This document shows positions 1-64,000 of a stretch of DNA of 64,000 nucleotides, in pieces. A program made the translations under genes and the position numbers. The first letter of the stretch is position 1; every line of letters begins with the position of its first letter. Source of the DNA: a virus; the IMG/VR virus record IMGVR_UViG_3300032265_002113, positions 1 to 64,000 of that record. One strand, written 5' to 3'. The notes beneath the pieces are model-generated. The model was not told the origin of the DNA, did no database searches, and saw only the letters and a program-made list of their open reading frames with translations.

Positions 1-159
1 AAACTGTCGGTTGTGGTTGAGCAAGATGGAAAAAGTAAAACAATCTGCACTTGGGAACATGAACATTGTGTTCTAACAGGCAATGTCAAAGATGTTACCG
101 AAGAGGTATTAACGGAGATTAACCGTAGGATTAAAGAACATTTCGGAGTTGAAGAATGA
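1..159 (+). CDS. C-terminal end of an unidentified protein (5' truncated by window)
   Basis: The frame is open from the first base and ends at TGA 157-159, giving 52 residues of a C-terminus (starts KLSVVVEQDG, ends EHFGVEE). The stop overlaps the ATG of the next gene (156-158), the tight coupling seen throughout this early-gene run. The visible part is a short mixed alpha/beta segment with no motif I recognise. The start and any functional domain lie upstream of the window, so no function is proposed. Confidence 0.6.
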   Translation, partial: KLSVVVEQDGKSKTICTWEHEHCVLTGNVKDVTEEVLTEINRRIKEHFGVEE

Positions 160-392
160 AAACAGTATGGGTTATTTGCGAGGAAGTGGACTTGGGCTAT
201 CATATGGTCAAAGGTTTTGCTTCTTACCACCGAGCGGAATCAGAGTGCGGCCGTATGTGTGAAGAAGCTAAAGCCGAGCAGGTCAATTGGATGGTGAAAA
301 GTGGGACTCAAACTAAAGAGCAAGCAGTGGATTGGGTCAATCAGTATGAATCTGACAAATACTGGGTATACGAAGTGGAAGTTGAACAATGA
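156..392 (+). CDS. Small phage protein of unknown function
   Basis: 78 residues, acidic and rich in Trp and Tyr, with no membrane segment or known motif. ATG at 156 overlaps the stop of the upstream frame, and its own stop (390-392) overlaps the ATG at 389 of the next gene, so it sits inside a translationally coupled operon. Size and position fit the small early proteins of T4-like phages that modify host functions, but that is context only. Confidence 0.6.
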   Translation: MKTVWVICEEVDLGYHMVKGFASYHRAESECGRMCEEAKAEQVNWMVKSGTQTKEQAVDWVNQYESDKYWVYEVEVEQ

Positions 393-520
393 GTGAGAAG
401 CAATACACCCACAGCTTCACTCGCAAAATTGTGGGTTTCGTTTATTGTGCTCATTGTGGTCTGATACGGTTAAACAATGATGCAACATTTAAGTTAGTTA
501 GAACAAGTTGTCCGAGGTAA
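389..520 (+). CDS. Small zinc-finger-like phage protein (43 aa)
   Basis: Short frame ATG 389 to TAA 518-520. It carries a CAHCG knuckle at about residues 21-25 and a third Cys near the C-terminus (TSCPR), which suggests a partial or composite zinc site. The N-terminus HSFTRKIVGFVYC resembles small proteins I have seen in marine T4-like phages, all of unknown function. Coupled to the gene before it by a 4-base stop/start overlap. Nucleic-acid or protein binding is possible but unproven. Confidence 0.5.
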   Translation: MSEKQYTHSFTRKIVGFVYCAHCGLIRLNNDATFKLVRTSCPR

Positions 521-522
521 TT

Positions 523-1068
523 ATGAATTATTTGTATATGTTAGTTGGTGTTCCAGGTTCAGGTAAATCCACTTGGGCTAAACAACAAAAATGGTCTAAT
601 TCTCCTAATCCCTGTAGTTATATTTCTACAGACAAACACATTGATAGGTGGGCTGAAGAACTAGGTCGAGATTATACTGATGTTTTCTCTACTTTTATGC
701 CAGCGGCCGTAGAGTTGATGACTTGTGAAGTTATCTATGCTCGCGAAAACGACCAAGATATTATTTGGGATCAAACCTCCACTACTGTAAAAAGTCGGCG
801 TAAAAAGTTTGATATGTTGCCGGATTACTATGCTATTGCTGTGGTATTTCCTACACCTGACCGGTTGGAATTGAATGAAAGACTTAAACTACGGAGTGGT
901 AAAGTTATTCCTGTGGATGTAATTGATAATATGATCCAAGGTTATGAACCTCCTACATTGAAGGAAGGTTTTAAGGAAATCTGGACATGGAAAGAAACCA
1001 CTAGAGCAGCTATGTTCAATCAGGGACACCGCCATCCTATACTGAGTTTCAATATTGTCAAGGGCTGA
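523..1068 (+). CDS. Polynucleotide kinase-like P-loop kinase (T4 PNK kinase domain type)
   Basis: 181 residues. The N-terminal P-loop GVPGSGKST (about residues 9-17) is followed by an ISTDKH segment and by DQTSTTVKSRRKK, which corresponds to the substrate-side region of T4 polynucleotide kinase. The GKVIPVDVIDNM stretch matches the T4 segment containing AVPIDVLRSM. Known family role: ATP-dependent phosphorylation of 5'-OH ends of nucleic acid, used in end repair. The T4 enzyme also has a C-terminal 3'-phosphatase domain, which is absent here, so this is a kinase-only version. ATG 523 is preferred to the in-frame non-ATG start 15 bases upstream, because the P-loop then follows directly after a short beta strand. 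No ligase partner is visible nearby. Confidence 0.75.
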   Translation: MNYLYMLVGVPGSGKSTWAKQQKWSNSPNPCSYISTDKHIDRWAEELGRDYTDVFSTFMPAAVELMTCEVIYARENDQDIIWDQTSTTVKSRRKKFDMLPDYYAIAVVFPTPDRLELNERLKLRSGKVIPVDVIDNMIQGYEPPTLKEGFKEIWTWKETTRAAMFNQGHRHPILSFNIVKG

Positions 1069-1082
1069 AACCAAAAAAGTGC

Positions 1083-1111
1083 TTGACATATACCACAAAG
1101 TGGTGTATAAT
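1083..1111 (+). promoter_or_regulatory. Consensus sigma70 promoter with operator-like inverted repeat
   Basis: TTGACA (1083-1088), a 17-base spacer and TATAAT (1106-1111), an exact match to the bacterial sigma70 consensus. The expected start is near 1118, just ahead of the small gene at 1134. The spacer contains an inverted repeat, ATACCAC-AAA-GTGGTGTAT, centred between the two boxes, an ideal place for a repressor to bind. It lies in the only clear gap (1069-1133) of this region. Confidence 0.85.
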
Positions 1112-1133
1112 GTAATTTTTAACTGGAGATTGT

Positions 1134-1283
1134 ATGGCAAGGATGAAAGATGTTTATGCAGAGATTCAAGACATGGCTGATAACGGCTATGATACTGATG
1201 AAATTGCATTGATGTTGGAAGTTGATATTAAACAAGTGCAGGCTACATTGGGTCTGACAGTAGATGGAGAAAATGATGAATAA
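1134..1283 (+). CDS. Small helix-turn-helix-like phage protein (49 aa)
   Basis: ATG 1134 follows a TGGAGA ribosome site at spacing suited to initiation and ends at TAA 1281-1283. The protein (begins MARMKDVYAE) has an acidic helix, then the segment DTDEIALMLEVDIKQVQATL, which looks like a short HTH of the sort found in small marine-phage proteins. It is the first gene after the perfect promoter at 1083, so it should be strongly expressed early. DNA binding, perhaps autoregulation through the inverted repeat upstream, is inference. Confidence 0.65.
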   Translation: MARMKDVYAEIQDMADNGYDTDEIALMLEVDIKQVQATLGLTVDGENDE

Positions 1284-2451
1284 GAATCAAAAAGAGTTTA
1301 TTGCAGCAGCTACACAAAAGTATGGTGTTGGTGCAATTATTTCCCGTGACCAAATTTCTGATGTTGTAGAAGAATCTGGTTGCACCTATCCGTTTTGGCT
1401 TGTGACTAAAGCTGAATACCGTGCAGGTCGTGGTCAGTATGTTGTTCCGATTGTTCCAGGTCTTGTACCTATGAAAACAAAAGAACCTGAACCTGAACTT
1501 GCTACTGTTGATATGGCTCAGATAAATGGCCAAGTGCTTTCATTTCGCCAACCTAAACTGGTTGATGAATCTGACACCTCTATTCCCGTAAAGTATCCTG
1601 ATTATGTCCCTTTTGGTTTCTTTAAAGACCTTCGCAATATTGTTAAGTCTTTTATGTTTTATCCCGTGTTCGTTACTGGTCATTCTGGCAACGGCAAAAC
1701 ACTTATGGTTGAACAAGTATGTGCTGAGCTCCAACGTGAGTGCATCCGTGTTAACATTTCTATTGAAACTGATGAATCAGACCTGCTGGGTGGTCCTACT
1801 CTTGTCAACGGTAATGTCGTCAACCGTGATGGTCCTGTCATTATTGCTATGAAACGTGGTGCAGTCCTTCTAATCGATGAAGTTGACCGTGGTTCAAACA
1901 AACTAATGTGCTTGCAAGGTATTCTTGAAGGCAAACCTTACTACAACAAAAAATCTGGTGAGTTGGTACATCCTAAAACCGGTTTCAACATCATTGCTAC
2001 TGCGAATACCAAAGGTCGTGGTTCAGATGAAGGTAAGTATCTGTCACAAATTCTTGATGATGCATTCCTTGAACGCTTCCCCATTACAGTCGAACAGGAT
2101 TATCCTGACGTTAAGACTGAGACAAAGATTCTAAAGCCTTTGATTGCTGAAGAAGATTTTGTTACCTGCTTGGTTACATGGGCTGATACTGTTCGTAAGA
2201 CATTCAAAGAGGGTGGCACAGATGAAATCATTTCTACTCGCCGTTTGGTTCACATTGCACGAGCATATACGATTTTCAATGACCGTATGAAGGCTATCAC
2301 CTTGTGTGTTAATCGTTTCGATGAAGAAACTAAGACTGCATTTCTTGACCTGTACAGCAAAGTCGATGCAAAAGTCCATGCACCTGAACCAGTGTCGGCG
2401 CCTGCAAAACCAATTGCACCGGCAACTGATGATGACGAAATTCCCTTTTAA
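1276..2451 (+). CDS. cobS: CobS-like / MoxR-type AAA+ ATPase
   Basis: About 391 residues. Counting from ATG 1264, the AAA+ core shows Walker A GHSGNGKT (139-146), Walker B AVLLIDE (200-206), sensor-1 IIATAN (243-248) and an arginine-finger ERF (R271). The N-terminal 110 residues are a separate domain and the C-terminus is an Ala/Pro linker ending in an acidic DDDEIPF tail. Proteins of this type are common in T4-like cyanophages, annotated as CobS, the ATPase subunit of aerobic cobaltochelatase. No CobT or CobN partner is present here, so the true role may be general remodelling. I prefer ATG 1276 because GGAG at 1266-1269 lies 6 bases ahead of it; 1264 and 1273 are alternatives. It overlaps the preceding small gene by 8 bases. 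Confidence 0.8.
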   Translation: MNKNQKEFIAAATQKYGVGAIISRDQISDVVEESGCTYPFWLVTKAEYRAGRGQYVVPIVPGLVPMKTKEPEPELATVDMAQINGQVLSFRQPKLVDESDTSIPVKYPDYVPFGFFKDLRNIVKSFMFYPVFVTGHSGNGKTLMVEQVCAELQRECIRVNISIETDESDLLGGPTLVNGNVVNRDGPVIIAMKRGAVLLIDEVDRGSNKLMCLQGILEGKPYYNKKSGELVHPKTGFNIIATANTKGRGSDEGKYLSQILDDAFLERFPITVEQDYPDVKTETKILKPLIAEEDFVTCLVTWADTVRKTFKEGGTDEIISTRRLVHIARAYTIFNDRMKAITLCVNRFDEETKTAFLDLYSKVDAKVHAPEPVSAPAKPIAPATDDDEIPF

Positions 2452-2466
2452 TTGAAAGAACATATT

Positions 2467-2820
2467 ATGGCTACAAAACTTAAAGTACGCACAGGCAAAC
2501 AAAATCGCCACGAAAAAATTACCGTTGTGATGTTGTCAGGCCTGCCTGTATCACCAGATGCTATTAAGGCCTGCTTCAAGGGTACAGACCAAGAGGCAGT
2601 CCTGTATCGGTTGCCGACTAATATATACAATATCCGTCGTGATGGAGGCGTGATTAAAGTGTTCAAGACAGGTCGCAATGTCACCGCATATCAACTAAAG
2701 AATTGTAACGAATTTAACGCAGAAGGACGATACATTGGTCGACCTACTACTGTGACACCTGTTGTCCGTGAGGAACCTATCGTAACGCATATTGTAACAG
2801 AAGAATTGGAGACTGTATGA
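2467..2820 (+). CDS. Conserved-looking phage protein of unknown function
   Basis: 117 residues, N-terminus basic (MATKLKVRTGKQ), middle rich in beta-prone residues, C-terminus with Val/Thr and a short acidic end. No recognisable motif. ATG 2467 is chosen over an in-frame upstream codon at 2452 that directly abuts the previous stop. Its TGA overlaps the ATG of the next gene (2817), so expression is coupled. Basic and early, it may bind nucleic acid, but nothing in the sequence proves that. Confidence 0.55.
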   Translation: MATKLKVRTGKQNRHEKITVVMLSGLPVSPDAIKACFKGTDQEAVLYRLPTNIYNIRRDGGVIKVFKTGRNVTAYQLKNCNEFNAEGRYIGRPTTVTPVVREEPIVTHIVTEELETV

Positions 2821-3053
2821 GTGGTTGGAGAAAACGTCAGATTGCCGATAAACTTGAAGATGATACGACCAATGCGAGGAGTATCTCGCAATGGTATATT
2901 GAAAACAATGTAGAAGTTACTTGGTATGTGCTAGGTATCTTAACAATGTCTGTAATGGATTCTTTAATCAAACGTGAATATTCAGCTGCAGGATTTATTT
3001 TTGTCCTTATGATTGCTAACTATTTACTACGAAGTCATGGATTCCGCAAATGA
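2817..3053 (+). CDS. Small membrane protein
   Basis: 78 residues. A polar, charged N-terminal third is followed by two hydrophobic stretches (about residues 34-48 and 55-70, VTWYVLGILTMSV and AAGFIFVLMIANYLL) separated by a short KRE loop, and a basic end. This predicts a two-pass inner-membrane hairpin protein. It overlaps both neighbours by four bases. Such proteins may be involved in superinfection exclusion or membrane remodelling; the sequence gives no further clue. Confidence 0.6.
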   Translation: MSGWRKRQIADKLEDDTTNARSISQWYIENNVEVTWYVLGILTMSVMDSLIKREYSAAGFIFVLMIANYLLRSHGFRK

Positions 3054-3250
3054 AAATAAATTCAATTCAAACACACACTAATGAAATGTATCGTTTACAG
3101 GATAGTAAAAGAATAGAAAAAGAACATACTGAACGAATGCAGGAAGAAATTAGAATCAAAGAGCATCGAAAAGTTGATGAGGCTCAGCGTGTTGAAATGA
3201 ATCGTAAATTAAACCGTCCCACGGGACAAAGAGTGGATACATTGGCATGA
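3050..3250 (+). CDS. Highly charged coiled-coil-like small protein
   Basis: 66 residues, almost all Lys/Arg/Glu/Gln in a helical pattern between residues 15 and 55, with no Cys and few hydrophobics. It resembles a small conserved protein of marine T4-like phages (start MKI-S-IQT-T---MYRLQDS) without known function. Start and stop overlap those of the neighbours, so it is part of the same translated chain. Confidence 0.55.
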   Translation: MKINSIQTHTNEMYRLQDSKRIEKEHTERMQEEIRIKEHRKVDEAQRVEMNRKLNRPTGQRVDTLA

Positions 3251-3477
3251 AAAAAAGAGACCGAAAAAACCTACATTACCTATTAAGTTTGGATGAAATG
3301 ACACTACTTGCGTGGTGGTTGTCGGCTCCCGGTCCGGACAGAGAATATGCATCCGAACTTTTGAAAATGTATAGTGAAGAGCTTGACAATCGTCTGGCTT
3401 TGTGTTATGATGGTCCCGAGGACGGGGATTTTGCCCAGGCAAATGACCTAATCAATAGTATTAAGAGTAAATTGTAA
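3247..3477 (+). CDS. Small acidic phage protein of unknown function
   Basis: 76 residues with a predicted all-helical fold (LHYLLSLDEMTLLAWWL, then an amphipathic C-terminal helix). No catalytic or metal motif. The ATG overlaps the preceding TGA. The coding sequence contains a complete sigma70 promoter (3383-3411), which constrains its codons in the second half. Function unknown. Confidence 0.55.
   Translation: MKKRDRKNLHYLLSLDEMTLLAWWLSAPGPDREYASELLKMYSEELDNRLALCYDGPEDGDFAQANDLINSIKSKL
3383..3411 (+). promoter_or_regulatory. Intragenic sigma70 promoter
   Basis: TTGACA (3383-3388), 17-base spacer, TATGAT (3406-3411), inside the coding region of the gene at 3247. The spacer begins AATCGT and ends CTTTGTGT, nearly the same as the promoter at 6896, so the two look like copies of one phage promoter type. 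Predicted start near 3418; it would serve the WYL_2-type gene at 3489 and the genes after it. Confidence 0.7.
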
Positions 3478-3488
3478 ATAGAGGATAT

Positions 3489-3746
3489 ATGATGAATCGT
3501 AAATGGTTTGAAGAATTGTTGACTGACCAAGTTGTAACAGTGGCTTTTGTTAAGAAAGATGGTACCGACCGCAATATGCGTTGTACACTTATGCCTGAAT
3601 GGCTGCCTGTCAAAGACCTGCCTGAATCAACTGAAACTACACAGCGTTCTAAATCTGAAACATCGGTTGCTGTGTTTGATTTGGACATTAAAGGCTGGCG
3701 TGCATTCAGTATTGAATCTGTTAAGTCGATTACATTCGGAGCATAA
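3489..3746 (+). CDS. WYL_2 / Sm-like SH3 beta-barrel protein
   Basis: 85 residues. The segment VVTVAFVKKDGTDRNMRCTL followed later by VAVFDLDIKGWRAFSIESVKSI matches the pattern of the small phage family PF10902 (WYL_2, Sm-like SH3 beta-barrel): a KDGT-R-MRCTL hairpin, then a D-x-x-x-G-WR-F-x-x-x-S-V strand pair. The family is widespread in T4-like phages and is thought to bind nucleic acid or ligand through the barrel. ATG 3489 or 3492 are both possible, downstream of GAGGATAT. It is the first full gene after the promoter at 3383. Confidence 0.7.
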   Translation: MMNRKWFEELLTDQVVTVAFVKKDGTDRNMRCTLMPEWLPVKDLPESTETTQRSKSETSVAVFDLDIKGWRAFSIESVKSITFGA

Positions 3747-3748
3747 TT

Positions 3749-3976
3749 ATGGCTTTTGTTGAAGTTGAAGTTCATCTGGACGATTTTGATACTGATGATG
3801 TGATTGATTACCTTGAGCGTCAAGGTTATACGGTAATGCATTCTGCTGGTAGTCATCTTCCGATGAATAATCCTACAGATGAATTGCGTTTGATTTGGGA
3901 AGCAATGTATCTTGGTAAACCATATGATGAAATGGTGCGAAGGTTTGTTAGTGGCCATACTGGTCGTTTTTTGTGA
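3749..3976 (+). CDS. Conserved small phage protein of unknown function
   Basis: 75 residues. An acidic N-terminal half (EVEVHLDDFDTDDVIDYLERQGY) has a beta-alpha look, and the C-terminal half is a helix ending KPYDEMVRRFVSGHTGRFL. No Cys cluster and no known motif. It begins 2 bases after the stop of the WYL_2-type gene and is probably coexpressed with it. I recognise the general look from marine T4-like phages but know no function. Confidence 0.55.
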   Translation: MAFVEVEVHLDDFDTDDVIDYLERQGYTVMHSAGSHLPMNNPTDELRLIWEAMYLGKPYDEMVRRFVSGHTGRFL

Positions 3977-3990
3977 AAAGTGAGTATATT

Positions 3991-4323
3991 ATGAAAGTTA
4001 AATTGTTTGCAGCTTTGGCTGCTGTTGTTCTTGTTACTGGATGTTCTACTGCAACTAGAACAGCATGGGAAGTAAATGTGCCTGCAAAAGAAGCAGCTGC
4101 ACCTACTGTTATTGTTAATATGCCTAAGCCTGTTGAAACAGATACCTATAAGTTGCAAAACTATAAGGGTCCAGAAGCAATGGATTCTAATGAACTAGCG
4201 ATGCATTCCCGTGAGTGTGTTCTTTCTAAATTGCGTCCTCGCGTGACCTATGTTTCAGTCCGTGCAGAAGCAGGTAAGATTTTGGTGCCTGTATCTGTTA
4301 ATTGCGAACCTTACATCCAATAA
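3991..4323 (+). CDS. Predicted lipoprotein
   Basis: 110 residues. A classic lipoprotein signal: basic start MKVK, a 12-residue hydrophobic core and lipobox LVTGC with the modified Cys at 18. The mature part is Ala/Pro-rich at first, then polar, with two further Cys that may form a disulfide. Lipidation by the host and an outer-membrane location are expected. Phage lipoproteins may block receptors (superinfection exclusion) or act as o-spanins; the mature domain is longer than most Rz1-type spanins and no i-spanin is nearby, so exclusion is slightly preferred. ATG 3991 removes an implausible upstream extension (3973). Confidence 0.65.
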   Translation: MKVKLFAALAAVVLVTGCSTATRTAWEVNVPAKEAAAPTVIVNMPKPVETDTYKLQNYKGPEAMDSNELAMHSRECVLSKLRPRVTYVSVRAEAGKILVPVSVNCEPYIQ

Positions 4324-4326
4324 AAA

Positions 4327-4824
4327 ATGGACTATATCTACATGCCGGTTTTTTGGATGTGTTTTATCGCATCCGGTGGTAATTGTCAATTCATGCAACC
4401 TGAAAATACAGTTTACTACAAAACTTCTTCAGCTTGTGCAAGAATTCTTGAAAGAGAGAAAAAATCTATTTTAGACAAAATCAAAAAAGATAAAAATCAA
4501 CCCGATATATTTGGATCAAATTGTATTACACTTATTGTACAATCTCCTAATTATCCACTTGAGCAAGTAGAAATCTTTTACAAAACTAAAAACGTGGAAA
4601 ATTCTTTGGCTTTGGATGTAAATACTTACAAAACCAAGGTGGTTAAAGCTGATGATTTGGATGAACTTGAAAAAGAAGTTGAAGCTGCAACCAAAAAACC
4701 TGTTAATAAAACCAAAGAAATAGAGTATATAGTAAATGAAGCACCTAAATCTTTTGTTATTGATTGTATGCGTTATATGAGTCTTTCAAAAAGTGATTGT
4801 GAGAAGAGCTGGTTTATCAAATAA
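4327..4824 (+). CDS. Possible secreted phage protein of unknown function
   Basis: 165 residues. A hydrophobic N-terminus (MDYIYMPVFWMCFIASGG) could act as a signal or anchor. The remainder is Lys/Glu-rich with five Cys spread along it, the last near the C-terminus in a SDCEKSW context. It starts 3 bases after the lipoprotein gene, so the pair may act together at the cell envelope. No known domain. Confidence 0.5.
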   Translation: MDYIYMPVFWMCFIASGGNCQFMQPENTVYYKTSSACARILEREKKSILDKIKKDKNQPDIFGSNCITLIVQSPNYPLEQVEIFYKTKNVENSLALDVNTYKTKVVKADDLDELEKEVEAATKKPVNKTKEIEYIVNEAPKSFVIDCMRYMSLSKSDCEKSWFIK

Positions 4825-4839
4825 TTCAATTATTTGCTA

Positions 4840-4847
4840 TATAAATA
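4840..4847 (+). promoter_or_regulatory. T4-type late promoter box
   Basis: TATAAATA, the exact T4 late -10 box, in the gap between the genes at 4327 and 4905, with no -35 box, as expected of late promoters. Predicted start near 4853-4856. It would make the 53-residue gene at 4905 a late transcript closed by the terminator at 5073. Confidence 0.65.
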
Positions 4848-4904
4848 TGTGTAACATTGATTAGTCAATGTAATTTTAAATTTTTAACTGATGGAGTATC
4901 TAAA

Positions 4905-5066
4905 ATGAATGAACTAAAATTATCTACCAACCTTGTGAACGCTATTCTTCAATATTTGGCAACAAAGCCATATCAAGAAGTTTACCAAATTGTTGAAGCA
5001 ATTCAAAAAGAAGCATCACCACAAGCACAACCTGGTGTTGTAACAGACGCAGCGCCTGCGGTTTAA
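4905..5066 (+). CDS. Small late phage protein (53 aa)
   Basis: A single-gene transcription unit: late promoter box at 4840, ribosome site TGGAG ahead of ATG 4905, rho-independent terminator directly after the stop. The protein has one amphipathic helical region (LSTNLVNAILQYLATKPYQEVYQIVEAIQKEA) and an Ala/Pro/Val tail (PGVVTDAAPAV). Its isolation between a strong promoter and terminator suggests high late expression, for example a virion-associated or decoration-type peptide, but the sequence alone does not show that. ATG 4857 gives an unlikely longer form. Confidence 0.6.
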   Translation: MNELKLSTNLVNAILQYLATKPYQEVYQIVEAIQKEASPQAQPGVVTDAAPAV

Positions 5067-5072
5067 TCAACA

Positions 5073-5096
5073 AACCTTGCACTCGCAAGGTTTTTT
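5073..5096 (+). terminator. Rho-independent terminator
   Basis: Stem AACCTTGC (5073-5080), loop ACTC, stem GCAAGGTT (5085-5092), running into a T tract that ends at 5096. Eight perfect base pairs with a U-tail, placed 6 bases after the stop of the 53-residue late gene and just before the ATG at 5104. Confidence 0.9.
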
Positions 5097-5103
5097 ATAA
5101 ATT

Positions 5104-5793
5104 ATGAAAATCAAAATTGGTCCTCATATCAATTGGATTGGCCCATATCAAATTGCAGACATGCTTTGCTTTTGGGTCAAACCAGTAAAAGACGAACATG
5201 GCTTTAAAGATAAACCAGATTGGGTACACCAGTTTGGTAAACGCTTAAGTAAAAACAGCAAAGGTGAAGAATCACTTTTGTCTAAGTTTTGCCACTGGGT
5301 ACATTCAAAAAGAAATCAAACTGTCAAGGTAAAGATTGACCGTTGGGATACTTGGAACATGGACTCAACATTGGCTTTGATTATTCTTCCAATGTTGAAA
5401 CAACTAAGAGATAAAAAACACGGTGCACCTTTTGTGCGTGATGAAGATGTACCTGAAGGTTTGAATCTCCGTTCTACTGAAGCACCACCTAAAGAAAATG
5501 AATGGGACACAGATGAAAACCATTTCAAGCGTTGGGATTGGGTGCTCGATGAAATCATTTGGGGTTTTGAACAAGAACATCCTGATTGTGATTGGGATGC
5601 TCAATACCATACAGGTGTAATTGACACTGAATGGATTCCAATAACCGATGAAAATGGCAATCAATTGTTTGAAATGAAGAAAACAGAAAAAGATACCAGC
5701 CATTTTGATATTGAAGGTTACAAAGCACATTCGGAACGTATTGACAATGCTATGCTTTTGTTTGGTCGTTACTATAGAGGACTTTGGGACTGA
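5104..5793 (+). CDS. Conserved phage protein of unknown function
   Basis: 229 residues. The start KIKIGPHINWIGPYQIADMLCFW is a signature I recognise from a family widespread in phages and always annotated hypothetical. The rest is rich in Trp and acidic residues (DWVLDEIIWGFEQEHPDCDW) with no known catalytic motif. The ATG follows the terminator at 5073 by 7 bases and has no clear ribosome site, so its transcription source is unclear; readthrough is possible. Confidence 0.6.
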   Translation: MKIKIGPHINWIGPYQIADMLCFWVKPVKDEHGFKDKPDWVHQFGKRLSKNSKGEESLLSKFCHWVHSKRNQTVKVKIDRWDTWNMDSTLALIILPMLKQLRDKKHGAPFVRDEDVPEGLNLRSTEAPPKENEWDTDENHFKRWDWVLDEIIWGFEQEHPDCDWDAQYHTGVIDTEWIPITDENGNQLFEMKKTEKDTSHFDIEGYKAHSERIDNAMLLFGRYYRGLWD

Positions 5794-5936
5794 TGGACTA
5801 TAATACCATCGGTCGTGAATTGGTTGAAATGTTTGGTGATAAACTGCCTAATCCCATACATGAACCTATTCGTTTTGCGTACTATATAAAATTATATAAC
5901 TATGAAAAGTCGATGAAAAATGAGCCACGAGGATGA
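5793..5936 (+). CDS. Small phage protein (47 aa), unknown
   Basis: ATG 5793 overlaps the TGA of the preceding gene; the frame ends at TGA 5934-5936, inside the start of the next gene. The 47 residues look helical (GRELVEMFGDKL, then YYIKLYNYEKSMKN) with no motif. The four-base overlap at the start and the codon use match its neighbours, which favours a real coupled gene rather than a chance frame. Confidence 0.45.
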   Translation: MDYNTIGRELVEMFGDKLPNPIHEPIRFAYYIKLYNYEKSMKNEPRG

Positions 5937-6210
5937 CAAATTCAAACACAGTAAACGCCTACTCAAAGATGAGAATGCTGTAAACAAGCAATCTAAAATC
6001 GCTAAGGCATTTGGTGTACAGGTTAAAGAACCACATAAGTTTGCCAAGAAACATGCAATGAATTGTGGTAATCCTAATTGTGTAATGTGTGGTAATCCAC
6101 GCAAAGTATTTAAAGAACCAACACAACAAGAAAAACGCCTGTTTCAAGATGTTGATGCACCCACAAATAAACATAGTAATGGTTTAAACATAATTGAAGA
6201 AAACCTATGA
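5920..6210 (+). CDS. Cys-knuckle phage protein of unknown function
   Basis: 96 residues, basic. The central motif CGNPNCVMCGNPRK (about residues 50-63, C-x4-C-x2-C) resembles a zinc knuckle, and I recall the form CGNPxCxMCxNPR in small conserved proteins of many phages. Flanks are Lys-rich and probably disordered. ATG 5920 lies inside the 3' end of the preceding frame. RNA or DNA contact is plausible; function unknown. Confidence 0.6.
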   Translation: MSHEDDKFKHSKRLLKDENAVNKQSKIAKAFGVQVKEPHKFAKKHAMNCGNPNCVMCGNPRKVFKEPTQQEKRLFQDVDAPTNKHSNGLNIIEENL

Positions 6211-6722
6211 GTAATTTAATTAAACACGCCGAAACAGAATTGGATCTTATTGGTCTAACTGATGGAGATGATTACAATTCTGCAATGCGGAAACACATTC
6301 TGCACATGATTAAAGAATTTGCAGATGAAGGCCATTCTGGTTTCTCTGGTGCTTATGCAATTCAAATTTTAACCAAATTGATGGACTTTAAACCATTGAC
6401 TCCATTGACTGGTGAAGATTCTGAATGGACTGATGTATCATCCTACGGAGATGGAACTAATATGCGTTGGCAAAATAACCGACATGGTTCTGTATTCAAA
6501 GATGCTGATGGTTCTTGTTATGATATTGATGGCATAGTATTCTGGGAATGGTTTAGAGATTTGGAAACAGGTAAGGCAATCAAAACATATTATACTGCTA
6601 GTGATTCCCGTGTGCCTGTGACATTTCCATATACTGTACCAGATAAACCAATATATCAATATCGACAACCCGATGATTCTGACGAGATTGCTTTGCAAAA
6701 CGAAAATGGTTTTTTCCGATGA
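6207..6722 (+). CDS. Conserved phage protein of unknown function
   Basis: 171 residues. An N-terminal helical part (ETELDLIGLTDGDDYNSAMRKHI) leads to the motif GHSGFSGAYAIQILTKLMDFKPLTPLTGEDSEW, then NNRHGSVFKDADGSCYDIDGIVFW. I recognise this from a family common in phages of very different morphology, where the PLTPLTGEDDEW stretch is invariant. No biochemical role is known. Overlaps both neighbours by four bases. Confidence 0.65.
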   Translation: MSNLIKHAETELDLIGLTDGDDYNSAMRKHILHMIKEFADEGHSGFSGAYAIQILTKLMDFKPLTPLTGEDSEWTDVSSYGDGTNMRWQNNRHGSVFKDADGSCYDIDGIVFWEWFRDLETGKAIKTYYTASDSRVPVTFPYTVPDKPIYQYRQPDDSDEIALQNENGFFR

Positions 6723-6976
6723 AATCCATATTTAATTATTTTGAGGCGAAGAATAGGTTGCGTGAAGCCAAAAAAACTATCCTAATGATGGGTGGTGAAG
6801 ATGAATGTCAACCTATGCTTCTAGGCCAAAGAGACTTCTTGGAATTAGAAGTTGATTATTACCATGATGAAATGGTATCCTTAGGATATAAGACCTTGAC
6901 AATCGTTTGTCTTTGTGTTATACTGTATTTTGTTAATAATTTTTTAGGATTATATGAAAACCCCTTCCACTTTTAA
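6719..6976 (+). CDS. Small protein with one C-terminal membrane segment
   Basis: 85 residues: an amphipathic, charged N-terminal two-thirds, then a hydrophobic segment at about residues 59-77 (TLTIVCLCVILYFVNNFLG) and a short tail. Predicts a C-tail-anchored or single-pass membrane protein. The DNA for the membrane segment doubles as a sigma70 promoter (6896-6924), and the last 8 codons overlap the next gene, so the 3' end is under several constraints. Confidence 0.55.
   Translation: MKSIFNYFEAKNRLREAKKTILMMGGEDECQPMLLGQRDFLELEVDYYHDEMVSLGYKTLTIVCLCVILYFVNNFLGLYENPFHF
6896..6924 (+). promoter_or_regulatory. Intragenic sigma70 promoter
   Basis: TTGACA (6896-6901), 17-base spacer, TATACT (6919-6924), inside the 3' end of the gene at 6719. 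The spacer is almost identical to that of the promoter at 3383. Predicted start near 6931, about 23 bases before the ATG at 6954. Confidence 0.7.
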
Positions 6977-7133
6977 ACTATCTAAAAGAAACAAAACTAT
7001 GATTGCGCTGCTTCCATTTGCGTATAGAGAGCAACGGGAAGCTTTCAAGCAAAACATGATTCAAGCTCAATACATTGCTTCAACATCCGAACGACAACAA
7101 ATGGGTGTAAATGCTAAGGGCAAAGACGAATAA
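6954..7133 (+). CDS. Small basic phage protein (59 aa)
   Basis: ATG 6954 to TAA 7131-7133. Ribosome site TTTTTAGGATTAT lies just upstream, and the promoter at 6896 is well placed to drive it. The protein is basic (12 Lys/Arg) with a short hydrophobic patch (MIALLPFAY) and a helical middle (REQREAFKQNMIQAQYIA). No known family comes to mind. Promoter plus ribosome site make this a credible gene despite its size. Confidence 0.55.
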   Translation: MKTPSTFKLSKRNKTMIALLPFAYREQREAFKQNMIQAQYIASTSERQQMGVNAKGKDE

Positions 7134-7136
7134 ATA
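7130..7136 (+). promoter_or_regulatory. Possible late promoter box
   Basis: ATAAATA, one base short of the full T4 late box TATAAATA (the preceding base is A), sits 28 bases ahead of the ATG at 7165 and overlaps the stop codon of the 59-residue gene. Position is right for a late promoter; the mismatch keeps confidence modest. Confidence 0.35.
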
Positions 7137-7164
7137 CAACCCACAACTAACTTGAAAGAATATT

Positions 7165-7482
7165 ATGAGCACATTTATCGAAGTATTTTCTGTTGAAAAA
7201 AACACCAAAGTAATTATCAATCTAGATTCAATTCTAGAAATTGCGCCGCTGCGTGAAGGTGGTTGTAATTTGTTTTTCCCTGATGCTGCGGCTGTTGGTG
7301 GTAAAAACTCTATGAAGGTTACAGATTCTTATTCAATGTTCCAACAATTTGCATTGCAGACAGTATCACCAGAAGATATTGCATCACGAATTCAAAGAAT
7401 GCAACCGCAAGAAACTGAACGCCGTGGTCCAGGTCGCCCACCAAAAGTAACTATGGGCAATACTACCGCTGGTCTTGAATAA
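7165..7482 (+). CDS. Small protein with C-terminal AT-hook
   Basis: 105 residues. The first 70 form a compact beta-rich domain (FIEVFSVEKNTKVIINLDSILEI). After it comes RRGPGRPPK at residues 86-94, a textbook AT-hook (core GRP flanked by basic residues) that binds the minor groove of AT-rich DNA. The organisation, a small domain plus AT-hook, suggests a DNA-associated accessory factor. Starts after AAAGAATATT and stops 1 base into the next ATG. Confidence 0.6.
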   Translation: MSTFIEVFSVEKNTKVIINLDSILEIAPLREGGCNLFFPDAAAVGGKNSMKVTDSYSMFQQFALQTVSPEDIASRIQRMQPQETERRGPGRPPKVTMGNTTAGLE

Positions 7483-7754
7483 TGGATAATAACCGCGAAG
7501 TGTTGTTAATTGCACAAGAAGAATGTGCAGAGGTAATACAAGCGATTAGTAAGTGTTTTAGGTTTGGCCTCGATAACATCAAGCCAAACACAACTAAAAC
7601 TAATCGTGAACACCTAGAAGAAGAAATTGGTGACCTGATGGCTATGGTTTACATTTGTTATGATTTGAAAATTATTAATCCCGTCAAGGTGCTTGAAGCA
7701 CAAGAAAACAAAATTCACAAACTTAAAAAATGGTCTACAGTATTTGATGAGTAA
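7482..7754 (+). CDS. MazG-like nucleotide pyrophosphohydrolase
   Basis: 90 residues. The all-alpha NTP pyrophosphatase signature is visible: EECAE (E13-E17, EExxE) and, after a loop, EEEIGDLMAM (E48-D51, ExxD), which together bind Mg2+. The family hydrolyses NTPs or dNTPs to NMP and PPi. MazG-type genes are common auxiliary genes in marine T4-like phages, proposed to lower (p)ppGpp or to clean the nucleotide pool. This single-domain form is closer to the short phage versions than to bacterial two-domain MazG. Confidence 0.75.
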   Translation: MDNNREVLLIAQEECAEVIQAISKCFRFGLDNIKPNTTKTNREHLEEEIGDLMAMVYICYDLKIINPVKVLEAQENKIHKLKKWSTVFDE

Positions 7755-8022
7755 TATTTTAAAATGGATTAGTAATGATTACGAAAGCAATAGAGTACGT
7801 TTTTATTTTGAGATCCTTGCTTGGGCTTTATCTGTTGGTTGTGCTATCACTATGGCCCTCACCGTGCCTAATCCTCCCCTTCTTATCATGTACCCAGTTT
7901 GGATTACAGGTTGTCTTATATACGCTGGGTGCGCTTATACTCGGCGTTCCTTTGGTATGCTCGCTAATTATTTCCTATTGGTCACCATCGACTCTATCGG
8001 ATTATTAAGGATGGTATTGTGA
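7747..8022 (+). CDS. Conserved phage inner-membrane protein
   Basis: 91 residues with three hydrophobic segments (about residues 18-36, 41-58 and 66-85). The pattern NDYESNRVRFYFEILAW, PVWITGCLIYAGCAYTR and IDSIGLLRM is a conserved membrane protein of T4-like marine phages that I recognise but cannot assign a role. ATG 7747 overlaps the end of the MazG-like gene and is preferred over the upstream 7693, which would add residues encoded inside that gene. Confidence 0.65.
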   Translation: MSNILKWISNDYESNRVRFYFEILAWALSVGCAITMALTVPNPPLLIMYPVWITGCLIYAGCAYTRRSFGMLANYFLLVTIDSIGLLRMVL

Positions 8023-8291
8023 CATTTACTGAGGATGATACTGTGACATTAACGACAAATGCATTTAATGTTGTACAACAAACACCTTATATTCCACCAA
8101 CGCCGGCACCAACTTGGTATGTTACAATGCCTGAACCAATCAGTTATGAGTTTCGGGTGGTTGAATATATGAAAGATGGAAAAATAGATAAAGTTGCTTT
8201 ACAGATGTGTAAACATATACACGACCAATATGGCAATATAAAAACACAGGGAATTTGGCAAGAAGTACCACGAACACAAATTCAATTATGA
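8019..8291 (+). CDS. Small phage protein of unknown function, GTG start
   Basis: 90 residues. GTG 8019 overlaps the preceding stop; AAGGATGG just upstream acts as ribosome site. The N-terminal 40 residues are Thr/Pro-rich (YIPPTPAPTWYVTMPEP), the rest has a beta-alpha-beta pattern (EFRVVEYMKDGKIDKVALQMCKHI). I do not recognise a domain. Confidence 0.5.
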   Translation: MTFTEDDTVTLTTNAFNVVQQTPYIPPTPAPTWYVTMPEPISYEFRVVEYMKDGKIDKVALQMCKHIHDQYGNIKTQGIWQEVPRTQIQL

Positions 8292-8851
8292 ATATCTTTT
8301 ACCTCGACAACGATCCAAAAGTGTGTGCAGAAATGCACAACAATAAGCATACAATAAAAATGATTCTTGAATACTCTCAACTATTGTCCACCGCTCATCG
8401 GGTGCTTGACGGTGAAGAATATTTCGAGTTGACTGCAAATGGTCGCCGAATTAAACGCTGGGAATTATCAGATGACCGTGAAGAAAAACTTTACAAAGCT
8501 TCACATATCAATCATCCTTCCGCTATTTGGTGTCGTAAAGGTATAATCCAATACCGCTGGCTGCATAATCTTTTGATTGAACTATGTAAAGAATACACAT
8601 ATCGTTATGGTAAAATTCACAAAGTTGAACGGGATGGTCTACTCTGGAAATTAGAACAACCACCAAAAAATATACATACTGATGTATTCTGGTCTGAACC
8701 AACACCTGCAATGCCTGATGAAGTAAAGATTGCCGGTGATTCTGTTGCATCGTATAGGAATTATTATATAAATAATAAGACGCACCTAGCCTCATGGCGT
8801 GGTAAGATTAACTCTCGTAATGTTCCAGGATGGTATAATGCCCAGCTATGA
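8288..8851 (+). CDS. Conserved phage protein, DNDP/KHTIKMILE family, unknown function
   Basis: 187 residues. Highly characteristic segments: MNIFYLDNDPKVCAEMHNNKHTIKMILEYSQLLSTAHRVLDG at the N-terminus, NHPSAIWCRKGIIQYRWLHNLLIELCKEYTYRYGKIHK in the middle, and a C-terminal AMPDEVKIAGDSVASYRNYY. This family is found in many phages, sometimes loosely annotated as a pyrimidine-dimer glycosylase; I see no real support for that, since the His/Lys/Trp-rich pattern is its own. It may be a nucleic-acid enzyme because of the many conserved His, Lys and Tyr. ATG 8288 places the conserved N-terminus at residue 1. Confidence 0.65.
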   Translation: MNIFYLDNDPKVCAEMHNNKHTIKMILEYSQLLSTAHRVLDGEEYFELTANGRRIKRWELSDDREEKLYKASHINHPSAIWCRKGIIQYRWLHNLLIELCKEYTYRYGKIHKVERDGLLWKLEQPPKNIHTDVFWSEPTPAMPDEVKIAGDSVASYRNYYINNKTHLASWRGKINSRNVPGWYNAQL

Positions 8852-9116
8852 TTTCTTAAATAAAGATACAAACAAAGTAGAAGAACACCGTATGAGAATT
8901 GCGGAACTAGATTCGTTTGTTGAAAACAATCCACACCTTGAACGCTATCATACAGCACACAATCTTCCAATTATGTCAGATGGTGCTCGTATGTCTGTTC
9001 CCGGTATTGGTCAAGCTCACATGGCCTTTGAACGCGGTGTCATTCAACGCATGAAAGAATCCATTCCAGGAAACACAATGTCGGGTCATAAAACAAAGTT
9101 GCCTAGAGAATGGTAA
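8838..9116 (+). CDS. FmdB-like N-terminus protein, Cys-free phage variant
   Basis: 92 residues beginning MPSYDFLNKDTNKVEEHRMRIAELDSFVENNPHLER. The opening MPxYxFxNxxTxxxEE resembles the FmdB/zinc-ribbon start, but the Cys pairs are missing, as in the small conserved proteins of T4-like cyanophages. The rest carries a Gly-rich loop (SVPGIGQAHMAFERGVIQRM). Function unknown. ATG 8838 overlaps the 3' end of the previous gene. Confidence 0.55.
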   Translation: MPSYDFLNKDTNKVEEHRMRIAELDSFVENNPHLERYHTAHNLPIMSDGARMSVPGIGQAHMAFERGVIQRMKESIPGNTMSGHKTKLPREW

Positions 9117-9265
9117 TTAATCGTCCTTATCGCATTCCTGCACTTCTTGGTACTGGCTATTACAAACAGCCACAAAAACAACAAGCACAACCCAAGAAAG
9201 TTCCACAAACCAAAGTAGCTGCTTTACTAAAGAAGGATCCTGCAACAACAAAAACCTCCAAATAA
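9110..9265 (+). CDS. Small basic Gln/Lys-rich protein (51 aa)
   Basis: ATG 9110 overlaps the stop of the previous gene; ends at TAA 9263-9265, 28 bases before the PhoH gene. Composition is Lys/Gln/Pro/Ala-rich (KQPQKQQAQPKKVPQTKV), predicted disordered and strongly basic. The tight spacing argues for a real gene; it may bind nucleic acid by charge alone. Confidence 0.45.
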   Translation: MVINRPYRIPALLGTGYYKQPQKQQAQPKKVPQTKVAALLKKDPATTKTSK

Positions 9266-9292
9266 TCCCGCAACAACAACAAGGATGTTTCA

Positions 9293-10057
9293 ATGGCAAC
9301 CAACAGAAAAACAGCAATACAAAAACGTGAAGATTCAATTGAAGGTGATACAACAACACACAGACACCAACCAGTTTCAAACTCATTAAAAATAAAATTA
9401 GACCATTTAAAAACTTTTGAAGCACTAACACAAAATCAACAAAAATTCTTTGATGCATACAAGACAGGTGATTACTTCATTGGCCTACTAGGATCACCAG
9501 GTGTTGGTAAAACATTCTTAGCATTGTATCGTGCGATTGAAGAGGTTCTAAACAAAGATAATCCGTTCACTCATGTTGTAGTTGTTCGTTCTGCTGTACA
9601 GGTAAGAGACCAAGGTTTTGTTCCAGGTACATTAGAGGAAAAAATGGAGATTTATGAAGTGCCTTACAAAGAAATTTGTGAGACACTTTTTGGTCGTTCC
9701 GATGCATGGGATAGACTAAAGGAACAAGGATATGCTAGATTTATTTCAACTACTGCTATTCGTGGTATCTCTATTGATAACTCTATCATTATTGTAGATG
9801 AATGTCAGTCGATGACATTTCATGAATTGAGTTCTGTTATCTCCCGTGTTGGTCACCGTTCTAAGATTATTTTTGTTGGTGACCTAAAACAGAATGATTT
9901 GATTAAGAGTAGAAATGATATATCAGGTCTTGCTGAGTTTTTGAATGTTGCAAGACATATGGATGAGTTTACTGAAATCAATTTTACACCAGACGATATT
10001 GTTCGCAGCAGTTTGGTTAAATCATGGATTGTTGCCTGCGATAAATTAGGAATATAA
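9293..10057 (+). CDS. phoH: PhoH-like P-loop ATPase
   Basis: 254 residues. Walker A GSPGVGKT (67-74), the family segment VVVVRSAVQVRDQGFVPG (95-112), Walker B IIIVDE (165-170) and the motif III-like GDLKQ (196-200) are all in the PhoH order, which resembles the N-terminal RecA-like half of superfamily 1 helicases. PhoH genes are a hallmark of marine and freshwater phages; the host version is in the phosphate regulon and has been linked to RNA metabolism, but the phage role is unsettled. The first 35 residues are a polar extension. It stops 1 base into the next ATG. Confidence 0.9.
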   Translation: MATNRKTAIQKREDSIEGDTTTHRHQPVSNSLKIKLDHLKTFEALTQNQQKFFDAYKTGDYFIGLLGSPGVGKTFLALYRAIEEVLNKDNPFTHVVVVRSAVQVRDQGFVPGTLEEKMEIYEVPYKEICETLFGRSDAWDRLKEQGYARFISTTAIRGISIDNSIIIVDECQSMTFHELSSVISRVGHRSKIIFVGDLKQNDLIKSRNDISGLAEFLNVARHMDEFTEINFTPDDIVRSSLVKSWIVACDKLGI

Positions 10058-10719
10058 TGTTTAACTACTGCCCACCAAAACCTTTACAAGATTTACAATC
10101 TACTACTTTTCCTGATGGTAAAAGATACTATCATTTAGCTGATGGTACAAGATTGCCTTCTATTACCACTGTTTTAGGTGCGATGAGTAAAGCTGACATA
10201 CTTGCATGGCGTAAACGTGTTGGTGAAGAAGAAGCTAATAAAATCTCACGCAAAGCATCTGGCCGTGGTACAAATGTGCATAGTATCTGTGAAGCATATC
10301 TAAACAATAATGTGGATTATTCAAAGAAGGCTATGCCTGATGCATTGGAAATGTTCAAGAGTCTTAAACCAATCATAGATGCGAATGTATCTGATATTTG
10401 GTATCAAGAGTGTACATTGTTTTCCAAAAAACTTGGTGTTGCAGGTCGTGTTGACTTGATTGCACATTGGGACGGAAAACTATCCATTATTGACTTCAAG
10501 ACCAGTAGTAGAATCAAAACTAGAGATAAAGTTATGTCTTATTTTTGGCAAGAAACTGCATATGCATTGATGTTGGAGGAAATGATTGGTGAACCTGTCG
10601 ACCAGATTGTTACACTTATGGCTGTAGATGGTTCTGAACCATTAGTATTTGTTGAAAAGACACAAGACCATATAGATGGACTTGTCAAAGCGATTGAATT
10701 TTATAAAACAACCTTATAA
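10057..10719 (+). CDS. PD-(D/E)XK exonuclease, MGME1/RecB-like
   Basis: 220 residues. The RecB-type nuclease motifs appear in order: GRGTNVHSICE (69-79, with H75 and E79), E118, GRVDLI with D133, IIDFKTS with D146 and K148, and QETAYA with Q165 and Y169. These build a two-metal nuclease site. T4-like cyanophages carry the same type of gene, often annotated as mitochondrial genome maintenance exonuclease 1-like. Probable roles are processing of DNA ends in recombination-dependent replication or degradation of host DNA. Overlaps the PhoH stop, so the two are coexpressed. Confidence 0.8.
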   Translation: MFNYCPPKPLQDLQSTTFPDGKRYYHLADGTRLPSITTVLGAMSKADILAWRKRVGEEEANKISRKASGRGTNVHSICEAYLNNNVDYSKKAMPDALEMFKSLKPIIDANVSDIWYQECTLFSKKLGVAGRVDLIAHWDGKLSIIDFKTSSRIKTRDKVMSYFWQETAYALMLEEMIGEPVDQIVTLMAVDGSEPLVFVEKTQDHIDGLVKAIEFYKTTL

Positions 10720-10722
10720 ATA
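10715..10722 (+). promoter_or_regulatory. T4-type late promoter box
   Basis: TATAAATA, exact late box, overlapping the last codon and stop of the nuclease gene, 26 bases ahead of the ATG of the fibre-tip gene at 10748. It gives the two-gene tail module its own late transcription inside an early/middle region. Confidence 0.65.
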
Positions 10723-10747
10723 AATATAATAAAAAAAGGAGAACACA

Positions 10748-11116
10748 ATGTCAGCAACATTAGGAAATGGATCAATTACATTTGGAGACGGTACCACACA
10801 GTCAACAGCGGCCTCCGATATAGGTGTAGGCCAAACCTGGCAAAGTTTCACTTACCCCGGAAGGATATGGAGCACAACTTACACTAATACTACAGGAAAA
10901 CCTATAATGGTTATAATTAGCGGTCATTGCCAACCAAATCAAGAATACTGGCTTGATATAGATGGAGTGCATACTATGGGAAACAGTATGGGTGGAGGAA
11001 TGTCAGGAGATGGTTATCTAGCTGCTATTATTAGACCCGGTGGAACATATCTTGCAAATAATAATGGATCTGGATTTGACACTGGTTCCGGTTTTAGATG
11101 GTTTGAACTTCGTTAA
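10748..11116 (+). CDS. Small tail-fibre tip / adhesin-like protein
   Basis: 122 residues. N-terminus LGNGSITFGDGTTQSTAA is the typical fibre phrase (FGDGTTQ-T-A) that precedes receptor-binding tips; the similar FSDGTSQNTAA occurs in the fibre gene at 33562. The remaining 90 residues form a Gly/Trp/Tyr-rich beta domain (NTTGKPIMVIISGHCQPNQEYWLDI) of the kind that tips collar and tail fibres. A strong AAAGGAG ribosome site precedes the ATG. Why it sits apart from the other fibres, next to replication genes, is not clear. Likely a structural late protein. Confidence 0.6.
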   Translation: MSATLGNGSITFGDGTTQSTAASDIGVGQTWQSFTYPGRIWSTTYTNTTGKPIMVIISGHCQPNQEYWLDIDGVHTMGNSMGGGMSGDGYLAAIIRPGGTYLANNNGSGFDTGSGFRWFELR

Positions 11117-11134
11117 CGAATAAAAGGATTATAA

Positions 11135-11416
11135 ATGCCACATTACAAAAATACTGAAAATGATATTCATTGGTTAGATTCTTCGGATGAAGAAAAAGAT
11201 TATTTGCCAGAAGGTTTTATTCAAATAACAGACGATGAAGCTGAAGACATTCGTGAAGCAAAAAGAATCGCATTATATGAAAATTTAACTTATGCACAAA
11301 AACGTGCAGCTGAATACCCATTGTTTGCAGACCAGCTCGATTTGTTATATCATGGAGGTATAGATGAATGGAAAGCAGCTATTCAAGTTATCAAAGATAA
11401 GTATCCCAAAACATAA
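11135..11416 (+). CDS. Tail-fibre assembly / XkdW-like accessory protein
   Basis: 93 residues, acidic. The C-terminal part RAAEYPLFADQLDLLYHGGIDEWKAAIQVIKDKYPK is a motif often found at the ends of small phage proteins encoded just after tail fibres (assembly-chaperone or XkdW-like proteins). It follows the fibre-tip gene by 18 bases behind AAAAGGATTATAA. Most likely it helps folding or attachment of that tip; the motif also occurs fused to fibres. Confidence 0.6.
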   Translation: MPHYKNTENDIHWLDSSDEEKDYLPEGFIQITDDEAEDIREAKRIALYENLTYAQKRAAEYPLFADQLDLLYHGGIDEWKAAIQVIKDKYPKT

Positions 11417-11429
11417 ATTCATGAGAGGC

Positions 11430-11458
11430 TTGACAATCCTCTAATCCTGTGATATAAT
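11430..11458 (+). promoter_or_regulatory. Perfect sigma70 promoter of the tmRNA locus
   Basis: TTGACA (11430-11435), 17-base spacer, TATAAT (11453-11458): exact consensus in both boxes and spacing. The predicted start (11465-11466) coincides with the first base of the tRNA-like stem at 11467. The spacer shares AATC and CTGTG elements with the promoters at 3383 and 6896. It is the only promoter seen for the whole 11.43-11.99 kb non-coding block. Confidence 0.9.
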
Positions 11459-11465
11459 ATATACT

Positions 11466-11559
11466 TTACACACTTATGAACTGGGACATGGCTCAGCTGT
11501 GCAATTAGACTAAGTTCCCACTCTGTGGGTACGGGAGTGAGAATCTCCCTAAGTGTGTA
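11466..11559 (+). ncRNA. tRNA-like domain at the 5' end of the tmRNA transcript
   Basis: A closed fold with a 10-bp end stem: 11467-11476 pairs with 11550-11559 (TACACACTTA with TAAGTGTGTA). Next to it is a T-arm-like hairpin, GGGAG (11533-11537), 7-base loop TGAGAAT, CTCCC (11545-11549), so the 7 bases after the T stem are exactly the acceptor strand, as in tRNA. A second hairpin CCCAC-TCT-GTGGG (11517-11529) sits where a long variable arm would be, and AACT (11479-11482) can pair with AGTT (11513-11516). I cannot fit an anticodon arm, and no CCA follows. It is therefore not an ordinary tRNA; it could be a degenerate tRNA, a decoy, or an extra domain of the tmRNA precursor. Confidence 0.55.
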
Positions 11560-11565
11560 TTTTAT

Positions 11566-11627
11566 TGCTGTATGAAGCAAAGAGAAAAGTGTTCTGGACG
11601 GGGGTGCGAATCCCCCCAGGTCCACCA
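11566..11627 (+). ncRNA. ssrA: Two-piece (permuted) tmRNA, acceptor piece
   Basis: The 3' end shows a T-arm, GGGGG (11600-11604), loop TGCGAAT, CCCCC (11612-11616), then the acceptor strand CAGGTCC (11617-11623) and discriminator plus tail ACCA (11624-11627). That strand pairs over 7 bp with GGGCCTG at 11802-11808, about 180 bases downstream, including a G-U pair at the third position, the alanine identity element of tmRNA. TGTTCTG (11590-11596) pairs with CAGAGCA (11820-11826), and TGCTGT (11566-11571) with ACAGCA (11843-11848), giving a broken P2 helix. The order acceptor piece first, coding piece second is that of circularly permuted tmRNA genes. The 5' end of the mature piece is my estimate. 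Confidence 0.85.
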
Positions 11628-11639
11628 TAAGGAAATTTG

Positions 11640-11813
11640 ATGAAATTGGAAAAAGTAAAACAGTATTTTGTTGTAGTAGACAAAGATGACACAGTAAAAA
11701 GAGTGTGTTGGGCACCTTTACTTTGGGATATGACTAAACGTGGATATCGTTTTACAGGATTTAAAGGATTGAATTATCCTCTTCCAAAGTTTCTTTATGT
11801 TGGGCCTGCATAG
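11640..11813 (+). CDS. 57-residue ORF inside the tmRNA intervening segment
   Basis: ATG 11640 follows AAGGAAATTTG, whose AAGGA ribosome site begins 2 bases after the CCA of the acceptor piece. The frame ends at TAG 11811-11813, inside the coding piece, so its last codons (GGG CCT GCA TAG) are the tmRNA acceptor strand and D region. The product is basic and aromatic (begins MKLEKVKQYFVVVDKDD, later GYRFTGFKGLNYPLPKFLY), with codon use like the phage background. It fills nearly all of the segment that must be removed to mature the two RNA pieces. No family is recognised. A chance frame cannot be excluded. Confidence 0.5.
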   Translation: MKLEKVKQYFVVVDKDDTVKRVCWAPLLWDMTKRGYRFTGFKGLNYPLPKFLYVGPA

Positions 11814-11967
11814 TTTCGACAGAGCAAAGAGTAACAGAGTGGACAGCACGGTAGGCGATGACCGTTAATCAAGCAAAAAACGTAAATGCAAACGACTCCG
11901 CATATCGCCTAGCTGCTTAAGCTAAGCTGAGGTTTCGCCGACTGTCCTTATTATCCAATCAGTCGGC
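11802..11967 (+). ncRNA. ssrA: Two-piece (permuted) tmRNA, coding piece with tag ORF
   Basis: Starts with acceptor strand GGGCCTG (11802-11808) and the conserved D-like GTTTCGACAG (TTCGAC as in all tmRNAs). A pseudoknot-type stem ACGGT/ACCGT (11848-11852 with 11861-11865) precedes the A-rich stretch AAGCAAAAAACGTAAAT. The resume codon GCA (11888) opens the tag ANDSAYRLAA, ended by TAA 11918-11920; U at -5 and A at -4 before GCA match the conserved upstream element. A P5-type stem (CCTAGC with GCT-G-AGG, or TAGCT with AGCTA) encloses the stop. An 8-bp hairpin (11937-11944 with 11960-11967) ends the structured region. Known role: with SmpB, tmRNA rescues stalled ribosomes and tags the product for proteolysis. 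Confidence 0.88.
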
Positions 11968-11990
11968 ACATTAAGTAAGAAAGGAAACAA

Positions 11991-12542
11991 ATGCGAAGTA
12001 AACCAATACTTTTCAGCATAGTAGTTTCCGCAATAGTTCTTTGCCTCTCCATGGTAAATATTAATTTTAGAATTCCTCTAAAAGCTAATTATCAGGATCT
12101 CACTGAGGCAACAAAGAGGCAGGTTACATGCCTTGCAGAGAACATTTACTTTGAAGCTGGACATGAACCATTGAGTGGTAAACAAGCTGTTGCTTTTGTT
12201 ACCATTAATCGTGTTCAATCCGGTTACAGTAAAGATATTTGCGGAGTTGTTCATCAAAAGTCGGGAGAGACCTGTCAGTTTTCCTGGTTGTGTGATAAAA
12301 ACATTACCAGTAAACGCTTGACAATTAGAGATAGTTCGTTGTATAATGAAGTTCGTGAGTTAGCCGTGGACATGATTCTAAATCGTGACCTCAAGGAAGA
12401 TGTTACACAAGGTGCAACATACTACCATGCTGACTATGTAAATCCTCATTGGCCTTACAAGAAAGTAAAGCAAATTGGTGCTCATATTTTCTATGTAAAC
12501 CATGCGGATAAAATTGACAGAAATAGGAGTTTTTATGAATAA
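11991..12542 (+). CDS. SleB-type cell-wall hydrolase (probable endolysin)
   Basis: 183 residues. N-terminal signal-anchor at about residues 5-22 (PILFSIVVSAIVLCLSMV), then a Hydrolase_2/SleB domain with the hallmark NIYFEAGHEPLSGKQAVAFVTINRV (catalytic Glu about 55) and CQFSW, followed by TYYHADYVNPHW. SleB enzymes are lytic transglycosylase-like and cut the glycan strand of peptidoglycan. The uncleaved-looking anchor suggests export by the host Sec system, like SAR endolysins. AAGGAAACAA precedes the ATG 24 bases after the tmRNA hairpin, so it may share the tmRNA promoter. The gene contains another sigma70 promoter (12318). Confidence 0.8.
   Translation: MRSKPILFSIVVSAIVLCLSMVNINFRIPLKANYQDLTEATKRQVTCLAENIYFEAGHEPLSGKQAVAFVTINRVQSGYSKDICGVVHQKSGETCQFSWLCDKNITSKRLTIRDSSLYNEVRELAVDMILNRDLKEDVTQGATYYHADYVNPHWPYKKVKQIGAHIFYVNHADKIDRNRSFYE
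12318..12347 (+). promoter_or_regulatory. Intragenic sigma70 promoter
   Basis: TTGACA (12318-12323), 18-base spacer, TATAAT (12342-12347), inside the SleB-like gene and preceded by GC as in the other copies of this promoter type. Predicted start near 12354; it would supply the small membrane protein, gp33 and gp59 genes downstream. Confidence 0.65.
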
Positions 12543-12750
12543 AGATATTATGACTTTAGTTGTTAGCATAACCATTTTACTAGCAGGTATTATTGCAGGT
12601 GTAACAGTTTATCATCTGAATGACAGAATGAACTTTGCAAAGAACATGGAATCAGCAATTGCCAAAGGTGTTGATCCTCTTTCGGTTAAGTGTTCCTATG
12701 AGGAACGTCCTACTTCAACTTGCATTGCATATGCATTAGGTAAACGCTAA
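12535..12750 (+). CDS. Conserved small membrane protein
   Basis: 71 residues with one membrane segment (about 6-27, MTLVVSITILLAGIIAGVTVYHL) and a polar C-terminal half that ends CSYEERPTSTCIAYALGKR. The GVDPLSVKCSYEE...CIAYA pattern is recognisable from small proteins next to gp33/gp59 in T4-like marine phages, with no known role. TAGGAG precedes ATG 12535, which overlaps the 3' end of the hydrolase gene. Its place after a cell-wall hydrolase makes a lysis role possible, but it is not a typical holin. Confidence 0.6.
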   Translation: MNKDIMTLVVSITILLAGIIAGVTVYHLNDRMNFAKNMESAIAKGVDPLSVKCSYEERPTSTCIAYALGKR

Positions 12751-12971
12751 TGGCTACTAGAGAAGAAATATCTGAATTCTCTACTAAAATATTGGAGATG
12801 GCTGACGAACAAGGTCAATCTTGTATGGATGTCATTATCCAATATTGTGATGAAACAGGCATCGAGGTAGAGGTCGCAGCAACATTGGTTTCTTCATTTC
12901 TAAAGGCTCGCATTCGTGAAGAAGCACAGTCAATTAATCTAATCAAAAAGGCCGCAAAGCTACCACTATGA
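12750..12971 (+). CDS. 33: Late-transcription coactivator gp33-like
   Basis: 73 residues. The order helix, CMDVIIQYCDETGIEVEVAATLVSSFLKARIREEAQSINLI matches the small gp33 proteins of T4-like marine phages (pattern MDAVxxYCExxxIEIExxAxLxxxxLKxKIxxEAxxL). gp33 bridges the host RNA polymerase beta flap and the sliding clamp to turn on late promoters. The neighbours support the call: in T4, genes 33, 59 and 32 are clustered, as here. The TATAAATA boxes in this window are the expected targets. Shorter than T4 gp33 (112 aa). Confidence 0.7.
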   Translation: MATREEISEFSTKILEMADEQGQSCMDVIIQYCDETGIEVEVAATLVSSFLKARIREEAQSINLIKKAAKLPL

Positions 12972-13573
12972 ATGAAGGTACAGGCTTTGCGGCCTTTGCG
13001 TTATACAATGCATTGAAGTTACATTTCACCTCGTCTTCCTATGATTTTTTCAAGTATCATGGGAAGACTAATGTGAGCAAAGATACTTTTCTGAAGCGCA
13101 AAGATAAATATAGCTTCTACAAGTTATCACGCAAATACTCATTGGATGAACTCAGGAACTTCTATGTGGCTAATTTTGTATACGGTGACTCGACTTGGGT
13201 TGGTGAAATGACTGGACCAAGTGGTGAAGATGTATATAAAAAGTGGCAAAAGATTTCTCAAAGCTTGACATATAATTTTGAATCTGATATAGTACGCATC
13301 TTAGAACAGGTAAATAGTCCTGATGAATTGATGAAGGTAAGGTCTGGTGAATATCCTGACCTACTAGTTGGTGCAATGCAGAATTCAATATCAATTGAAA
13401 CATTGGTGATACTGAATGATATGATGAACTTCTTTTCCATGTGGGATAAAAAGATTAGTGATGACATTATTTGGCCATCCTACAAATTGAAGTGTGAAAA
13501 GTATGCACCATTTATTACATACGATAAAGTTAAGTTTAAGAATATTTTAAAAGAGGCAATTACAAATGAGTAA
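12968..13573 (+). CDS. 59: gp59-like loader of replication helicase
   Basis: 201 residues (T4 gp59 has 217). The N-terminus GFAAFALYNALKLHFTSSSYDFFKYHGKTNVSKDTFLKRKDKYSFYKLSRKY is very typical of gp59: F-KYxGK, then FxxRxDKxxFxKLxRKY. Role in T4: binds fork DNA and gp32, loads gp41 helicase and couples recombination to replication. Gene order gp33-gp59-nucleotidase-gp32 agrees with that. It begins 4 bases before the gp33 stop. The middle of the gene carries a sigma70-like promoter (13265). Confidence 0.85.
   Translation: MNEGTGFAAFALYNALKLHFTSSSYDFFKYHGKTNVSKDTFLKRKDKYSFYKLSRKYSLDELRNFYVANFVYGDSTWVGEMTGPSGEDVYKKWQKISQSLTYNFESDIVRILEQVNSPDELMKVRSGEYPDLLVGAMQNSISIETLVILNDMMNFFSMWDKKISDDIIWPSYKLKCEKYAPFITYDKVKFKNILKEAITNE
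13265..13293 (+). promoter_or_regulatory. Intragenic sigma70 promoter
   Basis: TTGACA (13265-13270), 17-base spacer, TATAGT (13288-13293), inside the gp59 gene. One mismatch in the -10 box. It would serve the nucleotidase and gp32 genes. Part of the window-wide GCTTGACA set. Confidence 0.55.
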
Positions 13574-14057
13574 ATATACAAAAATCTATTTGGACATGGA
13601 CGGCGTGATTGCTGACTTTGCTAAAAGATATAAAGAATTATTCCATATTACACCTGAACAAGCTGATAGGAATAAAAATTTTGGTCCTTACTTCAATACC
13701 TTTATTGAAACTAAACAATTTGCAAGCCTTGATATGATGCCTGATGCAAGGATGTTATTGGATCACCTGAACACATTAGATATTCCTGTAGAGATTCTTT
13801 CTTCTACAGCAAGACAAGATTCTCATGAGGATATTTCAGACCAGAAAAGAGTATGGTTGATTTCTCATGGTATCAACTATCCACGCAATTTTGTACCAGG
13901 TAAAAGCCTAAAGTACACCTTTGCGTCACCAGAATCCATTATCATTGATGACACATTTTCTGTTATCATTGACTGGGTTGAGGCACGGGGTACAGCAATC
14001 CATCACACGGATGCTGCATCTACTATTGCTTCATTAGACGCTTTATTGAGCGACTAA
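13566..14057 (+). CDS. HAD-superfamily 5'(3')-deoxyribonucleotidase-like
   Basis: 163 residues. HAD motif I DMDGVIADF with D10 (nucleophile) and D12, motif II-like LSSTA in the middle, Lys in PGKSLKY, and motif IV IIIDDT near residue 127. The fold and size match the NT5C family of phage and bacterial nucleotidases, which remove phosphate from nucleoside monophosphates. In this operon a role in the nucleotide pool during replication is likely. It overlaps the gp59 gene by 8 bases. Confidence 0.75.
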   Translation: MSKYTKIYLDMDGVIADFAKRYKELFHITPEQADRNKNFGPYFNTFIETKQFASLDMMPDARMLLDHLNTLDIPVEILSSTARQDSHEDISDQKRVWLISHGINYPRNFVPGKSLKYTFASPESIIIDDTFSVIIDWVEARGTAIHHTDAASTIASLDALLSD

Positions 14058-14129
14058 ATACACTTATATTATGCATAAAGTGGATAATCCGTTTTTATTT
14101 TTTACACTCCGTTATATAAAGGAAAAATC

Positions 14130-15020
14130 ATGGTAGATTTCGCAAATCTTAAACGCTCTTCGGGCAATCTTGACAAACTCTCTAAAGCTATCGAAGCTTT
14201 AAACACCTCAGAGGGTTCTGACAACAAAGACAATTATTGGAAACCTGAAGTAGACAAAGCCGGCAACGGCATGGCTGTTCTCCGTTTTCTTCCAGCTCCG
14301 GCTGTAGATGGTGATGACGCACTTCCGTGGGTCAAATTATTCTCACACGGCTTTCAAGGTCCTGGTGGTTGGCTTATTGACAACTGCTTGACAACCAAAA
14401 ATCAACAATGTCCTGTGTGTGAACACAATTCTTCATTGTGGAATTCTGGTATTGAAGCCAATAAAGAGATTGTACGCAAACAAAAGCGTAAACTAAACTA
14501 CATTGCAAATGTCTATATCGTTTCGGATCCAAAACATCCTGAGAACGAAGGACAAATCAAGTTGTTCCGTTTCGGTAAGAAAATCTTTGATAAGATTACT
14601 GAAGCAATGAACCCACAGTTTGCTGATGAACAGGCAATCAATCCGTTCGACCTGTGGGCTGGTGCTAACTTCAAGTTGAAGATTCGTAAAGTTGAGGGTT
14701 ACCAAAACTATGATAAGTCTGAATTTGAATCTCCTGCACCATTGTCCACAGATGATGCAAAGCTTGAGAAAATCTGGAAATCAGAACACTCTTTGAAAGA
14801 GATGACTGCTGATAAGGAATTCAAAACTTATGATGAACTATCGACTCGCTTGAATCGTGTTCTCGGTTTGAATGGTGAGACTGTTAAACCTAAGACTACT
14901 GTTGAACAGATGAAGGCAACACCTGAGGCATTTAAACCTAAGGCTGTTGAACCTGAATTGTCACTATCTGGTGATGATGACGATATGGCCTACTTCTCAA
15001 AGTTGGCTGAAGAAGATTAA
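14130..15020 (+). CDS. 32: gp32-like single-stranded DNA-binding protein
   Basis: 296 residues (T4 gp32 has 301). Zinc ligands are arranged as in T4: H73, C86, C94, C97 (H-x12-C-x7-C-x2-C). The N-terminal NLKRSSGNLDKL is a LAST-type basic cooperativity segment, followed by the OB core (NGMAVLRFLPAP, LPWVKLFSHGFQGPGGW), and the C-terminus is the acidic tail GDDDDMAYFSKLAEED used to contact partners. It covers single-stranded DNA in replication, recombination and repair. AAGGAAAAATC precedes the ATG and a strong terminator follows the stop, so it closes the operon. T4 gp32 represses its own translation; whether the 70-base leader does so here is not tested. Confidence 0.92.
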   Translation: MVDFANLKRSSGNLDKLSKAIEALNTSEGSDNKDNYWKPEVDKAGNGMAVLRFLPAPAVDGDDALPWVKLFSHGFQGPGGWLIDNCLTTKNQQCPVCEHNSSLWNSGIEANKEIVRKQKRKLNYIANVYIVSDPKHPENEGQIKLFRFGKKIFDKITEAMNPQFADEQAINPFDLWAGANFKLKIRKVEGYQNYDKSEFESPAPLSTDDAKLEKIWKSEHSLKEMTADKEFKTYDELSTRLNRVLGLNGETVKPKTTVEQMKATPEAFKPKAVEPELSLSGDDDDMAYFSKLAEED

Positions 15021-15046
15021 ACTTCTTTCTTTCATGGAACTTGATA

Positions 15047-15069
15047 CCCCGCCTAGTGCGGGGTTTTTT
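15047..15069 (+). terminator. Rho-independent terminator after gp32
   Basis: CCCCGC (15047-15052), loop CTAGT, GCGGGG (15058-15063), then six T (15064-15069). Six G-C pairs and a clean T tract. It closes the plus-strand block, and the first minus-strand gene ends 2 bases later, so the two transcription units converge here. Confidence 0.95.
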
Positions 15070-15070
15070 A

Positions 15071-17056
15071 TTATGCAAATGAGTGAGTATTTTTTTTCAG
15101 TATAAGTTTTAGAGTATCATCATCTGTGCGGACAGGAGTTGAAAAAATGGTGCCAGAATTACCGCCACCAGAAGTTGCAACACTTTTACTTGCATCTATT
15201 ACAGTAGGTTCAAATTTTGTACTATCACCAGATAAAGTTAAACCATCAAACTCTTTTTGAATTTTTTGAAACATTTGACCGAGTGTGTTGTCACTTGTTT
15301 CTAGTGAAGATTTTTCACCAGATTCTAACATCATATTTTTAATTCTTTTTTCTTGGTCATCTCTTTGCCTTAATCGTTCTTTTACTTTATCTGCTTGGTT
15401 TATTTCAGATAAGTTGCTATCTTTTTTTTCTTCCGGAATTTTTATAACATCCAGTTCTCCTTTTTTATCTCTTGTCCACATTTCATCCGGTTTAATCCAA
15501 TTGTAATTCTTAGGTGATTTTTTCATGTTGGAAATTGTTTCATCGGATATTTTAGAATCTACTCTTATATTTTCTGCAATTTCTCTGTAAGGCTTACTAG
15601 CAGGTACAGCAGTTGCTGGTGGCGGATTTGGTGCTGATTCTTCTACTTTTACTGCTGAGGCACTAGTGTTGGCTACAGGTACTTTTTCTCTTTCTTCTGG
15701 TGCAGTTGATGAAGGTGTCACTGCCGTTTTGGCAGATACTGCTGCGGGTGGTGGTGGTGGTACAGGTGACGCCTTCGGCATTGGTTCCACTGAGTTATCA
15801 ACATCTTCTGATCCAACTATAATATCACTACCAGCGCCTTGTCTATTTTCAATCTCCAGCTGACGAGGTGGCGGCGCAACATATTTTGCACTTTCCGGAT
15901 CTTCTTTCTGAACAACTAAATTTTTGCGAGTATCACCAGATTGAACAACCAATTTGCCAGCATCGTTTTTAACACGGCCTTGAAACTCAGCAAATGATTC
16001 ATCTTTTGTTGATTCATACCAATCTTCAGCTTCTTTTAAATCTTTAACACCAATTTTTTCCTCTTTTTGCGCTTTAGATAGGGAATCATCATCCAATATT
16101 CTTTTGATACCTGACCTACTGAATAACTTTTGCCTTTTCTTTGCATTTAAAGAAGCAGATTCAATCGAAGAATCACTTGAAATTTCACCCCTCTTAAACA
16201 TTGCAGTTTGATTATTTAAAACACTTTGGTGATAAGGATCGGTTTGCGCTTTATCTTCTCTTTCATTGGCCGCTGGACCAACTGTTCCATTGGACGCAGC
16301 ATCAATAGCCAATGCTACTAAAGCTAATTTTTTACCTCCTAGTCTCTTTGCAAGTGAGGCTCCCGCTTCCAAAAGTGTTATGGCCGCGCCAGGAAGCTTC
16401 TGTAAACTTTTAAGAAATTTCAATAAGGGTTTAATTTTTTCAAATATCTTAATCAACATTTTCTTTACTATTTCAATCATCCTTTCAAGAAAACCTTTAC
16501 CTTTTTTTTCACTTGTTGCAGTTCCACCCCCTAAATTTTTTAGAGCATCAAGTAATTCTTTATGCCTTCTTTCTCTTTCATCTTCCTGTTCTTTTTCAAA
16601 ATTTTTAGCAATTTCACTCTGTTGTTTTTCTTCTAAAATCTGTCTTTTTAACAAATTGAAAATACGAGCCATAATAGTGGAAAGACCTTCACCTTTTCTG
16701 ATTGGTCTATTTTCACCGTCGGATACTTTTGAAATTAATGGATCATTTTTAACTGGTGTAATACCCAATGCGTCAGAATTTACCGATGACCTTCTTCTTG
16801 TACCAGCAAAATAAGCCATATCTTCTTCACTTCGGCCTGCAAGTTTACCATAAGCATATGCACCTAATCTTCCTCCAACCATACGAGAGATATTCATTGG
16901 ATCAAATTTCTCTTTTAGGCCTGTTAATTTAGCTTTGGTTTTATCTTTTATCGAACTGGAAATGGATTTACCAAAACCTTGACCAGCTAAAGTTCTGTCT
17001 ACGATTAAATCTTTGAGACTTCGGCCTCTTAATATTTGTGCTCTTTGATATTCCAT
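15071..17056 (-). CDS. Large virion/baseplate-hub-type protein (paralog of next gene)
   Basis: 661 residues. N-terminal basic region (RAQILRGRSLKDLIVDRTL), then a block RPIRKGEGLSTIMARIFNLLKRQILEEKQQ...ERERRHKELLDAL, which has a clear counterpart in the neighbouring gene at 17072. After it come hydrophobic Ala/Leu stretches (about residues 225-260), a long charged, Pro-rich disordered middle and a polar C-terminus. Similar large proteins lie beside gp26 and gp51 in marine T4-like phages and are found in virions; the exact site is not known. It is the last gene of the minus-strand operon. A tape-measure-like or hub role is possible, but no such signature is seen. Confidence 0.55.
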   Translation of the reverse strand: MEYQRAQILRGRSLKDLIVDRTLAGQGFGKSISSSIKDKTKAKLTGLKEKFDPMNISRMVGGRLGAYAYGKLAGRSEEDMAYFAGTRRRSSVNSDALGITPVKNDPLISKVSDGENRPIRKGEGLSTIMARIFNLLKRQILEEKQQSEIAKNFEKEQEDERERRHKELLDALKNLGGGTATSEKKGKGFLERMIEIVKKMLIKIFEKIKPLLKFLKSLQKLPGAAITLLEAGASLAKRLGGKKLALVALAIDAASNGTVGPAANEREDKAQTDPYHQSVLNNQTAMFKRGEISSDSSIESASLNAKKRQKLFSRSGIKRILDDDSLSKAQKEEKIGVKDLKEAEDWYESTKDESFAEFQGRVKNDAGKLVVQSGDTRKNLVVQKEDPESAKYVAPPPRQLEIENRQGAGSDIIVGSEDVDNSVEPMPKASPVPPPPPAAVSAKTAVTPSSTAPEEREKVPVANTSASAVKVEESAPNPPPATAVPASKPYREIAENIRVDSKISDETISNMKKSPKNYNWIKPDEMWTRDKKGELDVIKIPEEKKDSNLSEINQADKVKERLRQRDDQEKRIKNMMLESGEKSSLETSDNTLGQMFQKIQKEFDGLTLSGDSTKFEPTVIDASKSVATSGGGNSGTIFSTPVRTDDDTLKLILKKNTHSFA

Positions 17057-17071
17057 TTTTATTCTCTTTTG

Positions 17072-19198
17072 TTATGCTGCATAAGGGGAATATGCATTGT
17101 AATCAGGATCCGTTGGCATTGAAGTAATTTCTTTTTTACTTGAACCTATTATATTTGTACTATTATTTACAATAACAATAGGTTGAATTCTATTTGCTTT
17201 TTTCTGATCCATATTTAAGGAAGAAATTTGTTTTAAACGTAAACCAGTCATAACATCACTTGAACTTAGGCTGTTAGAATTACCAGAATCATTTGATGCT
17301 AATAAGGTTGGTGTTGTGTCTAAAGTGTTATAACTAATCTTTTCTGGTGCTGCTGGTACTGCCGGTGCCGCTGGTACTGCCGGTGCCGAGGCTTTACTTT
17401 GCGGAAGGGGTGATGTTTCCGCTTCAGGTTTAAAATTGGGATTTTTTATCCAGTGTACAGGATCACTTGTAGGTAATGGACGATACCACCCATTTTTTGT
17501 AAGAAACTCTGTCATATCTTTATCTAAAATCCTACTTACATCAATAGCGGTACCCATAAAGTGTCTACTATCTTCACCGACAGGTAAACCATCTTTAGTA
17601 AACCAATTGCCTTTGGCGTCTTGGTGATGTTTTAATTTTTCTTGTTCGGATTCTGTGCGAATATTACTGGTAATTGGAATTTCTTTTCCGGTTTTATTTT
17701 TATATTCTTGGTATAATCCATATAATTCTGGGGTCAAAACAACAAAGTTCTTACCAATATTAAACTGAAATCTTTCTCCTCTATAATATTGTCGAGCTTT
17801 AGGTTCTGGTTTTGCTGTAGGTTTTGCTGTAGGTTTTTTGGCTGCAGCTGCGGAAGCTTGATTTTCTATAATCATTTCACTCGAAGTATCTTTTGCAGGA
17901 ACAGCTGCTGCAGATTCAGCCGGTAATGGTGTAGCTGTAGCGTTAGCAGCGAGCACAGGTTTTGCCGTTGCTGCAGCTGCAGGTTTAATTCGAATGTATC
18001 GGCCTTTTTCTTTTTCTATATCTGCTGGAAGAACCAATTTTTGAGTTTTAGATTGCATATCAAATACAGAAACTAAATTGGGTAATTCACTATCTTTTTT
18101 CTTACTCATGTCCAGTGCTGGTGCTACTGGTACTGCTGGTGATACTGGTGCTACTGGTACTGCTGGTGCTACTGGTGCTACTGGTACTGCTGGTGCTACT
18201 GGTGATACTGGTACTGCTGGTGCTACTGGTACTGCTGGTGATACTGATTTTTTTGAAGTACCATCAGGATTCCATCCTTTTGCGTACTTAGAATCCCATG
18301 CTTGAGCTTGCATAGCATCTTTTGGACGTGGAGCAACTGATTCCGAAGAATTTTGCGGAAACATTTTTTTTGATTTATTTTCTTTACTTCCAGGAGATGT
18401 AAAGAAACTAAGCGCAACTGCACCTAAACCTAATCCAGCTATTAATTCTTTTGCGCCACTAGAAGCAACTTCTTCGTCTTTTTTTCCTGTACTTGTGGAT
18501 TTATCTCCAGCACTATGACCCAAAGCTTTCATTATTTCATCATGTCTCCTCTTTTCATTCCTTAGTTTAGGGTCACCAAAGTTTTGTTTTAACTCTTTGA
18601 TTAATTTCTTTTCTTCTATATCATTTTTTAGAATGGAATAAATTTTAGATGCAACATTTCCTGCGTTGTCACCTTTACGCAGTTTAGGTCTTTTAGAAGA
18701 ACCAACTTTAGTATATAATTCTGTATTGACTTTTGAGTTTATTGTTTGAGATGTATTTGATTTGGGTCCTAAAAACATATTCTTCATTTTCTGAGGAATA
18801 AACTTTTTGGCTATTTTCTTGAATCTATTATCCAATCGACCTGTTTTTGTTTCTTTATTATCTTCAGGATCTTCTTCCTCTTGTTCCTGTTCTTCAGGTG
18901 GTTGTTCTGCCTTTTTTACATAACGACCAGTCTCAGGATCGCGGGAACGACCTTGTTCAGCAAGAATTTTTTGAATTAATGGAACTAATATATGTTCTTT
19001 ATAACCAGGTTGCTTGGATAATTCCAATTGTCTTTTCTTTAATTCATTCTTAGACAATTTTTTACCGAGTTCAATCAACTGGTCTACTTGTTTTTTAGAC
19101 AAGTTTCCAACACTCAACAATTCATTGATTTTATTTTCATTAAACATTTGCTCAAATTCACCGGACTTAAGCATACTGTCGAAAACTTTTTGTTCCAT
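17072..19198 (-). CDS. Virion hub protein with M15 peptidoglycan peptidase domain
   Basis: 708 residues. A helical charged N-terminus, the [21 protein letters not shown]...[10 protein letters not shown] block shared with the gene at 15071, a Pro/Ala/Val repeat (about residues 318-363), and an M15-family peptidase domain around residues 470-595: S-R-H546-F-M-G-T-A-I-D553 (HxxGxAxD) and H582-W583 supply the zinc ligands. M15 enzymes cut peptide cross-links of peptidoglycan (VanY, endolysin type). In a structural operon this is best read as a virion-borne enzyme that opens the wall during injection, taking over from the lysozyme domain of T4 gp5, which is missing in this phage. Confidence 0.7.
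18110..18246 (-). repeat. Pro-Ala-Val minisatellite in the M15 hub gene
   Basis: An array of 9-base and 18-base units, read on the plus strand as variations of GGTGCTACT and GGTACTGCT, encodes on the minus strand a linker of PVAP, AVPV and SPV units. A smaller related array (APAVPAAP) lies at 17340-17390. Length is likely to vary by slippage. The opposite strand reads as collagen-like Gly-x-y by accident of the repeat. Confidence 0.85.
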
Positions 19199-19200
19199 TT

Positions 19201-19389
19201 TTATCTCTTAGTTGCGTTTTGTTGTTTTATCTTTTCATTTTCTTCTTGAATATGTTGTGTAAGTAAACTAATATAAACGTCCCTTTCCCAAGGTAACATG
19301 GTTTCTAATTCGGTCAGGCTATATTTGTGATGCTGCATCAATGCGAAATTAGTTGTATAGTAATTTCTCAAAGTATCATGCCGCATCAC
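19201..19389 (-). CDS. 51: gp51-like baseplate hub assembly protein (short), -1 frame of gp26
   Basis: 62 residues, MRHDTLRNYYTTNFALMQHHKYSLTELETMLPWERDVYISLL then a Lys/Glu-rich helix. The segment TNFALMxHHKYSLxELExMxPWERDIY is what I recall from proteins annotated gp51 (hub assembly catalyst) right after gp26 in marine T4-like phages. T4 gp51 itself is about 249 residues, so this is much shorter. The only starts are GTG 19389, overlapping the gp26 stop by a base, and ATG 19386; there is no good ribosome site. The frame is open upstream into gp26 in the -1 register, past a slippery heptamer, so it may be made as a gp26 fusion. Confidence 0.6.
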   Translation of the reverse strand: MMRHDTLRNYYTTNFALMQHHKYSLTELETMLPWERDVYISLLTQHIQEENEKIKQQNATKR

Positions 19390-20114
19390 TACCCGAAAAA
19401 ATTTTCGAGGCCCTCCACCTCAATAGTATGATGAAAACCACACTTCTTACAATCCATTTCAATTCGCTTATTCAATACAGGAAGATTATCAAAGAAATCT
19501 TCGATTTTGGAAAATTGTTCTTGATTCAAAGACTCAATAAATTCAATCAATTCTTCTTTTGTTGTTTCGTTTGCATAATAAAATTGTTCACCATCAAAAA
19601 TATGTTCAACACTATTCACAATCATTTCAAAAGCTATATCTGTAGAACTTTTTGAATTTTTCACAGAATCAAGTGCAGAAAACTTTGGATAACTCAATTT
19701 AATCATAATCTTATCTGTAAGTTGGATTTCAGAGTTACTTTCTTGTGATTCAGTAATCTTAATGTCCAATAAGTTTATGTTAACTTCCATCAAGTTACCA
19801 CAAGATTTATCTTCTATCTTGTTCTCACAACGATATTTGTTTTGAACTACTTCACCAACGGATCTTGCTCTCAGTTGGATAAAGTAGTATTCAATATCAA
19901 TGATAGGCAAATCATCAATATCAATATTTTCTGTCAAGGTACAATTATGGAGAACTTGCTTGATGTTCTTTTCAATTGTTTCCCTCTCATCTGCTTCCAT
20001 AGCCATCATTAGGTTTCTCTGTTCTTTCACTAAGAAAGGACGGAAGCGTACTAATTTCTTACTGAGTGGTAAAGTCAATTCAAAAATTGGTGAATCTATT
20101 TTTGGTAAAGCCAT
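19389..20114 (-). CDS. 26: Baseplate hub subunit gp26
   Basis: 241 residues (T4 gp26 208). The start LPKIDSPIFELTLPLSKKLVRFRPFLVKEQRNLMMAMEADE is the gp26 signature (SP-FELxLPxSxxxVxxRPFLVKEEK). Later a Cys set (CENKIEDKSCG and CKKCGFHH) suggests a zinc ribbon. In T4 gp26 is needed to build the central hub of the baseplate. It is followed directly by the gp51-like frame and preceded by a tail-tube-fold gene. The slippery sequence at its 3' end, with the next frame open in -1, recalls the G/GT tail chaperones of other phages. Confidence 0.85.
   Translation of the reverse strand: MALPKIDSPIFELTLPLSKKLVRFRPFLVKEQRNLMMAMEADERETIEKNIKQVLHNCTLTENIDIDDLPIIDIEYYFIQLRARSVGEVVQNKYRCENKIEDKSCGNLMEVNINLLDIKITESQESNSEIQLTDKIMIKLSYPKFSALDSVKNSKSSTDIAFEMIVNSVEHIFDGEQFYYANETTKEELIEFIESLNQEQFSKIEDFFDNLPVLNKRIEMDCKKCGFHHTIEVEGLENFFG
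19398..19404 (-). promoter_or_regulatory. Candidate programmed -1 frameshift site (A AAT TTT)
   Basis: Near the end of the gp26 gene the minus strand reads GAA AAT TTT TTC GGG TAG in frame. The heptamer A-AAT-TTT fits the X-XXY-YYZ slippery pattern in the correct register. A one-base slip back gives TTT CGG GTA GTG ATG CGG, open straight into the gp51-like frame. No strong downstream stem-loop was found by eye. Confidence 0.5.
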
Positions 20115-20148
20115 AGTTTATTTCCTTTTCATTAAGTAATTATATAAG

Positions 20149-20709
20149 TTATTGCCAACGAGTATATGCAAAAGTTACATTTAATTTGTGATAACCATCA
20201 CTTGACCAATCCAAATCTAGTTGATTGACAGAAATTGGGAAAGCGTCTATGAGTTTAACTTGAAAAATTTCTTTATTTGATGTATCAAGTTGATTAATAA
20301 ATATTGAACCGACATAATCCTCTTTATAAAGAAAATCGTAAGTAGTTGTTGGATTAATTAAATTCATCCACTCATCAAAAAATTGTTTTTCGGGAAGTTT
20401 CGATGAAAAAGTATTGCCATTATGCGATTCGGTAACTATAAAAGTCATATCAATATCATTATATGTTGTGTGATATGCATGTTTTTCTGTTGGATTTGAT
20501 CCAAATTTTTGTTCCGTAGTTGCAAATGTTCTTCCTGGTATATTGGTGGATTCACATCTTAAACTAAGAGTTTTATCAACACCAACAAGAGCACTTCTTC
20601 TGTTGTTAAAATAATTACTTAAACCGAATGGAATATTAATTTGAACATCAAAAAGTTTAGGTTTTGCAACTTCTCTAATACTATCTGTAAACTGACTTAT
20701 TGTACCCAT
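20149..20709 (-). CDS. Tail-tube-fold protein (gp54- or gp19-like)
   Basis: 186 residues. The C-terminal pattern KLIDAFPISVNQLDLDWSSDGYHKLNVTFAYTRWQ is that of the tail tube family (T4 gp19 has FPTNVGELQLDWDSNNEIQTF-VTLALDYW; T4 gp54 ends ITTFNVTFAYRVM). N-terminal KPKLFDVQINIP fits as well. The neighbours gp26, gp2-like and gp48 favour the baseplate tube initiator gp54 in a shorter form, whereas the size favours gp19 (163 aa). ATG 20709 is chosen because the upstream extension is encoded inside the next gene. Confidence 0.7.
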   Translation of the reverse strand: MGTISQFTDSIREVAKPKLFDVQINIPFGLSNYFNNRRSALVGVDKTLSLRCESTNIPGRTFATTEQKFGSNPTEKHAYHTTYNDIDMTFIVTESHNGNTFSSKLPEKQFFDEWMNLINPTTTYDFLYKEDYVGSIFINQLDTSNKEIFQVKLIDAFPISVNQLDLDWSSDGYHKLNVTFAYTRWQ

Positions 20710-20710
20710 T

Positions 20711-21334
20711 TTATTCTTCTTCCTGGTTAAAGTGTGCCATATGGTCTTTGTAATGTTGCATAGAATCTTTCCATACTGTGGAAGTTCTAGCACCTTTAAA
20801 TTGCTGTAGAGGTAACATTGATGCAACATCCCATTCATTTGGTTGAATCATTAGTAATTTTGACCTAAGGCGACCAAATAAGTATCTTTTCAACATTGGT
20901 CTGAACTCTGCGTATCTCTTGGCTGAGTTTAGGATCTCATAGGATATACGCATACGCTTAATATCATCTTCTGCTGTCAACTGAGCAAACCTCATCAGTT
21001 TAGACAGAAATGCCATCCTGTATTTTATTGGTAGATAATGCAAGTTCAATCCTAGAAAACCATCATTGTACCTTTCTAATACCAAAACTACTGGAAATTT
21101 ATCCCAATACGGTAAATCATCTTTTGTTTTTGGATCATAAAAAAAACAATACATCATTCCTATCTTGAACTGATTAGCTTTTCTAAATGTCTCACCTCTA
21201 ATGGCGGCAGATATTTTATCTGGTCTTTTGATTTCAACAATCTTTTCTTTTAACCAAGCAATAGAATCCTTCGACATGGTTTTAAGGCCTGCCTGTTTCT
21301 TTTCTTCTGCTAATGTTGTTAATTTAGATTCCAT
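20711..21334 (-). CDS. 2: gp2-like DNA end protector family protein
   Basis: 207 residues. The core FKIGMMYCFFYDPKTKDDLPYWDKFPVVLVLERYNDGFLGLNLHYLPIKYRMAFLSKLM matches the type I recall as gp2 (DNA end protector) in marine T4-like phages: YDPKTKxxLPYxDxFP and GLNLHYL. In T4 gp2 binds the ends of the packaged genome and protects them from RecBCD. The next gene, gp4, is a head completion protein, which fits T4 synteny (2 and 4 are neighbours). The assignment rests on memory of annotations, hence moderate confidence. Confidence 0.6.
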   Translation of the reverse strand: MESKLTTLAEEKKQAGLKTMSKDSIAWLKEKIVEIKRPDKISAAIRGETFRKANQFKIGMMYCFFYDPKTKDDLPYWDKFPVVLVLERYNDGFLGLNLHYLPIKYRMAFLSKLMRFAQLTAEDDIKRMRISYEILNSAKRYAEFRPMLKRYLFGRLRSKLLMIQPNEWDVASMLPLQQFKGARTSTVWKDSMQHYKDHMAHFNQEEE

Positions 21335-21345
21335 GTACTATTTAG

Positions 21346-21780
21346 TTAGAGGCCTAAATGGTCTTCCGTTATCACCATGAACTCCCAACCTCGGTCCAAT
21401 GCATATTCTGTTGCAGCTTTCCATTTGGCCTGATTGATACCCCATGTGGTAACTTCTTGGATATATTGCCTTGTTACTTTTTTCTTTTTTTCAGGTTCTA
21501 CAGATTGCTTTTTTGGTTTAACTTCAATGATGGTTGTCTTCAATTTATTATCTTTTGTCTTAGATTTAACTATAAAATCTGGGAAATATCTATGTCTTTT
21601 TCCATCCACCGGTGATATATAAGGGATTATAAGTTCTTCTGATGCCCATGAAACGATATTTGGGTTTGAATCTAACCAATACATCACCTTACACTCCCAG
21701 GAAGAGCGATAAATAATATTAGTGTAATCACCCACATATTTATGTGGATATTTGGGAATAAATTTGCCTGAGTATGCCAT
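21346..21780 (-). CDS. 4: Head completion protein gp4
   Basis: 144 residues beginning MAYSGKFIPKYPHKYVGDYTNIIYRSSWECKVMYWLDSNPNIVSWASEE, the classic gp4 (gp50) start. The PD-(D/E)XK-like elements PDFIV and IIEVKPKKQ are visible. Role: joins the DNA-filled head to the tail. ATG 21780 is chosen; a longer frame to 21846 adds residues from the opposite-strand promoter region. It is the first gene of the minus-strand operon and lies back to back with gp48. Confidence 0.92.
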   Translation of the reverse strand: MAYSGKFIPKYPHKYVGDYTNIIYRSSWECKVMYWLDSNPNIVSWASEELIIPYISPVDGKRHRYFPDFIVKSKTKDNKLKTTIIEVKPKKQSVEPEKKKKVTRQYIQEVTTWGINQAKWKAATEYALDRGWEFMVITEDHLGL

Positions 21781-21785
21781 AAATA
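21779..21785 (+). promoter_or_regulatory. Late promoter box in the divergent gap gp4 / gp48
   Basis: ATAAATA preceded by C, in the short gap between the start of gp4 (minus) and gp48 (plus), 28 bases before ATG 21814. Also a TATAAT at 21792-21797 lies in the same gap. Either could start the long plus-strand tail transcript. Confidence 0.5.
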
Positions 21786-21813
21786 GTATGTATAATCTTT
21801 TTAGGAAAAATAA

Positions 21814-22923
21814 ATGGCGGCTATTGAAGTATTGACCGTTGAACAAGCTACTGCTCTCAAGTCAAAAGGTCTATCAACAGGATCAATTGGTCCATTGGCT
21901 GTGTTGGATACAGACCCCAATGCTTCTGAAACTGTTCAATATCCACTTAAACTTAGAAGTGTCAATTATCCCCATTATGTTGCATTTATTGTCAAAGACA
22001 TTATACCACAAAAATTAGATAAATTAGTAACAGAGGTTAATACCGCCCTAAGTTCAGCTAACAGTGCGTCCACTCTATTGCAAGAAAACCCAAATTTAGA
22101 AATAAATGCCACAGAAGAAAAATCTTTTTCCAGTCTTAAATCTTTTCTTAAATCTGCAAGTGAAGCAATGGATATACAATCCAACAGGACACAAGTTAAA
22201 GCATTTATTAATTTGTATATGCCAGATTCTTTGAAAGATAATTATAATCCAGATTACGGTTCAATTAGTATAAGAGATGACCTTGGTCCAATATTAGGTG
22301 GAATAAGGTCTGCAGCTTCGATAGCGGGTAATGCTGCAAGTTCTTCAGGAACTGTAGTAGATTCTATATCAAACGATCCAGCAGCTATTAAATTTTCTGT
22401 TGATAAAATAGTAGGATTATTGGGCGGCGCCGGCGGAATAACTGAAGCCTTACTGCAAACACAAGGATACACATCGAATCCTCAACTACAGATGATTTAC
22501 CGAGGTTCTCGGTTTAGAACTTTTTCTTTGGATTTTTTATTTACACCTGTGTCAGGTCCAGAAGCAGAAGTAGTTAGGAAAATTATATATTTGTTCAAAT
22601 TTTTTGCGGCTCCTACAGTTGGTGTTGGTGTAGCTACAGCGAAAGAAGCTATGTTTTTAACCCCACCCGCTCTTTTTCAAGTTAAATTTATGAAGAATGG
22701 TGTTGAAAATATAAATTTACCAAAATATACAGATTGTGTATTAGATGATATATCTGTCGATTATGCACCTAATGGTTTTGCTGCACATAGTGGAGACGAA
22801 TCGGGCCAAGGTGATGGTGCGCCAGTTCAAACACATCTAACATTAACTTTCCAAGAAGTTGAGATTTTAGATAGGAAAAGACTGAGAGATGGATTTCAAG
22901 GTGGAGAGGCAGGATTAAGATAA
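21814..22923 (+). CDS. 48: Baseplate tail tube cap gp48
   Basis: 369 residues against 364 in T4. Characteristic features: N-terminal ALKLR-like segment (VQYPLKLRSVNYPHYVAFIVKDI), an Ala/Gly-rich middle, and a tube-fold C-terminal half (YRGSRFRTFSLDFLFTPVSGPEAEVVRKIIYLFKFFAAP ... HLTLTFQEVEILDRKRL). gp48 caps the baseplate and starts the tail tube. TTTTTAGGAAAAAT precedes the ATG. First gene of the plus-strand tail operon. Confidence 0.88.
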   Translation: MAAIEVLTVEQATALKSKGLSTGSIGPLAVLDTDPNASETVQYPLKLRSVNYPHYVAFIVKDIIPQKLDKLVTEVNTALSSANSASTLLQENPNLEINATEEKSFSSLKSFLKSASEAMDIQSNRTQVKAFINLYMPDSLKDNYNPDYGSISIRDDLGPILGGIRSAASIAGNAASSSGTVVDSISNDPAAIKFSVDKIVGLLGGAGGITEALLQTQGYTSNPQLQMIYRGSRFRTFSLDFLFTPVSGPEAEVVRKIIYLFKFFAAPTVGVGVATAKEAMFLTPPALFQVKFMKNGVENINLPKYTDCVLDDISVDYAPNGFAAHSGDESGQGDGAPVQTHLTLTFQEVEILDRKRLRDGFQGGEAGLR

Positions 22924-23582
22924 TGAAATATTTTGAAACTCTGCCTAAAATATCAAGTATCGATTACAGTGGAAATAAGATATTGTTGACCAATCTTATG
23001 GTCAGGTCTGAAATTGTACCTAGCTTATTAAAAAATCCTTTGTTGTTCTATTCATATAATGTAAAAGATAGTGATTCACCTGAAATAATTGCAAGTAAGT
23101 ATTACGAAGATCCATATCGTTACTGGATTGTTCTGTTCGCTAATCAAATCATTGATCCGGAATGGGATTGGCCAATGAATTCTAATTTATTCACTAATTA
23201 TATTCAAAATAAGTATACTCCAGATTGTGCAACATTTTATAACATTCCAGAAAGTTCAGTAACATCTGCTCAAATTTTATCTTATACTCAAGTCCAGATA
23301 AAATACTATGTTAAATCTGTTAAAACAATAGACAACAGTACAAACAAGGCAAACATATTAAATTATCATGTTAGTCTTGATGAATATCTGACTATACAAG
23401 AAGATACAATTGTAAGAACTTTTACAACTGGTGCTCAAGTAACACAAATAGTTAGTAAGTATACAGAAACAATTTATGATTATGAATTGAATCTAAACGA
23501 ATCTCGTAGGTCAATTTACTTGGTTAACGCAAAATATGTTTCTGAATTTGAAATGCAGTTTTATAATTTGATGAAAATGTGA
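22923..23582 (+). CDS. 53: Baseplate wedge subunit gp53
   Basis: 219 residues (T4 196). Motif SPEIIASKYYEDPYRYWIVLFANQIIDPEWDWPMNSNLF is typical of gp53: a LysM-like N-terminal fold with YY-xP-xWxIxxxN-xxDP-WPxs. It completes the wedge and links wedges around the hub. The ATG overlaps the gp48 stop by a base, and the stop is 1 base from the gp27 start region. Confidence 0.88.
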   Translation: MKYFETLPKISSIDYSGNKILLTNLMVRSEIVPSLLKNPLLFYSYNVKDSDSPEIIASKYYEDPYRYWIVLFANQIIDPEWDWPMNSNLFTNYIQNKYTPDCATFYNIPESSVTSAQILSYTQVQIKYYVKSVKTIDNSTNKANILNYHVSLDEYLTIQEDTIVRTFTTGAQVTQIVSKYTETIYDYELNLNESRRSIYLVNAKYVSEFEMQFYNLMKM

Positions 23583-23583
23583 C

Positions 23584-24939
23584 ATGGCAAACAATTTAAG
23601 ATATCCGGGTAATTTTCAATTAATTAGTATAGTTGTTCATTCAGCCACTAGTGATATTGATTTGTCTTTTAATTTTATAGAAATATCTTATAATGAGGAT
23701 CTGTTTAATAACACGGCTTCCGGTTATGTAATGATTAAAGATTCCATAGACTTAGCAAATAGTTTAAGTATGTCTGGTAATGAATTCATTCATTTACATT
23801 TTGGTAAAGCTGATGATACCACAAACATCATTAAAAAGAGTTTTCGTATTTTTACAATAAGTAAAAGAGAACCTTTGAATGAAGGAAATACAGAAACATA
23901 TTCAATCTACTTTTGTTCTGAAGAATTGTTTCTTTCTGAACAATATAAAATAAGTAAATCTTATAAAAATTCAGATATAACGACAAACATAAAAGATATA
24001 TTAAAGACGTATCTACAGGTGCCAGATAATAGAATGGGGCAAATAGATAAAACATATGGTGTTTATGATTTTATAGTTCCATTTTTAAAACCTTTTGATG
24101 CTATTAACTGGTTGGCTACATATGCAAGACCAGGAGCTTTTGGATCTATTACTATGGTTGGTGCTGATATGTTATTTTATGAGAATAAATTTGGATATAA
24201 TTTTAGGTCTTTACAAAATTTGTATGAACAAAGTCCAATGAGAGAATATAATTATTCTCCTAGGAATTTAAATGTTGTCGATATGCCATACAATTTATCT
24301 AATGCACTTTCATATGAAATAATGGATTCTTTTGATACATTAGCTGGTGTAAATCAAGGTATGTTTGCAAATCGTTTATTGTCGGTTGATCCTTTATTGA
24401 GAAGATATAAAGTAACAGATTTCAGTTACGCAGATTATAATAATAAAGTTGAAAAATTAAACAATTGGCCAATAACTAACAATTACAAAAATCGCAACGG
24501 TGATACTTTATATCAAACACCAGAAGCATCTTTTAAATTGGTTTTTGCAAATTCAAATCAAAACGATTATGCTGTTATAAAAAATAAACCAGGTTCAGTT
24601 GCGCGTGATATTTTTGCAGATACCTACATACCGAATAGAACTGCACAAATACCTTTGGCAAATTATAATAGAATGAAAATTTCAGTTTGGGGTGATCCAG
24701 CATTGACTGTTGGATCTGTTATTAAATTTAATTTACTTTCAAAAGATCCAGTTAGACAAGCTAAAGGCTTAGATGATTTCTATTCAGGAAATTATTTGGT
24801 TACTGCGGTGAGACACATTTTGGATCAATTTAAATATAGAACTATTTTGGAAATATGTAAAGAGAGTGTTCCTAATCTATATGCTGATCCTAATAATGGC
24901 TCTGTTGGTTGGAGTAATGCGGTTAAAGGAGTTATATAA
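23584..24939 (+). CDS. 27: Baseplate hub subunit gp27
   Basis: 451 residues (T4 391). The start LRYPGNFQLISIVVHSATSDIDLSFNFIEISYNEDLFNNTASGYVMIKD is typical of gp27, with two tube-like domains, the SIYFCSEELFLSEQYKISKSYKN segment, and C-terminal DFYSGNYLVTAVRHILD...YRTILEICKES. gp27 forms the trimeric torus that holds the gp5 spike. The next two spike genes (OB domain and needle) follow in order. Confidence 0.9.
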   Translation: MANNLRYPGNFQLISIVVHSATSDIDLSFNFIEISYNEDLFNNTASGYVMIKDSIDLANSLSMSGNEFIHLHFGKADDTTNIIKKSFRIFTISKREPLNEGNTETYSIYFCSEELFLSEQYKISKSYKNSDITTNIKDILKTYLQVPDNRMGQIDKTYGVYDFIVPFLKPFDAINWLATYARPGAFGSITMVGADMLFYENKFGYNFRSLQNLYEQSPMREYNYSPRNLNVVDMPYNLSNALSYEIMDSFDTLAGVNQGMFANRLLSVDPLLRRYKVTDFSYADYNNKVEKLNNWPITNNYKNRNGDTLYQTPEASFKLVFANSNQNDYAVIKNKPGSVARDIFADTYIPNRTAQIPLANYNRMKISVWGDPALTVGSVIKFNLLSKDPVRQAKGLDDFYSGNYLVTAVRHILDQFKYRTILEICKESVPNLYADPNNGSVGWSNAVKGVI

Positions 24940-25268
24940 TGTCAAAGGCGACCACTAATTTTGCAGGTTTGAATGGATTTGTTTGGTGGATGGGTGTTGT
25001 TAAAAATAGAGCTGATCCATTGGGTTTAGGAAGATGTAAAGTTAGAATATTTGGATGGCACACAGATAATGTTACTCTGATTCCTGATGCGGATTTACCT
25101 TGGGCTACACCAATGAACGCCATAAATACTTCAAAAACATTTGGTGTACCTGAACTCAATGATTGGGTTGTTGGTTTCTTTTTGGATGGTGAAAGTGGCC
25201 AATTTCCCGTGATGATGGGTGTATTACCGGGAATATCACCAGAACAAAAAGCTGGTTATGCAACTTAA
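24939..25268 (+). CDS. 5: gp5 N-terminal OB-domain protein (no lysozyme domain)
   Basis: 109 residues: GFVWWMGVVKNRADPLGLGRCKVRIFGWHTDN...LPWATPMNA...NDWVVGFFLDGESGQFPVMMGVLPG. This is the OB-fold domain of T4 gp5 / VgrG-type spikes (W-GVVxxxxDPxxxGRxKVRixGxH). T4 gp5 has 575 residues with lysozyme and beta-helix after the OB domain; here the chain stops after the OB domain. The needle is a separate gene (26181), and the lytic function is probably in the M15 protein at 17072. Starts on the last base of the gp27 gene. Confidence 0.85.
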   Translation: MSKATTNFAGLNGFVWWMGVVKNRADPLGLGRCKVRIFGWHTDNVTLIPDADLPWATPMNAINTSKTFGVPELNDWVVGFFLDGESGQFPVMMGVLPGISPEQKAGYAT

Positions 25269-25279
25269 TAGGAGGAATT

Positions 25280-26167
25280 ATGGCAATTCAAGCTGAACTC
25301 TCATTGGATTATGTTAATTATAAACCAGCAACTGGACCAACACTGGAGATGAATCCTAATCCAAATGCATCAAATGGCCTTTATGTATCAGATTTTGGAA
25401 AGCCGGCGCAGTGGGCTTGGGGTGGTTCGTTTTCAACCAAAGGTGTTCAAACTTCCCCCGGTATTGCTAGAGGTGCATTAATCAATACGGGTGTTTATAT
25501 TACTAACAGTCAAGTTGCTCACGTTTGTGATTTTAAATTTAGATTAAATGCAAATTTATCTTTGACTGCTTTAGTTCCAAATGTAGGAATATTATTAGGT
25601 GCAATTAAAAATGGTAAAAATGCTGCATCAGCTGCAATTCGCACAGCAATAACAAGACTAAATCAATTATTCAGAACTGCAATTGATGCAATTTTAGCAG
25701 GATTAAATATTGATGCTACAGGTGTTCTTTCAACTAATTTCTCCTTTTTGAAAGAGAAAGTAAGAGAAATTAATGAAAAATTAAAAATTGCAGCTCAAGT
25801 TATAGCCGATATTTCTATGGTTTATTTTTTATTAAAACAACTAGATGAAATTACAAATTGGATAAAATCATTACCTGCTCAAGTTCAACAAATATTAGAA
25901 GAATGTGTATTAAATTTCAAGGCAGGAATAGCTTCTGTAGGCGCACAATTTGCCAATGGTTTTGCCGGAACAGAAGCTGAGTTAACAGCAGCTTATAATA
26001 ATGAGAATAATGCACCACAACCAACAACTATAACAACATATGTAACTGATCCAGTAAACGCTAATATAGACAACCTTAGTGCATCAATTAACGCTGGAAT
26101 AGAATCAGGTAAAGCAGCGGCAGCTAATTATTTTGGTCCTAAATTCAGTAATTCAAGTAAACCATGA
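25280..26167 (+). CDS. Baseplate-hub-associated structural protein, unknown
   Basis: 295 residues between the two spike genes. N-terminal Asn/Pro-rich beta segment (PNPNASNGLYVSDFGKPAQWAWGG), a middle that turns helical (ITRLNQLFRTAIDAILAGL, LKEKVREINEKLKIAAQVIADISMVYFLLKQLDEITNWI), and an Ala/Asn C-terminus. AGGAGGAATT precedes the ATG, the strongest ribosome site of the operon. The place between OB domain and needle suggests that it packs on the spike or hub. No family is recognised. Confidence 0.6.
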   Translation: MAIQAELSLDYVNYKPATGPTLEMNPNPNASNGLYVSDFGKPAQWAWGGSFSTKGVQTSPGIARGALINTGVYITNSQVAHVCDFKFRLNANLSLTALVPNVGILLGAIKNGKNAASAAIRTAITRLNQLFRTAIDAILAGLNIDATGVLSTNFSFLKEKVREINEKLKIAAQVIADISMVYFLLKQLDEITNWIKSLPAQVQQILEECVLNFKAGIASVGAQFANGFAGTEAELTAAYNNENNAPQPTTITTYVTDPVNANIDNLSASINAGIESGKAAAANYFGPKFSNSSKP

Positions 26168-26180
26168 TAGGATATTTATA

Positions 26181-27059
26181 ATGACAGTTTTAAAACCAGG
26201 TTATTTTGCCAGCTGGATAGAACCCAAATCTGCCGCAAATACAGATATTAATCAGATAACCGGTGCAGCGGGAACTTATTTGCCGATTCCTCCTTTTAAT
26301 AATGCAACACAGACACCTAGTGGCCATGCATTCGAATTGGATGACACTCCAACAAGAGAACGTGTCAGATTACAACACCGTTCAAAGACATTTATTGAAA
26401 TGCATCCTAATGGTGATGAGGTTCATAAAATATATGGTGATGGATATGAAATTACTCTTAATGATAGAAATATATTAATTGGATCATCTGGCAAAGGAAA
26501 TTTAAACATAGAAATCCACGGCGATGTAAATATGAATGTTGTAAATGGCAGTGTCAATCAACAAATTGATGGTAACTACGAATTGCATGTTAAAGGAAAC
26601 TATTCAACTGTAGTTGAAGGATTAACCAGCTTTGTTTCACAGGGTGACATGGACATTAAAGCTGGTGGTGCATTGAGTGGTGGATTATTTGTTACACCAG
26701 GCGACTATGTAAGTATTCGCGGAGATTTAAAGGTCAACGGAGAAATCACAGCCTCTAAAATTTTCTCCAAAGGTCGAGTAGATTGTTTATCAGGTATGTC
26801 AGCTACATCTGGAGGATTTACAACTCAATTTGGTGGTATTACTGTTGGCCCATTAGAAATATATCCAGTTCCGGGCACAATTAATTGTACTGGTCCAATC
26901 AATTCAAGAACTTTAATGTCTGCACCGTTAATAAATGCAGGTGTATCATCTTCACTTTTATCTAAAGATATTGTTAATAGTATCATACGAAATATGCAGA
27001 TACATATTGCACCTTATGGACCAACAAGTCCACCAACAACGCAAGAAATAGGATTTTAA
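26181..27059 (+). CDS. 5: gp5/VgrG-type beta-helix spike (needle) protein
   Basis: 292 residues. GHAFELDDTPTRERVRLQHRSKTFIEMHPNGDEVHKIYGDGYEIT is the linker found before the beta-helix in gp5 and VgrG, followed by repeats NIEIHGDVNMNVVNGSVNQQIDGNYELHVKGNYSTVVEG, the octad-like strand pattern of the triple beta-helix needle. C-terminus GGxTTxFGGIT...GPIN is a tip-type domain. The longer frame from 26133 overlaps the previous gene; ATG 26181 with ATAGGATATTTATA upstream is preferred. Together with the OB gene it makes a two-gene spike. Confidence 0.8.
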   Translation: MTVLKPGYFASWIEPKSAANTDINQITGAAGTYLPIPPFNNATQTPSGHAFELDDTPTRERVRLQHRSKTFIEMHPNGDEVHKIYGDGYEITLNDRNILIGSSGKGNLNIEIHGDVNMNVVNGSVNQQIDGNYELHVKGNYSTVVEGLTSFVSQGDMDIKAGGALSGGLFVTPGDYVSIRGDLKVNGEITASKIFSKGRVDCLSGMSATSGGFTTQFGGITVGPLEIYPVPGTINCTGPINSRTLMSAPLINAGVSSSLLSKDIVNSIIRNMQIHIAPYGPTSPPTTQEIGF

Positions 27060-27068
27060 GGATATATT

Positions 27069-27911
27069 ATGAGCATTTATGGAAGATTAGGGTTTAATTC
27101 AACAGACCCAACGACTAACGCGACAGTTTCAAATTACAGTAGTGGTGTTGCAAATAATATGGCGTTAATGCCGCCGTTGTTGAATACATGGCAAACAGAG
27201 GATATCTCTACATCCAATGTGGGTGGGTATTTTGTTAATCCTGTGGGATCATTAACAATAACAATAAATTCTGCTCTGAATTCAATAAATGCCGCAACAC
27301 TTGCTATTAACGTACAATCAACTATATCTTCTACAGTCACACAAGCTTTGCATGATTTAGGTAATACAGCCGTTGGTGCAGTAGGTACAGTAAACAATTA
27401 CTTATATGTTACGAATAGGCAGTCAAATGTTGTTGATCCGGGAACTGATGTGACTACAGTTCATTACAGAATGGCAATAGGATATGGTAAAATATTGTCT
27501 TATATTACATATCAGTCTGATGGTGTGCAAAATAATTCACCCATCATGGGTAATTTTACTAGTATAACTTTAGGTAATACATTAAGTACACTTAGTAACA
27601 CATTGTCCTCACAACAAATTACACTTTCAAATAGTATTACGATGGGTACACCAAATACTTCTAATTTAACTTTGGCACAAACACAAGCAATAAGTAGCAC
27701 TATAGGATCCATCACTTCTTTGATGACAACTTATACTACACAAGATAATGCATTCTTTACAAATACAAAAGCCATTATGGCAGATTATTCTACAGTTTCT
27801 CCTTTGGGTGACATGGGTGCAACTGAAACTCTATTAGTAAACACTTATATTGGAACAGACAAATTGAAAACCAGAATATTGTCTCAGACACAAACCGCAA
27901 ATGTCTCTTAA
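27069..27911 (+). CDS. Virion structural protein, unknown
   Basis: 280 residues, Ser/Thr/Asn-rich, low in charged residues, with helical Ala/Leu segments (LTITINSALNSINAATLAINVQSTI) and a middle rich in Leu-Ser-Asn-Thr repeats (LGNTLSTLSNTLSSQQITLSNSITMG). Location between spike and gp25 and composition point to a baseplate component. I do not recognise the family. Confidence 0.55.
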   Translation: MSIYGRLGFNSTDPTTNATVSNYSSGVANNMALMPPLLNTWQTEDISTSNVGGYFVNPVGSLTITINSALNSINAATLAINVQSTISSTVTQALHDLGNTAVGAVGTVNNYLYVTNRQSNVVDPGTDVTTVHYRMAIGYGKILSYITYQSDGVQNNSPIMGNFTSITLGNTLSTLSNTLSSQQITLSNSITMGTPNTSNLTLAQTQAISSTIGSITSLMTTYTTQDNAFFTNTKAIMADYSTVSPLGDMGATETLLVNTYIGTDKLKTRILSQTQTANVS

Positions 27912-27930
27912 TAAGAGTAATAAATAGAAG

Positions 27931-28323
27931 ATGGCAACATTAAAAAAAATATACTCAGATATAGACCTCACATTCAAGCGTGTGCCAGGTACAAATGATA
28001 TAGCTCTCCGTTATGATGAGAATGCCGTAATAGCCTCGGTTAGAAATCTTTTGTTGACTAATTTTTATGAGAGGCCTTTTCAGCCTGATGTTGGTTCCAA
28101 TTTAAATCGATTACTATTTGAACCAGCGACAGAAGTTACCGCCTCAATTTTAGATACAGAAATAAGAAATACTATTAAAAATTATGAGCCAAGGGTTGCT
28201 ATTGATGAGTTGGAAATTACACTTAATGAAGATGGAAATTCATTTTTAGTTTATTTAAGTTTTTATGTTGGAAATAACTCAGTACCAACAGCAGTTAACC
28301 TAATTCTTCAAAGGTCCAGATAA
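27931..28323 (+). CDS. 25: Baseplate wedge subunit gp25
   Basis: 130 residues (T4 132). IYSDIDLTFKRVPGTNDIALRYDENAVIASVRNLLLTNFYERPFQPDVGSNLNRLLFEP is the gp25 signature (EPR-type core with ERPFxPxxGsxLxxLLFE). gp25 with gp6 and gp53 forms the conserved inner baseplate and starts the sheath. It ends at the start of the gp6 gene. Confidence 0.92.
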   Translation: MATLKKIYSDIDLTFKRVPGTNDIALRYDENAVIASVRNLLLTNFYERPFQPDVGSNLNRLLFEPATEVTASILDTEIRNTIKNYEPRVAIDELEITLNEDGNSFLVYLSFYVGNNSVPTAVNLILQRSR

Positions 28324-30398
28324 TGGCATCAAATACAAACATACAGGTAGCTAACTTAGATTTCTCGGATATTAAGAGAAATTTCATTACCTATTTGCAA
28401 TCTCAAGATACATTCAAAGATTACAACTTCACAGGTTCAGCTCTTTCCACACTATTGGATGTTCTTGCATACAACACACAATACAATGCTTTCTATCTAA
28501 ACATGGTTGCAAATGAAATGTTTTTAGATTCGGCGTTGCAGCGTTCTTCTGTTGTATCTCATGCAAAATTAATGAATTATGTTCCAAAATCGGCAATTGG
28601 ACCTATTGCAGAAATTAATCTAGTTTTTACTGGAGTAACAACTACAAACTTTACAATTCCAAAATATACAAAGTTCCTTTCAGAACCTGTTAATGGAACA
28701 AATTATAATTATGTTACCACAACAGCTACAACAGTAAGCACGGTTGGGAATGTTGCAACATTCCCAGGTATTGAATTAAAACAAGGCAGTTTTTCATCAT
28801 ATAATTTTATCGTAAACTCTACAAATAATCCAAATTACATATATGAAATACCGGATTCAAATGTTGATTTGTCTACAATAGAAGTATTAGTTCAAGAGTC
28901 TAGCACAAATAATTATTATGAAATTTATAATAGTGAAACAAGTTATTTGGAATTAAATCCAACAAGCAAAGTATATTTTGTTCAAGAAGCTGTAAATGGA
29001 AATTATCAAATTTATTTTGGTGACGGTGTTTTAGGTAAACAATTGTCTGATGGAAATATCGTAAGAGTTAACTATCTAACAACATTAGGAACTGCTGGTG
29101 GTTTGGCCAATAACTTTGTGTTAATGGATAATATTGGTTCTTATTCAACTGTAACCATCAATCCAATTACACCAGCAACTCAAGGTACATCAAAAGAAAC
29201 GGTAGCTTCTATTAAATTTCAAGCACCAAAAGCTTTTGCAGCACAAAGTCGCGCAGTAAGTAAAAATGATTATATTACAGCGGTTCAACAAAATTCTTTG
29301 GGCATTTCTTTTGATGCAGTATCTGTTTGGGGTGGAGAAGAAAATGTCCCAGTAGTTTATGGCCAAGTGTTTATCTCATTAAAACCAAAAGGTGCATATG
29401 ATTTAACATTAACACAGAAGCAATTAATATTATCTCAAGTTATCAAACCAATCAGTATGATGACCGTTGAACCTACGATTATTGATCCAGATTATACTTA
29501 CATTCAACTTTCCGCAAATGTATTATATAATACAGCTCAAACCACTTTGTCTCCTGGAACGATGCAGGTTGGAATACAAAATGCTATTTACAATTATTCG
29601 GCAAACAATCTAAACACTTTTAATTCAACTTTTAGTTCATATGATGTTTTAACCACAATAAACTCATATAATAAATCGATAGTATCTTCAGATTTTATTA
29701 TAAATGTTCAGAAGAAGTTTTATCCCACATTAGGCACAGCAACATCTTACAATTTATATTTCAATAGTTCACTAAAACGCGGTCTATATGGAACATCTTT
29801 AGTTAGTTATCCTAGTGTGACGATTACAAATCCAAGTAATACCGCAACAACATTGAGTGGTGTTTATTTTGAAGAAGTTCCAACATCAACTGTTGGTGTT
29901 GATTCTATTTCAGTATTAAATGGAGGTTATAATTATACAGACACTCCATCTGTGGTAATTACAGGTGACGGCACAGGTGCGACTGCTACTGCAAAAATTG
30001 TTAACAATAAACTCTATTCAGTCACCGTAACGAATGCTGGTGTAGGTTATACATCTGCACTAGCCACTATTGTACCCGCTGTTGGAGACACAACAGGCAC
30101 AGGTGCATCAGTGCTGGTTCAGTTACAAGGACAATACGGAACAATCAGAAGTTATATAAATGATACAATTAAAGGTAAAGTTATTATTTCTGCTAATGTT
30201 GGTACAATCGATTATACAAATGGTATTGTTGTACTAAGCAATTTTAACCCAATATCAGTTAATAATGATTTGGGTCAATTGACTATCTCATGTCAACCAA
30301 CAACAACAATCATATCATCTTCATTAAATAGAATAATTACAATTGATCCATATGATCCTGCAGCAGTAAGTGTTTCTGTTACAGCTAAGAAAAGTTAA
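28323..30398 (+). CDS. 6: Baseplate wedge subunit gp6
   Basis: 691 residues (T4 660). LDFSDIKRNFITYLQSQDTFKDYNFTGSALSTLLDVLAYNTQYNAFYLNMVANEMFLDSALQRSSVVSHAKLMNYVPKSA is the textbook gp6 / gpJ-like N-terminus. The C-terminal region carries two copies of a beta motif of the form NGGYNYTDTPSVVITG (around nt 29911 and 30031), which also appears in gp7, gp8 and the 41994 gene. gp6 dimers form the inner ring of the baseplate. Confidence 0.92.
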   Translation: MASNTNIQVANLDFSDIKRNFITYLQSQDTFKDYNFTGSALSTLLDVLAYNTQYNAFYLNMVANEMFLDSALQRSSVVSHAKLMNYVPKSAIGPIAEINLVFTGVTTTNFTIPKYTKFLSEPVNGTNYNYVTTTATTVSTVGNVATFPGIELKQGSFSSYNFIVNSTNNPNYIYEIPDSNVDLSTIEVLVQESSTNNYYEIYNSETSYLELNPTSKVYFVQEAVNGNYQIYFGDGVLGKQLSDGNIVRVNYLTTLGTAGGLANNFVLMDNIGSYSTVTINPITPATQGTSKETVASIKFQAPKAFAAQSRAVSKNDYITAVQQNSLGISFDAVSVWGGEENVPVVYGQVFISLKPKGAYDLTLTQKQLILSQVIKPISMMTVEPTIIDPDYTYIQLSANVLYNTAQTTLSPGTMQVGIQNAIYNYSANNLNTFNSTFSSYDVLTTINSYNKSIVSSDFIINVQKKFYPTLGTATSYNLYFNSSLKRGLYGTSLVSYPSVTITNPSNTATTLSGVYFEEVPTSTVGVDSISVLNGGYNYTDTPSVVITGDGTGATATAKIVNNKLYSVTVTNAGVGYTSALATIVPAVGDTTGTGASVLVQLQGQYGTIRSYINDTIKGKVIISANVGTIDYTNGIVVLSNFNPISVNNDLGQLTISCQPTTTIISSSLNRIITIDPYDPAAVSVSVTAKKS

Positions 30399-30402
30399 TT
30401 AA

Positions 30403-33400
30403 ATGTTACAAAGTACCAATAAAACATCGTTACTGGTTCCTTTTCAACTTCCTAAATTTATTAGTGAGGACCCAAACTATGCCAATTTTGTTCTATTCAT
30501 ACAGGCATACTACGAATGGTTAGAAGAACAAAATAACACTTTAGACTTCTCTAAGAATCTTTTAAATTACATGGATGTGGATACAACCACAGACCAGTTT
30601 TTACAGTATTATATAAATGATTTTATGTCTTATTTTCCGCAAGACATATTAGCGGATAAAAGAAAAGCAATCAAGATAGCAAAACAACTATATCAGAGTA
30701 AAGGTACACCGGCTTCATATAAGTTTTTGTTTAGAATACTTTACAATTCTGATGTGGAATTTTTCTACACCAAGGACGCTTTGTTAAAAGCTTCTTCTGG
30801 TAAATGGTATGTTCCTAGAAGTTTAAAATTGGCAACAAGTGATAAAAACTTTTTGGCAATTCAAAATCTTAGAGTATTTGGTAACATTTCAAAATCTATT
30901 GCAACAGTTGAAACTGCAATATTTGATGGTATTAAAACAGAAGTATTCATTTCAAATGTAGAGAGATTGTTTCAGTCAGGAGAAACTGTTACTGTTGTTG
31001 ACACAAATAATCAAACATTATATTTTCTAAATGGTGAAATAGTACCCGAAGGAACAGTAGGTTCAGAGTCTTTAACAGCATTGATTGTTGGTCAAATTAG
31101 TCAAATTAAAGTTGATCCAAACAATAGAGGATTATCTTATCAAACTGGTGATCCTGTTGTTTTTTATGGTGGTTTAAATTCAAACGTAGCTGGACCAGTT
31201 GGTGCAACAGCTTATGTTGAAGAAGTTACATCAGGTTCTGTTCAACGTATTGTTGTTGCAAATGAAGGTTATGGTTATACTACATCTACAGCAAATTTAC
31301 AAATAGGTGGTGCAAACACTTATATACAATTTACAAACTTGGCAGGTACAAGTCCTCAAGCACCAATTGCGACAATTGGTTCTTTGGATCCAACAGGAAT
31401 TGCAAATGTAACTTTTATTCCAACAGATAGTATACAACTAAAAAGATACCATTATCTTGGAAATATTGCAGGTAGTTCTGGTGCAAACACATATAATCCA
31501 TCAACAGGACTTTGGACACAACAATCTTATCAATTTGCAAATAATATAAGTGCAAATGCAAATACAACTTTAGCTAATGCTTTTTCATTTACAGGTTTTA
31601 CAACGTATCCAATTGCATCTGTTATTGTGCAAAATCAAGGTGGCGGTTTAAGTTCACCACCAACTGTACAAGCTATATCTGAGTACACGACAGATGTTTA
31701 TTCACAAACAAACTTGGCTAATTTGGGTATTCTTGCACCAATTCAAATTGTTAAAGCAGGTTCAGGTTATGCAAACAATGACCAGATTGCAATCATTGGT
31801 GGTTCAGGTTACGGAGCGTTTGCAAATGTAACTGTAAATAGTTCAGGTTCAATCGTATCTGCAACTTATGTAAGTAACTCAACAAACAGAATTTCTTTAG
31901 GTGGTATGGGTTATATGAACTCACTACCTATTGCTGTAGTTAAACGGACAGCTAATGGAAATGTAACAGTAAGTACAACTAGTTCAGTAGTTACCGGTAA
32001 CGGAACAAACTTCACTACACAGTTTAGTAATGGTGCTTTGCTCGTAACAAATACAAATATTGTAATTGGAACGGTTCAATCTGTTGTAAATGCAAACTCA
32101 ATGATACTTACTGCAAATTCAAAAATCAATGGAAATGCAAATTCATATTATCTTGGAACTGCACAATTATCTGTACCGGGAATATTAGGCACAGGTGCAA
32201 CATTCTCACAAACACTAAATCGCGTTGGTTCAATTACATCATTCAATATTGTAGAAAATGGCCAAGATTATGTTAGCGCACCTAAAGTATCTTTAAAAGT
32301 CCAAGATTTAGTTGTTTCAAATGTTTCCACATTAAGTATTCCTGTAGCAGGAGACATAATCTATCAAGGTGCGAATGTTAATACTGCCACATATATTGCT
32401 TCGGTGGATTCAATCAATGCTTTGCAAAATTATGTTCCCGCGAACAACAGTATATACCAATTAAGAGTATACAACTATAATTCAGTACCTAAAAAATCTC
32501 TACCATTGAAGATTGATGCCAGAGGTGCTGCACTTTCTTTAGTTGGCGGTTATACAACTGTACATAATACATCATTTGATAATAGTGTAAATAATACAAG
32601 ATTTGATTCTGCAAATGGTGTAATTACATATGGTGATGGTTATGCAAAGGCAAATGCAACTTTCTTGAATGGTCTAGTTATTGGAAATGGCCAATATTTG
32701 GATACTACTGGTCAACCAAGTGCTTTCGATGTATTGCAAAGTGTAGATTACAATAACTACACATATCAAATAACTCTTTCAAAAGAGATTGAAAAATATC
32801 GTAGTGTTTTATTGAATCTATTACATCCATCTGGAACAAGAGTTATTGGCCGAATCGCAATGCGTTCAAGTAATAACATGAACTTTATTGTTAATGATGC
32901 TTTAGACAGAGGTTATCAATTAAGTTACTATGTTGGAAATGCTGCAACAGTTTCAATTTCGGCAGGTAATGCAACAACTCCAAGTAATAACATTGTTACC
33001 TTTAATAATCTATATGGTGCAAATATTGCCAATTTTCTTACTGCCAACACTACAGAAATTGTATTTACTTACGGAACAGGAATCAATGATTCAGTTCATG
33101 GTTTAGTTTCTAAAATAAATTATGCAGCCAATACTATAACATTAGAAGATAATGTTTGGACATATTTTGCCAATGTAGCTGTAGGTACTGCATCAAACGG
33201 TAATAACCAGATAATAAATATAACATCATTGACCTACAGTTATAACATAGTCAATAATGGTTCTTATAGTAATACTGCATACCCTATATTAGATATTATT
33301 CGTGTTGGTGATACGATTACAGTTAATGGAGTAGCTCAGACAGTAACATCATTTACTTCACCTTATACTTCTGTTAATTTGAGTGGTCCTCTGACAAGTG

Positions 33401-33558
33401 GTGCAAACGGATACATTTCTGTTAGTAGAACTATTACTTCTCTTTATGATAATGTACAAATTATTGGACCAGTAGGAACACAGTATCTTGGACAACTAGG
33501 AACAGAAAACGGCAATATATTAACTTCAGAAACAGGCGCATGGCTTCTAATAGGATAA
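30403..33558 (+). CDS. 7: Baseplate wedge subunit gp7-like
   Basis: 1051 residues (T4 gp7 1032). N-terminus LLVPFQLPKFISEDPNYANFVLFIQAYYEWLEEQ...DQFLQYYINDFMSYFPQDILADKRKAIKIAKQLYQSKGTPASYKFLFRILYN is conserved in the gp7-like proteins of marine T4-like phages. The long remainder is Asn/Thr/Gly-rich beta structure with at least three GxGYxxxP-type repeats (nt about 31260, 31630, 31755). It lies between gp6 and gp8 as in T4. Confidence 0.8.
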   Translation: MLQSTNKTSLLVPFQLPKFISEDPNYANFVLFIQAYYEWLEEQNNTLDFSKNLLNYMDVDTTTDQFLQYYINDFMSYFPQDILADKRKAIKIAKQLYQSKGTPASYKFLFRILYNSDVEFFYTKDALLKASSGKWYVPRSLKLATSDKNFLAIQNLRVFGNISKSIATVETAIFDGIKTEVFISNVERLFQSGETVTVVDTNNQTLYFLNGEIVPEGTVGSESLTALIVGQISQIKVDPNNRGLSYQTGDPVVFYGGLNSNVAGPVGATAYVEEVTSGSVQRIVVANEGYGYTTSTANLQIGGANTYIQFTNLAGTSPQAPIATIGSLDPTGIANVTFIPTDSIQLKRYHYLGNIAGSSGANTYNPSTGLWTQQSYQFANNISANANTTLANAFSFTGFTTYPIASVIVQNQGGGLSSPPTVQAISEYTTDVYSQTNLANLGILAPIQIVKAGSGYANNDQIAIIGGSGYGAFANVTVNSSGSIVSATYVSNSTNRISLGGMGYMNSLPIAVVKRTANGNVTVSTTSSVVTGNGTNFTTQFSNGALLVTNTNIVIGTVQSVVNANSMILTANSKINGNANSYYLGTAQLSVPGILGTGATFSQTLNRVGSITSFNIVENGQDYVSAPKVSLKVQDLVVSNVSTLSIPVAGDIIYQGANVNTATYIASVDSINALQNYVPANNSIYQLRVYNYNSVPKKSLPLKIDARGAALSLVGGYTTVHNTSFDNSVNNTRFDSANGVITYGDGYAKANATFLNGLVIGNGQYLDTTGQPSAFDVLQSVDYNNYTYQITLSKEIEKYRSVLLNLLHPSGTRVIGRIAMRSSNNMNFIVNDALDRGYQLSYYVGNAATVSISAGNATTPSNNIVTFNNLYGANIANFLTANTTEIVFTYGTGINDSVHGLVSKINYAANTITLEDNVWTYFANVAVGTASNGNNQIINITSLTYSYNIVNNGSYSNTAYPILDIIRVGDTITVNGVAQTVTSFTSPYTSVNLSGPLTSGANGYISVSRTITSLYDNVQIIGPVGTQYLGQLGTENGNILTSETGAWLLIG

Positions 33559-33561
33559 AAA

Positions 33562-35220
33562 ATGTCAACAATTAAAATCTCAGAATTACCTAAATTTACA
33601 ATAATCAATGCAAATACATCAAACACCTTGTTTGTTGGTGTTGATATACCATCTGCACAAACATTCCAGTTTTCTGCTGGAACATTAGCAGCCGGTCTTT
33701 ATGCAAACACCGCATTGGTTGTAGGTAACAATACGACACTTTTACCTAATACGATTGCACAGTTTTCATTGGCTGGAGAATCATATGTACAAACCAACTT
33801 TGTTAATTTGAGTGGTGGTGGTACAGCGGACCATGTTATTACTGCAAACAACGGTACAGATTCTACATATTTCTTAGATTTAGGATTGGCAAATCCAGGT
33901 TATCAACCAGGTTCAGAATTCAATAACATTGGAACTGCTGTTGCTCCTTTAGATGGTTATCTGTATGTTCAAGGTGGATCAACCGCAGGTTTTCTTGGTG
34001 GTAATTTGATTATTGGCACTACAACAGCAAATACAGAAACTAGATTTATGGTTTCTGGTGGAACATCATCTAATGTTATTGCTAAGATGACTTCTACCGG
34101 TTTCAAGATGGTCAATGGAAATCAAATTTTCTTCTCAGACGGAACTTCACAGAATACCGCGGCCGCTTCAAATGCATACTCGCAAGCAGCTTTCAGTAAA
34201 GCAAACAACGCACTGGCAAATACAACAGGTACTTTTGCAGGCTCTTTAACATTTACGGGTGGAATTACTGCCAATTCAAGTAATATTGGTAATCTAACAC
34301 TTGCAAACAATGCAATATATTCCACTGCAACCAGTGTTGATATGGTTATTGGTCAATCAATAGCAACTGCAAATTTGGTTATCAATCGTACAACAAACAT
34401 TACCAAAGATATTAATATAACTGGTAATTTAGTAACTAACGGAACACTAATTGATTTCAACAACACAACTTTTGATCCAAATACGGCTTTTGTACAAATA
34501 ACAGGAGCAAATACAGCCTATCCTGCATCAAATACAAATTATATGTTGCAAATTACAGGTAAAGCGAATTCAACAACACGCTTAGTATTAGATAGTTTTG
34601 GTGCAGCTACTTATCCGGTAGTTATTGGTCGAATGGCTCGAGGTTCTTCTGCATCACCAGCGGCAACTTCAAACAATGACATTATGATGAGAATTGTTGG
34701 CAATGGTTTCACAGGAACACAATTTCCTGGATCCAGTCCAACAAAAATTGACTTTGTTGCATCTGAAAATTTCACTGATTCTGCAAGAGGAACTCGTATT
34801 GAATTTTATAATACACCGGTTGGTTCAAATACAATTCAAAGAATCGCGTCATTTAATGCAGATTCTGTAACTTTTACAGGCCGTGTTGAACCGCAAAAAG
34901 GTTTCATTTACACTCCAACAATATATCCTGGTGCTCAAACCGCAATAACAATTGATTTTGCAAATAATTCTCTTGTTAGGGCTCAAACAGCCACAGGTTT
35001 AGTTGTTACTCTATCTAATTTATTAGCAGGTAAAGAAGTTGTTGCATGGATTACAAACACAGCTGGAACAAACCAAACATTCACAACCGGTGTACCAGCA
35101 TTAAATTCAACATTAAATGCAACAACATATAATATTCCAGGAACATCAACCATTTTAGCTAGATATATGTCAATAGATGGTACCGTGCAAAATACTTTCT
35201 GTTCTGTCACACACGCTTAA
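33562..35220 (+). CDS. Fibre-like baseplate protein (gp9/gp10 position)
   Basis: 552 residues. N-terminus KISELPKFTIINANTSNTLFVGVDI is typical of proteins that dock on baseplates in marine T4-like phages. The middle holds FFSDGTSQNTAAASNAYSQAAFSKANNALANTTGTFAGSLTFTGG, a heptad stretch of the xANxA type leading into a fibre beta domain, and the end is a compact beta tip (TITNTAGTNQTFTTGVP). It sits between gp7 and gp8 and may be the short fibre or its connector. No enzyme motif. Confidence 0.6.
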   Translation: MSTIKISELPKFTIINANTSNTLFVGVDIPSAQTFQFSAGTLAAGLYANTALVVGNNTTLLPNTIAQFSLAGESYVQTNFVNLSGGGTADHVITANNGTDSTYFLDLGLANPGYQPGSEFNNIGTAVAPLDGYLYVQGGSTAGFLGGNLIIGTTTANTETRFMVSGGTSSNVIAKMTSTGFKMVNGNQIFFSDGTSQNTAAASNAYSQAAFSKANNALANTTGTFAGSLTFTGGITANSSNIGNLTLANNAIYSTATSVDMVIGQSIATANLVINRTTNITKDINITGNLVTNGTLIDFNNTTFDPNTAFVQITGANTAYPASNTNYMLQITGKANSTTRLVLDSFGAATYPVVIGRMARGSSASPAATSNNDIMMRIVGNGFTGTQFPGSSPTKIDFVASENFTDSARGTRIEFYNTPVGSNTIQRIASFNADSVTFTGRVEPQKGFIYTPTIYPGAQTAITIDFANNSLVRAQTATGLVVTLSNLLAGKEVVAWITNTAGTNQTFTTGVPALNSTLNATTYNIPGTSTILARYMSIDGTVQNTFCSVTHA

Positions 35221-35230
35221 TAAATAAATC

Positions 35231-36655
35231 ATGGCATCAAATCTAAACATTCTCACAAATCAAGCAAAAGTAATCAGAGTTGAGACGGATTATTACAATC
35301 CAACAGTCAAACTCAATGGTGCTTCGATTAATTCCATATATGCTTTTATTGGCCAAGAAGATCCATGGCCAACAGTAAGTTCAAATGAAACTCCAACACA
35401 ACCAACGGAAGACCAGACATATCTGAAAAAAATCTTCAAAAATATGTTTGGAGCAAAATTAATTAACTCTAGTAACATTTCACCTGTTATCCAAAGAATT
35501 AATTGGGCAAATAATACCAACTTCTTTGCATATTCTGATTCAGTAAATATGAATGCAAAAGATGCCAATGGATTTCCACTTTATAATTTTTATGTAAAGA
35601 ACCGTTACGACCAAGTTTTCAAATGCCTTGCAAACAATAACGGAGGATTATCAACTTCGGAACCATATTTCCAACCAGGTTCTTATGGCACAAATAACAT
35701 TTATCAAGGTGATGACTTTTATAAATGGAAATATATGTACACCATCGATGCAGGTCTCAAGAAAAACTTCTTGGATACTGATTGGATGCCTGTCCCAATT
35801 GGTGCAAACACACCTCAACCATACTTGACTACTGCTGGATGTGGAGACATTGAGGTAATCAATGTGACTAATGGAGGATCAGGTTATGATGCAGTTAACA
35901 CATTTATCGTTGTTACTGTTACAGGAGATGGCACAGGAACCATTGCGAATGTAACCAGTTCACAAATAGTGGCTGGCGTAATTAAAGATGTTGTAGTTAA
36001 AGCCGGTTTTGCGGGAAATAACTATACCTATGCAAATGTTTCAATCAAAGCATATACTTCAGCAAACTTAACTTATATTTCACCTTTGGGTTCTGGTGCA
36101 ATCGCTGTAGCTCCAATTTCTCCAGTTGGTGGTCATGCATATGATCCAATCTCAGAACTAGGTTGCAATCATGTTATGTATTCAGTTGAATTCAATGGTT
36201 CTGAAGGTGGTGTTTTGCCAACAACAGGTGTAAATTATCGTCAAGTTGGACTTCTTGTTAATCCACAAGTATATGGAATCTCCGGTCCTCTACTTGCTAA
36301 TGGAGCAATTTATAACACTTCGACACAATTTTTAGTTTCTGCCGGTGCAGGAAATGTATATACTTCTGATGAGGTTGTACAACAATTCGACAATAATGGA
36401 AATGTTACATATTACGGAACTGTTTTAAATTTTAACACTTCAAGCAATTTATTACAGTTGATAAATACAAATGGAACATACACAGTTGGTCAATCAATTA
36501 TTGGTTCTTCTTCTGGTGCATCAAGGGTAGTTTTCTCTGTAACTCCACCGTCACTTATTCCATTTTCAGGATATATAACATATGTTGAGAATCGTGTCGG
36601 CGTTCAGAGAAGTAGTGATGGCATCGAGCAATTTAAATTTGTACTAGGATACTAA
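35231..36655 (+). CDS. 8: Baseplate wedge subunit gp8
   Basis: 474 residues (T4 334). SNLNILTNQAKVIRVETDYYNPTVKLNGASINSIYAFIGQEDPWP and QGDDFYKWKYMYTIDAGLKKNFLDTDWMPVPI are the usual gp8 landmarks in marine T4-like phages. The extra length is explained by an insert with the GGSGYDAVNTFIVVTVTGDGTG-type beta motif at about nt 35868. gp8 dimers lie at the outer part of the wedge. Confidence 0.85.
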   Translation: MASNLNILTNQAKVIRVETDYYNPTVKLNGASINSIYAFIGQEDPWPTVSSNETPTQPTEDQTYLKKIFKNMFGAKLINSSNISPVIQRINWANNTNFFAYSDSVNMNAKDANGFPLYNFYVKNRYDQVFKCLANNNGGLSTSEPYFQPGSYGTNNIYQGDDFYKWKYMYTIDAGLKKNFLDTDWMPVPIGANTPQPYLTTAGCGDIEVINVTNGGSGYDAVNTFIVVTVTGDGTGTIANVTSSQIVAGVIKDVVVKAGFAGNNYTYANVSIKAYTSANLTYISPLGSGAIAVAPISPVGGHAYDPISELGCNHVMYSVEFNGSEGGVLPTTGVNYRQVGLLVNPQVYGISGPLLANGAIYNTSTQFLVSAGAGNVYTSDEVVQQFDNNGNVTYYGTVLNFNTSSNLLQLINTNGTYTVGQSIIGSSSGASRVVFSVTPPSLIPFSGYITYVENRVGVQRSSDGIEQFKFVLGY

Positions 36656-36664
36656 AGGAAAAAA

Positions 36665-39600
36665 ATGTCTTTAAATTTCAATGTTGGTCCATATTTTGAC
36701 GATTTTGACCCATCAAAAAACTTCCATCGTATACTATTTAAACCGGGTTATGCGGTTCAAGCTCGCGAATTAACACAATCACAAACAATTCTACAGAATC
36801 AAATTTCTGAATTTGCTTCCGCAATTTATTCTACAAATACACCAGTTTCTGGTGGCCAAGTCACAATTAATCAAAATTGTTATTTTATTAAATTGAATAC
36901 CACTTACAATGGTGTTACAGTAACTGCTCAAAATTTTGCAGGACAAATTATTCAAGATACAACAGGAACAATTCTTGCTAGAGTTATTGCTACGGCTGAA
37001 ACAACAACCAGTGGTTCTACAGTTGGTGACCCACCAACATTGATTGTTTCTTATCTTTCAGGTGCCCAATTTACTGATGGTAGTGTTATTACAACAACCA
37101 CAGGTGCAACATACTACGCTTCTGTGGCTACTTCCACAAGTACGGTTGTTAATGGAGTAACAACAACTTCACCTTCTACAGGTTTATCATCAACCGCTTC
37201 TATTGCAAATGGTGTCTTTTATGTTGTTAATGGATATTCCATTTCAAACAGTACAGGAGTCCAATATTCAATAGGTAATTTTGTTGATGTAAATCCACAA
37301 ACAATCATTTTGGACAAGTATGATAACATACCTTCTTATCGTGTTGGTTTGCAAATCACAGAAACAATTTACGATTATATAAACGATTCTTCTTTATTGG
37401 ATCCTGCTATTGGTGCTTCCAACTATCAAGCACCAGGTGCAGACAGATATGTTATTACATTAACATTGGTTACATTGCCTTTAACTTTGGGTAATGATGA
37501 CAATTTCATTGAGTTAGTTCGTATTCAAAATGGTAACATCTTAAAACAAGTTGATGGTACAGTATATTCCACTATCGATGATTACTTTGCTAAACGCGAT
37601 TATGAAACAAACGGCGATTATATTGTCAATGATTTCAAACTAACACCATCCGCAAATTCAACATCAAATGCAACATATGATTTAAGTATCAGTAAAGGTA
37701 TTGCATATGTTCATGGTTACAGAGTGGAAAACCAATCCGATATTAAATTAACAAACACAAGAGCTCAAGATGTTGCAAATATCAGCAATAATCCAGTTTA
37801 TGCAGATTACGGAAATTATTTTGTTGTAGATACTTCGAATGGTATTTTTGATATTTCTACAATGCCTCAAGTTGATTTGCACTGCGTACCTGCAGCTAAT
37901 ATTGTTTCAACAAATACCACAACCTATTCATCAACAGTTGTTGGTACCGCATTTATGCGAAACATAACATATGCCTCAGGTACTGGAACAACTACTAAAA
38001 ATTATGTTTACAATGCATATATTTCAGATTTTTCTGCAAATACATTATCTGGAAATGTTACTTCCGGTACTGCAACAACATTCACAATTAACGATACCAA
38101 TGGTTCATTCTCAGCCACCTCTAACGCCTATTTCAATGTAACTGTTAGTATGAACACTGGTGGTATTATCGATTTAAGAAATATCACAAGTTATAACGGC
38201 GCTTCTAAAGTGGTGAATGTCAGTTCTCCATTTACCGTAACACCGACATCAACATCAACCTTCTCTTTGATATATCAGAATTATGATGTTGAATCTATTG
38301 TTAAGACTGCTGGTTCTGGTTCATATGCATTGACGGCAAATGTGAATATAAATGCAGCTGGAGGTAAAGTTAATGGACTTGCAAATACAGATACAATATT
38401 GTATTCACAAGTTGCACCTGAAATGATATTCAAAATTGGTTATCCATATGTTGCACAATTAACCACCACATCTTACTTTACACAAAGTGTATATCGTCAG
38501 AAAACATTCACAGGTAACACATTAACACTACAAGCAACATCAGGTAACGCAAGTAATCCATTGAGATTTGAAGGAACAAGCACACTATCAAGTTCTGCTG
38601 CTCAACAGTTATTCATGGTTATAGATAATGCAACAGGTAATATTTTAGATTTTACTAGTTCAGGCAATACAATTTCAATTTCTTCTGATAAAACTCAAGC
38701 AACATTTACAGTTGGTTCTGGTGTAGGTACAAACAAAAATGTCACAATTATTGCACAAGTTCAAGCAAGCAGTGGTGATTCTTCGAGTTATGTTCTGAAA
38801 TCTAAGTCTCTGGTTACAGGCAATACCATAACCGTTGGTACACTTGCGGCAGTTTCTGGAACAAATTCATATCAAGACCTAACAAAAGGTCAAATTACAA
38901 TCAGTAAAACAGACTTTACAGTATCTGGCAAAATGTCATTGTATGTAAATGACGTTAAGAAAATTACTAAAATTGTTGATTCGGGTGTTGCTGGTACAAA
39001 CCCAACCGGTGCATTATCAAATTATACTGATGTTACTAACTATTATACATTAGATAATGGCCAAAGAGATAATTATTATGACCATGCATCCATTTCATTG
39101 GTTGCTGGTGCGCCACCACCTACAGGAAATATTCTTGTTGTTGTAGATTATTATTCACACACACAGGCTTCTTCGGGTGATGGATATTTCAGTATTCAAT
39201 CATACAATACTTCAGGTTCAACGTATGGTGGTGTGTCGAGTTCAGCTGAAGCATATGCACAAATTGGAACTTACACTGCTAAAAGTGGTATACAATATCC
39301 ATTAAGAGATTGTATCGATTTTAGGCCTTGTCGTGTCAATGGTCAGACTGCATATATTTGGGAATATTCAGGTACACAATCTTCTACCAACGATATTGGT
39401 ATGTTGATACCTAATAATCTATCAAACTTTACAGGTTTCTATCAATACTATTTGGGTAGAAAAGACAAATTAGTATTAACAAAAGATAAAAGCTTTAACA
39501 TAATTAAAGGTACACCTTCTGTTAATCCTTTATTGCCAAATGAACCATCAGGTTCTATGATAATTGCAAATTTAATTCATGACCCATACACAGCTTATGT

Positions 39601-41974
39601 GCCAGGTGAAGGAACGCCAGGTGTTCCATCAAACTTATCTGTCAATAAAATTATTCATAAGCGTTGGGCTAAAGAAGATATTACAGATTTAGAAACTCGT
39701 GTTAATAATTTGGAATATTATACTTCTCTGAGTATCTTAGAACAGAAAGCTAGTTCTTTACAGATTCCTGATGCTAATGGTTTAAATCGTTTCAAAAATG
39801 GTATTTTGGTTGATGATTTTTCATCGTTTGGAACAGCAGATACACAGAATCCAGATTATGCGGCGAATATCAATGTTCGTAAAAATCAATTAACAGCATT
39901 GCAATTGGTTGACAATTTCCAATTACAAAATCCTGTTGTTCTTGCAAGTTTGGGAACAGTAGCAAATACAAATAGTTATAGAATCAATAGTATCAATGGT
40001 GCTCAGACAAATCTATTTACTTTACCATACACAACAGAAAATGTTGCTGTTCAACCTTTAGCAAGTAGCACAGTTTCTGTCAATCCATTCAATGTTACAA
40101 TACAAGAGGGCTTATTGCAAATGAACCCTCCAATGGACAATTGGGTAGATAACAATCAAGCACCAGCAATTCTAATTACTGATCCTAATTTCCAAGTGTA
40201 TCAGGCTACAACCGGTGTTAACTTATTGAACTCAGGAGATTATCAAACTATTCCTGGTACTTTAGGAACAACAAGTAGAACTAGCACAAGTTCTGTTAAT
40301 AATGGTGCTTCTACAACAATCACAACAAGCACGACAACACAAACATATGCAAGTCAAATACAAAATGTTACTTCGGGCGCATATAATCCTACTTCTTCCA
40401 CATTTGGAGTAAGTAATGGATATTTGACAAATATTGCACTATTGCCTTACATCAGACCACAACAAATTATTATTCGTGCAGCTGGTTTATTGGTTAACTC
40501 AAACGTATCAACATTCTTTGACGGTGTAGATGTATCTAAATATATGACTGCACCAAATACAATTGAATTGACTGGTGTTTCTGGAACATTCAACAATGAT
40601 GATATTGTTGGTTTCTATATTGCAAACGTATTTTATCCAATTGCTCGTGTAACAACTGTTTATTATTATACAGACACATCAAAAGTTCGTTTGTATGTTG
40701 CTGACATTATTGGTGTACCCAATTTATTAGGTTCAACAACACTAAGAAATGCAACATTTGATTCTACAGGTAATTACTTGGCTTCTTCAGCATCTGGTAC
40801 AGTAGCTTCCAGTTCCGTAATAAGCATAAGTCAAAGTGGTTCTATTAGTGGTGTTGGTGGTGGTTGGTCAAATACATTGAATGGTGGTGTTACAACACAA
40901 ATATTTGGAACACCAATTGTGCAAGGTTACTCATCATTACTAAACAATTATGGTGTTTGGGGTGATGGAACCAATAGCACCTCTTTCAATTTTACTTCAC
41001 CTGTTACATTCACTACTGCTGGAACATATACTATAGAAGTTGGTGCATCAGGGTCATCTACAGTTTATGCGAATGGTACAAGCATTGGTACTTCATTATC
41101 AAGTACACCTGCATCCACAACAACTTTCACCTATACAGTATCAACTGTACCGGCAACAGTAAAAATTGGATGGTCGGCAACAAGTTCAGGTACAACAACC
41201 TCTGCTTTTGGTATGACGATTAAAGATCCAACAAACAGCATTGTATACACCTCAATTAATCCTCCAGTTACATATACTAATGCAGGAACTTCTGTTAATA
41301 TGCCAGCAGGAGGACAATGGTTTGTAGGTGCAACTCAATTAAGATTGGATCCAGCCACTGCGTCAAATGTTTCGACCTATTATGTGGGTTCCACCATTAA
41401 TATCACATCAAAATATGTTTACAGTTTTGATGTGTCGGCAACATATGTTCCACCTGCACCAAAACCTTCCGGTGGTGGCGGCGGAGGTAAAATTATCTGT
41501 ACTAAACTATATCAATTAGGACTAATGGATGAATCAATCTACAAAGCAGACCAAGAATTTGGTGAATTGTTAAGATTGAATGATCCTGCAGCTTACTACG
41601 GATATATTCGTTGGGCTACTGTTGTTGTTGATTGGATGTCTGGTGAAGGTCCACAATGTATGTTCTGGATTAAAGATGACAAGAAGCGTTCAGAAATTCA
41701 AGCTAAACTTGCAACAAAATGGGCTCACAGAATTGCAACACCTTGGGCTGAACACATGGCATATGTAATGGGTAAGAGAGATAAAGATAATCTCGCTGGT
41801 AAAATTATTATGAACATTGGTAAACCAATTAGTAAAATAGTCAACTTATTACCAAGAAAAGACAAGCAAGCTGGCATAGTAACAGGTTACGGAATGTGGG
41901 CATTATTTGCTTTCTTATATACAATTAGTAAAATCTTTGGTGATAAATCATTTCCTAAGACAATAAATACTTAA
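36665..41974 (+). CDS. DUF4815-type tail protein (N-terminal half) with extra C-terminal domain
   Basis: 1769 residues. The start PYFDDFDPSKNFHRILFKPGYAVQARELTQSQTILQNQISEFASAIY is the DUF4815 signature (RxLFxPGxAVQARELTxxQTILQ). The protein is mostly beta, Thr/Ser/Asn-rich, to about residue 1595. Then a Gly6 linker (GGGGGGK, nt about 41470) leads to a distinct helical, charged domain (ICTKLYQLGLMDESIYKADQEFGELLRLNDPAAYYGYIRWA) with a C-terminal hydrophobic stretch. In related phages the DUF4815 protein continues with a carbohydrate-module-like half that is here encoded by the next gene. Likely proximal tail or fibre network. Confidence 0.7.
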   Translation: MSLNFNVGPYFDDFDPSKNFHRILFKPGYAVQARELTQSQTILQNQISEFASAIYSTNTPVSGGQVTINQNCYFIKLNTTYNGVTVTAQNFAGQIIQDTTGTILARVIATAETTTSGSTVGDPPTLIVSYLSGAQFTDGSVITTTTGATYYASVATSTSTVVNGVTTTSPSTGLSSTASIANGVFYVVNGYSISNSTGVQYSIGNFVDVNPQTIILDKYDNIPSYRVGLQITETIYDYINDSSLLDPAIGASNYQAPGADRYVITLTLVTLPLTLGNDDNFIELVRIQNGNILKQVDGTVYSTIDDYFAKRDYETNGDYIVNDFKLTPSANSTSNATYDLSISKGIAYVHGYRVENQSDIKLTNTRAQDVANISNNPVYADYGNYFVVDTSNGIFDISTMPQVDLHCVPAANIVSTNTTTYSSTVVGTAFMRNITYASGTGTTTKNYVYNAYISDFSANTLSGNVTSGTATTFTINDTNGSFSATSNAYFNVTVSMNTGGIIDLRNITSYNGASKVVNVSSPFTVTPTSTSTFSLIYQNYDVESIVKTAGSGSYALTANVNINAAGGKVNGLANTDTILYSQVAPEMIFKIGYPYVAQLTTTSYFTQSVYRQKTFTGNTLTLQATSGNASNPLRFEGTSTLSSSAAQQLFMVIDNATGNILDFTSSGNTISISSDKTQATFTVGSGVGTNKNVTIIAQVQASSGDSSSYVLKSKSLVTGNTITVGTLAAVSGTNSYQDLTKGQITISKTDFTVSGKMSLYVNDVKKITKIVDSGVAGTNPTGALSNYTDVTNYYTLDNGQRDNYYDHASISLVAGAPPPTGNILVVVDYYSHTQASSGDGYFSIQSYNTSGSTYGGVSSSAEAYAQIGTYTAKSGIQYPLRDCIDFRPCRVNGQTAYIWEYSGTQSSTNDIGMLIPNNLSNFTGFYQYYLGRKDKLVLTKDKSFNIIKGTPSVNPLLPNEPSGSMIIANLIHDPYTAYVPGEGTPGVPSNLSVNKIIHKRWAKEDITDLETRVNNLEYYTSLSILEQKASSLQIPDANGLNRFKNGILVDDFSSFGTADTQNPDYAANINVRKNQLTALQLVDNFQLQNPVVLASLGTVANTNSYRINSINGAQTNLFTLPYTTENVAVQPLASSTVSVNPFNVTIQEGLLQMNPPMDNWVDNNQAPAILITDPNFQVYQATTGVNLLNSGDYQTIPGTLGTTSRTSTSSVNNGASTTITTSTTTQTYASQIQNVTSGAYNPTSSTFGVSNGYLTNIALLPYIRPQQIIIRAAGLLVNSNVSTFFDGVDVSKYMTAPNTIELTGVSGTFNNDDIVGFYIANVFYPIARVTTVYYYTDTSKVRLYVADIIGVPNLLGSTTLRNATFDSTGNYLASSASGTVASSSVISISQSGSISGVGGGWSNTLNGGVTTQIFGTPIVQGYSSLLNNYGVWGDGTNSTSFNFTSPVTFTTAGTYTIEVGASGSSTVYANGTSIGTSLSSTPASTTTFTYTVSTVPATVKIGWSATSSGTTTSAFGMTIKDPTNSIVYTSINPPVTYTNAGTSVNMPAGGQWFVGATQLRLDPATASNVSTYYVGSTINITSKYVYSFDVSATYVPPAPKPSGGGGGGKIICTKLYQLGLMDESIYKADQEFGELLRLNDPAAYYGYIRWATVVVDWMSGEGPQCMFWIKDDKKRSEIQAKLATKWAHRIATPWAEHMAYVMGKRDKDNLAGKIIMNIGKPISKIVNLLPRKDKQAGIVTGYGMWALFAFLYTISKIFGDKSFPKTINT
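41963..41969 (+). promoter_or_regulatory. Possible late promoter box
   Basis: ATAAATA preceded by A, overlapping the last codons of the DUF4815-type gene, 25 bases before ATG 41994. It would allow the second half-gene to be transcribed on its own. Confidence 0.4.
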
Positions 41975-41993
41975 TAAAATTTTGGAAAAATAA

Positions 41994-44195
41994 ATGACAA
42001 CACTTTATCGCTCAAGTCTTTACACCTATACCGCAACCATTACGGCGTATGATCCAGTAACAAAACTGGTTACACTTGATACTCCTGTAAATTTATCTTT
42101 AGGTACAAATACACAAATGGGTGGAGACATTAGTTCTCGTTATTCTATTTCTGGCAACTTAACTAAAATTAATTCGGCAGTACAAGCAGGAACTGCGTTA
42201 GCTAAACCATCGACAGATGAAGCTGGTAATTTTGTTGGTATTTTCAATGTTCCTTCTACAAAATTCCAAACAGGAAGTAGAGTATTTCGTGTAGATAATA
42301 GAACCGTATCTAGTGATCCATCAACAGCAACAAGTTATGCACAAGGAACATTTACTGCTTCAGGTCTTTCAACAACTTCACAAAAATTAGATTTTGCAGC
42401 TTCAATTGATTCATCTAAGTCTGTATTTACACAAGTAAATCAAAAATCAAATCAACTAATCAGCACGGTCACAAACACAAGTTCTATTACTCTTGCTAAT
42501 CCATTTGCTGGTGGTGGTGATCCTGTTTGCCAAACATTTATTGTTTCAAAAGATAACTATCCTAATGGTATTTTCTTATACTCAATTAAATTGTTTTTCT
42601 ACTCAAAACCCGGAACTAATATTCCAGTAAAACTTAGTATTTTACCTACAGTTAATGGTTATCCTGGTGGAGCTGCTTTAGATTATTCTACAGTATTATT
42701 GCTTCCAAATCAAGTAAATACATCCAGTACACCACATTATTTGGATCCAAGTGCATATACAGAATTTGTTTTTGACGCACCGGTTTATATTCAATCTAAT
42801 GTATTATATGGATTCATGGTTCAATCATCATCTAAAGATTATGTATTGTATTACGGTCAACAAAATCAAATAGCAGTACCGTCAACAGCAAAAGCTAATG
42901 TGAATGATGCAAATCCAACCAATCCAACAAAAATTGGTGCGGCACCTTATGTCGGCGCATTGTTTGAATCACAAAATGGTATTACATGGACTGCTGACCA
43001 AACAAAAGATTTGATGTTTGTTATTGATAAATGTGTATTCTCAACAACTTCAGCTTCTGTTCAATTTACTATTCCAAAAGGTTTGCCATTTAGAAAAATG
43101 GGTCATCAAGATATTTTGAATAAATTGGATGCAAATAGTGCTTCGCAAATATTTGGTAACTATTCACCAAGTAGAGTTTATGATGCAATGAATCTTACAA
43201 CAACCGACCTTACGCCAACCGGTACAAACATCAATTATTCTTATGCCGGAACACTAAGTACAGGAAATGTACCAACAGGAACAAACTCAGTTACTCCTGG
43301 AAGATTAGGTAGTCCTTTACCTGATGACATTTATTTGAATGATGGTAATGGAGAAAGAACCCTATTGAAATATTCAAACAGTTCGTTCTCGTTGTATGCA
43401 ACAATGGCAACAAGCGATCCTAACGTAACTCCAATCATTTCGGACGATGGTGTTACGATGTATGCAATATCATATGTCATCAATAACATGGGAATTGGTA
43501 ATAATGTTATATCTATTACCAATCCAGGTTATGGTTATAATGTCAATGCAACAACAATATCAATTTCGAGTCCAGATGTTGGTTCAAATGTTGCAACATT
43601 AGGATTTACCGCAAACGCAAACGGTGCGATTACCTCCGTGTATACAATTACACCAGGTTCAGGTTATCTAACAACACCAACAATTACAATTTCGAATCCA
43701 GCTACTCGCGGAGGAAATGCAAATGCCGTGGTTACAGTAACTGGTGAAACTTCATCAAAAGGTGGTAACTCATACGCAAAATATTTCACCAAGAAAGTTG
43801 TTCTTGCACCAGGAAATGATTCAGGAGATTTGCGTGTATTCTACACTGCTTATAAACCATTAGGTACAGCAATTTACGTTTACTATAAGATTTTGAATTC
43901 ATTAGATACGGCACCATTCGAATCAGGTAACTGGCAGTTAATGACAACTATGCAAAATCCGAATACATATTCTACGTCTAGAACTGATTTGTACGAGTAT
44001 GAATGTGCTCCTGGTATTTTTGCGAGTAATCAAGCAAATAACAGCATTAGTTACACTAGTGCAACAACTGGTCAAAAATATTCATCATTTATTCAATTTG
44101 CAATTAAAATAGTTTTAGCAACAAGTGATAATACTAATGTTCCATTCTTAACAGACCTTCGTGCATTAGCATTACCAGCAGGAACAGGAATCTAA
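41994..44195 (+). CDS. Tail protein homologous to the C-terminal half of DUF4815 proteins
   Basis: 733 residues. DPVCQTFIVSKDNYPNGIFLYSIKLFFYSKPGTNIPVKLSILPTVNGYPGGAALDYSTVLLLPNQV followed by YTEFVFDAPVYIQSNVLYGFMVQSSSKDYVLYY is the pattern (QxFxVxxxxYPxGxFLxSIDLxFxxK...NGYPG...FxSPVYL) that I recall in the second half of DUF4815 proteins. Two GxGY-type beta repeats (nt about 43519 and 43652) sit near the C-terminus. TTGGAAAAATAA precedes the ATG. Best read as one ancestral protein now encoded as two chains. Confidence 0.65.
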   Translation: MTTLYRSSLYTYTATITAYDPVTKLVTLDTPVNLSLGTNTQMGGDISSRYSISGNLTKINSAVQAGTALAKPSTDEAGNFVGIFNVPSTKFQTGSRVFRVDNRTVSSDPSTATSYAQGTFTASGLSTTSQKLDFAASIDSSKSVFTQVNQKSNQLISTVTNTSSITLANPFAGGGDPVCQTFIVSKDNYPNGIFLYSIKLFFYSKPGTNIPVKLSILPTVNGYPGGAALDYSTVLLLPNQVNTSSTPHYLDPSAYTEFVFDAPVYIQSNVLYGFMVQSSSKDYVLYYGQQNQIAVPSTAKANVNDANPTNPTKIGAAPYVGALFESQNGITWTADQTKDLMFVIDKCVFSTTSASVQFTIPKGLPFRKMGHQDILNKLDANSASQIFGNYSPSRVYDAMNLTTTDLTPTGTNINYSYAGTLSTGNVPTGTNSVTPGRLGSPLPDDIYLNDGNGERTLLKYSNSSFSLYATMATSDPNVTPIISDDGVTMYAISYVINNMGIGNNVISITNPGYGYNVNATTISISSPDVGSNVATLGFTANANGAITSVYTITPGSGYLTTPTITISNPATRGGNANAVVTVTGETSSKGGNSYAKYFTKKVVLAPGNDSGDLRVFYTAYKPLGTAIYVYYKILNSLDTAPFESGNWQLMTTMQNPNTYSTSRTDLYEYECAPGIFASNQANNSISYTSATTGQKYSSFIQFAIKIVLATSDNTNVPFLTDLRALALPAGTGI

Positions 44196-44196
44196 A

Positions 44197-44418
44197 ATGG
44201 AAGTAGTAAGAGTTACTGGAACAAATTTTGTTCGTGATATAAACAGTAGAGCTCTTTTGCCTACAGATAATACAGAAAAAAATGAGTATTATGCTAAGCT
44301 TAGGATGGTAAAGAACCAAAAAGAAGAAATAAATAAAGTAAAATCAGAAATAGATTGCATCAAAACGGACATGAGTGAAATAAAATCTTTGTTGCAACAA
44401 TTACTAAAAAAAGGTTAA
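44197..44418 (+). CDS. Small coiled-coil tail protein
   Basis: 73 residues: EVVRVTGTNFVRDINSRALLPTDNTEKNEYYAKLRMVKNQKEEINKVKSEIDCIKTDMSEIKSLLQQLLKKG. The N-terminal VTGTNFVRDxxSxAL is a recurrent start in small proteins following DUF4815-type genes, and the C-terminal 35 residues form a clear heptad coiled coil. It probably trimerises and bridges tail and fibre. Only 1 base separates it from each neighbour. Confidence 0.6.
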   Translation: MEVVRVTGTNFVRDINSRALLPTDNTEKNEYYAKLRMVKNQKEEINKVKSEIDCIKTDMSEIKSLLQQLLKKG

Positions 44419-44419
44419 G

Positions 44420-47122
44420 ATGGCAAATACAGTTAATATTTTAGGTTTCGCCAACACATTTGGTGACTGGATTGTTGCAACAAATGCCGATTCAAATGAA
44501 ATCAACTCAATCGGTAAATATGATTGGACAAAAGATTCCGGAACTTTAATTCTAAATGGTGCAGGCACATCTTTATCCGTTGGCAATAATGCAATCATTT
44601 CTGGCCAACTACAAGTTACCGGTACATCTTCTTCTGCAACTATAGACAACAATTTAACTGTTGGTAAACAAGTATATTTCACAAACACTTCACAGAGTTT
44701 GGTTGCAAGCGGCACAATCACTTCTAACGGAACTATTTTTGCTACAAATACAGGCACTAGTTTATCAGTATCTAACAATTCGACCTTAGGTGGAACACTA
44801 GCTGTTTCTGGTACAACAACCATTTCTAATACAATCAATGTATTGGGTGCAACAACATTACAAAATTCATTGACTGTTGGTGCTGGAGCAGGAATTACAG
44901 GAAATGTAAGTATAACAGGAAACACTTATACATCATTTTTAACTTCAAATAATAGAATTAATGCTGGCCAATTAACAGTAACTTCAAATGGTAATTTTGG
45001 AGGTTCCATTATTGCAGCAACAAGCGCAGTTGTTAATGGTTATGATATTATTGCATACATCTTAGGAGCATTTACACAAGCTAATTCAGCTTATGGTTCT
45101 CAAAATACTACCGGAATATATTCCAATTCGGCATTTAGTTTTGCCAATTCTTCGTATTTGTTTGCTAATAATCTACAGTCTGGTGCTCAAACAATCAATA
45201 ATATGACATTGACTGGATCATCACTTTCAGCAACAAATGCTGTTGGTGCTTTTCAATCATTGACAACATCAGGTTCAGTAACTGTTGGCGGTTCTTTTGT
45301 ACTTAATGGAACAGTTGTTTATACAACAAATAATTTTGTAATAAATGCAAACACAAATACACCTGTTATAAGTTATTTTAGTGTTAATAGAGGTACTGCA
45401 AATAATCAACCAACTGGTATTCCAAATGCCAATGCGACTATACGTTGGTATGAAACAGGTAAATATTTTGATATTTTAGATGTAAACAATGGTACACAGT
45501 ACTCACAAATCATGACTGCAAATATGATTTCTGATAGTACAACATCAACAAGCACAACAACAGTACCAACAAATAAAGTTTTAACTGGTGCTTTTATCCA
45601 AGCAAATGCCGCTTTTAGTGCTGCTAATACGGCGGCTCTATCTGCACAACCTGCGTTTACACAAGCAAATTCAGCATATCAATCTCAAAATACGACAGGC
45701 ACTTATGCTAACTCTGCATATTTGGCGGCAAATAATGCCAACGCTAATGCAATAACATCTGGTGCTTATGCTAACTCAGCATTTAGTGCTGCTAATACGG
45801 CGGCTTTATCTGCACAACCTGCATTTATTCAGGCAAATGCTGCATATACACAAGCAAATACAGCAACAACAAATGCAGCTACAGCAGACACTAAAGCAGT
45901 AACAGCTGGTTCTTATGCAAATTCTGCATTTACTACAGCGAATAATGCACTACCAAGAACTGGTGGTACTTTATCTGGTGATTTGGGTGTTACTGGTAAC
46001 CTATTTGTTAATGGAACTTCTTCATATATCAATGTTTCTACATTCCAAACAGTTGACTCATTGATTGAATTAGCTGCAAACAATTTATCAGATACAATCG
46101 ATATTGGTTTCTACGGACAATATGCAAGTGTGGGTACAAAATATGCAGGTTTAGTAAGAAGTGCTGCAAGTAACTTTTATCTGTTCCAAGGTATAGCAAC
46201 AAATCCAACAAGTAACTCAGTTGGAGCCATAGCATTCGCAAACTATGGAACTTTAAATGCAAATATTGCTGCAGGACAAATAACTTCTTCACAACCTTTA
46301 CCCGTTACATCTGGTGGTACAGGTGTTACAACAAGTACAGGAACAGGTTCAAATGTATTATCAACCAGTCCTTCTATATCGAGTCCAACCTTTACAACAC
46401 CAATTCTTGGTACTCCACAATCAGGTAACTTATCAAACTGTACATTCCCAACATTGAATCAAAATACCACTGGTACTGCTGCTGGTCTTTCATCAACTCT
46501 TGCTGTTGCTTCTGGTGGTACAGGTGTTACATCAAGTACAGGAACTGGTTCAGTTGTATTGTCAAACAGTCCTTCACTAACAAGTCCATCTCTTACAACC
46601 CCTACTCTTGGTACTCCAGCATCTGGTAATTTATCAAACTGTACATTCCCAACTTTAAATCAAAACACATCAGGTACTGCCGGCGGTTTATCAGGAACTC
46701 CAAACATTACTGTTGGAACAATTAATGGTGGTAATTCACAACTTAATTCTTTAGGTATTAATACGGCATCATCAGGAACTGCTGGTGAAATCAGAGCAAC
46801 AGGAAACATTACTGCATACTATTCTGATGATAGACTAAAAACAAAATTAGGAAATATCACAGGTGCATTGAGTAAAATTAAGACACTTAATGGTTTCTAC
46901 TATGAAGCGAATCAAACTGCACAAGATTTGGGTTACAAAGTAAGGCGTGAAGTTGGTGTTTCTGCACAAGAAGTACAATCAATTTTACCTGAAATTGTTT
47001 CTCCAGCACCTATAGATGCTCAATATTTAACAATCGATTATGAACGTCTTGTGCCATTGTTGATTGAAGCTATCAAGGAATTAAGTGACCAAGTAGAAGA
47101 ACTGAAGGCAAAACTACCGTAA
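44420..47122 (+). CDS. Tail fibre with C-terminal S74 intramolecular chaperone
   Basis: 900 residues. N-terminal docking part (VNILGFANTFGDWIVATNADSNEINSIGKYDWTKDSGTLILNG), fibre beta domains, heptad stretches of the xANxAxx type (around residues 200-260 and 395-520), the domain GGTLSGDLGVTGNLFVNG...VDSLIELAANNLSDTIDIGFYGQY common in marine T4-like fibres, two GTP-SGNLSNCTFPTLNQNT repeats and a C-terminal S74 peptidase (YYSDDRLKTK, Ser802-Asp803). S74 domains trimerise and fold the fibre and then cleave themselves off. Most likely the main long fibre or its distal part. Confidence 0.85.
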   Translation: MANTVNILGFANTFGDWIVATNADSNEINSIGKYDWTKDSGTLILNGAGTSLSVGNNAIISGQLQVTGTSSSATIDNNLTVGKQVYFTNTSQSLVASGTITSNGTIFATNTGTSLSVSNNSTLGGTLAVSGTTTISNTINVLGATTLQNSLTVGAGAGITGNVSITGNTYTSFLTSNNRINAGQLTVTSNGNFGGSIIAATSAVVNGYDIIAYILGAFTQANSAYGSQNTTGIYSNSAFSFANSSYLFANNLQSGAQTINNMTLTGSSLSATNAVGAFQSLTTSGSVTVGGSFVLNGTVVYTTNNFVINANTNTPVISYFSVNRGTANNQPTGIPNANATIRWYETGKYFDILDVNNGTQYSQIMTANMISDSTTSTSTTTVPTNKVLTGAFIQANAAFSAANTAALSAQPAFTQANSAYQSQNTTGTYANSAYLAANNANANAITSGAYANSAFSAANTAALSAQPAFIQANAAYTQANTATTNAATADTKAVTAGSYANSAFTTANNALPRTGGTLSGDLGVTGNLFVNGTSSYINVSTFQTVDSLIELAANNLSDTIDIGFYGQYASVGTKYAGLVRSAASNFYLFQGIATNPTSNSVGAIAFANYGTLNANIAAGQITSSQPLPVTSGGTGVTTSTGTGSNVLSTSPSISSPTFTTPILGTPQSGNLSNCTFPTLNQNTTGTAAGLSSTLAVASGGTGVTSSTGTGSVVLSNSPSLTSPSLTTPTLGTPASGNLSNCTFPTLNQNTSGTAGGLSGTPNITVGTINGGNSQLNSLGINTASSGTAGEIRATGNITAYYSDDRLKTKLGNITGALSKIKTLNGFYYEANQTAQDLGYKVRREVGVSAQEVQSILPEIVSPAPIDAQYLTIDYERLVPLLIEAIKELSDQVEELKAKLP

Positions 47123-47130
47123 AAAATATC

Positions 47131-47137
47131 ATAAATA
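47131..47137 (+). promoter_or_regulatory. Possible late promoter box
   Basis: ATAAATA (preceded by C) in the gap between the S74 fibre and the gene at 47169, 32 bases ahead of the ATG, which is the normal late-promoter distance. Confidence 0.45.
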
Positions 47138-47168
47138 TGATGAGTGCAGAAATTAAAAGGTACAAAAA

Positions 47169-47534
47169 ATGGCCGCAGGATATTCAGACCAATATTTGGA
47201 ACAAGGTTCCACTTTTACATCCCAATTAACCTTAGCTGACGATTACGGAAATCCATATAATCTTACGGGTTTTACCGTATCGTCTAGGGCTAAAAAATCA
47301 TATACTACTGCCAATGTTGCGTTCAATCTAACAACATCTATTACTAGTGCAAATAATGGAATTATAACACTCTCACTGGATGCACCAACAACGGCAAACA
47401 TTCCATATGGCAAATATGTATATGATGTTATCACAACAAGTGTAACCAATCAAGTTTCTCGCGTACTAGAAGGACAAATTTATGTATCTCCAGGAGTTAC
47501 TGGTGTAACGAATTCTTATGGTACAGATGCATAA
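47169..47534 (+). CDS. Ig-like beta-sandwich virion protein
   Basis: 121 residues: YLEQGSTFTSQLTLADDYGNPYNLTGFTVSSRAKKSYTTANVAFNLTTSITSANNGIITLSLDAPTTANIPYGKYVYDVI. An alternating strand pattern with GNPYNLTG and a final YVYDV strand is like the small beta-sandwich attachment proteins of phage baseplates. It is transcribed with the fibre group and likely forms a connector for the following fibre. No enzyme motif. Confidence 0.6.
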   Translation: MAAGYSDQYLEQGSTFTSQLTLADDYGNPYNLTGFTVSSRAKKSYTTANVAFNLTTSITSANNGIITLSLDAPTTANIPYGKYVYDVITTSVTNQVSRVLEGQIYVSPGVTGVTNSYGTDA

Positions 47535-47932
47535 TGGCAACAGTAGTAGTAACTCCTTTATCACAAATTAATGTAAGGGTTGGGCCAGGTTCACCGGCAG
47601 CTGTACAGTCTACTGCACAATTTGTAGGTGCTTCAGACCAAACTGCACAAATTCAACGCATTTATGATGTTGCCAATGCAGCTTCAGCTACTGCAAATAC
47701 TGCTTTATCACAAGTTGGTGCAGCTTTTCTTAAAGCAAATTCAGCTTACGCCAGTCAAAATACTACTGGTACTTATGCCAATTCGGCTTATTTTAGCCAA
47801 AACACGACTGGAATTTATGCAAACTCCGCCTATTCAAGTCAAAACACCACTGGAATTTATGCAAATTCAGCATTTACTGCTGCAAATACAGCTGCTTCCG
47901 ATGCATTAGCATATGCGATTGCATTAGGTTGA
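47534..47932 (+). CDS. Short fibre-connector protein with xANxAxx heptads
   Basis: 132 residues. The first 45 form a small beta part (VVVTPLSQINVRVGPGSPAAVQSTAQFVG), then a run of heptads such as KANSAYA SQNTTGT YANSAYF SQNTTGI to the C-terminus. The heptads are the same as in the 1986-residue fibre at 48287, so the two probably share a coiled-coil shaft type, or this one is a docking copy of its N-terminus. Starts 1 base before the previous stop. Confidence 0.6.
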   Translation: MATVVVTPLSQINVRVGPGSPAAVQSTAQFVGASDQTAQIQRIYDVANAASATANTALSQVGAAFLKANSAYASQNTTGTYANSAYFSQNTTGIYANSAYSSQNTTGIYANSAFTAANTAASDALAYAIALG

Positions 47933-47938
47933 TAAATA
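47932..47938 (+). promoter_or_regulatory. Possible late promoter box
   Basis: ATAAATA preceded by G, in the gap before the gene at 47959. Distance to the ATG is about 20 bases. It may drive the small gene and the very long fibre. Confidence 0.45.
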
Positions 47939-47958
47939 TAAGTTATTAGGAAACAAAA

Positions 47959-48285
47959 ATGGCAAATAGTTTTAAAAATTATGGAGCAGCCGCAGTAGGA
48001 ATATCCACAACGGTGGTATATACAGCCAATACTGGAGTTCAAGCAACCATTATTGGTATGTCAGTTGCGAATATATTAAATAATTCAATAACCGCAAATG
48101 TTATTGTAAATATTAGCAATTCTAATTTTTATATGGTTAAAAATGCTCAAGTTGATCCTGGTAGTGCTTTAATTCCAATAGGTGGAGGACAAAAATTAGT
48201 ATTAGAAGCTGGTGATTCAATTTCAGTAAATACAAACACAGCTTCTTCAGTTGATGTAATATTGAGTCTATTAGAAATAAGTTAA
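47959..48285 (+). CDS. Small virion protein, beta-rich, unknown
   Basis: 108 residues: NSFKNYGAAAVGISTTVVYTANTGVQATIIGMSVANILNNSITANVIVNIS...FYMVKNAQVDPGSALIPIGGGQKLVLEAGDSISV. The pattern of alternating strands with PIGGGQKLVLEAGDSIxV is a small beta-barrel I recall from marine phage tails, where it precedes or is fused to fibres. TATTAGGAAACAAA precedes the ATG. Probably decorates or attaches the long fibre encoded next. Confidence 0.6.
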   Translation: MANSFKNYGAAAVGISTTVVYTANTGVQATIIGMSVANILNNSITANVIVNISNSNFYMVKNAQVDPGSALIPIGGGQKLVLEAGDSISVNTNTASSVDVILSLLEIS

Positions 48286-48286
48286 C

Positions 48287-51200
48287 ATGAAGACCAATTA
48301 TACCAATTTAGGTAATCAAGAAAATAAAGAAGTTCGGGTTGCCGGAAGTTATGCTAATAATGCATATGTCCAGGCGAATTCGGCTTATGATTCTCAAAAT
48401 AGTTCTGGACTATATGCCAACACTGCATTCATAAAAGCCAATTCAGCTTATGATTCCCAAAACACTACTGGGATTTATGCAAATGCGGCTTTCTTACAAG
48501 CAAATGCAGCTTATATCCACGGCAATTCTGGTCACTCCCAAGCAAATTCTGCTGCACTTTATGCTAATGGCGCTTTCATACAGGCAAACGCTGCCTACAT
48601 CAGCCAAAACACAACAGGCATATATGCAAACAGTTCATTTACTAAAGCAAATTCAGCTTACGATAGCCAAAACGTAACTGGCACCTACGCCAATTCGGCT
48701 TACTATACAGCTAACTCAGCTCAACTGTATGCCAATGGAGCTTTCGTTCAATCTAATGCAGCTTACTATACGGCCAATTCAGCACAGTTATATGCTAATG
48801 GTGCCTTTGCACAATCAAATGCATCTTATTATACTTCGAATTCGGCACAACTATATGCTAATGGAGCTTTCATTCAAGCAAATGCAGCATTTAATTCTCA
48901 GAACGTAACCGGTACCTATGCTAACTCGGCATATTACACATCTAACTCAGCTCAGTTATATGCCAACGGTGCCTTTATTCAAGCCAATGCATCTTACAAT
49001 AGCCAAAATGTAACAGGCACTTATGCTAACTCAGCATATTATACTGCCAATTCCGCTGGAGTATATGCTAACGGTGCTCTCGTACAAGCAAATGGAGCTT
49101 ATAATAGTCAAAACACAACAGGCATCTATGCTAACTCCGCATATGCACAGGCTAATAGTGCATCACTATATGCAAATGGTGCTTTTGTACAAGCCAATGC
49201 GGCTTATGGTTCACAGAATGTAACAGGCACTTATGCCAATTCTGCATATCTAGCAGCTAATAATGCAAATTCTAACGCAATAACATCTGGTGCATATGCT
49301 AATAGTGCTTTTCTACAGGCAAATGCAGCATTTATATTTGCCAATTCAATATCCAGTACACACAACACCGCAATTGCCGCGGCCTTTGCACAAGCAAATG
49401 CGGCATATGCTTCTCAAAATGTAACTGGTACATATGCCAATTCAGCATACTATACCGCCAATTCAGCTCAGTTATATGCCAACGGTGCCTTTATTCAAGC
49501 CAATGCATCTTACAATAGCCAAAATGTAACAGGCACTTATGCTAACTCTGCTTACTTTACTGCAAACTCAGCTCAGTTATATGCCAATGGAGCTTTTATT
49601 CAGGCCAATGCTGCATACGGTTCCCAAAACGTAACCGGTACCTATGCTAACTCGGCATATTTGGCCGCGAATAATGCAAATGCAAATGCGATAACATCTG
49701 GTGCATATGCTAATGGTGCTTTTGTACAAGCTAATGCCGTTTTTATATTTGCCAATTCTGTTATCGCTAGTCATAATGCCAGTATTGCAGCGGCATTCTC
49801 TCAAGCTAATGCTGCTTATACATCACAGAATGTAACTGGCACATACGCTAATTCATCATACTATACTGCAAACTCGGCACAACTATATGCTAATGGAGCT
49901 TTCACTCAGGCAAATGCTGCATACGGTTCCCAAAACGTAACAGGTACATACGCTAATTCAGCTTACTTAGCTGCCAACAATGCCAACGCTAACGCAATAA
50001 CAACAGGTACATATGCTAATGGTGCCTTTGTTCAAGCTAATGCATCATTCAATATTGCAAATTCAGCTTCACTATACGCTAATGGTGCCTTTGTACAAGC
50101 TAATGCAGCTTATGCATCTCAAAATGTAACTGGTACCTATGCTAATTCAGCATATCTAGCAGCTAATGGTGCCAATGCTAATGCAATAACTACTGGTACA
50201 TATGCCAATTCAGCATATTACACCGCAAACTCAGCACAACTATATGCTAATGGAGCATTCACACAAGCCAATGCATCTTATGGTTCTCAGAACGTAACTG
50301 GTACATATGCTAACTCTGCTTACTTAGCTGCCAATGGTGCCAATGCAAATGCAATAACAACAGGCACATATGCTAACTCTGCATATTTGGCAGCTAATAA
50401 CGCTAATGCCAACGCAATAACCTCTGGTGTATATGCCAACGGAGCATTTGTACAAGCTAACGCAGTATTCATATTTGCTAATTCTGTATTTAATACTCAG
50501 AACACCAGTATAGCGGCCGCGTTTATTCAAGCAAATTCAGCTTACTCTAGCCAAAACGTAACTGGTACATACGCTAACTCGGCGTATTTGGCTGCCAATA
50601 ATGCTAATGCAAATGCCATAACAACAGGCACTTATGCCAACTCCGCGTATGCACAGGCTAATGGTGCAAGTTTATATGCTAATGGTGCTTTTGTACAAGC
50701 CAATTCTGCATATGGTTCTCAAAATGTAACTGGTACATATGCCAATTCAGCATATCTAGCAGCTAATGGTGCCAACGCTAATGCAATAACTACAGGAACT
50801 TATGCCAATTCAGCATACTATACTGCAAATTCAGCTCAGTTGTATGCAAACGGTGCATTCACTCAAGCTAATGCCGCATACAATAGTCAAAACGTAACTG
50901 GTTCATATGCAAATTCAGCTTACTTAGCTGCCAATGGTGCCAATGCGAACGCTATTACTACTGGCACATATGCTAACTCAGCATATTACACCGCCAATTC
51001 AGCTCAGTTGTATGCTAATGGTGCTTTTGTACAAGCCAATGCGGCTTATGTATCACAGAATGTAACAGGTACTTACGCCAATACTGCACTTAGTTTTGCT
51101 AACTCAGCTGGGTCATATGCAAATTCTGCGTTCTTGAAAGCTAATAATGCTTTACCTTTGGCAGGCGGAACAATTACAGGCAATTTAACCATTGTCCAAG

Positions 51201-54200
51201 ATGCAACAATTCAAGGTAACTTGACTGTATTAGGTACTACTACAACAACCAATACTGAATCTTTTACTGTAAAAGATACTTTGATATTATTGGGTTTAGG
51301 AAATTATTACTCAGATGCATTAGATATTGGTTTTGCTGCACATTATAATAATGGAACAAACGCACACACAGGTTTTTTTCGAGATTCAGATACAAAAGAA
51401 TGGAATATATTTGAAGGTTATACACCAGAAGTATCACCTAATAACAATATTATAATTACGGATCCTTCTTATAGAAATGCAAATCTTATAGCAAATACTG
51501 TAAAAGCAAATGTCATAGCCAACACAATATATGTTAGTGGATATAATGTATTCACATACATCACAAATGCATACACACAGGCAAATGCAGCTTACATAAG
51601 TCAGAACACGACTGGTTCATATGCCAACTCAGCCTACTATACGGCGAATTCGGCACAACTATATGCTAATGGTGCCTTTATACAGGCAAATGCAGCTTAT
51701 GGTTCTCAGAATGTAACCGGCACTTATGCTAACTCTGCTTACTTTACTGCAAACTCAGCTCAGTTATATGCCAATGGAGCTTTCGTACAATCAAACGCCG
51801 GATTTAATGTTGCAAACTCAGCATCGTTATATGCCAATGGTGCATTCGTACAAGCTAATGCGGCTTATGGTAGTCAGAATGTAACAGGCACTTACGCCAA
51901 TTCTGCATACCTGGCAGCCAATGGCGCGAATGCAAATGCTATTACTACTGGCATCTATGCTAACTCCGCATATGCACAAGCTAATGGTGCAAGTCTATAT
52001 GCTAACGGTGCCTTCGTACAAGCTAATGCAGCTTATGGTAGTCAAAACGTAACTGGTACCTATGCCAATTCAGCTTACTTAGCAGCTAATGGTGCCAACG
52101 CTAATGCAATAACAACAGGTACATATGCCAATTCAGCATATGCTCAAGCTAATGGTGCAAGTCTATATGCTAATGGTGCCTTTACTCAAGCAAATGCCGT
52201 TTTTATATTTGCTAACTCAGTATTCACTACACACAATACCAGTATTACGGCGGCATTCACCCAAGCAAATTCAGCTTATGCATCACAAAATGTAACTGGT
52301 ACATATGCCAATTCGGCATATTTGGCTGCTAACAATGCCAATGCAAATGCAATAACAACAGGTACATATGCCAATTCAGCTTATTTGGCAGCCAATGGTG
52401 CAAATGCCAACGCAATAACATCTGGTGCATATGCTAACTCGGCATACCTAGCAGCTAATAATGCAAATGCTAATGCAATAACAACAGGCACATATGCAAA
52501 TTCAGCTTACTTAGCGGCCAATGGTGCGAATGCAAATGCTATTACTACTGGCACATATGCCAATTCAGCATATGCACAAGCCAATAGCGCAAGTCTATAT
52601 GCTAATGGTGCATTCGTACAAGCTAATGCGGCTTATGGTTCTCAAAACGTAACTGGTACCTATGCCAACTCTGCATATTTGGCGGCGAATAATGCCAATG
52701 CTAATGCAATAACATCTGGTGTTTATGCTAATTCGGCATATGCACAAGCAAATGGTGCTTCGATATATGCTAATGGCGCCTTTGTACAAGCTAATGCAGC
52801 TTATGCGTCACAAAATGTAACCGGTACATATGCAAATTCAGCTTACTTAGCGGCCAATGGTGCGAATGCAAATGCAATAACAACAGGTACATACGCTAAT
52901 TCAGCTTACTTAGCTGCCAACAATGCCAACGCTAACGCAATAACAACAGGTACATATGCTAATGGTGCCTTCGTTCAGGCTAATGCCGTTTTCATATTTG
53001 CTAACTCGGTATTCACTACACACAATACAAGTATTTCAGCAGCATTTACTCAAGCAAATTCAGCTTATGGTTCTCAGAACGTAACTGGCACTTATGCCAA
53101 CTCTGCTTACTTAGCAGCTAATGGTGCCAACGCAAATGCTATTACTACTGGAACTTACGCTAACTCGGCATACTATACGGCCAATTCAGCACAACTATAT
53201 GCTAATGGTGCATTCGTACAAGCTAATGCGGCTTATGGTTCTCAAAACGTAACAGGCACATACGCTAACTCAGCTTATTTGGCAGCCAATGGTGCCAATG
53301 CAAATGCAATAACAACTGGCACCTATGCTAACTCTGCATATCTAGCAGCTAATAATGCAAATGCTAATGCGATAACATCTGGTGCGTATGCTAATTCCGC
53401 ATTTACTCAAGCTAATGCAGTTTATATATTTGCTAACTCGGTATTCACTACACACAATACTAGTATTTCAGCTGCGTTCACGCAAGCAAACTCAGCTTAT
53501 GGTTCTCAAAATACTACAGGAATTTACGCCAATGCCGCATATGTAGCCGCTAACTCAGCAGGTGTATATGCAAATGGTGCTCTAGTACAGGCCAACGGTG
53601 CTTTCAGTTCTCAGAACGTAACTGGAATTTATGCTAATGCAGCTTATTACACCGCAAATTCAGCACAACTTTATGCCAATGGTGCTTTTGTACAAGCAAA
53701 TGCGGCTTACACTGGTCAAAACGTAACTGGAACTTATGCTAACTCCGCATACTACACCGCGAATTCAGCACAACTTTATGCTAACGGAGCTTTTGTACAA
53801 GCAAATGCGGCATTCAATACTCAAAATGTATCTGGTTCATACGCTAACTCGGCATACCTAGCAGCTAATAATGCAAATGCAAATGCGATAACATCTGGTG
53901 CTTATGCCAATTCCGCATTTACTCAAGCTAATTCTGCTTTTTCATCTTCTAACGGAATTAATTTAACACAGAATACCAGTATTACGGCGGCATTCACTCA
54001 AGCTAATTCTGCTTACGGTTCACAAAACACAACAGGCATTTATGCGAATGCGGCATTTATTCAAGCAAATGCGGCTTATGCGGTTGCTAATGTTGCGGCT
54101 ACTCCATTAGTTCTTATTAACAGCACATATATAACCAGTAATGTAACAATTGCAGCAAATACAAATGGACTCTCTGTTGGACCTTTAGCGATTGCTAATA

Positions 54201-54247
54201 GTTACTATGTCAATGTCGCAAGCGGCCAGCGTTGGATAATTTTATAA
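48287..54247 (+). CDS. Giant heptad-repeat tail fibre (1986 aa)
   Basis: Nearly the whole chain is built of 7-residue units of the form x-A-N-x-A-x-x (for example YANSAYL, QANAAYG, SQNVTGT, YANGAFV), with Ala at the two core positions three and four apart, as in an Ala-cored coiled coil. Seven 4-residue insertions (context HNTSIxAAFxQAN) change the phase. About halfway (nt 51150-51560) lies a globular fibre domain, LPLAGGTITGNLTIVQDATIQGNLTVLG...DTLILLGLGNYYSDALDIGF, the same type as in the 44420 fibre. The C-terminus NGLSVGPLAIANSYYVNVASGQRWIIL is a fibre tip. As one helix the repeat part would measure over 250 nm, far longer than the T4 long fibre. Confidence 0.8.
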   Translation: MKTNYTNLGNQENKEVRVAGSYANNAYVQANSAYDSQNSSGLYANTAFIKANSAYDSQNTTGIYANAAFLQANAAYIHGNSGHSQANSAALYANGAFIQANAAYISQNTTGIYANSSFTKANSAYDSQNVTGTYANSAYYTANSAQLYANGAFVQSNAAYYTANSAQLYANGAFAQSNASYYTSNSAQLYANGAFIQANAAFNSQNVTGTYANSAYYTSNSAQLYANGAFIQANASYNSQNVTGTYANSAYYTANSAGVYANGALVQANGAYNSQNTTGIYANSAYAQANSASLYANGAFVQANAAYGSQNVTGTYANSAYLAANNANSNAITSGAYANSAFLQANAAFIFANSISSTHNTAIAAAFAQANAAYASQNVTGTYANSAYYTANSAQLYANGAFIQANASYNSQNVTGTYANSAYFTANSAQLYANGAFIQANAAYGSQNVTGTYANSAYLAANNANANAITSGAYANGAFVQANAVFIFANSVIASHNASIAAAFSQANAAYTSQNVTGTYANSSYYTANSAQLYANGAFTQANAAYGSQNVTGTYANSAYLAANNANANAITTGTYANGAFVQANASFNIANSASLYANGAFVQANAAYASQNVTGTYANSAYLAANGANANAITTGTYANSAYYTANSAQLYANGAFTQANASYGSQNVTGTYANSAYLAANGANANAITTGTYANSAYLAANNANANAITSGVYANGAFVQANAVFIFANSVFNTQNTSIAAAFIQANSAYSSQNVTGTYANSAYLAANNANANAITTGTYANSAYAQANGASLYANGAFVQANSAYGSQNVTGTYANSAYLAANGANANAITTGTYANSAYYTANSAQLYANGAFTQANAAYNSQNVTGSYANSAYLAANGANANAITTGTYANSAYYTANSAQLYANGAFVQANAAYVSQNVTGTYANTALSFANSAGSYANSAFLKANNALPLAGGTITGNLTIVQDATIQGNLTVLGTTTTTNTESFTVKDTLILLGLGNYYSDALDIGFAAHYNNGTNAHTGFFRDSDTKEWNIFEGYTPEVSPNNNIIITDPSYRNANLIANTVKANVIANTIYVSGYNVFTYITNAYTQANAAYISQNTTGSYANSAYYTANSAQLYANGAFIQANAAYGSQNVTGTYANSAYFTANSAQLYANGAFVQSNAGFNVANSASLYANGAFVQANAAYGSQNVTGTYANSAYLAANGANANAITTGIYANSAYAQANGASLYANGAFVQANAAYGSQNVTGTYANSAYLAANGANANAITTGTYANSAYAQANGASLYANGAFTQANAVFIFANSVFTTHNTSITAAFTQANSAYASQNVTGTYANSAYLAANNANANAITTGTYANSAYLAANGANANAITSGAYANSAYLAANNANANAITTGTYANSAYLAANGANANAITTGTYANSAYAQANSASLYANGAFVQANAAYGSQNVTGTYANSAYLAANNANANAITSGVYANSAYAQANGASIYANGAFVQANAAYASQNVTGTYANSAYLAANGANANAITTGTYANSAYLAANNANANAITTGTYANGAFVQANAVFIFANSVFTTHNTSISAAFTQANSAYGSQNVTGTYANSAYLAANGANANAITTGTYANSAYYTANSAQLYANGAFVQANAAYGSQNVTGTYANSAYLAANGANANAITTGTYANSAYLAANNANANAITSGAYANSAFTQANAVYIFANSVFTTHNTSISAAFTQANSAYGSQNTTGIYANAAYVAANSAGVYANGALVQANGAFSSQNVTGIYANAAYYTANSAQLYANGAFVQANAAYTGQNVTGTYANSAYYTANSAQLYANGAFVQANAAFNTQNVSGSYANSAYLAANNANANAITSGAYANSAFTQANSAFSSSNGINLTQNTSITAAFTQANSAYGSQNTTGIYANAAFIQANAAYAVANVAATPLVLINSTYITSNVTIAANTNGLSVGPLAIANSYYVNVASGQRWIIL
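48947..49032 (+). repeat. 86-bp exact direct repeat, copy 1 (copy 2 at 49463-49548)
   Basis: The 86 bases at 48947-49032 recur exactly at 49463-49548, 516 bases on. Given the free codon variation elsewhere in the array, exact identity over 86 bases indicates a recent duplication or gene conversion. The spacing is 172 codons, that is 24 heptads plus one 4-residue stutter. Confidence 0.85.
49939..50028 (+). repeat. 90-bp exact direct repeat, copy 1 (copy 2 at 52882-52971)
   Basis: The 90 bases at 49939-50028 recur exactly at 52882-52971, on either side of the globular domain. A third pair, 65 bases at 49532-49596 and 51719-51783, also crosses it. These long-range copies suggest that the two arms of the fibre exchange sequence. 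Confidence 0.85.
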
Positions 54248-54256
54248 AAATAAAAA

Positions 54257-56398
54257 ATGAGCACAATATCAACAGGAACATTACTCACAACAGCATTCGT
54301 AGTAAAGTCAGATTTATCTGGTACTTTACAGATACAAACTGGTGCCAGTTCAGCTAATGCAGTCTATATCGATTCAAGTCAGAACGTGGGTGTTGGTAAT
54401 ATTTCTCCGAGCGCAAAGCTAGATGTAACTGGCAATATATTGCTTTCTGCTTCAAACCCCTTACTTCGGTTTAACGCAGGTGGCCCGCAGCTTTATGTTA
54501 CGGTAGGCAACACACTACAGTTTTCAATGAATGGTGGCGGAAGTGAGGCCATGCGTATTGACAGCAACGGCAATTTAGGTATTGGTACTTCTTCACCATC
54601 AGTGAGGCTAGATGTTCAAGATACAGCCGCAATTGCAAGAGTTACCTCAACTACAGGAACAAACGCAGTAAGGTATCAAGTAATAAATACTGGAGGAACA
54701 TCACAATTTGGTAGAGAATCAAGTGGTGGTGGAACAATACTATCCGGTGCAGATGGTTATTCAACTGTACTAACAGGTGCGGGCGCATATCCAATGGTGT
54801 TTGGCACAAACTCCGCAGAGCGTATGCGTATTGATTCTAGCGGCAACGTGGGGATTGGTGTTACACCTAGTGCTTGGCTGTCAACTGTAAAGGCAATTCA
54901 ATTAAGTAATAGAGCTTCCATTTATACAGATTCAAGTGGAAACACTATTGTTGGTAACAATTCGTTTGTTAATAGCAGTAGTCAAGACACTTATTTACAA
55001 ACAGCACAAGCATCAGCTTATTTGCAAGGTGCTGGTCAACATAAATGGTACAACGCCCCATCAGGCACAGCAGGAAACGCAATAACATTCACCCAAGCAA
55101 TGACACTGGATGCGTCTGGTAATTTGGGGATTGGTACTACTTCGCCTGTAACCAACTTGACTATTTCTAGTGCATCCGCTGCAACAGGTGGTGATGGCAC
55201 TCAATACGTCCAAGCTATATATACAGGCACAGGAACTACTAACGCAGGATACACCACCAAAAACTATTACGGCACTTCCCAGTTTTTCCAATGGAACAAC
55301 AACGGCACGCGCCTAGGCAACCGCATTATTACAAATAGTGGAAGTGGTGCTTTAGTATTTACCTATGGCAATGATTCCGAGGGTATGCGTATTGATTCTA
55401 GCGGCAACGTGGGGATTGGGACTAGTTCGCCTATTGGAAAACTTGATATTAGTGCTGGCTCGTCAAACACAGCTTTTGCAGTTACATCAAATTCAAACGG
55501 TAGTTTGCCATCTGCAACGCCATCGGGTTTAGTTATTGGCCAAAACTACGGAGGTGGTTCTGCTGGTTCCGCTGAAATAGATTTTATTTTTAACTCATCA
55601 ACGTATGTTGGTGACAACGGCGGATTTAGGTTTTACCAAAGAACAGGCGCGTCTACTGTGAATGAAATGATGCGTATGACGCAAAATGCGTTGTATATGT
55701 ATACCGGCGGCACAGAACGTATGCGTATTGATTCTAGTGGCAATGTGGGAATTGGTACAGGTTCGCCAATACGGAAGTTGACCGTTTCTACTGCCGGTTC
55801 CTGTGAATTCGTATTGCAAGATAGTTCACAAGGAACAGATTCTAAAAATTGGCGCATTTTTAACACTGGCGCACAAATGTATCTTGGTACACTAAATGAT
55901 GCTGGATCAGCGGGTACTGATGTAATGATTATGGATCGAACTGGCCGTGTTAGAATGCCAAATCAACCATATTTACACGCAACAGTCAATTCTGGCGTGG
56001 CTGGACCTAATTTTTCAGTTCATAATACTGTTACTATACCATACAATTCTATTATTACAAACACTGGAAATTATTTTAATACGTCAACGTATACGTTTAC
56101 TTGTCCGGTAGCAGGAGTATATCTTGTATATGCTTCAATTCAAATTGGTAGTATGCAAGGAACAAGTGGTGTTGGACCAAATTTCCAAATTGTTAGGAAT
56201 GGTACTGTTATAACAGGGACATATAATTTCATACTAACGGGTACAGGATATCAAAAAGAAGAAGGCACTGCATATGTAAAATGTGCTGCTAATGATACAT
56301 TATATGTAAATTATTATACTGGTAGTGCCATGACTGGTGGTGGCGCTGAATTTAATGGTGATGTAAGAAATGCTTTATGTATTGCATTTATAGGATAA
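54257..56398 (+). CDS. Tail fibre / adhesin with GIGT repeats
   Basis: 713 residues. Docking-type N-terminus (TLLTTAFVVKSDLSGTLQIQTGASSANAVYIDSSQNVGVGNISPSAKLDV), then repeated units of the form AMRIDSSGNVGIGTSSP-xKLDV that build a long beta fibre, and a C-terminal jelly-roll like tip (NSGVAGPNFSVHNTVTIPYNSIITNTGNYFNTSTYTFTCPVAGVYLVYASIQIG), which resembles C1q/TNF-type head domains. Likely a receptor-binding fibre. No clear ribosome site is seen before ATG 54257, unlike its neighbours. Confidence 0.8.
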   Translation: MSTISTGTLLTTAFVVKSDLSGTLQIQTGASSANAVYIDSSQNVGVGNISPSAKLDVTGNILLSASNPLLRFNAGGPQLYVTVGNTLQFSMNGGGSEAMRIDSNGNLGIGTSSPSVRLDVQDTAAIARVTSTTGTNAVRYQVINTGGTSQFGRESSGGGTILSGADGYSTVLTGAGAYPMVFGTNSAERMRIDSSGNVGIGVTPSAWLSTVKAIQLSNRASIYTDSSGNTIVGNNSFVNSSSQDTYLQTAQASAYLQGAGQHKWYNAPSGTAGNAITFTQAMTLDASGNLGIGTTSPVTNLTISSASAATGGDGTQYVQAIYTGTGTTNAGYTTKNYYGTSQFFQWNNNGTRLGNRIITNSGSGALVFTYGNDSEGMRIDSSGNVGIGTSSPIGKLDISAGSSNTAFAVTSNSNGSLPSATPSGLVIGQNYGGGSAGSAEIDFIFNSSTYVGDNGGFRFYQRTGASTVNEMMRMTQNALYMYTGGTERMRIDSSGNVGIGTGSPIRKLTVSTAGSCEFVLQDSSQGTDSKNWRIFNTGAQMYLGTLNDAGSAGTDVMIMDRTGRVRMPNQPYLHATVNSGVAGPNFSVHNTVTIPYNSIITNTGNYFNTSTYTFTCPVAGVYLVYASIQIGSMQGTSGVGPNFQIVRNGTVITGTYNFILTGTGYQKEEGTAYVKCAANDTLYVNYYTGSAMTGGGAEFNGDVRNALCIAFIG

Positions 56399-56411
56399 TT
56401 AAGGAGTAAAA

Positions 56412-56675
56412 ATGTCAAAAATTTATACAGTTACACTAAGTGATGCTGAAGACAAGGCACTTGGTTTTGTTTCAGTTTCACAAGATGATTGGATTCAAAA
56501 TGCAGTCCATGAAAGGTGCCGTGTTGCTATTGAAGAAATTATAGCCGCAGAGGTGCAAAGATTATTAGCAGCCGGGCAATCAATTACAGGCACAAAAGAT
56601 GATATTGTTTTAGCTGCACCAATTAAATCTGCTTATGAAGTTCATCAAGAATTTTTAGCTAGTCTAGCAAAATAA
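56412..56675 (+). CDS. Small fibre-associated protein
   Basis: 87 residues: IYTVTLSDAEDKALGFVSVSQDDWIQNAVHERCRVAIEEIIAAEVQRLLAAGQSITGTKDDIVLAAPIKSAYEVHQEFLASLAK. Helical and acidic, with the WIQNAVHERCRVAIEEI segment common in small phage proteins encoded after fibres. Strong TTAAGGAG ribosome site. Likely a fibre assembly helper for the gene before it; no enzyme motif. Confidence 0.6.
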   Translation: MSKIYTVTLSDAEDKALGFVSVSQDDWIQNAVHERCRVAIEEIIAAEVQRLLAAGQSITGTKDDIVLAAPIKSAYEVHQEFLASLAK

Positions 56676-56684
56676 TTATAAATT

Positions 56685-57299
56685 ATGCCATTATTTCTTA
56701 ACGGTACAGATAATAGCGCAACAACTCCAGCAGTACAAGGTGGAACTGGTGGTACAACCACCGGTGTCTACTATCCTGCAATAAATCAAATAGCTATATC
56801 TACCAATGGCACACAAGCTTTATTAATAGATTCAAGTCAAAATTCTACTTTTACTTCTAATGGTGCTGTAACTTTAACTAGAGGAACTACAGCACAACAA
56901 CCAGCAAGTCCTGTCGTAGGTATGTTGAGATACAATACCTCAACTAATCAGTTTGAAGGTTATAGTGGTGCATCTCCTGCATGGGCTTCTGTTGGTGGTG
57001 CAGCAATCAGCAATGACACCGCAAATACTAGTTTTGCTTATCCATTGTTTGCATCAGCTACAAGTGGAACTGCATTGACTGTATACACAAGCAATGCTAA
57101 ACTACTTTATAAACCTTCTACAGGTGACTTGCAATCATCACAAGTCACAGCAAATAATGGCATCTTTTTAACTTCTGCAATCATTAGTAACAATTACACA
57201 ATTCAAACAGGATACAATGCTCACAGCGTAGGTCCAGTTACTATGGCAAACGGTGTCACAGTTACAATTTCTAGCGGACAACGCTGGCTTGTGTTTTAA
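56685..57299 (+). CDS. Short tail fibre with trimeric tip
   Basis: 204 residues. N-terminus FLNGTDNSATTPAVQGGTGGTTTGVYYPAINQIAISTNGTQALLIDSSQNSTF, middle AQQPASPVVGMLRYNTSTNQFEGYSGASPAWASVGG (a standard phage fibre phrase), C-terminus NYTIQTGYNAHSVGPVTMANGVTVTISSGQRWLVF, the same tip type as at the end of the giant fibre. The first residues match those of the partial gene at 63954, so this type occurs twice in the array. Confidence 0.75.
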   Translation: MPLFLNGTDNSATTPAVQGGTGGTTTGVYYPAINQIAISTNGTQALLIDSSQNSTFTSNGAVTLTRGTTAQQPASPVVGMLRYNTSTNQFEGYSGASPAWASVGGAAISNDTANTSFAYPLFASATSGTALTVYTSNAKLLYKPSTGDLQSSQVTANNGIFLTSAIISNNYTIQTGYNAHSVGPVTMANGVTVTISSGQRWLVF

Positions 57300-57308
57300 G
57301 GATAAGTT

Positions 57309-59135
57309 ATGGCATCTACAATTTCAGCAGGAACAACTAGCGCTACGGCAATGGTATATACAGCAGACACATCTGGTGTCTTGCAGTTAGCTAGTAACAA
57401 TGGCACTACAGCAATTACTGTAGACACAAGCCAGAACGTGGGTATTGGTACTACTGGGCCTTTATCTACTCAATCTAACCGCATTTATCTGTCACTAAAA
57501 GGCACAGGAACTGCCGCAGGAACAGGGCTAGGGGTTTTACAGTTTCAAACCAATGCTGCTGGTTCTACAGGACCAAATATGGGAAATATCGAGTGGGATT
57601 TGCCTGACAATTCGGGGTCAACGTCTCTAAGATGTTCTTACATAAGCAGTTCAGTGGAAGGGTCAACCGCAAACAATCGTGGTTCTAACATGTCATTTGC
57701 CACCAAGCCAGATGGTGTCAGTAGTGCAGGCGCCGAGGCAATGCGTATTGACTCAAGCCAGAATGTTGGTATTGGCACTACTTCACCTAACGGCATTAGA
57801 CTTAATGTTGATAGCGCTGCTTTAAACACATCTACTGCTTATATTAAAAACAATGGCGCTTTACCCGACAACAATGACAACTCTGCTTTGTATGTTAATC
57901 ATGCTGGCACTGCTGGAACAGGATTCCGTGTTCGCACAGACCAAGCATTAACAGGCACAAACTTTGCTCACATATTAATCAACAACGCCAGCGCAAGCAT
58001 TAACGGACTGCAAGTATCGCAGTATGGAACTGGATGGATTGCCAATTTTGATAAAAGCGGAACATCTGCTTTCTTTATTGGCAATAACAGCAAAGTTGGA
58101 ATTGGCACTACTTCGCCAGGCGCAAACCTTGAGGTGAAAGGCGCATCCGGTCAAAATATTTATGTGTCCTACACGAGCGGTTCGCAACTGCGTTTGAAAT
58201 CGGATTCAGGTGATTCTGGTGTTGGCACTACTGGCTCGACGCCATTGTTGTTTTTGATAAACAACGGAGAAGTTGGGCGTTTTGACACTAGTGGCAATTT
58301 GGGAATTGGTACTTCCGCTTTGTCCGGGTACAAGTTGTGCGTTGGGAACACATCTTCGGTGACCACACTAAACGGCGTTGGTTTGACTTTATTTACCTCT
58401 GGTAGCCTAACATCTAATATTGGCGGCGTATTGAACTTTAGACCGGGTCTTGGTCAAACTGCCAGCGACATTTTTAACTTGTCCATCTGTGCGTATGACC
58501 ATAGCGGTGATACAAATACGGATGGATTAAGCATAAACGGCTATGACGGTATTTCTTTTTGTACAGGTAGTAATGCTCGAAACGAGCGTATGCGCATTTC
58601 TGGAAATGGCGATATAGTTATAATGAATGCCCTAACAGGCGGAACAGGAGCACTTTTTGTCGGCAGACAAACAACCATTGCAAACGGCAGAATTGAGGCA
58701 ACTGGCAATGACAATATAATGGTTACTAATCAAACTGATACTGGATCTGGCGCAAAAAATATTCTTTACATTCTGAGAAATACTAATTACGTTGGCGGCA
58801 TCACTTGTACTAATACAACTACTTCTTTTCCAACATCATCTGACTACCGCCTAAAGCAAGACATTGCGCCGATGACTGGCGCATTGAACAAAGTTGCCGC
58901 GCTGAAGCCTGTTACCTACAGGTGGAAGTTGGATGGTTCTGATGGTGAAGGCTTTATTGCCCATGAATTGGCGGAGGTATGCCCCCATGCTGTGACAGGT
59001 GCGAAAGACGCTGTAGATGAAGATGGCAATCCCAAGTACCAAGGCATTGATGTATCGTTCCTCGTTGCTACCCTTACCGCAGCAATCCAAGAACTCAAGG
59101 CAGAATTTGATGCCTACAAAGCATCTCATCCGTAA
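57309..59135 (+). CDS. Tail fibre with GIGT repeats and S74 chaperone
   Basis: 608 residues. Docking N-terminus (ISAGTTSATAMVYTADTSGVLQLASNNGTTAITVDTSQNVGIGTTGP), several GIGT units, and a C-terminal S74 domain SDYRLKQDIAPMTGALNKVAALKPVTYRWKLDG...GFIAHELAEVCPHAVTG (catalytic Ser511-Asp512), ending in a coiled-coil helix. The S74 domain releases itself after trimerisation. The DNA is visibly richer in G+C than the baseplate genes. TAAGGATAAG precedes the ATG. Confidence 0.85.
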   Translation: MASTISAGTTSATAMVYTADTSGVLQLASNNGTTAITVDTSQNVGIGTTGPLSTQSNRIYLSLKGTGTAAGTGLGVLQFQTNAAGSTGPNMGNIEWDLPDNSGSTSLRCSYISSSVEGSTANNRGSNMSFATKPDGVSSAGAEAMRIDSSQNVGIGTTSPNGIRLNVDSAALNTSTAYIKNNGALPDNNDNSALYVNHAGTAGTGFRVRTDQALTGTNFAHILINNASASINGLQVSQYGTGWIANFDKSGTSAFFIGNNSKVGIGTTSPGANLEVKGASGQNIYVSYTSGSQLRLKSDSGDSGVGTTGSTPLLFLINNGEVGRFDTSGNLGIGTSALSGYKLCVGNTSSVTTLNGVGLTLFTSGSLTSNIGGVLNFRPGLGQTASDIFNLSICAYDHSGDTNTDGLSINGYDGISFCTGSNARNERMRISGNGDIVIMNALTGGTGALFVGRQTTIANGRIEATGNDNIMVTNQTDTGSGAKNILYILRNTNYVGGITCTNTTTSFPTSSDYRLKQDIAPMTGALNKVAALKPVTYRWKLDGSDGEGFIAHELAEVCPHAVTGAKDAVDEDGNPKYQGIDVSFLVATLTAAIQELKAEFDAYKASHP

Positions 59136-59182
59136 TCATCATGGCCAAAATGAATCTAAATAGTCCCAAAGGAATATAATTA

Positions 59183-61276
59183 ATGGCTAGCATCATATCA
59201 GCAGATTCAGGATTAGTATCAGGAGTACCAGGACTTAAAACAAGTGCTGATTCTTCTGGTACATTACAGTTACAATCAGGCAATAACGTAACTGCGCTTA
59301 CGGTGGACGCAAGCCAGAACGTGGGTATTGGTACTACTTCACCTGTTGGCCTATACGGTACAAATTTTACTTTATATAGTTCTCAAAATACAGGAACGGT
59401 AGCTTCAAACGCTTATGGTGTAATTCAAAGTGTAAATAGGAATGCTGTTATGGAGTTAGTTGGTACTTCAACAGCAACCAACGCTTTTAACTTTTCATCT
59501 ACTACTCCTGGAACAGGTGTTGTGGCTGGTGTGATTGGTGATATTGCAAATCAAGCTATATTTTTTAGAACAGGTGGCCTGACAGAAAGATTGCGTATTG
59601 ACTCCAGTGGTAGATTACTTATTGGAACATCTTCAGCATCAGGTTCAAATCTTTTACAAGTCAATTCCGATGCCTTAATTTACGGACTCACCGTAGGTCG
59701 AGGCGCTGGTGCTGTGTACAACAACACGGTAGTTGGTTCATCCGCATTGGCATCAGGTTCACAAGCTGGCGGGAGCATTGTTGCAGTTGGATACAACACA
59801 CTACAAAATAATACCACCGCAAGTTACAACACAGGTGTTGGGTATTACGCATTGAATTTAACGACTACTGGAGGCAACAATACAGCTATTGGCGCAAGCG
59901 CACTTGCCTCCAACACCACCGCCAGCAACAACACCGCTGTAGGGTATCAGGCTGGGTATAGTAATACAACAGGAACACAGAATACCGCTGTCGGATACCA
60001 AGCTCTTAGAGCTAACACAACGGAAAATGCAAGTACGGCAGTTGGCTACAACGCTCTTGGTGCTTCTACCGCAAGGAACGATGCGTTTGGCTATTCTGCT
60101 TTAGCGGCAACCACAACAGGCGCATATAACGCAGCGTTTGGCTTTGCGGCTTTATATGCCAACACCACAGGTGGTAATAATACTGCTGTTGGATACACGG
60201 CACTCAACAACAACACCACCGCCTCTAACAACACCGCTGTAGGGTATTCTTCTGGCTCCTCAATCACAACGGGCGCTAAGAACGTTATCCTCGGCAGCTA
60301 CACAGGCGCTGCTGCTCCCATCTCTGCTACTGGCAGCAACTTCATCGTGCTGTCGGACGGTGATGGCAATGTGCGCCAAGTTATTGACTCTAGTGGTAAT
60401 GTAGGTATTGGTACTACTTCGCCTGGATATAAATTGGATGTGCAAAGCACGGCGTCTAGCGGCGCGCCGTTGCTGGCAAACTTTCAATCTGCTGGCGGTG
60501 ACACACAAGTTTATGTTTATAACGGAACTGTCAAAACTCAGCTAACAGCAGACAATACAAATAGTGCGTCAATTGTCGGTTCGTTTAGCGCACATCCGCT
60601 TATTATCCGAACATCCAATACAGAACGGATGCGTATTGACACCAGCAGCAACGTGGGGATTGGTACTAGTTCGCCGAGTACATTTGTAAATAGCCAAGGC
60701 GTTACGCTAGTTGTTGGGGGGAATGGATCTAATTTTGCAACTATCCAAGGCCGTACTGATGGCCCAACCGGTGCAACTAACGGCGTTGCTTACGGCGGGT
60801 CTTACTCTACAAACCCAATCAACGGTTCGCGGATGACCCTCAATGCGGAAGGTGGCTCGGGTCAAAGAGGCTCTGTTTCTTTTTGGACAAAAGCACTAGA
60901 CGATAACTCAACTCAGCCACTTGAACGAATGCGTATTGACCAAAGCGGCAACTTGCTGTTTAACTCAGGCTACGGCTCTGTTGCCAAAGCGTATGGTTGC
61001 CGCGCTTGGTGTCAATACAATGGCTCACAGGCAATTGTTGGATCTGCAAATATAACCAGCATTACTGTTAATGCTACAGGAGATTCAACGCTTAATTTCA
61101 CAACGGCTATGCCTGATGCAAATTATTCTGCTGTAGCATCGACAAATGAAGACTCGGGTACTGCTAAATTTTGTAATATAACGCAACCATCAACCACTAC
61201 TATTCGTGTTGTTACTTTTAACACTGCTGGAACAAAAATCAACAATACTTACAATTTTGTTGCTATATTTAGATAA
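59183..61276 (+). CDS. Tail fibre / adhesin with YadA-head-type repeats
   Basis: 697 residues. Docking N-terminus with SADSSGTLQLQSGNNVTALTVDASQNVGIGTTSP, then from about residue 185 to 385 a left-handed beta-roll of the YadA head kind: NNTAVGYQAGYSNTTGTQNTAVGYQAL units. GIGT units follow and the end is a beta tip (GSANITSITVNATGDSTLNFTTAMPDANYSAVAST). YadA-type heads form trimeric adhesive stalks in bacterial adhesins and occur in phage fibres. A weak late-type box (CTAAATAG at about 59156) and AAAGGAATAT precede the ATG. Confidence 0.85.
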   Translation: MASIISADSGLVSGVPGLKTSADSSGTLQLQSGNNVTALTVDASQNVGIGTTSPVGLYGTNFTLYSSQNTGTVASNAYGVIQSVNRNAVMELVGTSTATNAFNFSSTTPGTGVVAGVIGDIANQAIFFRTGGLTERLRIDSSGRLLIGTSSASGSNLLQVNSDALIYGLTVGRGAGAVYNNTVVGSSALASGSQAGGSIVAVGYNTLQNNTTASYNTGVGYYALNLTTTGGNNTAIGASALASNTTASNNTAVGYQAGYSNTTGTQNTAVGYQALRANTTENASTAVGYNALGASTARNDAFGYSALAATTTGAYNAAFGFAALYANTTGGNNTAVGYTALNNNTTASNNTAVGYSSGSSITTGAKNVILGSYTGAAAPISATGSNFIVLSDGDGNVRQVIDSSGNVGIGTTSPGYKLDVQSTASSGAPLLANFQSAGGDTQVYVYNGTVKTQLTADNTNSASIVGSFSAHPLIIRTSNTERMRIDTSSNVGIGTSSPSTFVNSQGVTLVVGGNGSNFATIQGRTDGPTGATNGVAYGGSYSTNPINGSRMTLNAEGGSGQRGSVSFWTKALDDNSTQPLERMRIDQSGNLLFNSGYGSVAKAYGCRAWCQYNGSQAIVGSANITSITVNATGDSTLNFTTAMPDANYSAVASTNEDSGTAKFCNITQPSTTTIRVVTFNTAGTKINNTYNFVAIFR

Positions 61277-61285
61277 GGAATGTAA

Positions 61286-61546
61286 ATGTCACAGTTAATT
61301 ATTTTTCAGTCTGAAGCAGGCAACGCCATATTGGTAATTCCTGCGCTTAATTGCGGTATTCCAATTGAAGAAATTGCCCGTAAAGATGTGCCAGCGGGCT
61401 TGCCCTATCATATTGTAGACGCAGCGCAAATCCCAACAGACCGCACTTTTTACGAAGCATGGGAGGCTGATTTCACCAACCCTACAGGACATGGCATTGG
61501 TGCATCAGCGTGGTTTGCAGAGCAAGCAGCTAAGGAGCAAGCATGA
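61286..61546 (+). CDS. Small fibre-associated protein (QLIIFQ family)
   Basis: 86 residues: SQLIIFQSEAGNAILVIPALNCGIPIEEIARKDVPAGLPYHIVDAAQIPTDRTFYEAWEADF. I recognise the phrase IEEIARKDVPAGxPYxIVxxxxIPxDRTFxxAWE from small proteins encoded after tail fibres in many phages and prophages. Role unproven, probably fibre assembly. Overlaps the following gene by 4 bases. Confidence 0.65.
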   Translation: MSQLIIFQSEAGNAILVIPALNCGIPIEEIARKDVPAGLPYHIVDAAQIPTDRTFYEAWEADFTNPTGHGIGASAWFAEQAAKEQA

Positions 61547-61764
61547 TTACCGTCAATATGGACAAGGCCAAAGCCATCACCAAGGCCCGTTTGCGAGTAG
61601 AACGTGAGCCATTGTTTGCGGCACAAGATGTGGCATTTCAACGGGCTTTAGAATCTGGTGCAGATACTTCCGCAATCGTAGCTGAAAAACAAAGATTAAG
61701 AGACATTACTAAATTGGCAGATGAAGCTACATCTCTAGAAGAATTGAAAGCCATAAAACCATGA
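61543..61764 (+). CDS. Small fibre-associated helical protein
   Basis: 73 residues: ITVNMDKAKAITKARLRVEREPLFAAQDVAFQRALESGADTSAIVAEKQRLRDITKLADEATSLEELKAIKP. The pattern DKAKxIxxxRxRxxRxPLxAAxDVAFxRAxE...IVAxKQxLRD is a known partner of the preceding small gene in phage fibre regions. All-helical, probably a chaperone-like helper. AAGGAGCAAGC precedes the ATG. Confidence 0.65.
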   Translation: MITVNMDKAKAITKARLRVEREPLFAAQDVAFQRALESGADTSAIVAEKQRLRDITKLADEATSLEELKAIKP

Positions 61765-63785
61765 CAACAATAATTAATGCAAGTAATAGTGGTAGTGGTG
61801 GTTTAGTTCAAACCGCAGACGCCTCTGGAGTTCTTGCTCTACAAACGGCAGGAACTACTGCGGTCACTGTAGACACGAGCCAGAACGTGGGTATTGGTAC
61901 TACTTCTCCAGCAGCTAAATTAGAACTTGGAAGTGGCACATTGTTACTGACCAACAATGTTTTTCTTCAACAAAAAGACTCAAGCGGGAACGCTAAAAAT
62001 GTTGCTGGAGTAAATGCTTCAAATCAATATAGTTTTGGTGGTCTTGATGGCTCAAGCACTATAAACACAATTCGTGCATTAGTTGCGGGTAATGAAGCGA
62101 TGCGTATTGACTCCAGCGGCAACGTATTGATTGGGCAAACTGGCGTAACAGGAGATGGTGAAAAGGTCTCAATTAGCAATACTACAACATCAGGTAGCGC
62201 ATACAACACAACGCTGCGTTTGATATCTACAACAACTGGCGCTGGTTCAGAAGCCAAGATGATGTTTAATCTTGGCGGTGCATCAACAGGCATTTCTTAT
62301 ATTTCTAGCCAACTTGAAGGCGCAGGCTATGGCAATTTGATATTTGCAACTAGGCCCAATGGTGGCAATCCATCTGAACGGATGCGTATTGATTCCACTG
62401 GTAATGTGGGTATTGGTACTACTTCACCTAGCAGTTACGGTCTATTGTCTGTTGTTTCTTCTACTGCCGGTTCTGCAAAAATATCTATTCAAGATACATC
62501 TGGTGGTTCATCTCCAGCACCATTGCTTCAATTTGGTGTAAACAATTCTAATGGATTTAACACAGCTGATGCTGCAAGGATATGGACTACTGCGGCAACT
62601 TCATCTGTTGCAAATTTGAATTTCTCTGCTTATAATAATGGAGGAACATCATCAGCTCAAATGATATTAACTGGTGGTAATTTATTAGTTGGCGCAGCTA
62701 GTGCATCGGCTTTACCAACAGGTTATGTATCAGTAGCTAATACTTTTGGTTTCAAGAACCGCATCATCAACGGCGCGCTGGTGATTGACCAGCGCAATGC
62801 TGGGGCGAGTGTTAGCGGAACTACTGGGGTGTACACGGTTGACCGCTGGACGGTGCAAAACAACTCAGGAGCCGCACGGTTTAACGTACAGCAAAATGTG
62901 AACTCGGTTACACCGCCAGTGGGCTACAAATACTATCTTGGCGTCACGTCAACCTCCGCTTATACCGTAGCGGCGACTGACGTAATTGGTATTCAGCAAT
63001 TTATTGAAGGCTACAACATTGCCGACCTAGGTTGGGGCGCTTCTGGCGCTGCAACAATTACGTTTTCTTTTTGGGTTCGCAGTTCGTTAACAGGAACCTT
63101 TGGCGGCAGCATAGTTGAAGGCGCTGCTGGTACTGCGTTTTATCCTTTTACATACACAATCTCATCAGCAAATACATGGGAACAAAAAACTGTAACGATT
63201 GCAGGACCAACTATAGGCACATGGAATTCTACAAACGGTCGTGGACCTCAAGTGTTATTTAATTTAGGTACAGGTTCTACTTATATAGGAACTGCTGGTG
63301 CATGGACAGCCAATTCTTACTACGCTGCCACAGGTGCAACCAATTTTGTGGCAACAAACGGCGCCACCTTCTACATCACAGGCGTACAGTTGGAAAAAGG
63401 CTCAACAGCAACTAGTTTTGATTACAGACCTTATGGGACTGAGTTGCAATTGTGCCAAAGGTATTTTATTAGCTACGGTGGAACTACTGGCTACGAACGA
63501 TTTGGAGTTGGTATGGGTAATGGCGCAACAACTGCTTCTATATGTATAGCTTTGCCTGTACCTATGAGGGTTGCACCAACTCTTGGTTATTCAGCGGTTG
63601 GTGATATTGGTTTATATGATGGAGCAAATGTAATAACAGCAACAGTTTTAGCTTTTGACCAGCCATCAGAGAAAGTGCTAACTGTTGCAGTTACGGTAGC
63701 TAGTGGGGGAACTCAGTATAGACCAATGGCATTAATTGCAACTAATAACACATCGGCTCGTCTTAGATTTTCAGCGGAGTTATAA
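61761..63785 (+). CDS. Tail fibre with GIGT repeats and jelly-roll binding tip
   Basis: 674 residues. Docking N-terminus (VQTADASGVLALQTAGTTAVTVDTSQNVGIGTTSPAAKLELG), GIGT repeats, then from about residue 333 the module KNRIINGALVIDQRNAGASVSGTTGVYTVDRWTVQNN...LGVTSTSAYTVAATDVIGIQQFIEGYNIADLGWG...FYITGVQLEKGSTATSFDYRPYGTELQLCQRYF, a carbohydrate-binding-like jelly roll common in phage and prophage fibres. The DNA for this module is much richer in G+C than the rest. It overlaps the previous gene by 4 bases. Confidence 0.85.
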   Translation: MTTIINASNSGSGGLVQTADASGVLALQTAGTTAVTVDTSQNVGIGTTSPAAKLELGSGTLLLTNNVFLQQKDSSGNAKNVAGVNASNQYSFGGLDGSSTINTIRALVAGNEAMRIDSSGNVLIGQTGVTGDGEKVSISNTTTSGSAYNTTLRLISTTTGAGSEAKMMFNLGGASTGISYISSQLEGAGYGNLIFATRPNGGNPSERMRIDSTGNVGIGTTSPSSYGLLSVVSSTAGSAKISIQDTSGGSSPAPLLQFGVNNSNGFNTADAARIWTTAATSSVANLNFSAYNNGGTSSAQMILTGGNLLVGAASASALPTGYVSVANTFGFKNRIINGALVIDQRNAGASVSGTTGVYTVDRWTVQNNSGAARFNVQQNVNSVTPPVGYKYYLGVTSTSAYTVAATDVIGIQQFIEGYNIADLGWGASGAATITFSFWVRSSLTGTFGGSIVEGAAGTAFYPFTYTISSANTWEQKTVTIAGPTIGTWNSTNGRGPQVLFNLGTGSTYIGTAGAWTANSYYAATGATNFVATNGATFYITGVQLEKGSTATSFDYRPYGTELQLCQRYFISYGGTTGYERFGVGMGNGATTASICIALPVPMRVAPTLGYSAVGDIGLYDGANVITATVLAFDQPSEKVLTVAVTVASGGTQYRPMALIATNNTSARLRFSAEL

Positions 63786-63786
63786 A

Positions 63787-63957
63787 ATGATTCAATACAA
63801 ATTACAAAAGGGTTCATTTGGTGATGTTGTTGCTGTAACGATTATTGGACAGAATATTAGTATTCCACTAGTTGAAGGTAACTCCGACTACCAGCAATAC
63901 CTTGCATGGCTTGCAGAGGGCAACACACCACAACCCGCGGATGAGGTAACACAATGA
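63787..63957 (+). CDS. Small fibre-associated protein (56 aa)
   Basis: ATG 63787 directly after the fibre stop, ends at 63957, 4 bases into the next ATG. The protein IQYKLQKGSFGDVVAVTIIGQNISIPLVEGNSDYQQYLAWLAEGNTPQPADEV has the YQQYLAWLAEGNTPxPAD phrase of the short proteins that follow phage fibres. Likely an assembly accessory. The longer frame from 63736 is inside the fibre gene and is discarded. Confidence 0.65.
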   Translation: MIQYKLQKGSFGDVVAVTIIGQNISIPLVEGNSDYQQYLAWLAEGNTPQPADEVTQ

Positions 63958-64000
63958 CTCTTGTTCTTAACGGTACAGATAATAGTACAACAGCTCCAGC
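63954..64000 (+). CDS. Start of another tail-fibre gene (3' truncated by window)
   Basis: ATG 63954 then LVLNGTDNSTTAPA, open to the end of the window. It matches the start of the short fibre at 56685 (LFLNGTDNSATTPA), so the fibre array continues beyond the window with a paralog of that gene. Confidence 0.65.
   Translation, partial: MTLVLNGTDNSTTAP

Follow-up and report, generated by a model that had tools for sequence, protein, structure and literature searches.

What does a phage keep between the two pieces of its tmRNA gene, in a stretch that is predicted to be excised during maturation? The question arises at one locus of a T4-like lake phage, within the 64,000 nt of viral DNA analysed here (hereafter the window), where an earlier note had read positions 11566-11967 as a permuted two-piece tmRNA under a perfect promoter.

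The tmRNA gene and its phage

The identification was borne out. Positions 11566-11920 gave a full-length match (model 1-213) to the Rfam model RF04321 (tmRNA_permuted) with 129.9 bits and an E value of 4e-25, the gathering cut-off being 47 bits, and RF01850 (beta_tmRNA) matched 11514-11973 with 86.6 bits, which is marginal compared to its cut-off of 84. ARAGORN reported a permuted tmRNA (tmRNA*) with the tag ANDSAYRLAA. The check with covariance models and ARAGORN that the earlier note had proposed was therefore positive on both counts. The features of the gene, all on the + strand, are as follows.

11430-11458 (+): candidate sigma-70-type promoter, TTGACA-17-TATAAT, assigned solely by its 12/12 consensus match
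11467-11559 (+): structured 5' leader element between promoter and acceptor piece (fold -33.1 kcal/mol, z -2.7)
11566-11627 (+): tmRNA acceptor piece, CCA-terminated (RF04321, ARAGORN, sequence)
11600-11616 (+): T-arm, uninterrupted (sequence)
11617-11623 (+): acceptor 3' strand CAGGTCC, followed by A and by CCA at 11625-11627 (sequence)
11802-11920 (+): start of the tmRNA coding piece (sequence, ARAGORN, RF04321)
11802-11808 (+): acceptor 5' strand GGGCCTG (sequence)
11815-11820 (+): TTCGAC (sequence)
11888-11920 (+): tag ORF ANDSAYRLAA with resume codon GCA at 11888 and stop TAA at 11918-11920 (sequence, ARAGORN)
11937-11967 (+): hairpin GCCGACTG...CAGTCGGC after the tag (sequence; the RF01850 match runs to 11973), either still within the coding piece, as its 3' part, or a terminator lacking a T-run

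Apart from the promoter, the tag frame and TTCGAC, the earlier note had described a 7-bp acceptor stem with G3-U70 and a 7-bp P2-like pairing, and both are present: the first as GGGCCTG/CAGGTCC, the second as TGTTCTG (11590-11596) with CAGAGCA (11820-11826), including one G-U. It had also proposed looking in related phages for compensatory changes in the stem formed by 11617-11623 and 11802-11808. These were found, with the versions CAGGTCC/GGGCCTG, CACCTCC/GGGGGTG, CATCTCC/GGGGATG and CAGCTCC/GGGGCTG occurring among relatives and nearly always 7/7 paired. The mature window tmRNA is presumably in two pieces.

The leader element has a closing stem of about 10 bp and a tRNA-like outline; ARAGORN made no tRNA call for it and it was not recognised by Rfam. 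It is kept upstream of the tmRNA in two relatives (L013, L016) and replaced by other sequence in a third (L015). A second perfect promoter-like site, TTGACA-18-TATAAT, was seen at 12318-12347 inside the endolysin ORF (11991-12542).

The baseplate protein of the window phage is closest to those of the Pelagibacter phages HTVC008M and Mosig, and of the Methylophilales phage Melnitz, and the gene order PhoH - exonuclease - tmRNA - late transcription coactivator - helicase loader is largely common to the window phage and this group, which together place the phage near them. Similar to the window, the ssrA genes of Melnitz, HTVC008M and Mosig encode a two-piece tmRNA between exonuclease and late transcription coactivator. 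A survey from 2022 had already found 53 two-piece tmRNAs among 18,146 phage genomes, mostly aquatic and including Melnitz (PMC9004378). Thus, the permuted tmRNA of a T4-like phage with a consensus promoter holds as an identification but not as a novelty, because it is of a published kind.

Protein-coding intervening sequences

Between the CCA and the acceptor 5' strand lies the intervening sequence (IVS), with the following features.

11628-11801 (+): IVS of 174 nt, predicted to be excised in maturation (from its position between CCA and acceptor 5' strand)
11628-11638 (+): 5' strand of the IVS closing helix, UAAGGAAAUUU, pairing with 11787-11797 (minimum free energy (MFE) fold of 11597-11808, z -3.48; covariation)
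11630-11633 (+): Shine-Dalgarno (SD) sequence AGGA (sequence; same position in 74 unique IVSs; pairing probability)
11640-11813 (+): 57-aa ORF, family P0001; its stop codon (TAG, 11811-11813) falls within the mature coding piece
11787-11797 (+): 3' strand of the IVS closing helix, AAGUUUCUUUA, doubling as ORF codons (MFE fold, covariation)
11798-11801 (+): UGUU, the last four nt of the IVS ahead of the acceptor 5' strand; a variant of the near-universal UGAU (122/152 unique IVSs)

We defined a coding cassette as an IVS with an SD directly after the CCA, a start codon about 10-16 nt after the CCA and an ORF open to the IVS end. The window IVS opens with TAAGGA directly after the CCA (11627), which places the SD at 11630-11633, followed by ATG at 11640 and a frame open through 11801. 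A protein search of IMG/VR returned 11 relatives of P0001, all of them (11/11) at the equivalent place in a permuted tmRNA; two, L002 and L005, match the alpha tmRNA model (RF01849) and not the beta model. Omega was 0.15-0.5 for most diverged pairs. The window copy may be under relaxed selection because most of the few changes that separate it from L002 and L011, its closest relatives, alter amino acids (omega about 2). The predicted secondary structure of the 57-aa protein is beta-beta-alpha-beta-beta. AlphaFold2 reached a pLDDT of 80 in one model of the family only (48-56 in the others), and with Foldseek the model matched nothing in PDB or BFVD at E <= 0.001. The ORF had no match in Pfam or PHROGs, nor in cultured phages by tblastn. 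An identity as an ArfA-type rescue factor was rejected on the absence of a Pfam or PHROGs match and of a confident fold match. Most likely, the protein is an early phage accessory protein.

Related loci were collected from IMG/VR with a pattern of T-arm, CCA and AAGGA, in which neither a start codon nor an open frame was required. Counting ORFs that start at a suitable distance from the SD and extend to within 14 nt of the IVS end, 61 of the 74 unique SD-bearing IVSs had an ORF reaching the IVS end, compared to 7.4 expected from shuffled interiors and a maximum of 19 over 100,000 draws. For IVSs of at least 120 nt, the ratio was 31/40, with 0.7 expected. The 13 exceptions include five IVSs with two tandem ORFs (L142, L161, L181, L206, L210) and three with a later-starting ORF of 101-151 aa. 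L132 has a single IVS ORF, and this is a homologue of the second ORF of L161. In three long IVSs (L116, L171, L187), ATAAATA, as found in T4-type late promoters, comes shortly ahead of the start codon of a 101-151 aa ORF. Such a promoter (TATAAATA) as the general driver of IVS genes was rejected, since the window shows no enrichment of the motif (3 copies, 6.8 expected).

By clustering, the IVS ORFs form about 37 unrelated families, a figure that counts two families as one cluster because both share a tail of tmRNA origin. Domains were recognised in three ORFs, namely thioredoxin (L150; 4e-21), CxxCxxCC (L101; 1e-6) and GNAT (L187; 8e-6), and these ORFs truly lie inside tmRNA genes, since covariance-model matches span their IVSs (136, 82.9 and 95.6 bits, respectively). 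Most other comparable families had an omega of 0.06-0.45, indicating purifying selection; several pairs of the TM_HVF family had 0.6-0.9. Many of the shortest ORFs encode single hydrophobic helices of 22-29 aa and belong to several families (L123, L140, L117, L121, L045, L145, L149 and others).

When the sample was picked by the coding piece instead of the SD, 25 of 74 unique IVSs were coding and about two thirds were non-coding. Applied to marine alpha-type phages, the same kind of search used an overly strict coding-piece pattern and yielded no more than 27 parsed unique IVSs, of which five were coding. Some non-coding IVSs (L016, L055) resemble degenerate tRNAs, and that of L055 contains GGGTTCGAGTCCC. 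The cultured phage Melnitz (MZ577097) has a coding IVS as well: similar to the window, GGAG is followed by ATG and an ORF that continues past the RNase P site, but this ORF is unrelated in sequence to P0001 and unannotated, the annotation there being tmRNA only. The IVS of L349 contains a homologue (dN 0.12, dS 0.35). The IVSs of HTVC008M, Mosig and DLP6, in contrast to that of the window, are short and non-coding.

Two comparisons revealed exchange of the IVS. Between the window and L015, the acceptor piece is 100% and the coding piece 99% identical and the IVSs are unrelated; between the window and L002, the IVS is 95% identical and the two pieces only 69% (acceptor) and 76% (coding). The IVS thus behaves as a cassette, since unrelated IVSs sit in near-identical backbones and one IVS sits in diverged backbones.

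Bacterial IVSs, similar to the phage ones, are often a hairpin ending in TGAT. Of 398 genomes of one bacterial phylum, 136 had a strong permuted tmRNA match with a median model span of 216 nt (longest 332), whereas the window tmRNA spans 355 nt (RF04321) and its IVS is protein-coding. The IVSs read in that sample were mostly hairpins of 5-60 nt, and, apart from one trivial frame of 23 codons, the longest parsable ones were devoid of SD-led ORFs. The SD pattern, run over 84,980 genomes in a form tuned to the phage T-arm type and not exhaustive, gave five matches, four of which resemble the 3' ends of one-piece tmRNAs. The fifth, L304, lies on a contig with phage-like genes, which identifies it as phage or prophage sequence within a MAG. 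With the sole permuted tmRNA match on such a contig, a bacterial origin of coding IVSs was rejected; as far as tested, the coding IVS is a phage feature.

Closing helix, stop codon and RNase P cut

Whether or not an IVS is coding, its two ends pair immediately beneath the acceptor stem, and in the MFE fold of the window precursor the acceptor stem and the IVS helix form one long hairpin in which the SD is paired. Many pair types occur per helix position, which indicates covariation. The ends of coding IVSs paired at 94.1% with their own partners compared to 81.2% (sd 1.0) with swapped partners, the corresponding values for non-coding IVSs being 90.9% and 70.7% (sd 1.2). The helix was significantly weaker in coding than in non-coding IVSs (-6.5 vs -9.6 kcal/mol, p ~1e-11). 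Across 75 coding IVSs, the SD had a pairing probability of 0.96 in the precursor; shuffling the sequence downstream lowered it to 0.49, and deleting the last 18 nt to 0.23. The weaker helix of coding IVSs together with the burial of their SD suggests that a balance has been tuned between the needs of folding and those of translation. As non-coding IVSs have the helix too, it has a role in processing either way, and its influence on translation may be a by-product.

The position of the stop codon was compared with the predicted RNase P cut; both this cut and that at the 3' end were transferred from other permuted tmRNAs. Of the families without an earlier stop, 18/24 end at UGA one nucleotide before the RNase P cut (chance 1/3, p 4e-5). 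In the remaining ones, which include P0001 and the Melnitz ORF, the frame continues into the coding piece. A stop loss specific to P0001 was rejected: its frame reads UGAU as Asp and for this reason reads through past the IVS end, reaching its TAG 10-12 nt beyond the predicted cut at 11801/11802. A nonstop outcome is therefore not general, given the 18 of 24 families that stop before the cut; RNase P cleavage of P0001- and Melnitz-type IVSs would be predicted to yield nonstop mRNAs.

We consider it probable that the locus is a phage permuted two-piece tmRNA gene whose IVS is an exchangeable protein-coding cassette, with translation tied to the folding and processing of the precursor. The strong promoter would give one transcript, folding into a long hairpin of acceptor stem, ACCA/UGNU and 11-bp IVS helix, from which, following the scheme put forward for permuted tmRNAs, RNase P and a 3' tRNA-processing enzyme would free both tmRNA pieces. 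The IVS would double as a small mRNA on which the SD directly after the CCA drives translation of the 57-aa protein. In the folded precursor or the excised IVS, translation would be damped because the ribosome-binding site lies within the IVS helix, and it would occur upon opening of the helix. Normally terminated 57-aa protein would be made from uncut transcripts only, since its stop lies beyond the predicted site of RNase P cleavage. Ribosomes translating cut IVS RNA would reach its 3' end without meeting a stop codon, which would make them substrates of the tmRNA.

An alternative explanation, possible though doubtful, is that the IVS genes are real but are passive cargo at a tolerated insertion spot behind a good promoter, the helix serving processing only and translation being uncoupled and unregulated. 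The extreme turnover of content (about 37 families, cassette swaps), the presence of the same helix in non-coding IVSs and the tandem ORFs of some IVSs would be expected of such cargo; that coding IVSs keep the SD inside the helix and yet have a significantly weaker one, and that SD burial is far above shuffled controls, would not.

It is very improbable that the phage tmRNA does no tagging and serves as a decoy to titrate away host SmpB or alanyl-tRNA synthetase, with the IVS ORF as an unrelated passenger. Such a decoy would need neither the complete tag frame nor its stop, both of which are kept, and tags of the ANDxxxxLAA type occur in most relatives. In its favour, a tRNA-like-only molecule of phage DS6A has been reported to inhibit tmRNA (PMC4131195, PMC11915505), and no SmpB gene was found in the 66-kb phage record, which is possibly incomplete. 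Without a SmpB gene in that record, host SmpB would be needed for the window tmRNA. Control of host ribosome rescue by the phage, which the earlier note had taken to be implied, may still follow from the gene.

Least credible, to the point of being nearly dismissed, is that the ORFs are untranslated chance frames in a structural spacer: in the shortest IVSs (~60-90 nt) an open frame could arise by chance, hydrophobic peptides are favoured by T-rich ends and the omega values of TM_HVF fit, but the excess of open frames over shuffled interiors, most of all in IVSs of at least 120 nt, the three recognised domains and omega values well below 1 in most comparable families argue against it.

Taking the coupling of translation to precursor processing further, we tentatively propose that the phage permuted tmRNA gene is a processing-coupled expression device, a reading that we hold unlikely as it stands. 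The IVS protein would come from the uncut precursor only, with the ribosome-binding site locked in the processing helix and the stop removed or abutted by RNase P. Any product of cut RNA would be tagged and destroyed by the tmRNA of the same transcript, and the cassette protein would report on, and perhaps act on, RNase P or ribosome-rescue capacity in the course of infection.

Relation to known systems and significance

In its layout, the window gene is similar to other permuted tmRNAs (RF04321, RF01850 beta, RF01849 alpha), with acceptor piece, IVS and coding piece in this order, G3-U70, a T-arm and a tag frame. Other genes nested in tmRNA genes have been described. Homing-endonuclease genes (LAGLIDADG) occur in self-splicing group I introns in the T-loop of tmRNA (PMC11915505) and, similar to the window ORF, are protein genes within a stretch removed from a tmRNA precursor. 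However, an intron with a homing endonuclease was rejected here, as the T-arm is uninterrupted and the ORF lacks a Pfam or PHROGs match; the site is a permutation spacer with many unrelated small proteins. A tRNA-Ala in the IVS of one permuted tmRNA, a single unique case, and one repetitive element in an IVS were reported in the same work (PMC11915505). The tRNA-Ala likewise shows an IVS housing another gene, but it is an RNA gene found once, compared to protein ORFs of many families. In E. coli, RNA processing of arfA makes a nonstop mRNA, and the gene is repressed by trans-translation (PMC10107115). The likeness is one of logic only: the two are unrelated in sequence, RNase III is involved instead of RNase P, and the window ORF lies within the tmRNA gene itself, its nonstop outcome being a prediction.

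A protein-coding IVS is not mentioned in the open-licence literature on permuted and phage tmRNA that we covered (PMC9004378, PMC11915505, PMC4131195, PMC3985003), and a text search of the Melnitz paper (PMC9004378) found no mention of an intervening sequence. As this scope was open-licence papers, the novelty of the coding IVS is likely rather than certain.

Permuted tmRNA spacers, so far treated as discarded RNA, are here a recurrent and exchangeable site for phage protein genes, whose translation signals are embedded in an RNA-processing helix. Coding IVSs are thus a new source of small phage proteins, which annotation misses because the stretch is labelled as tmRNA, as in Melnitz. The coding IVS of Melnitz makes the idea testable in a cultured phage. 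With two non-coding RNA pieces and an mRNA on one transcript, competition among RNase P processing, translation and trans-translation would be directly testable.
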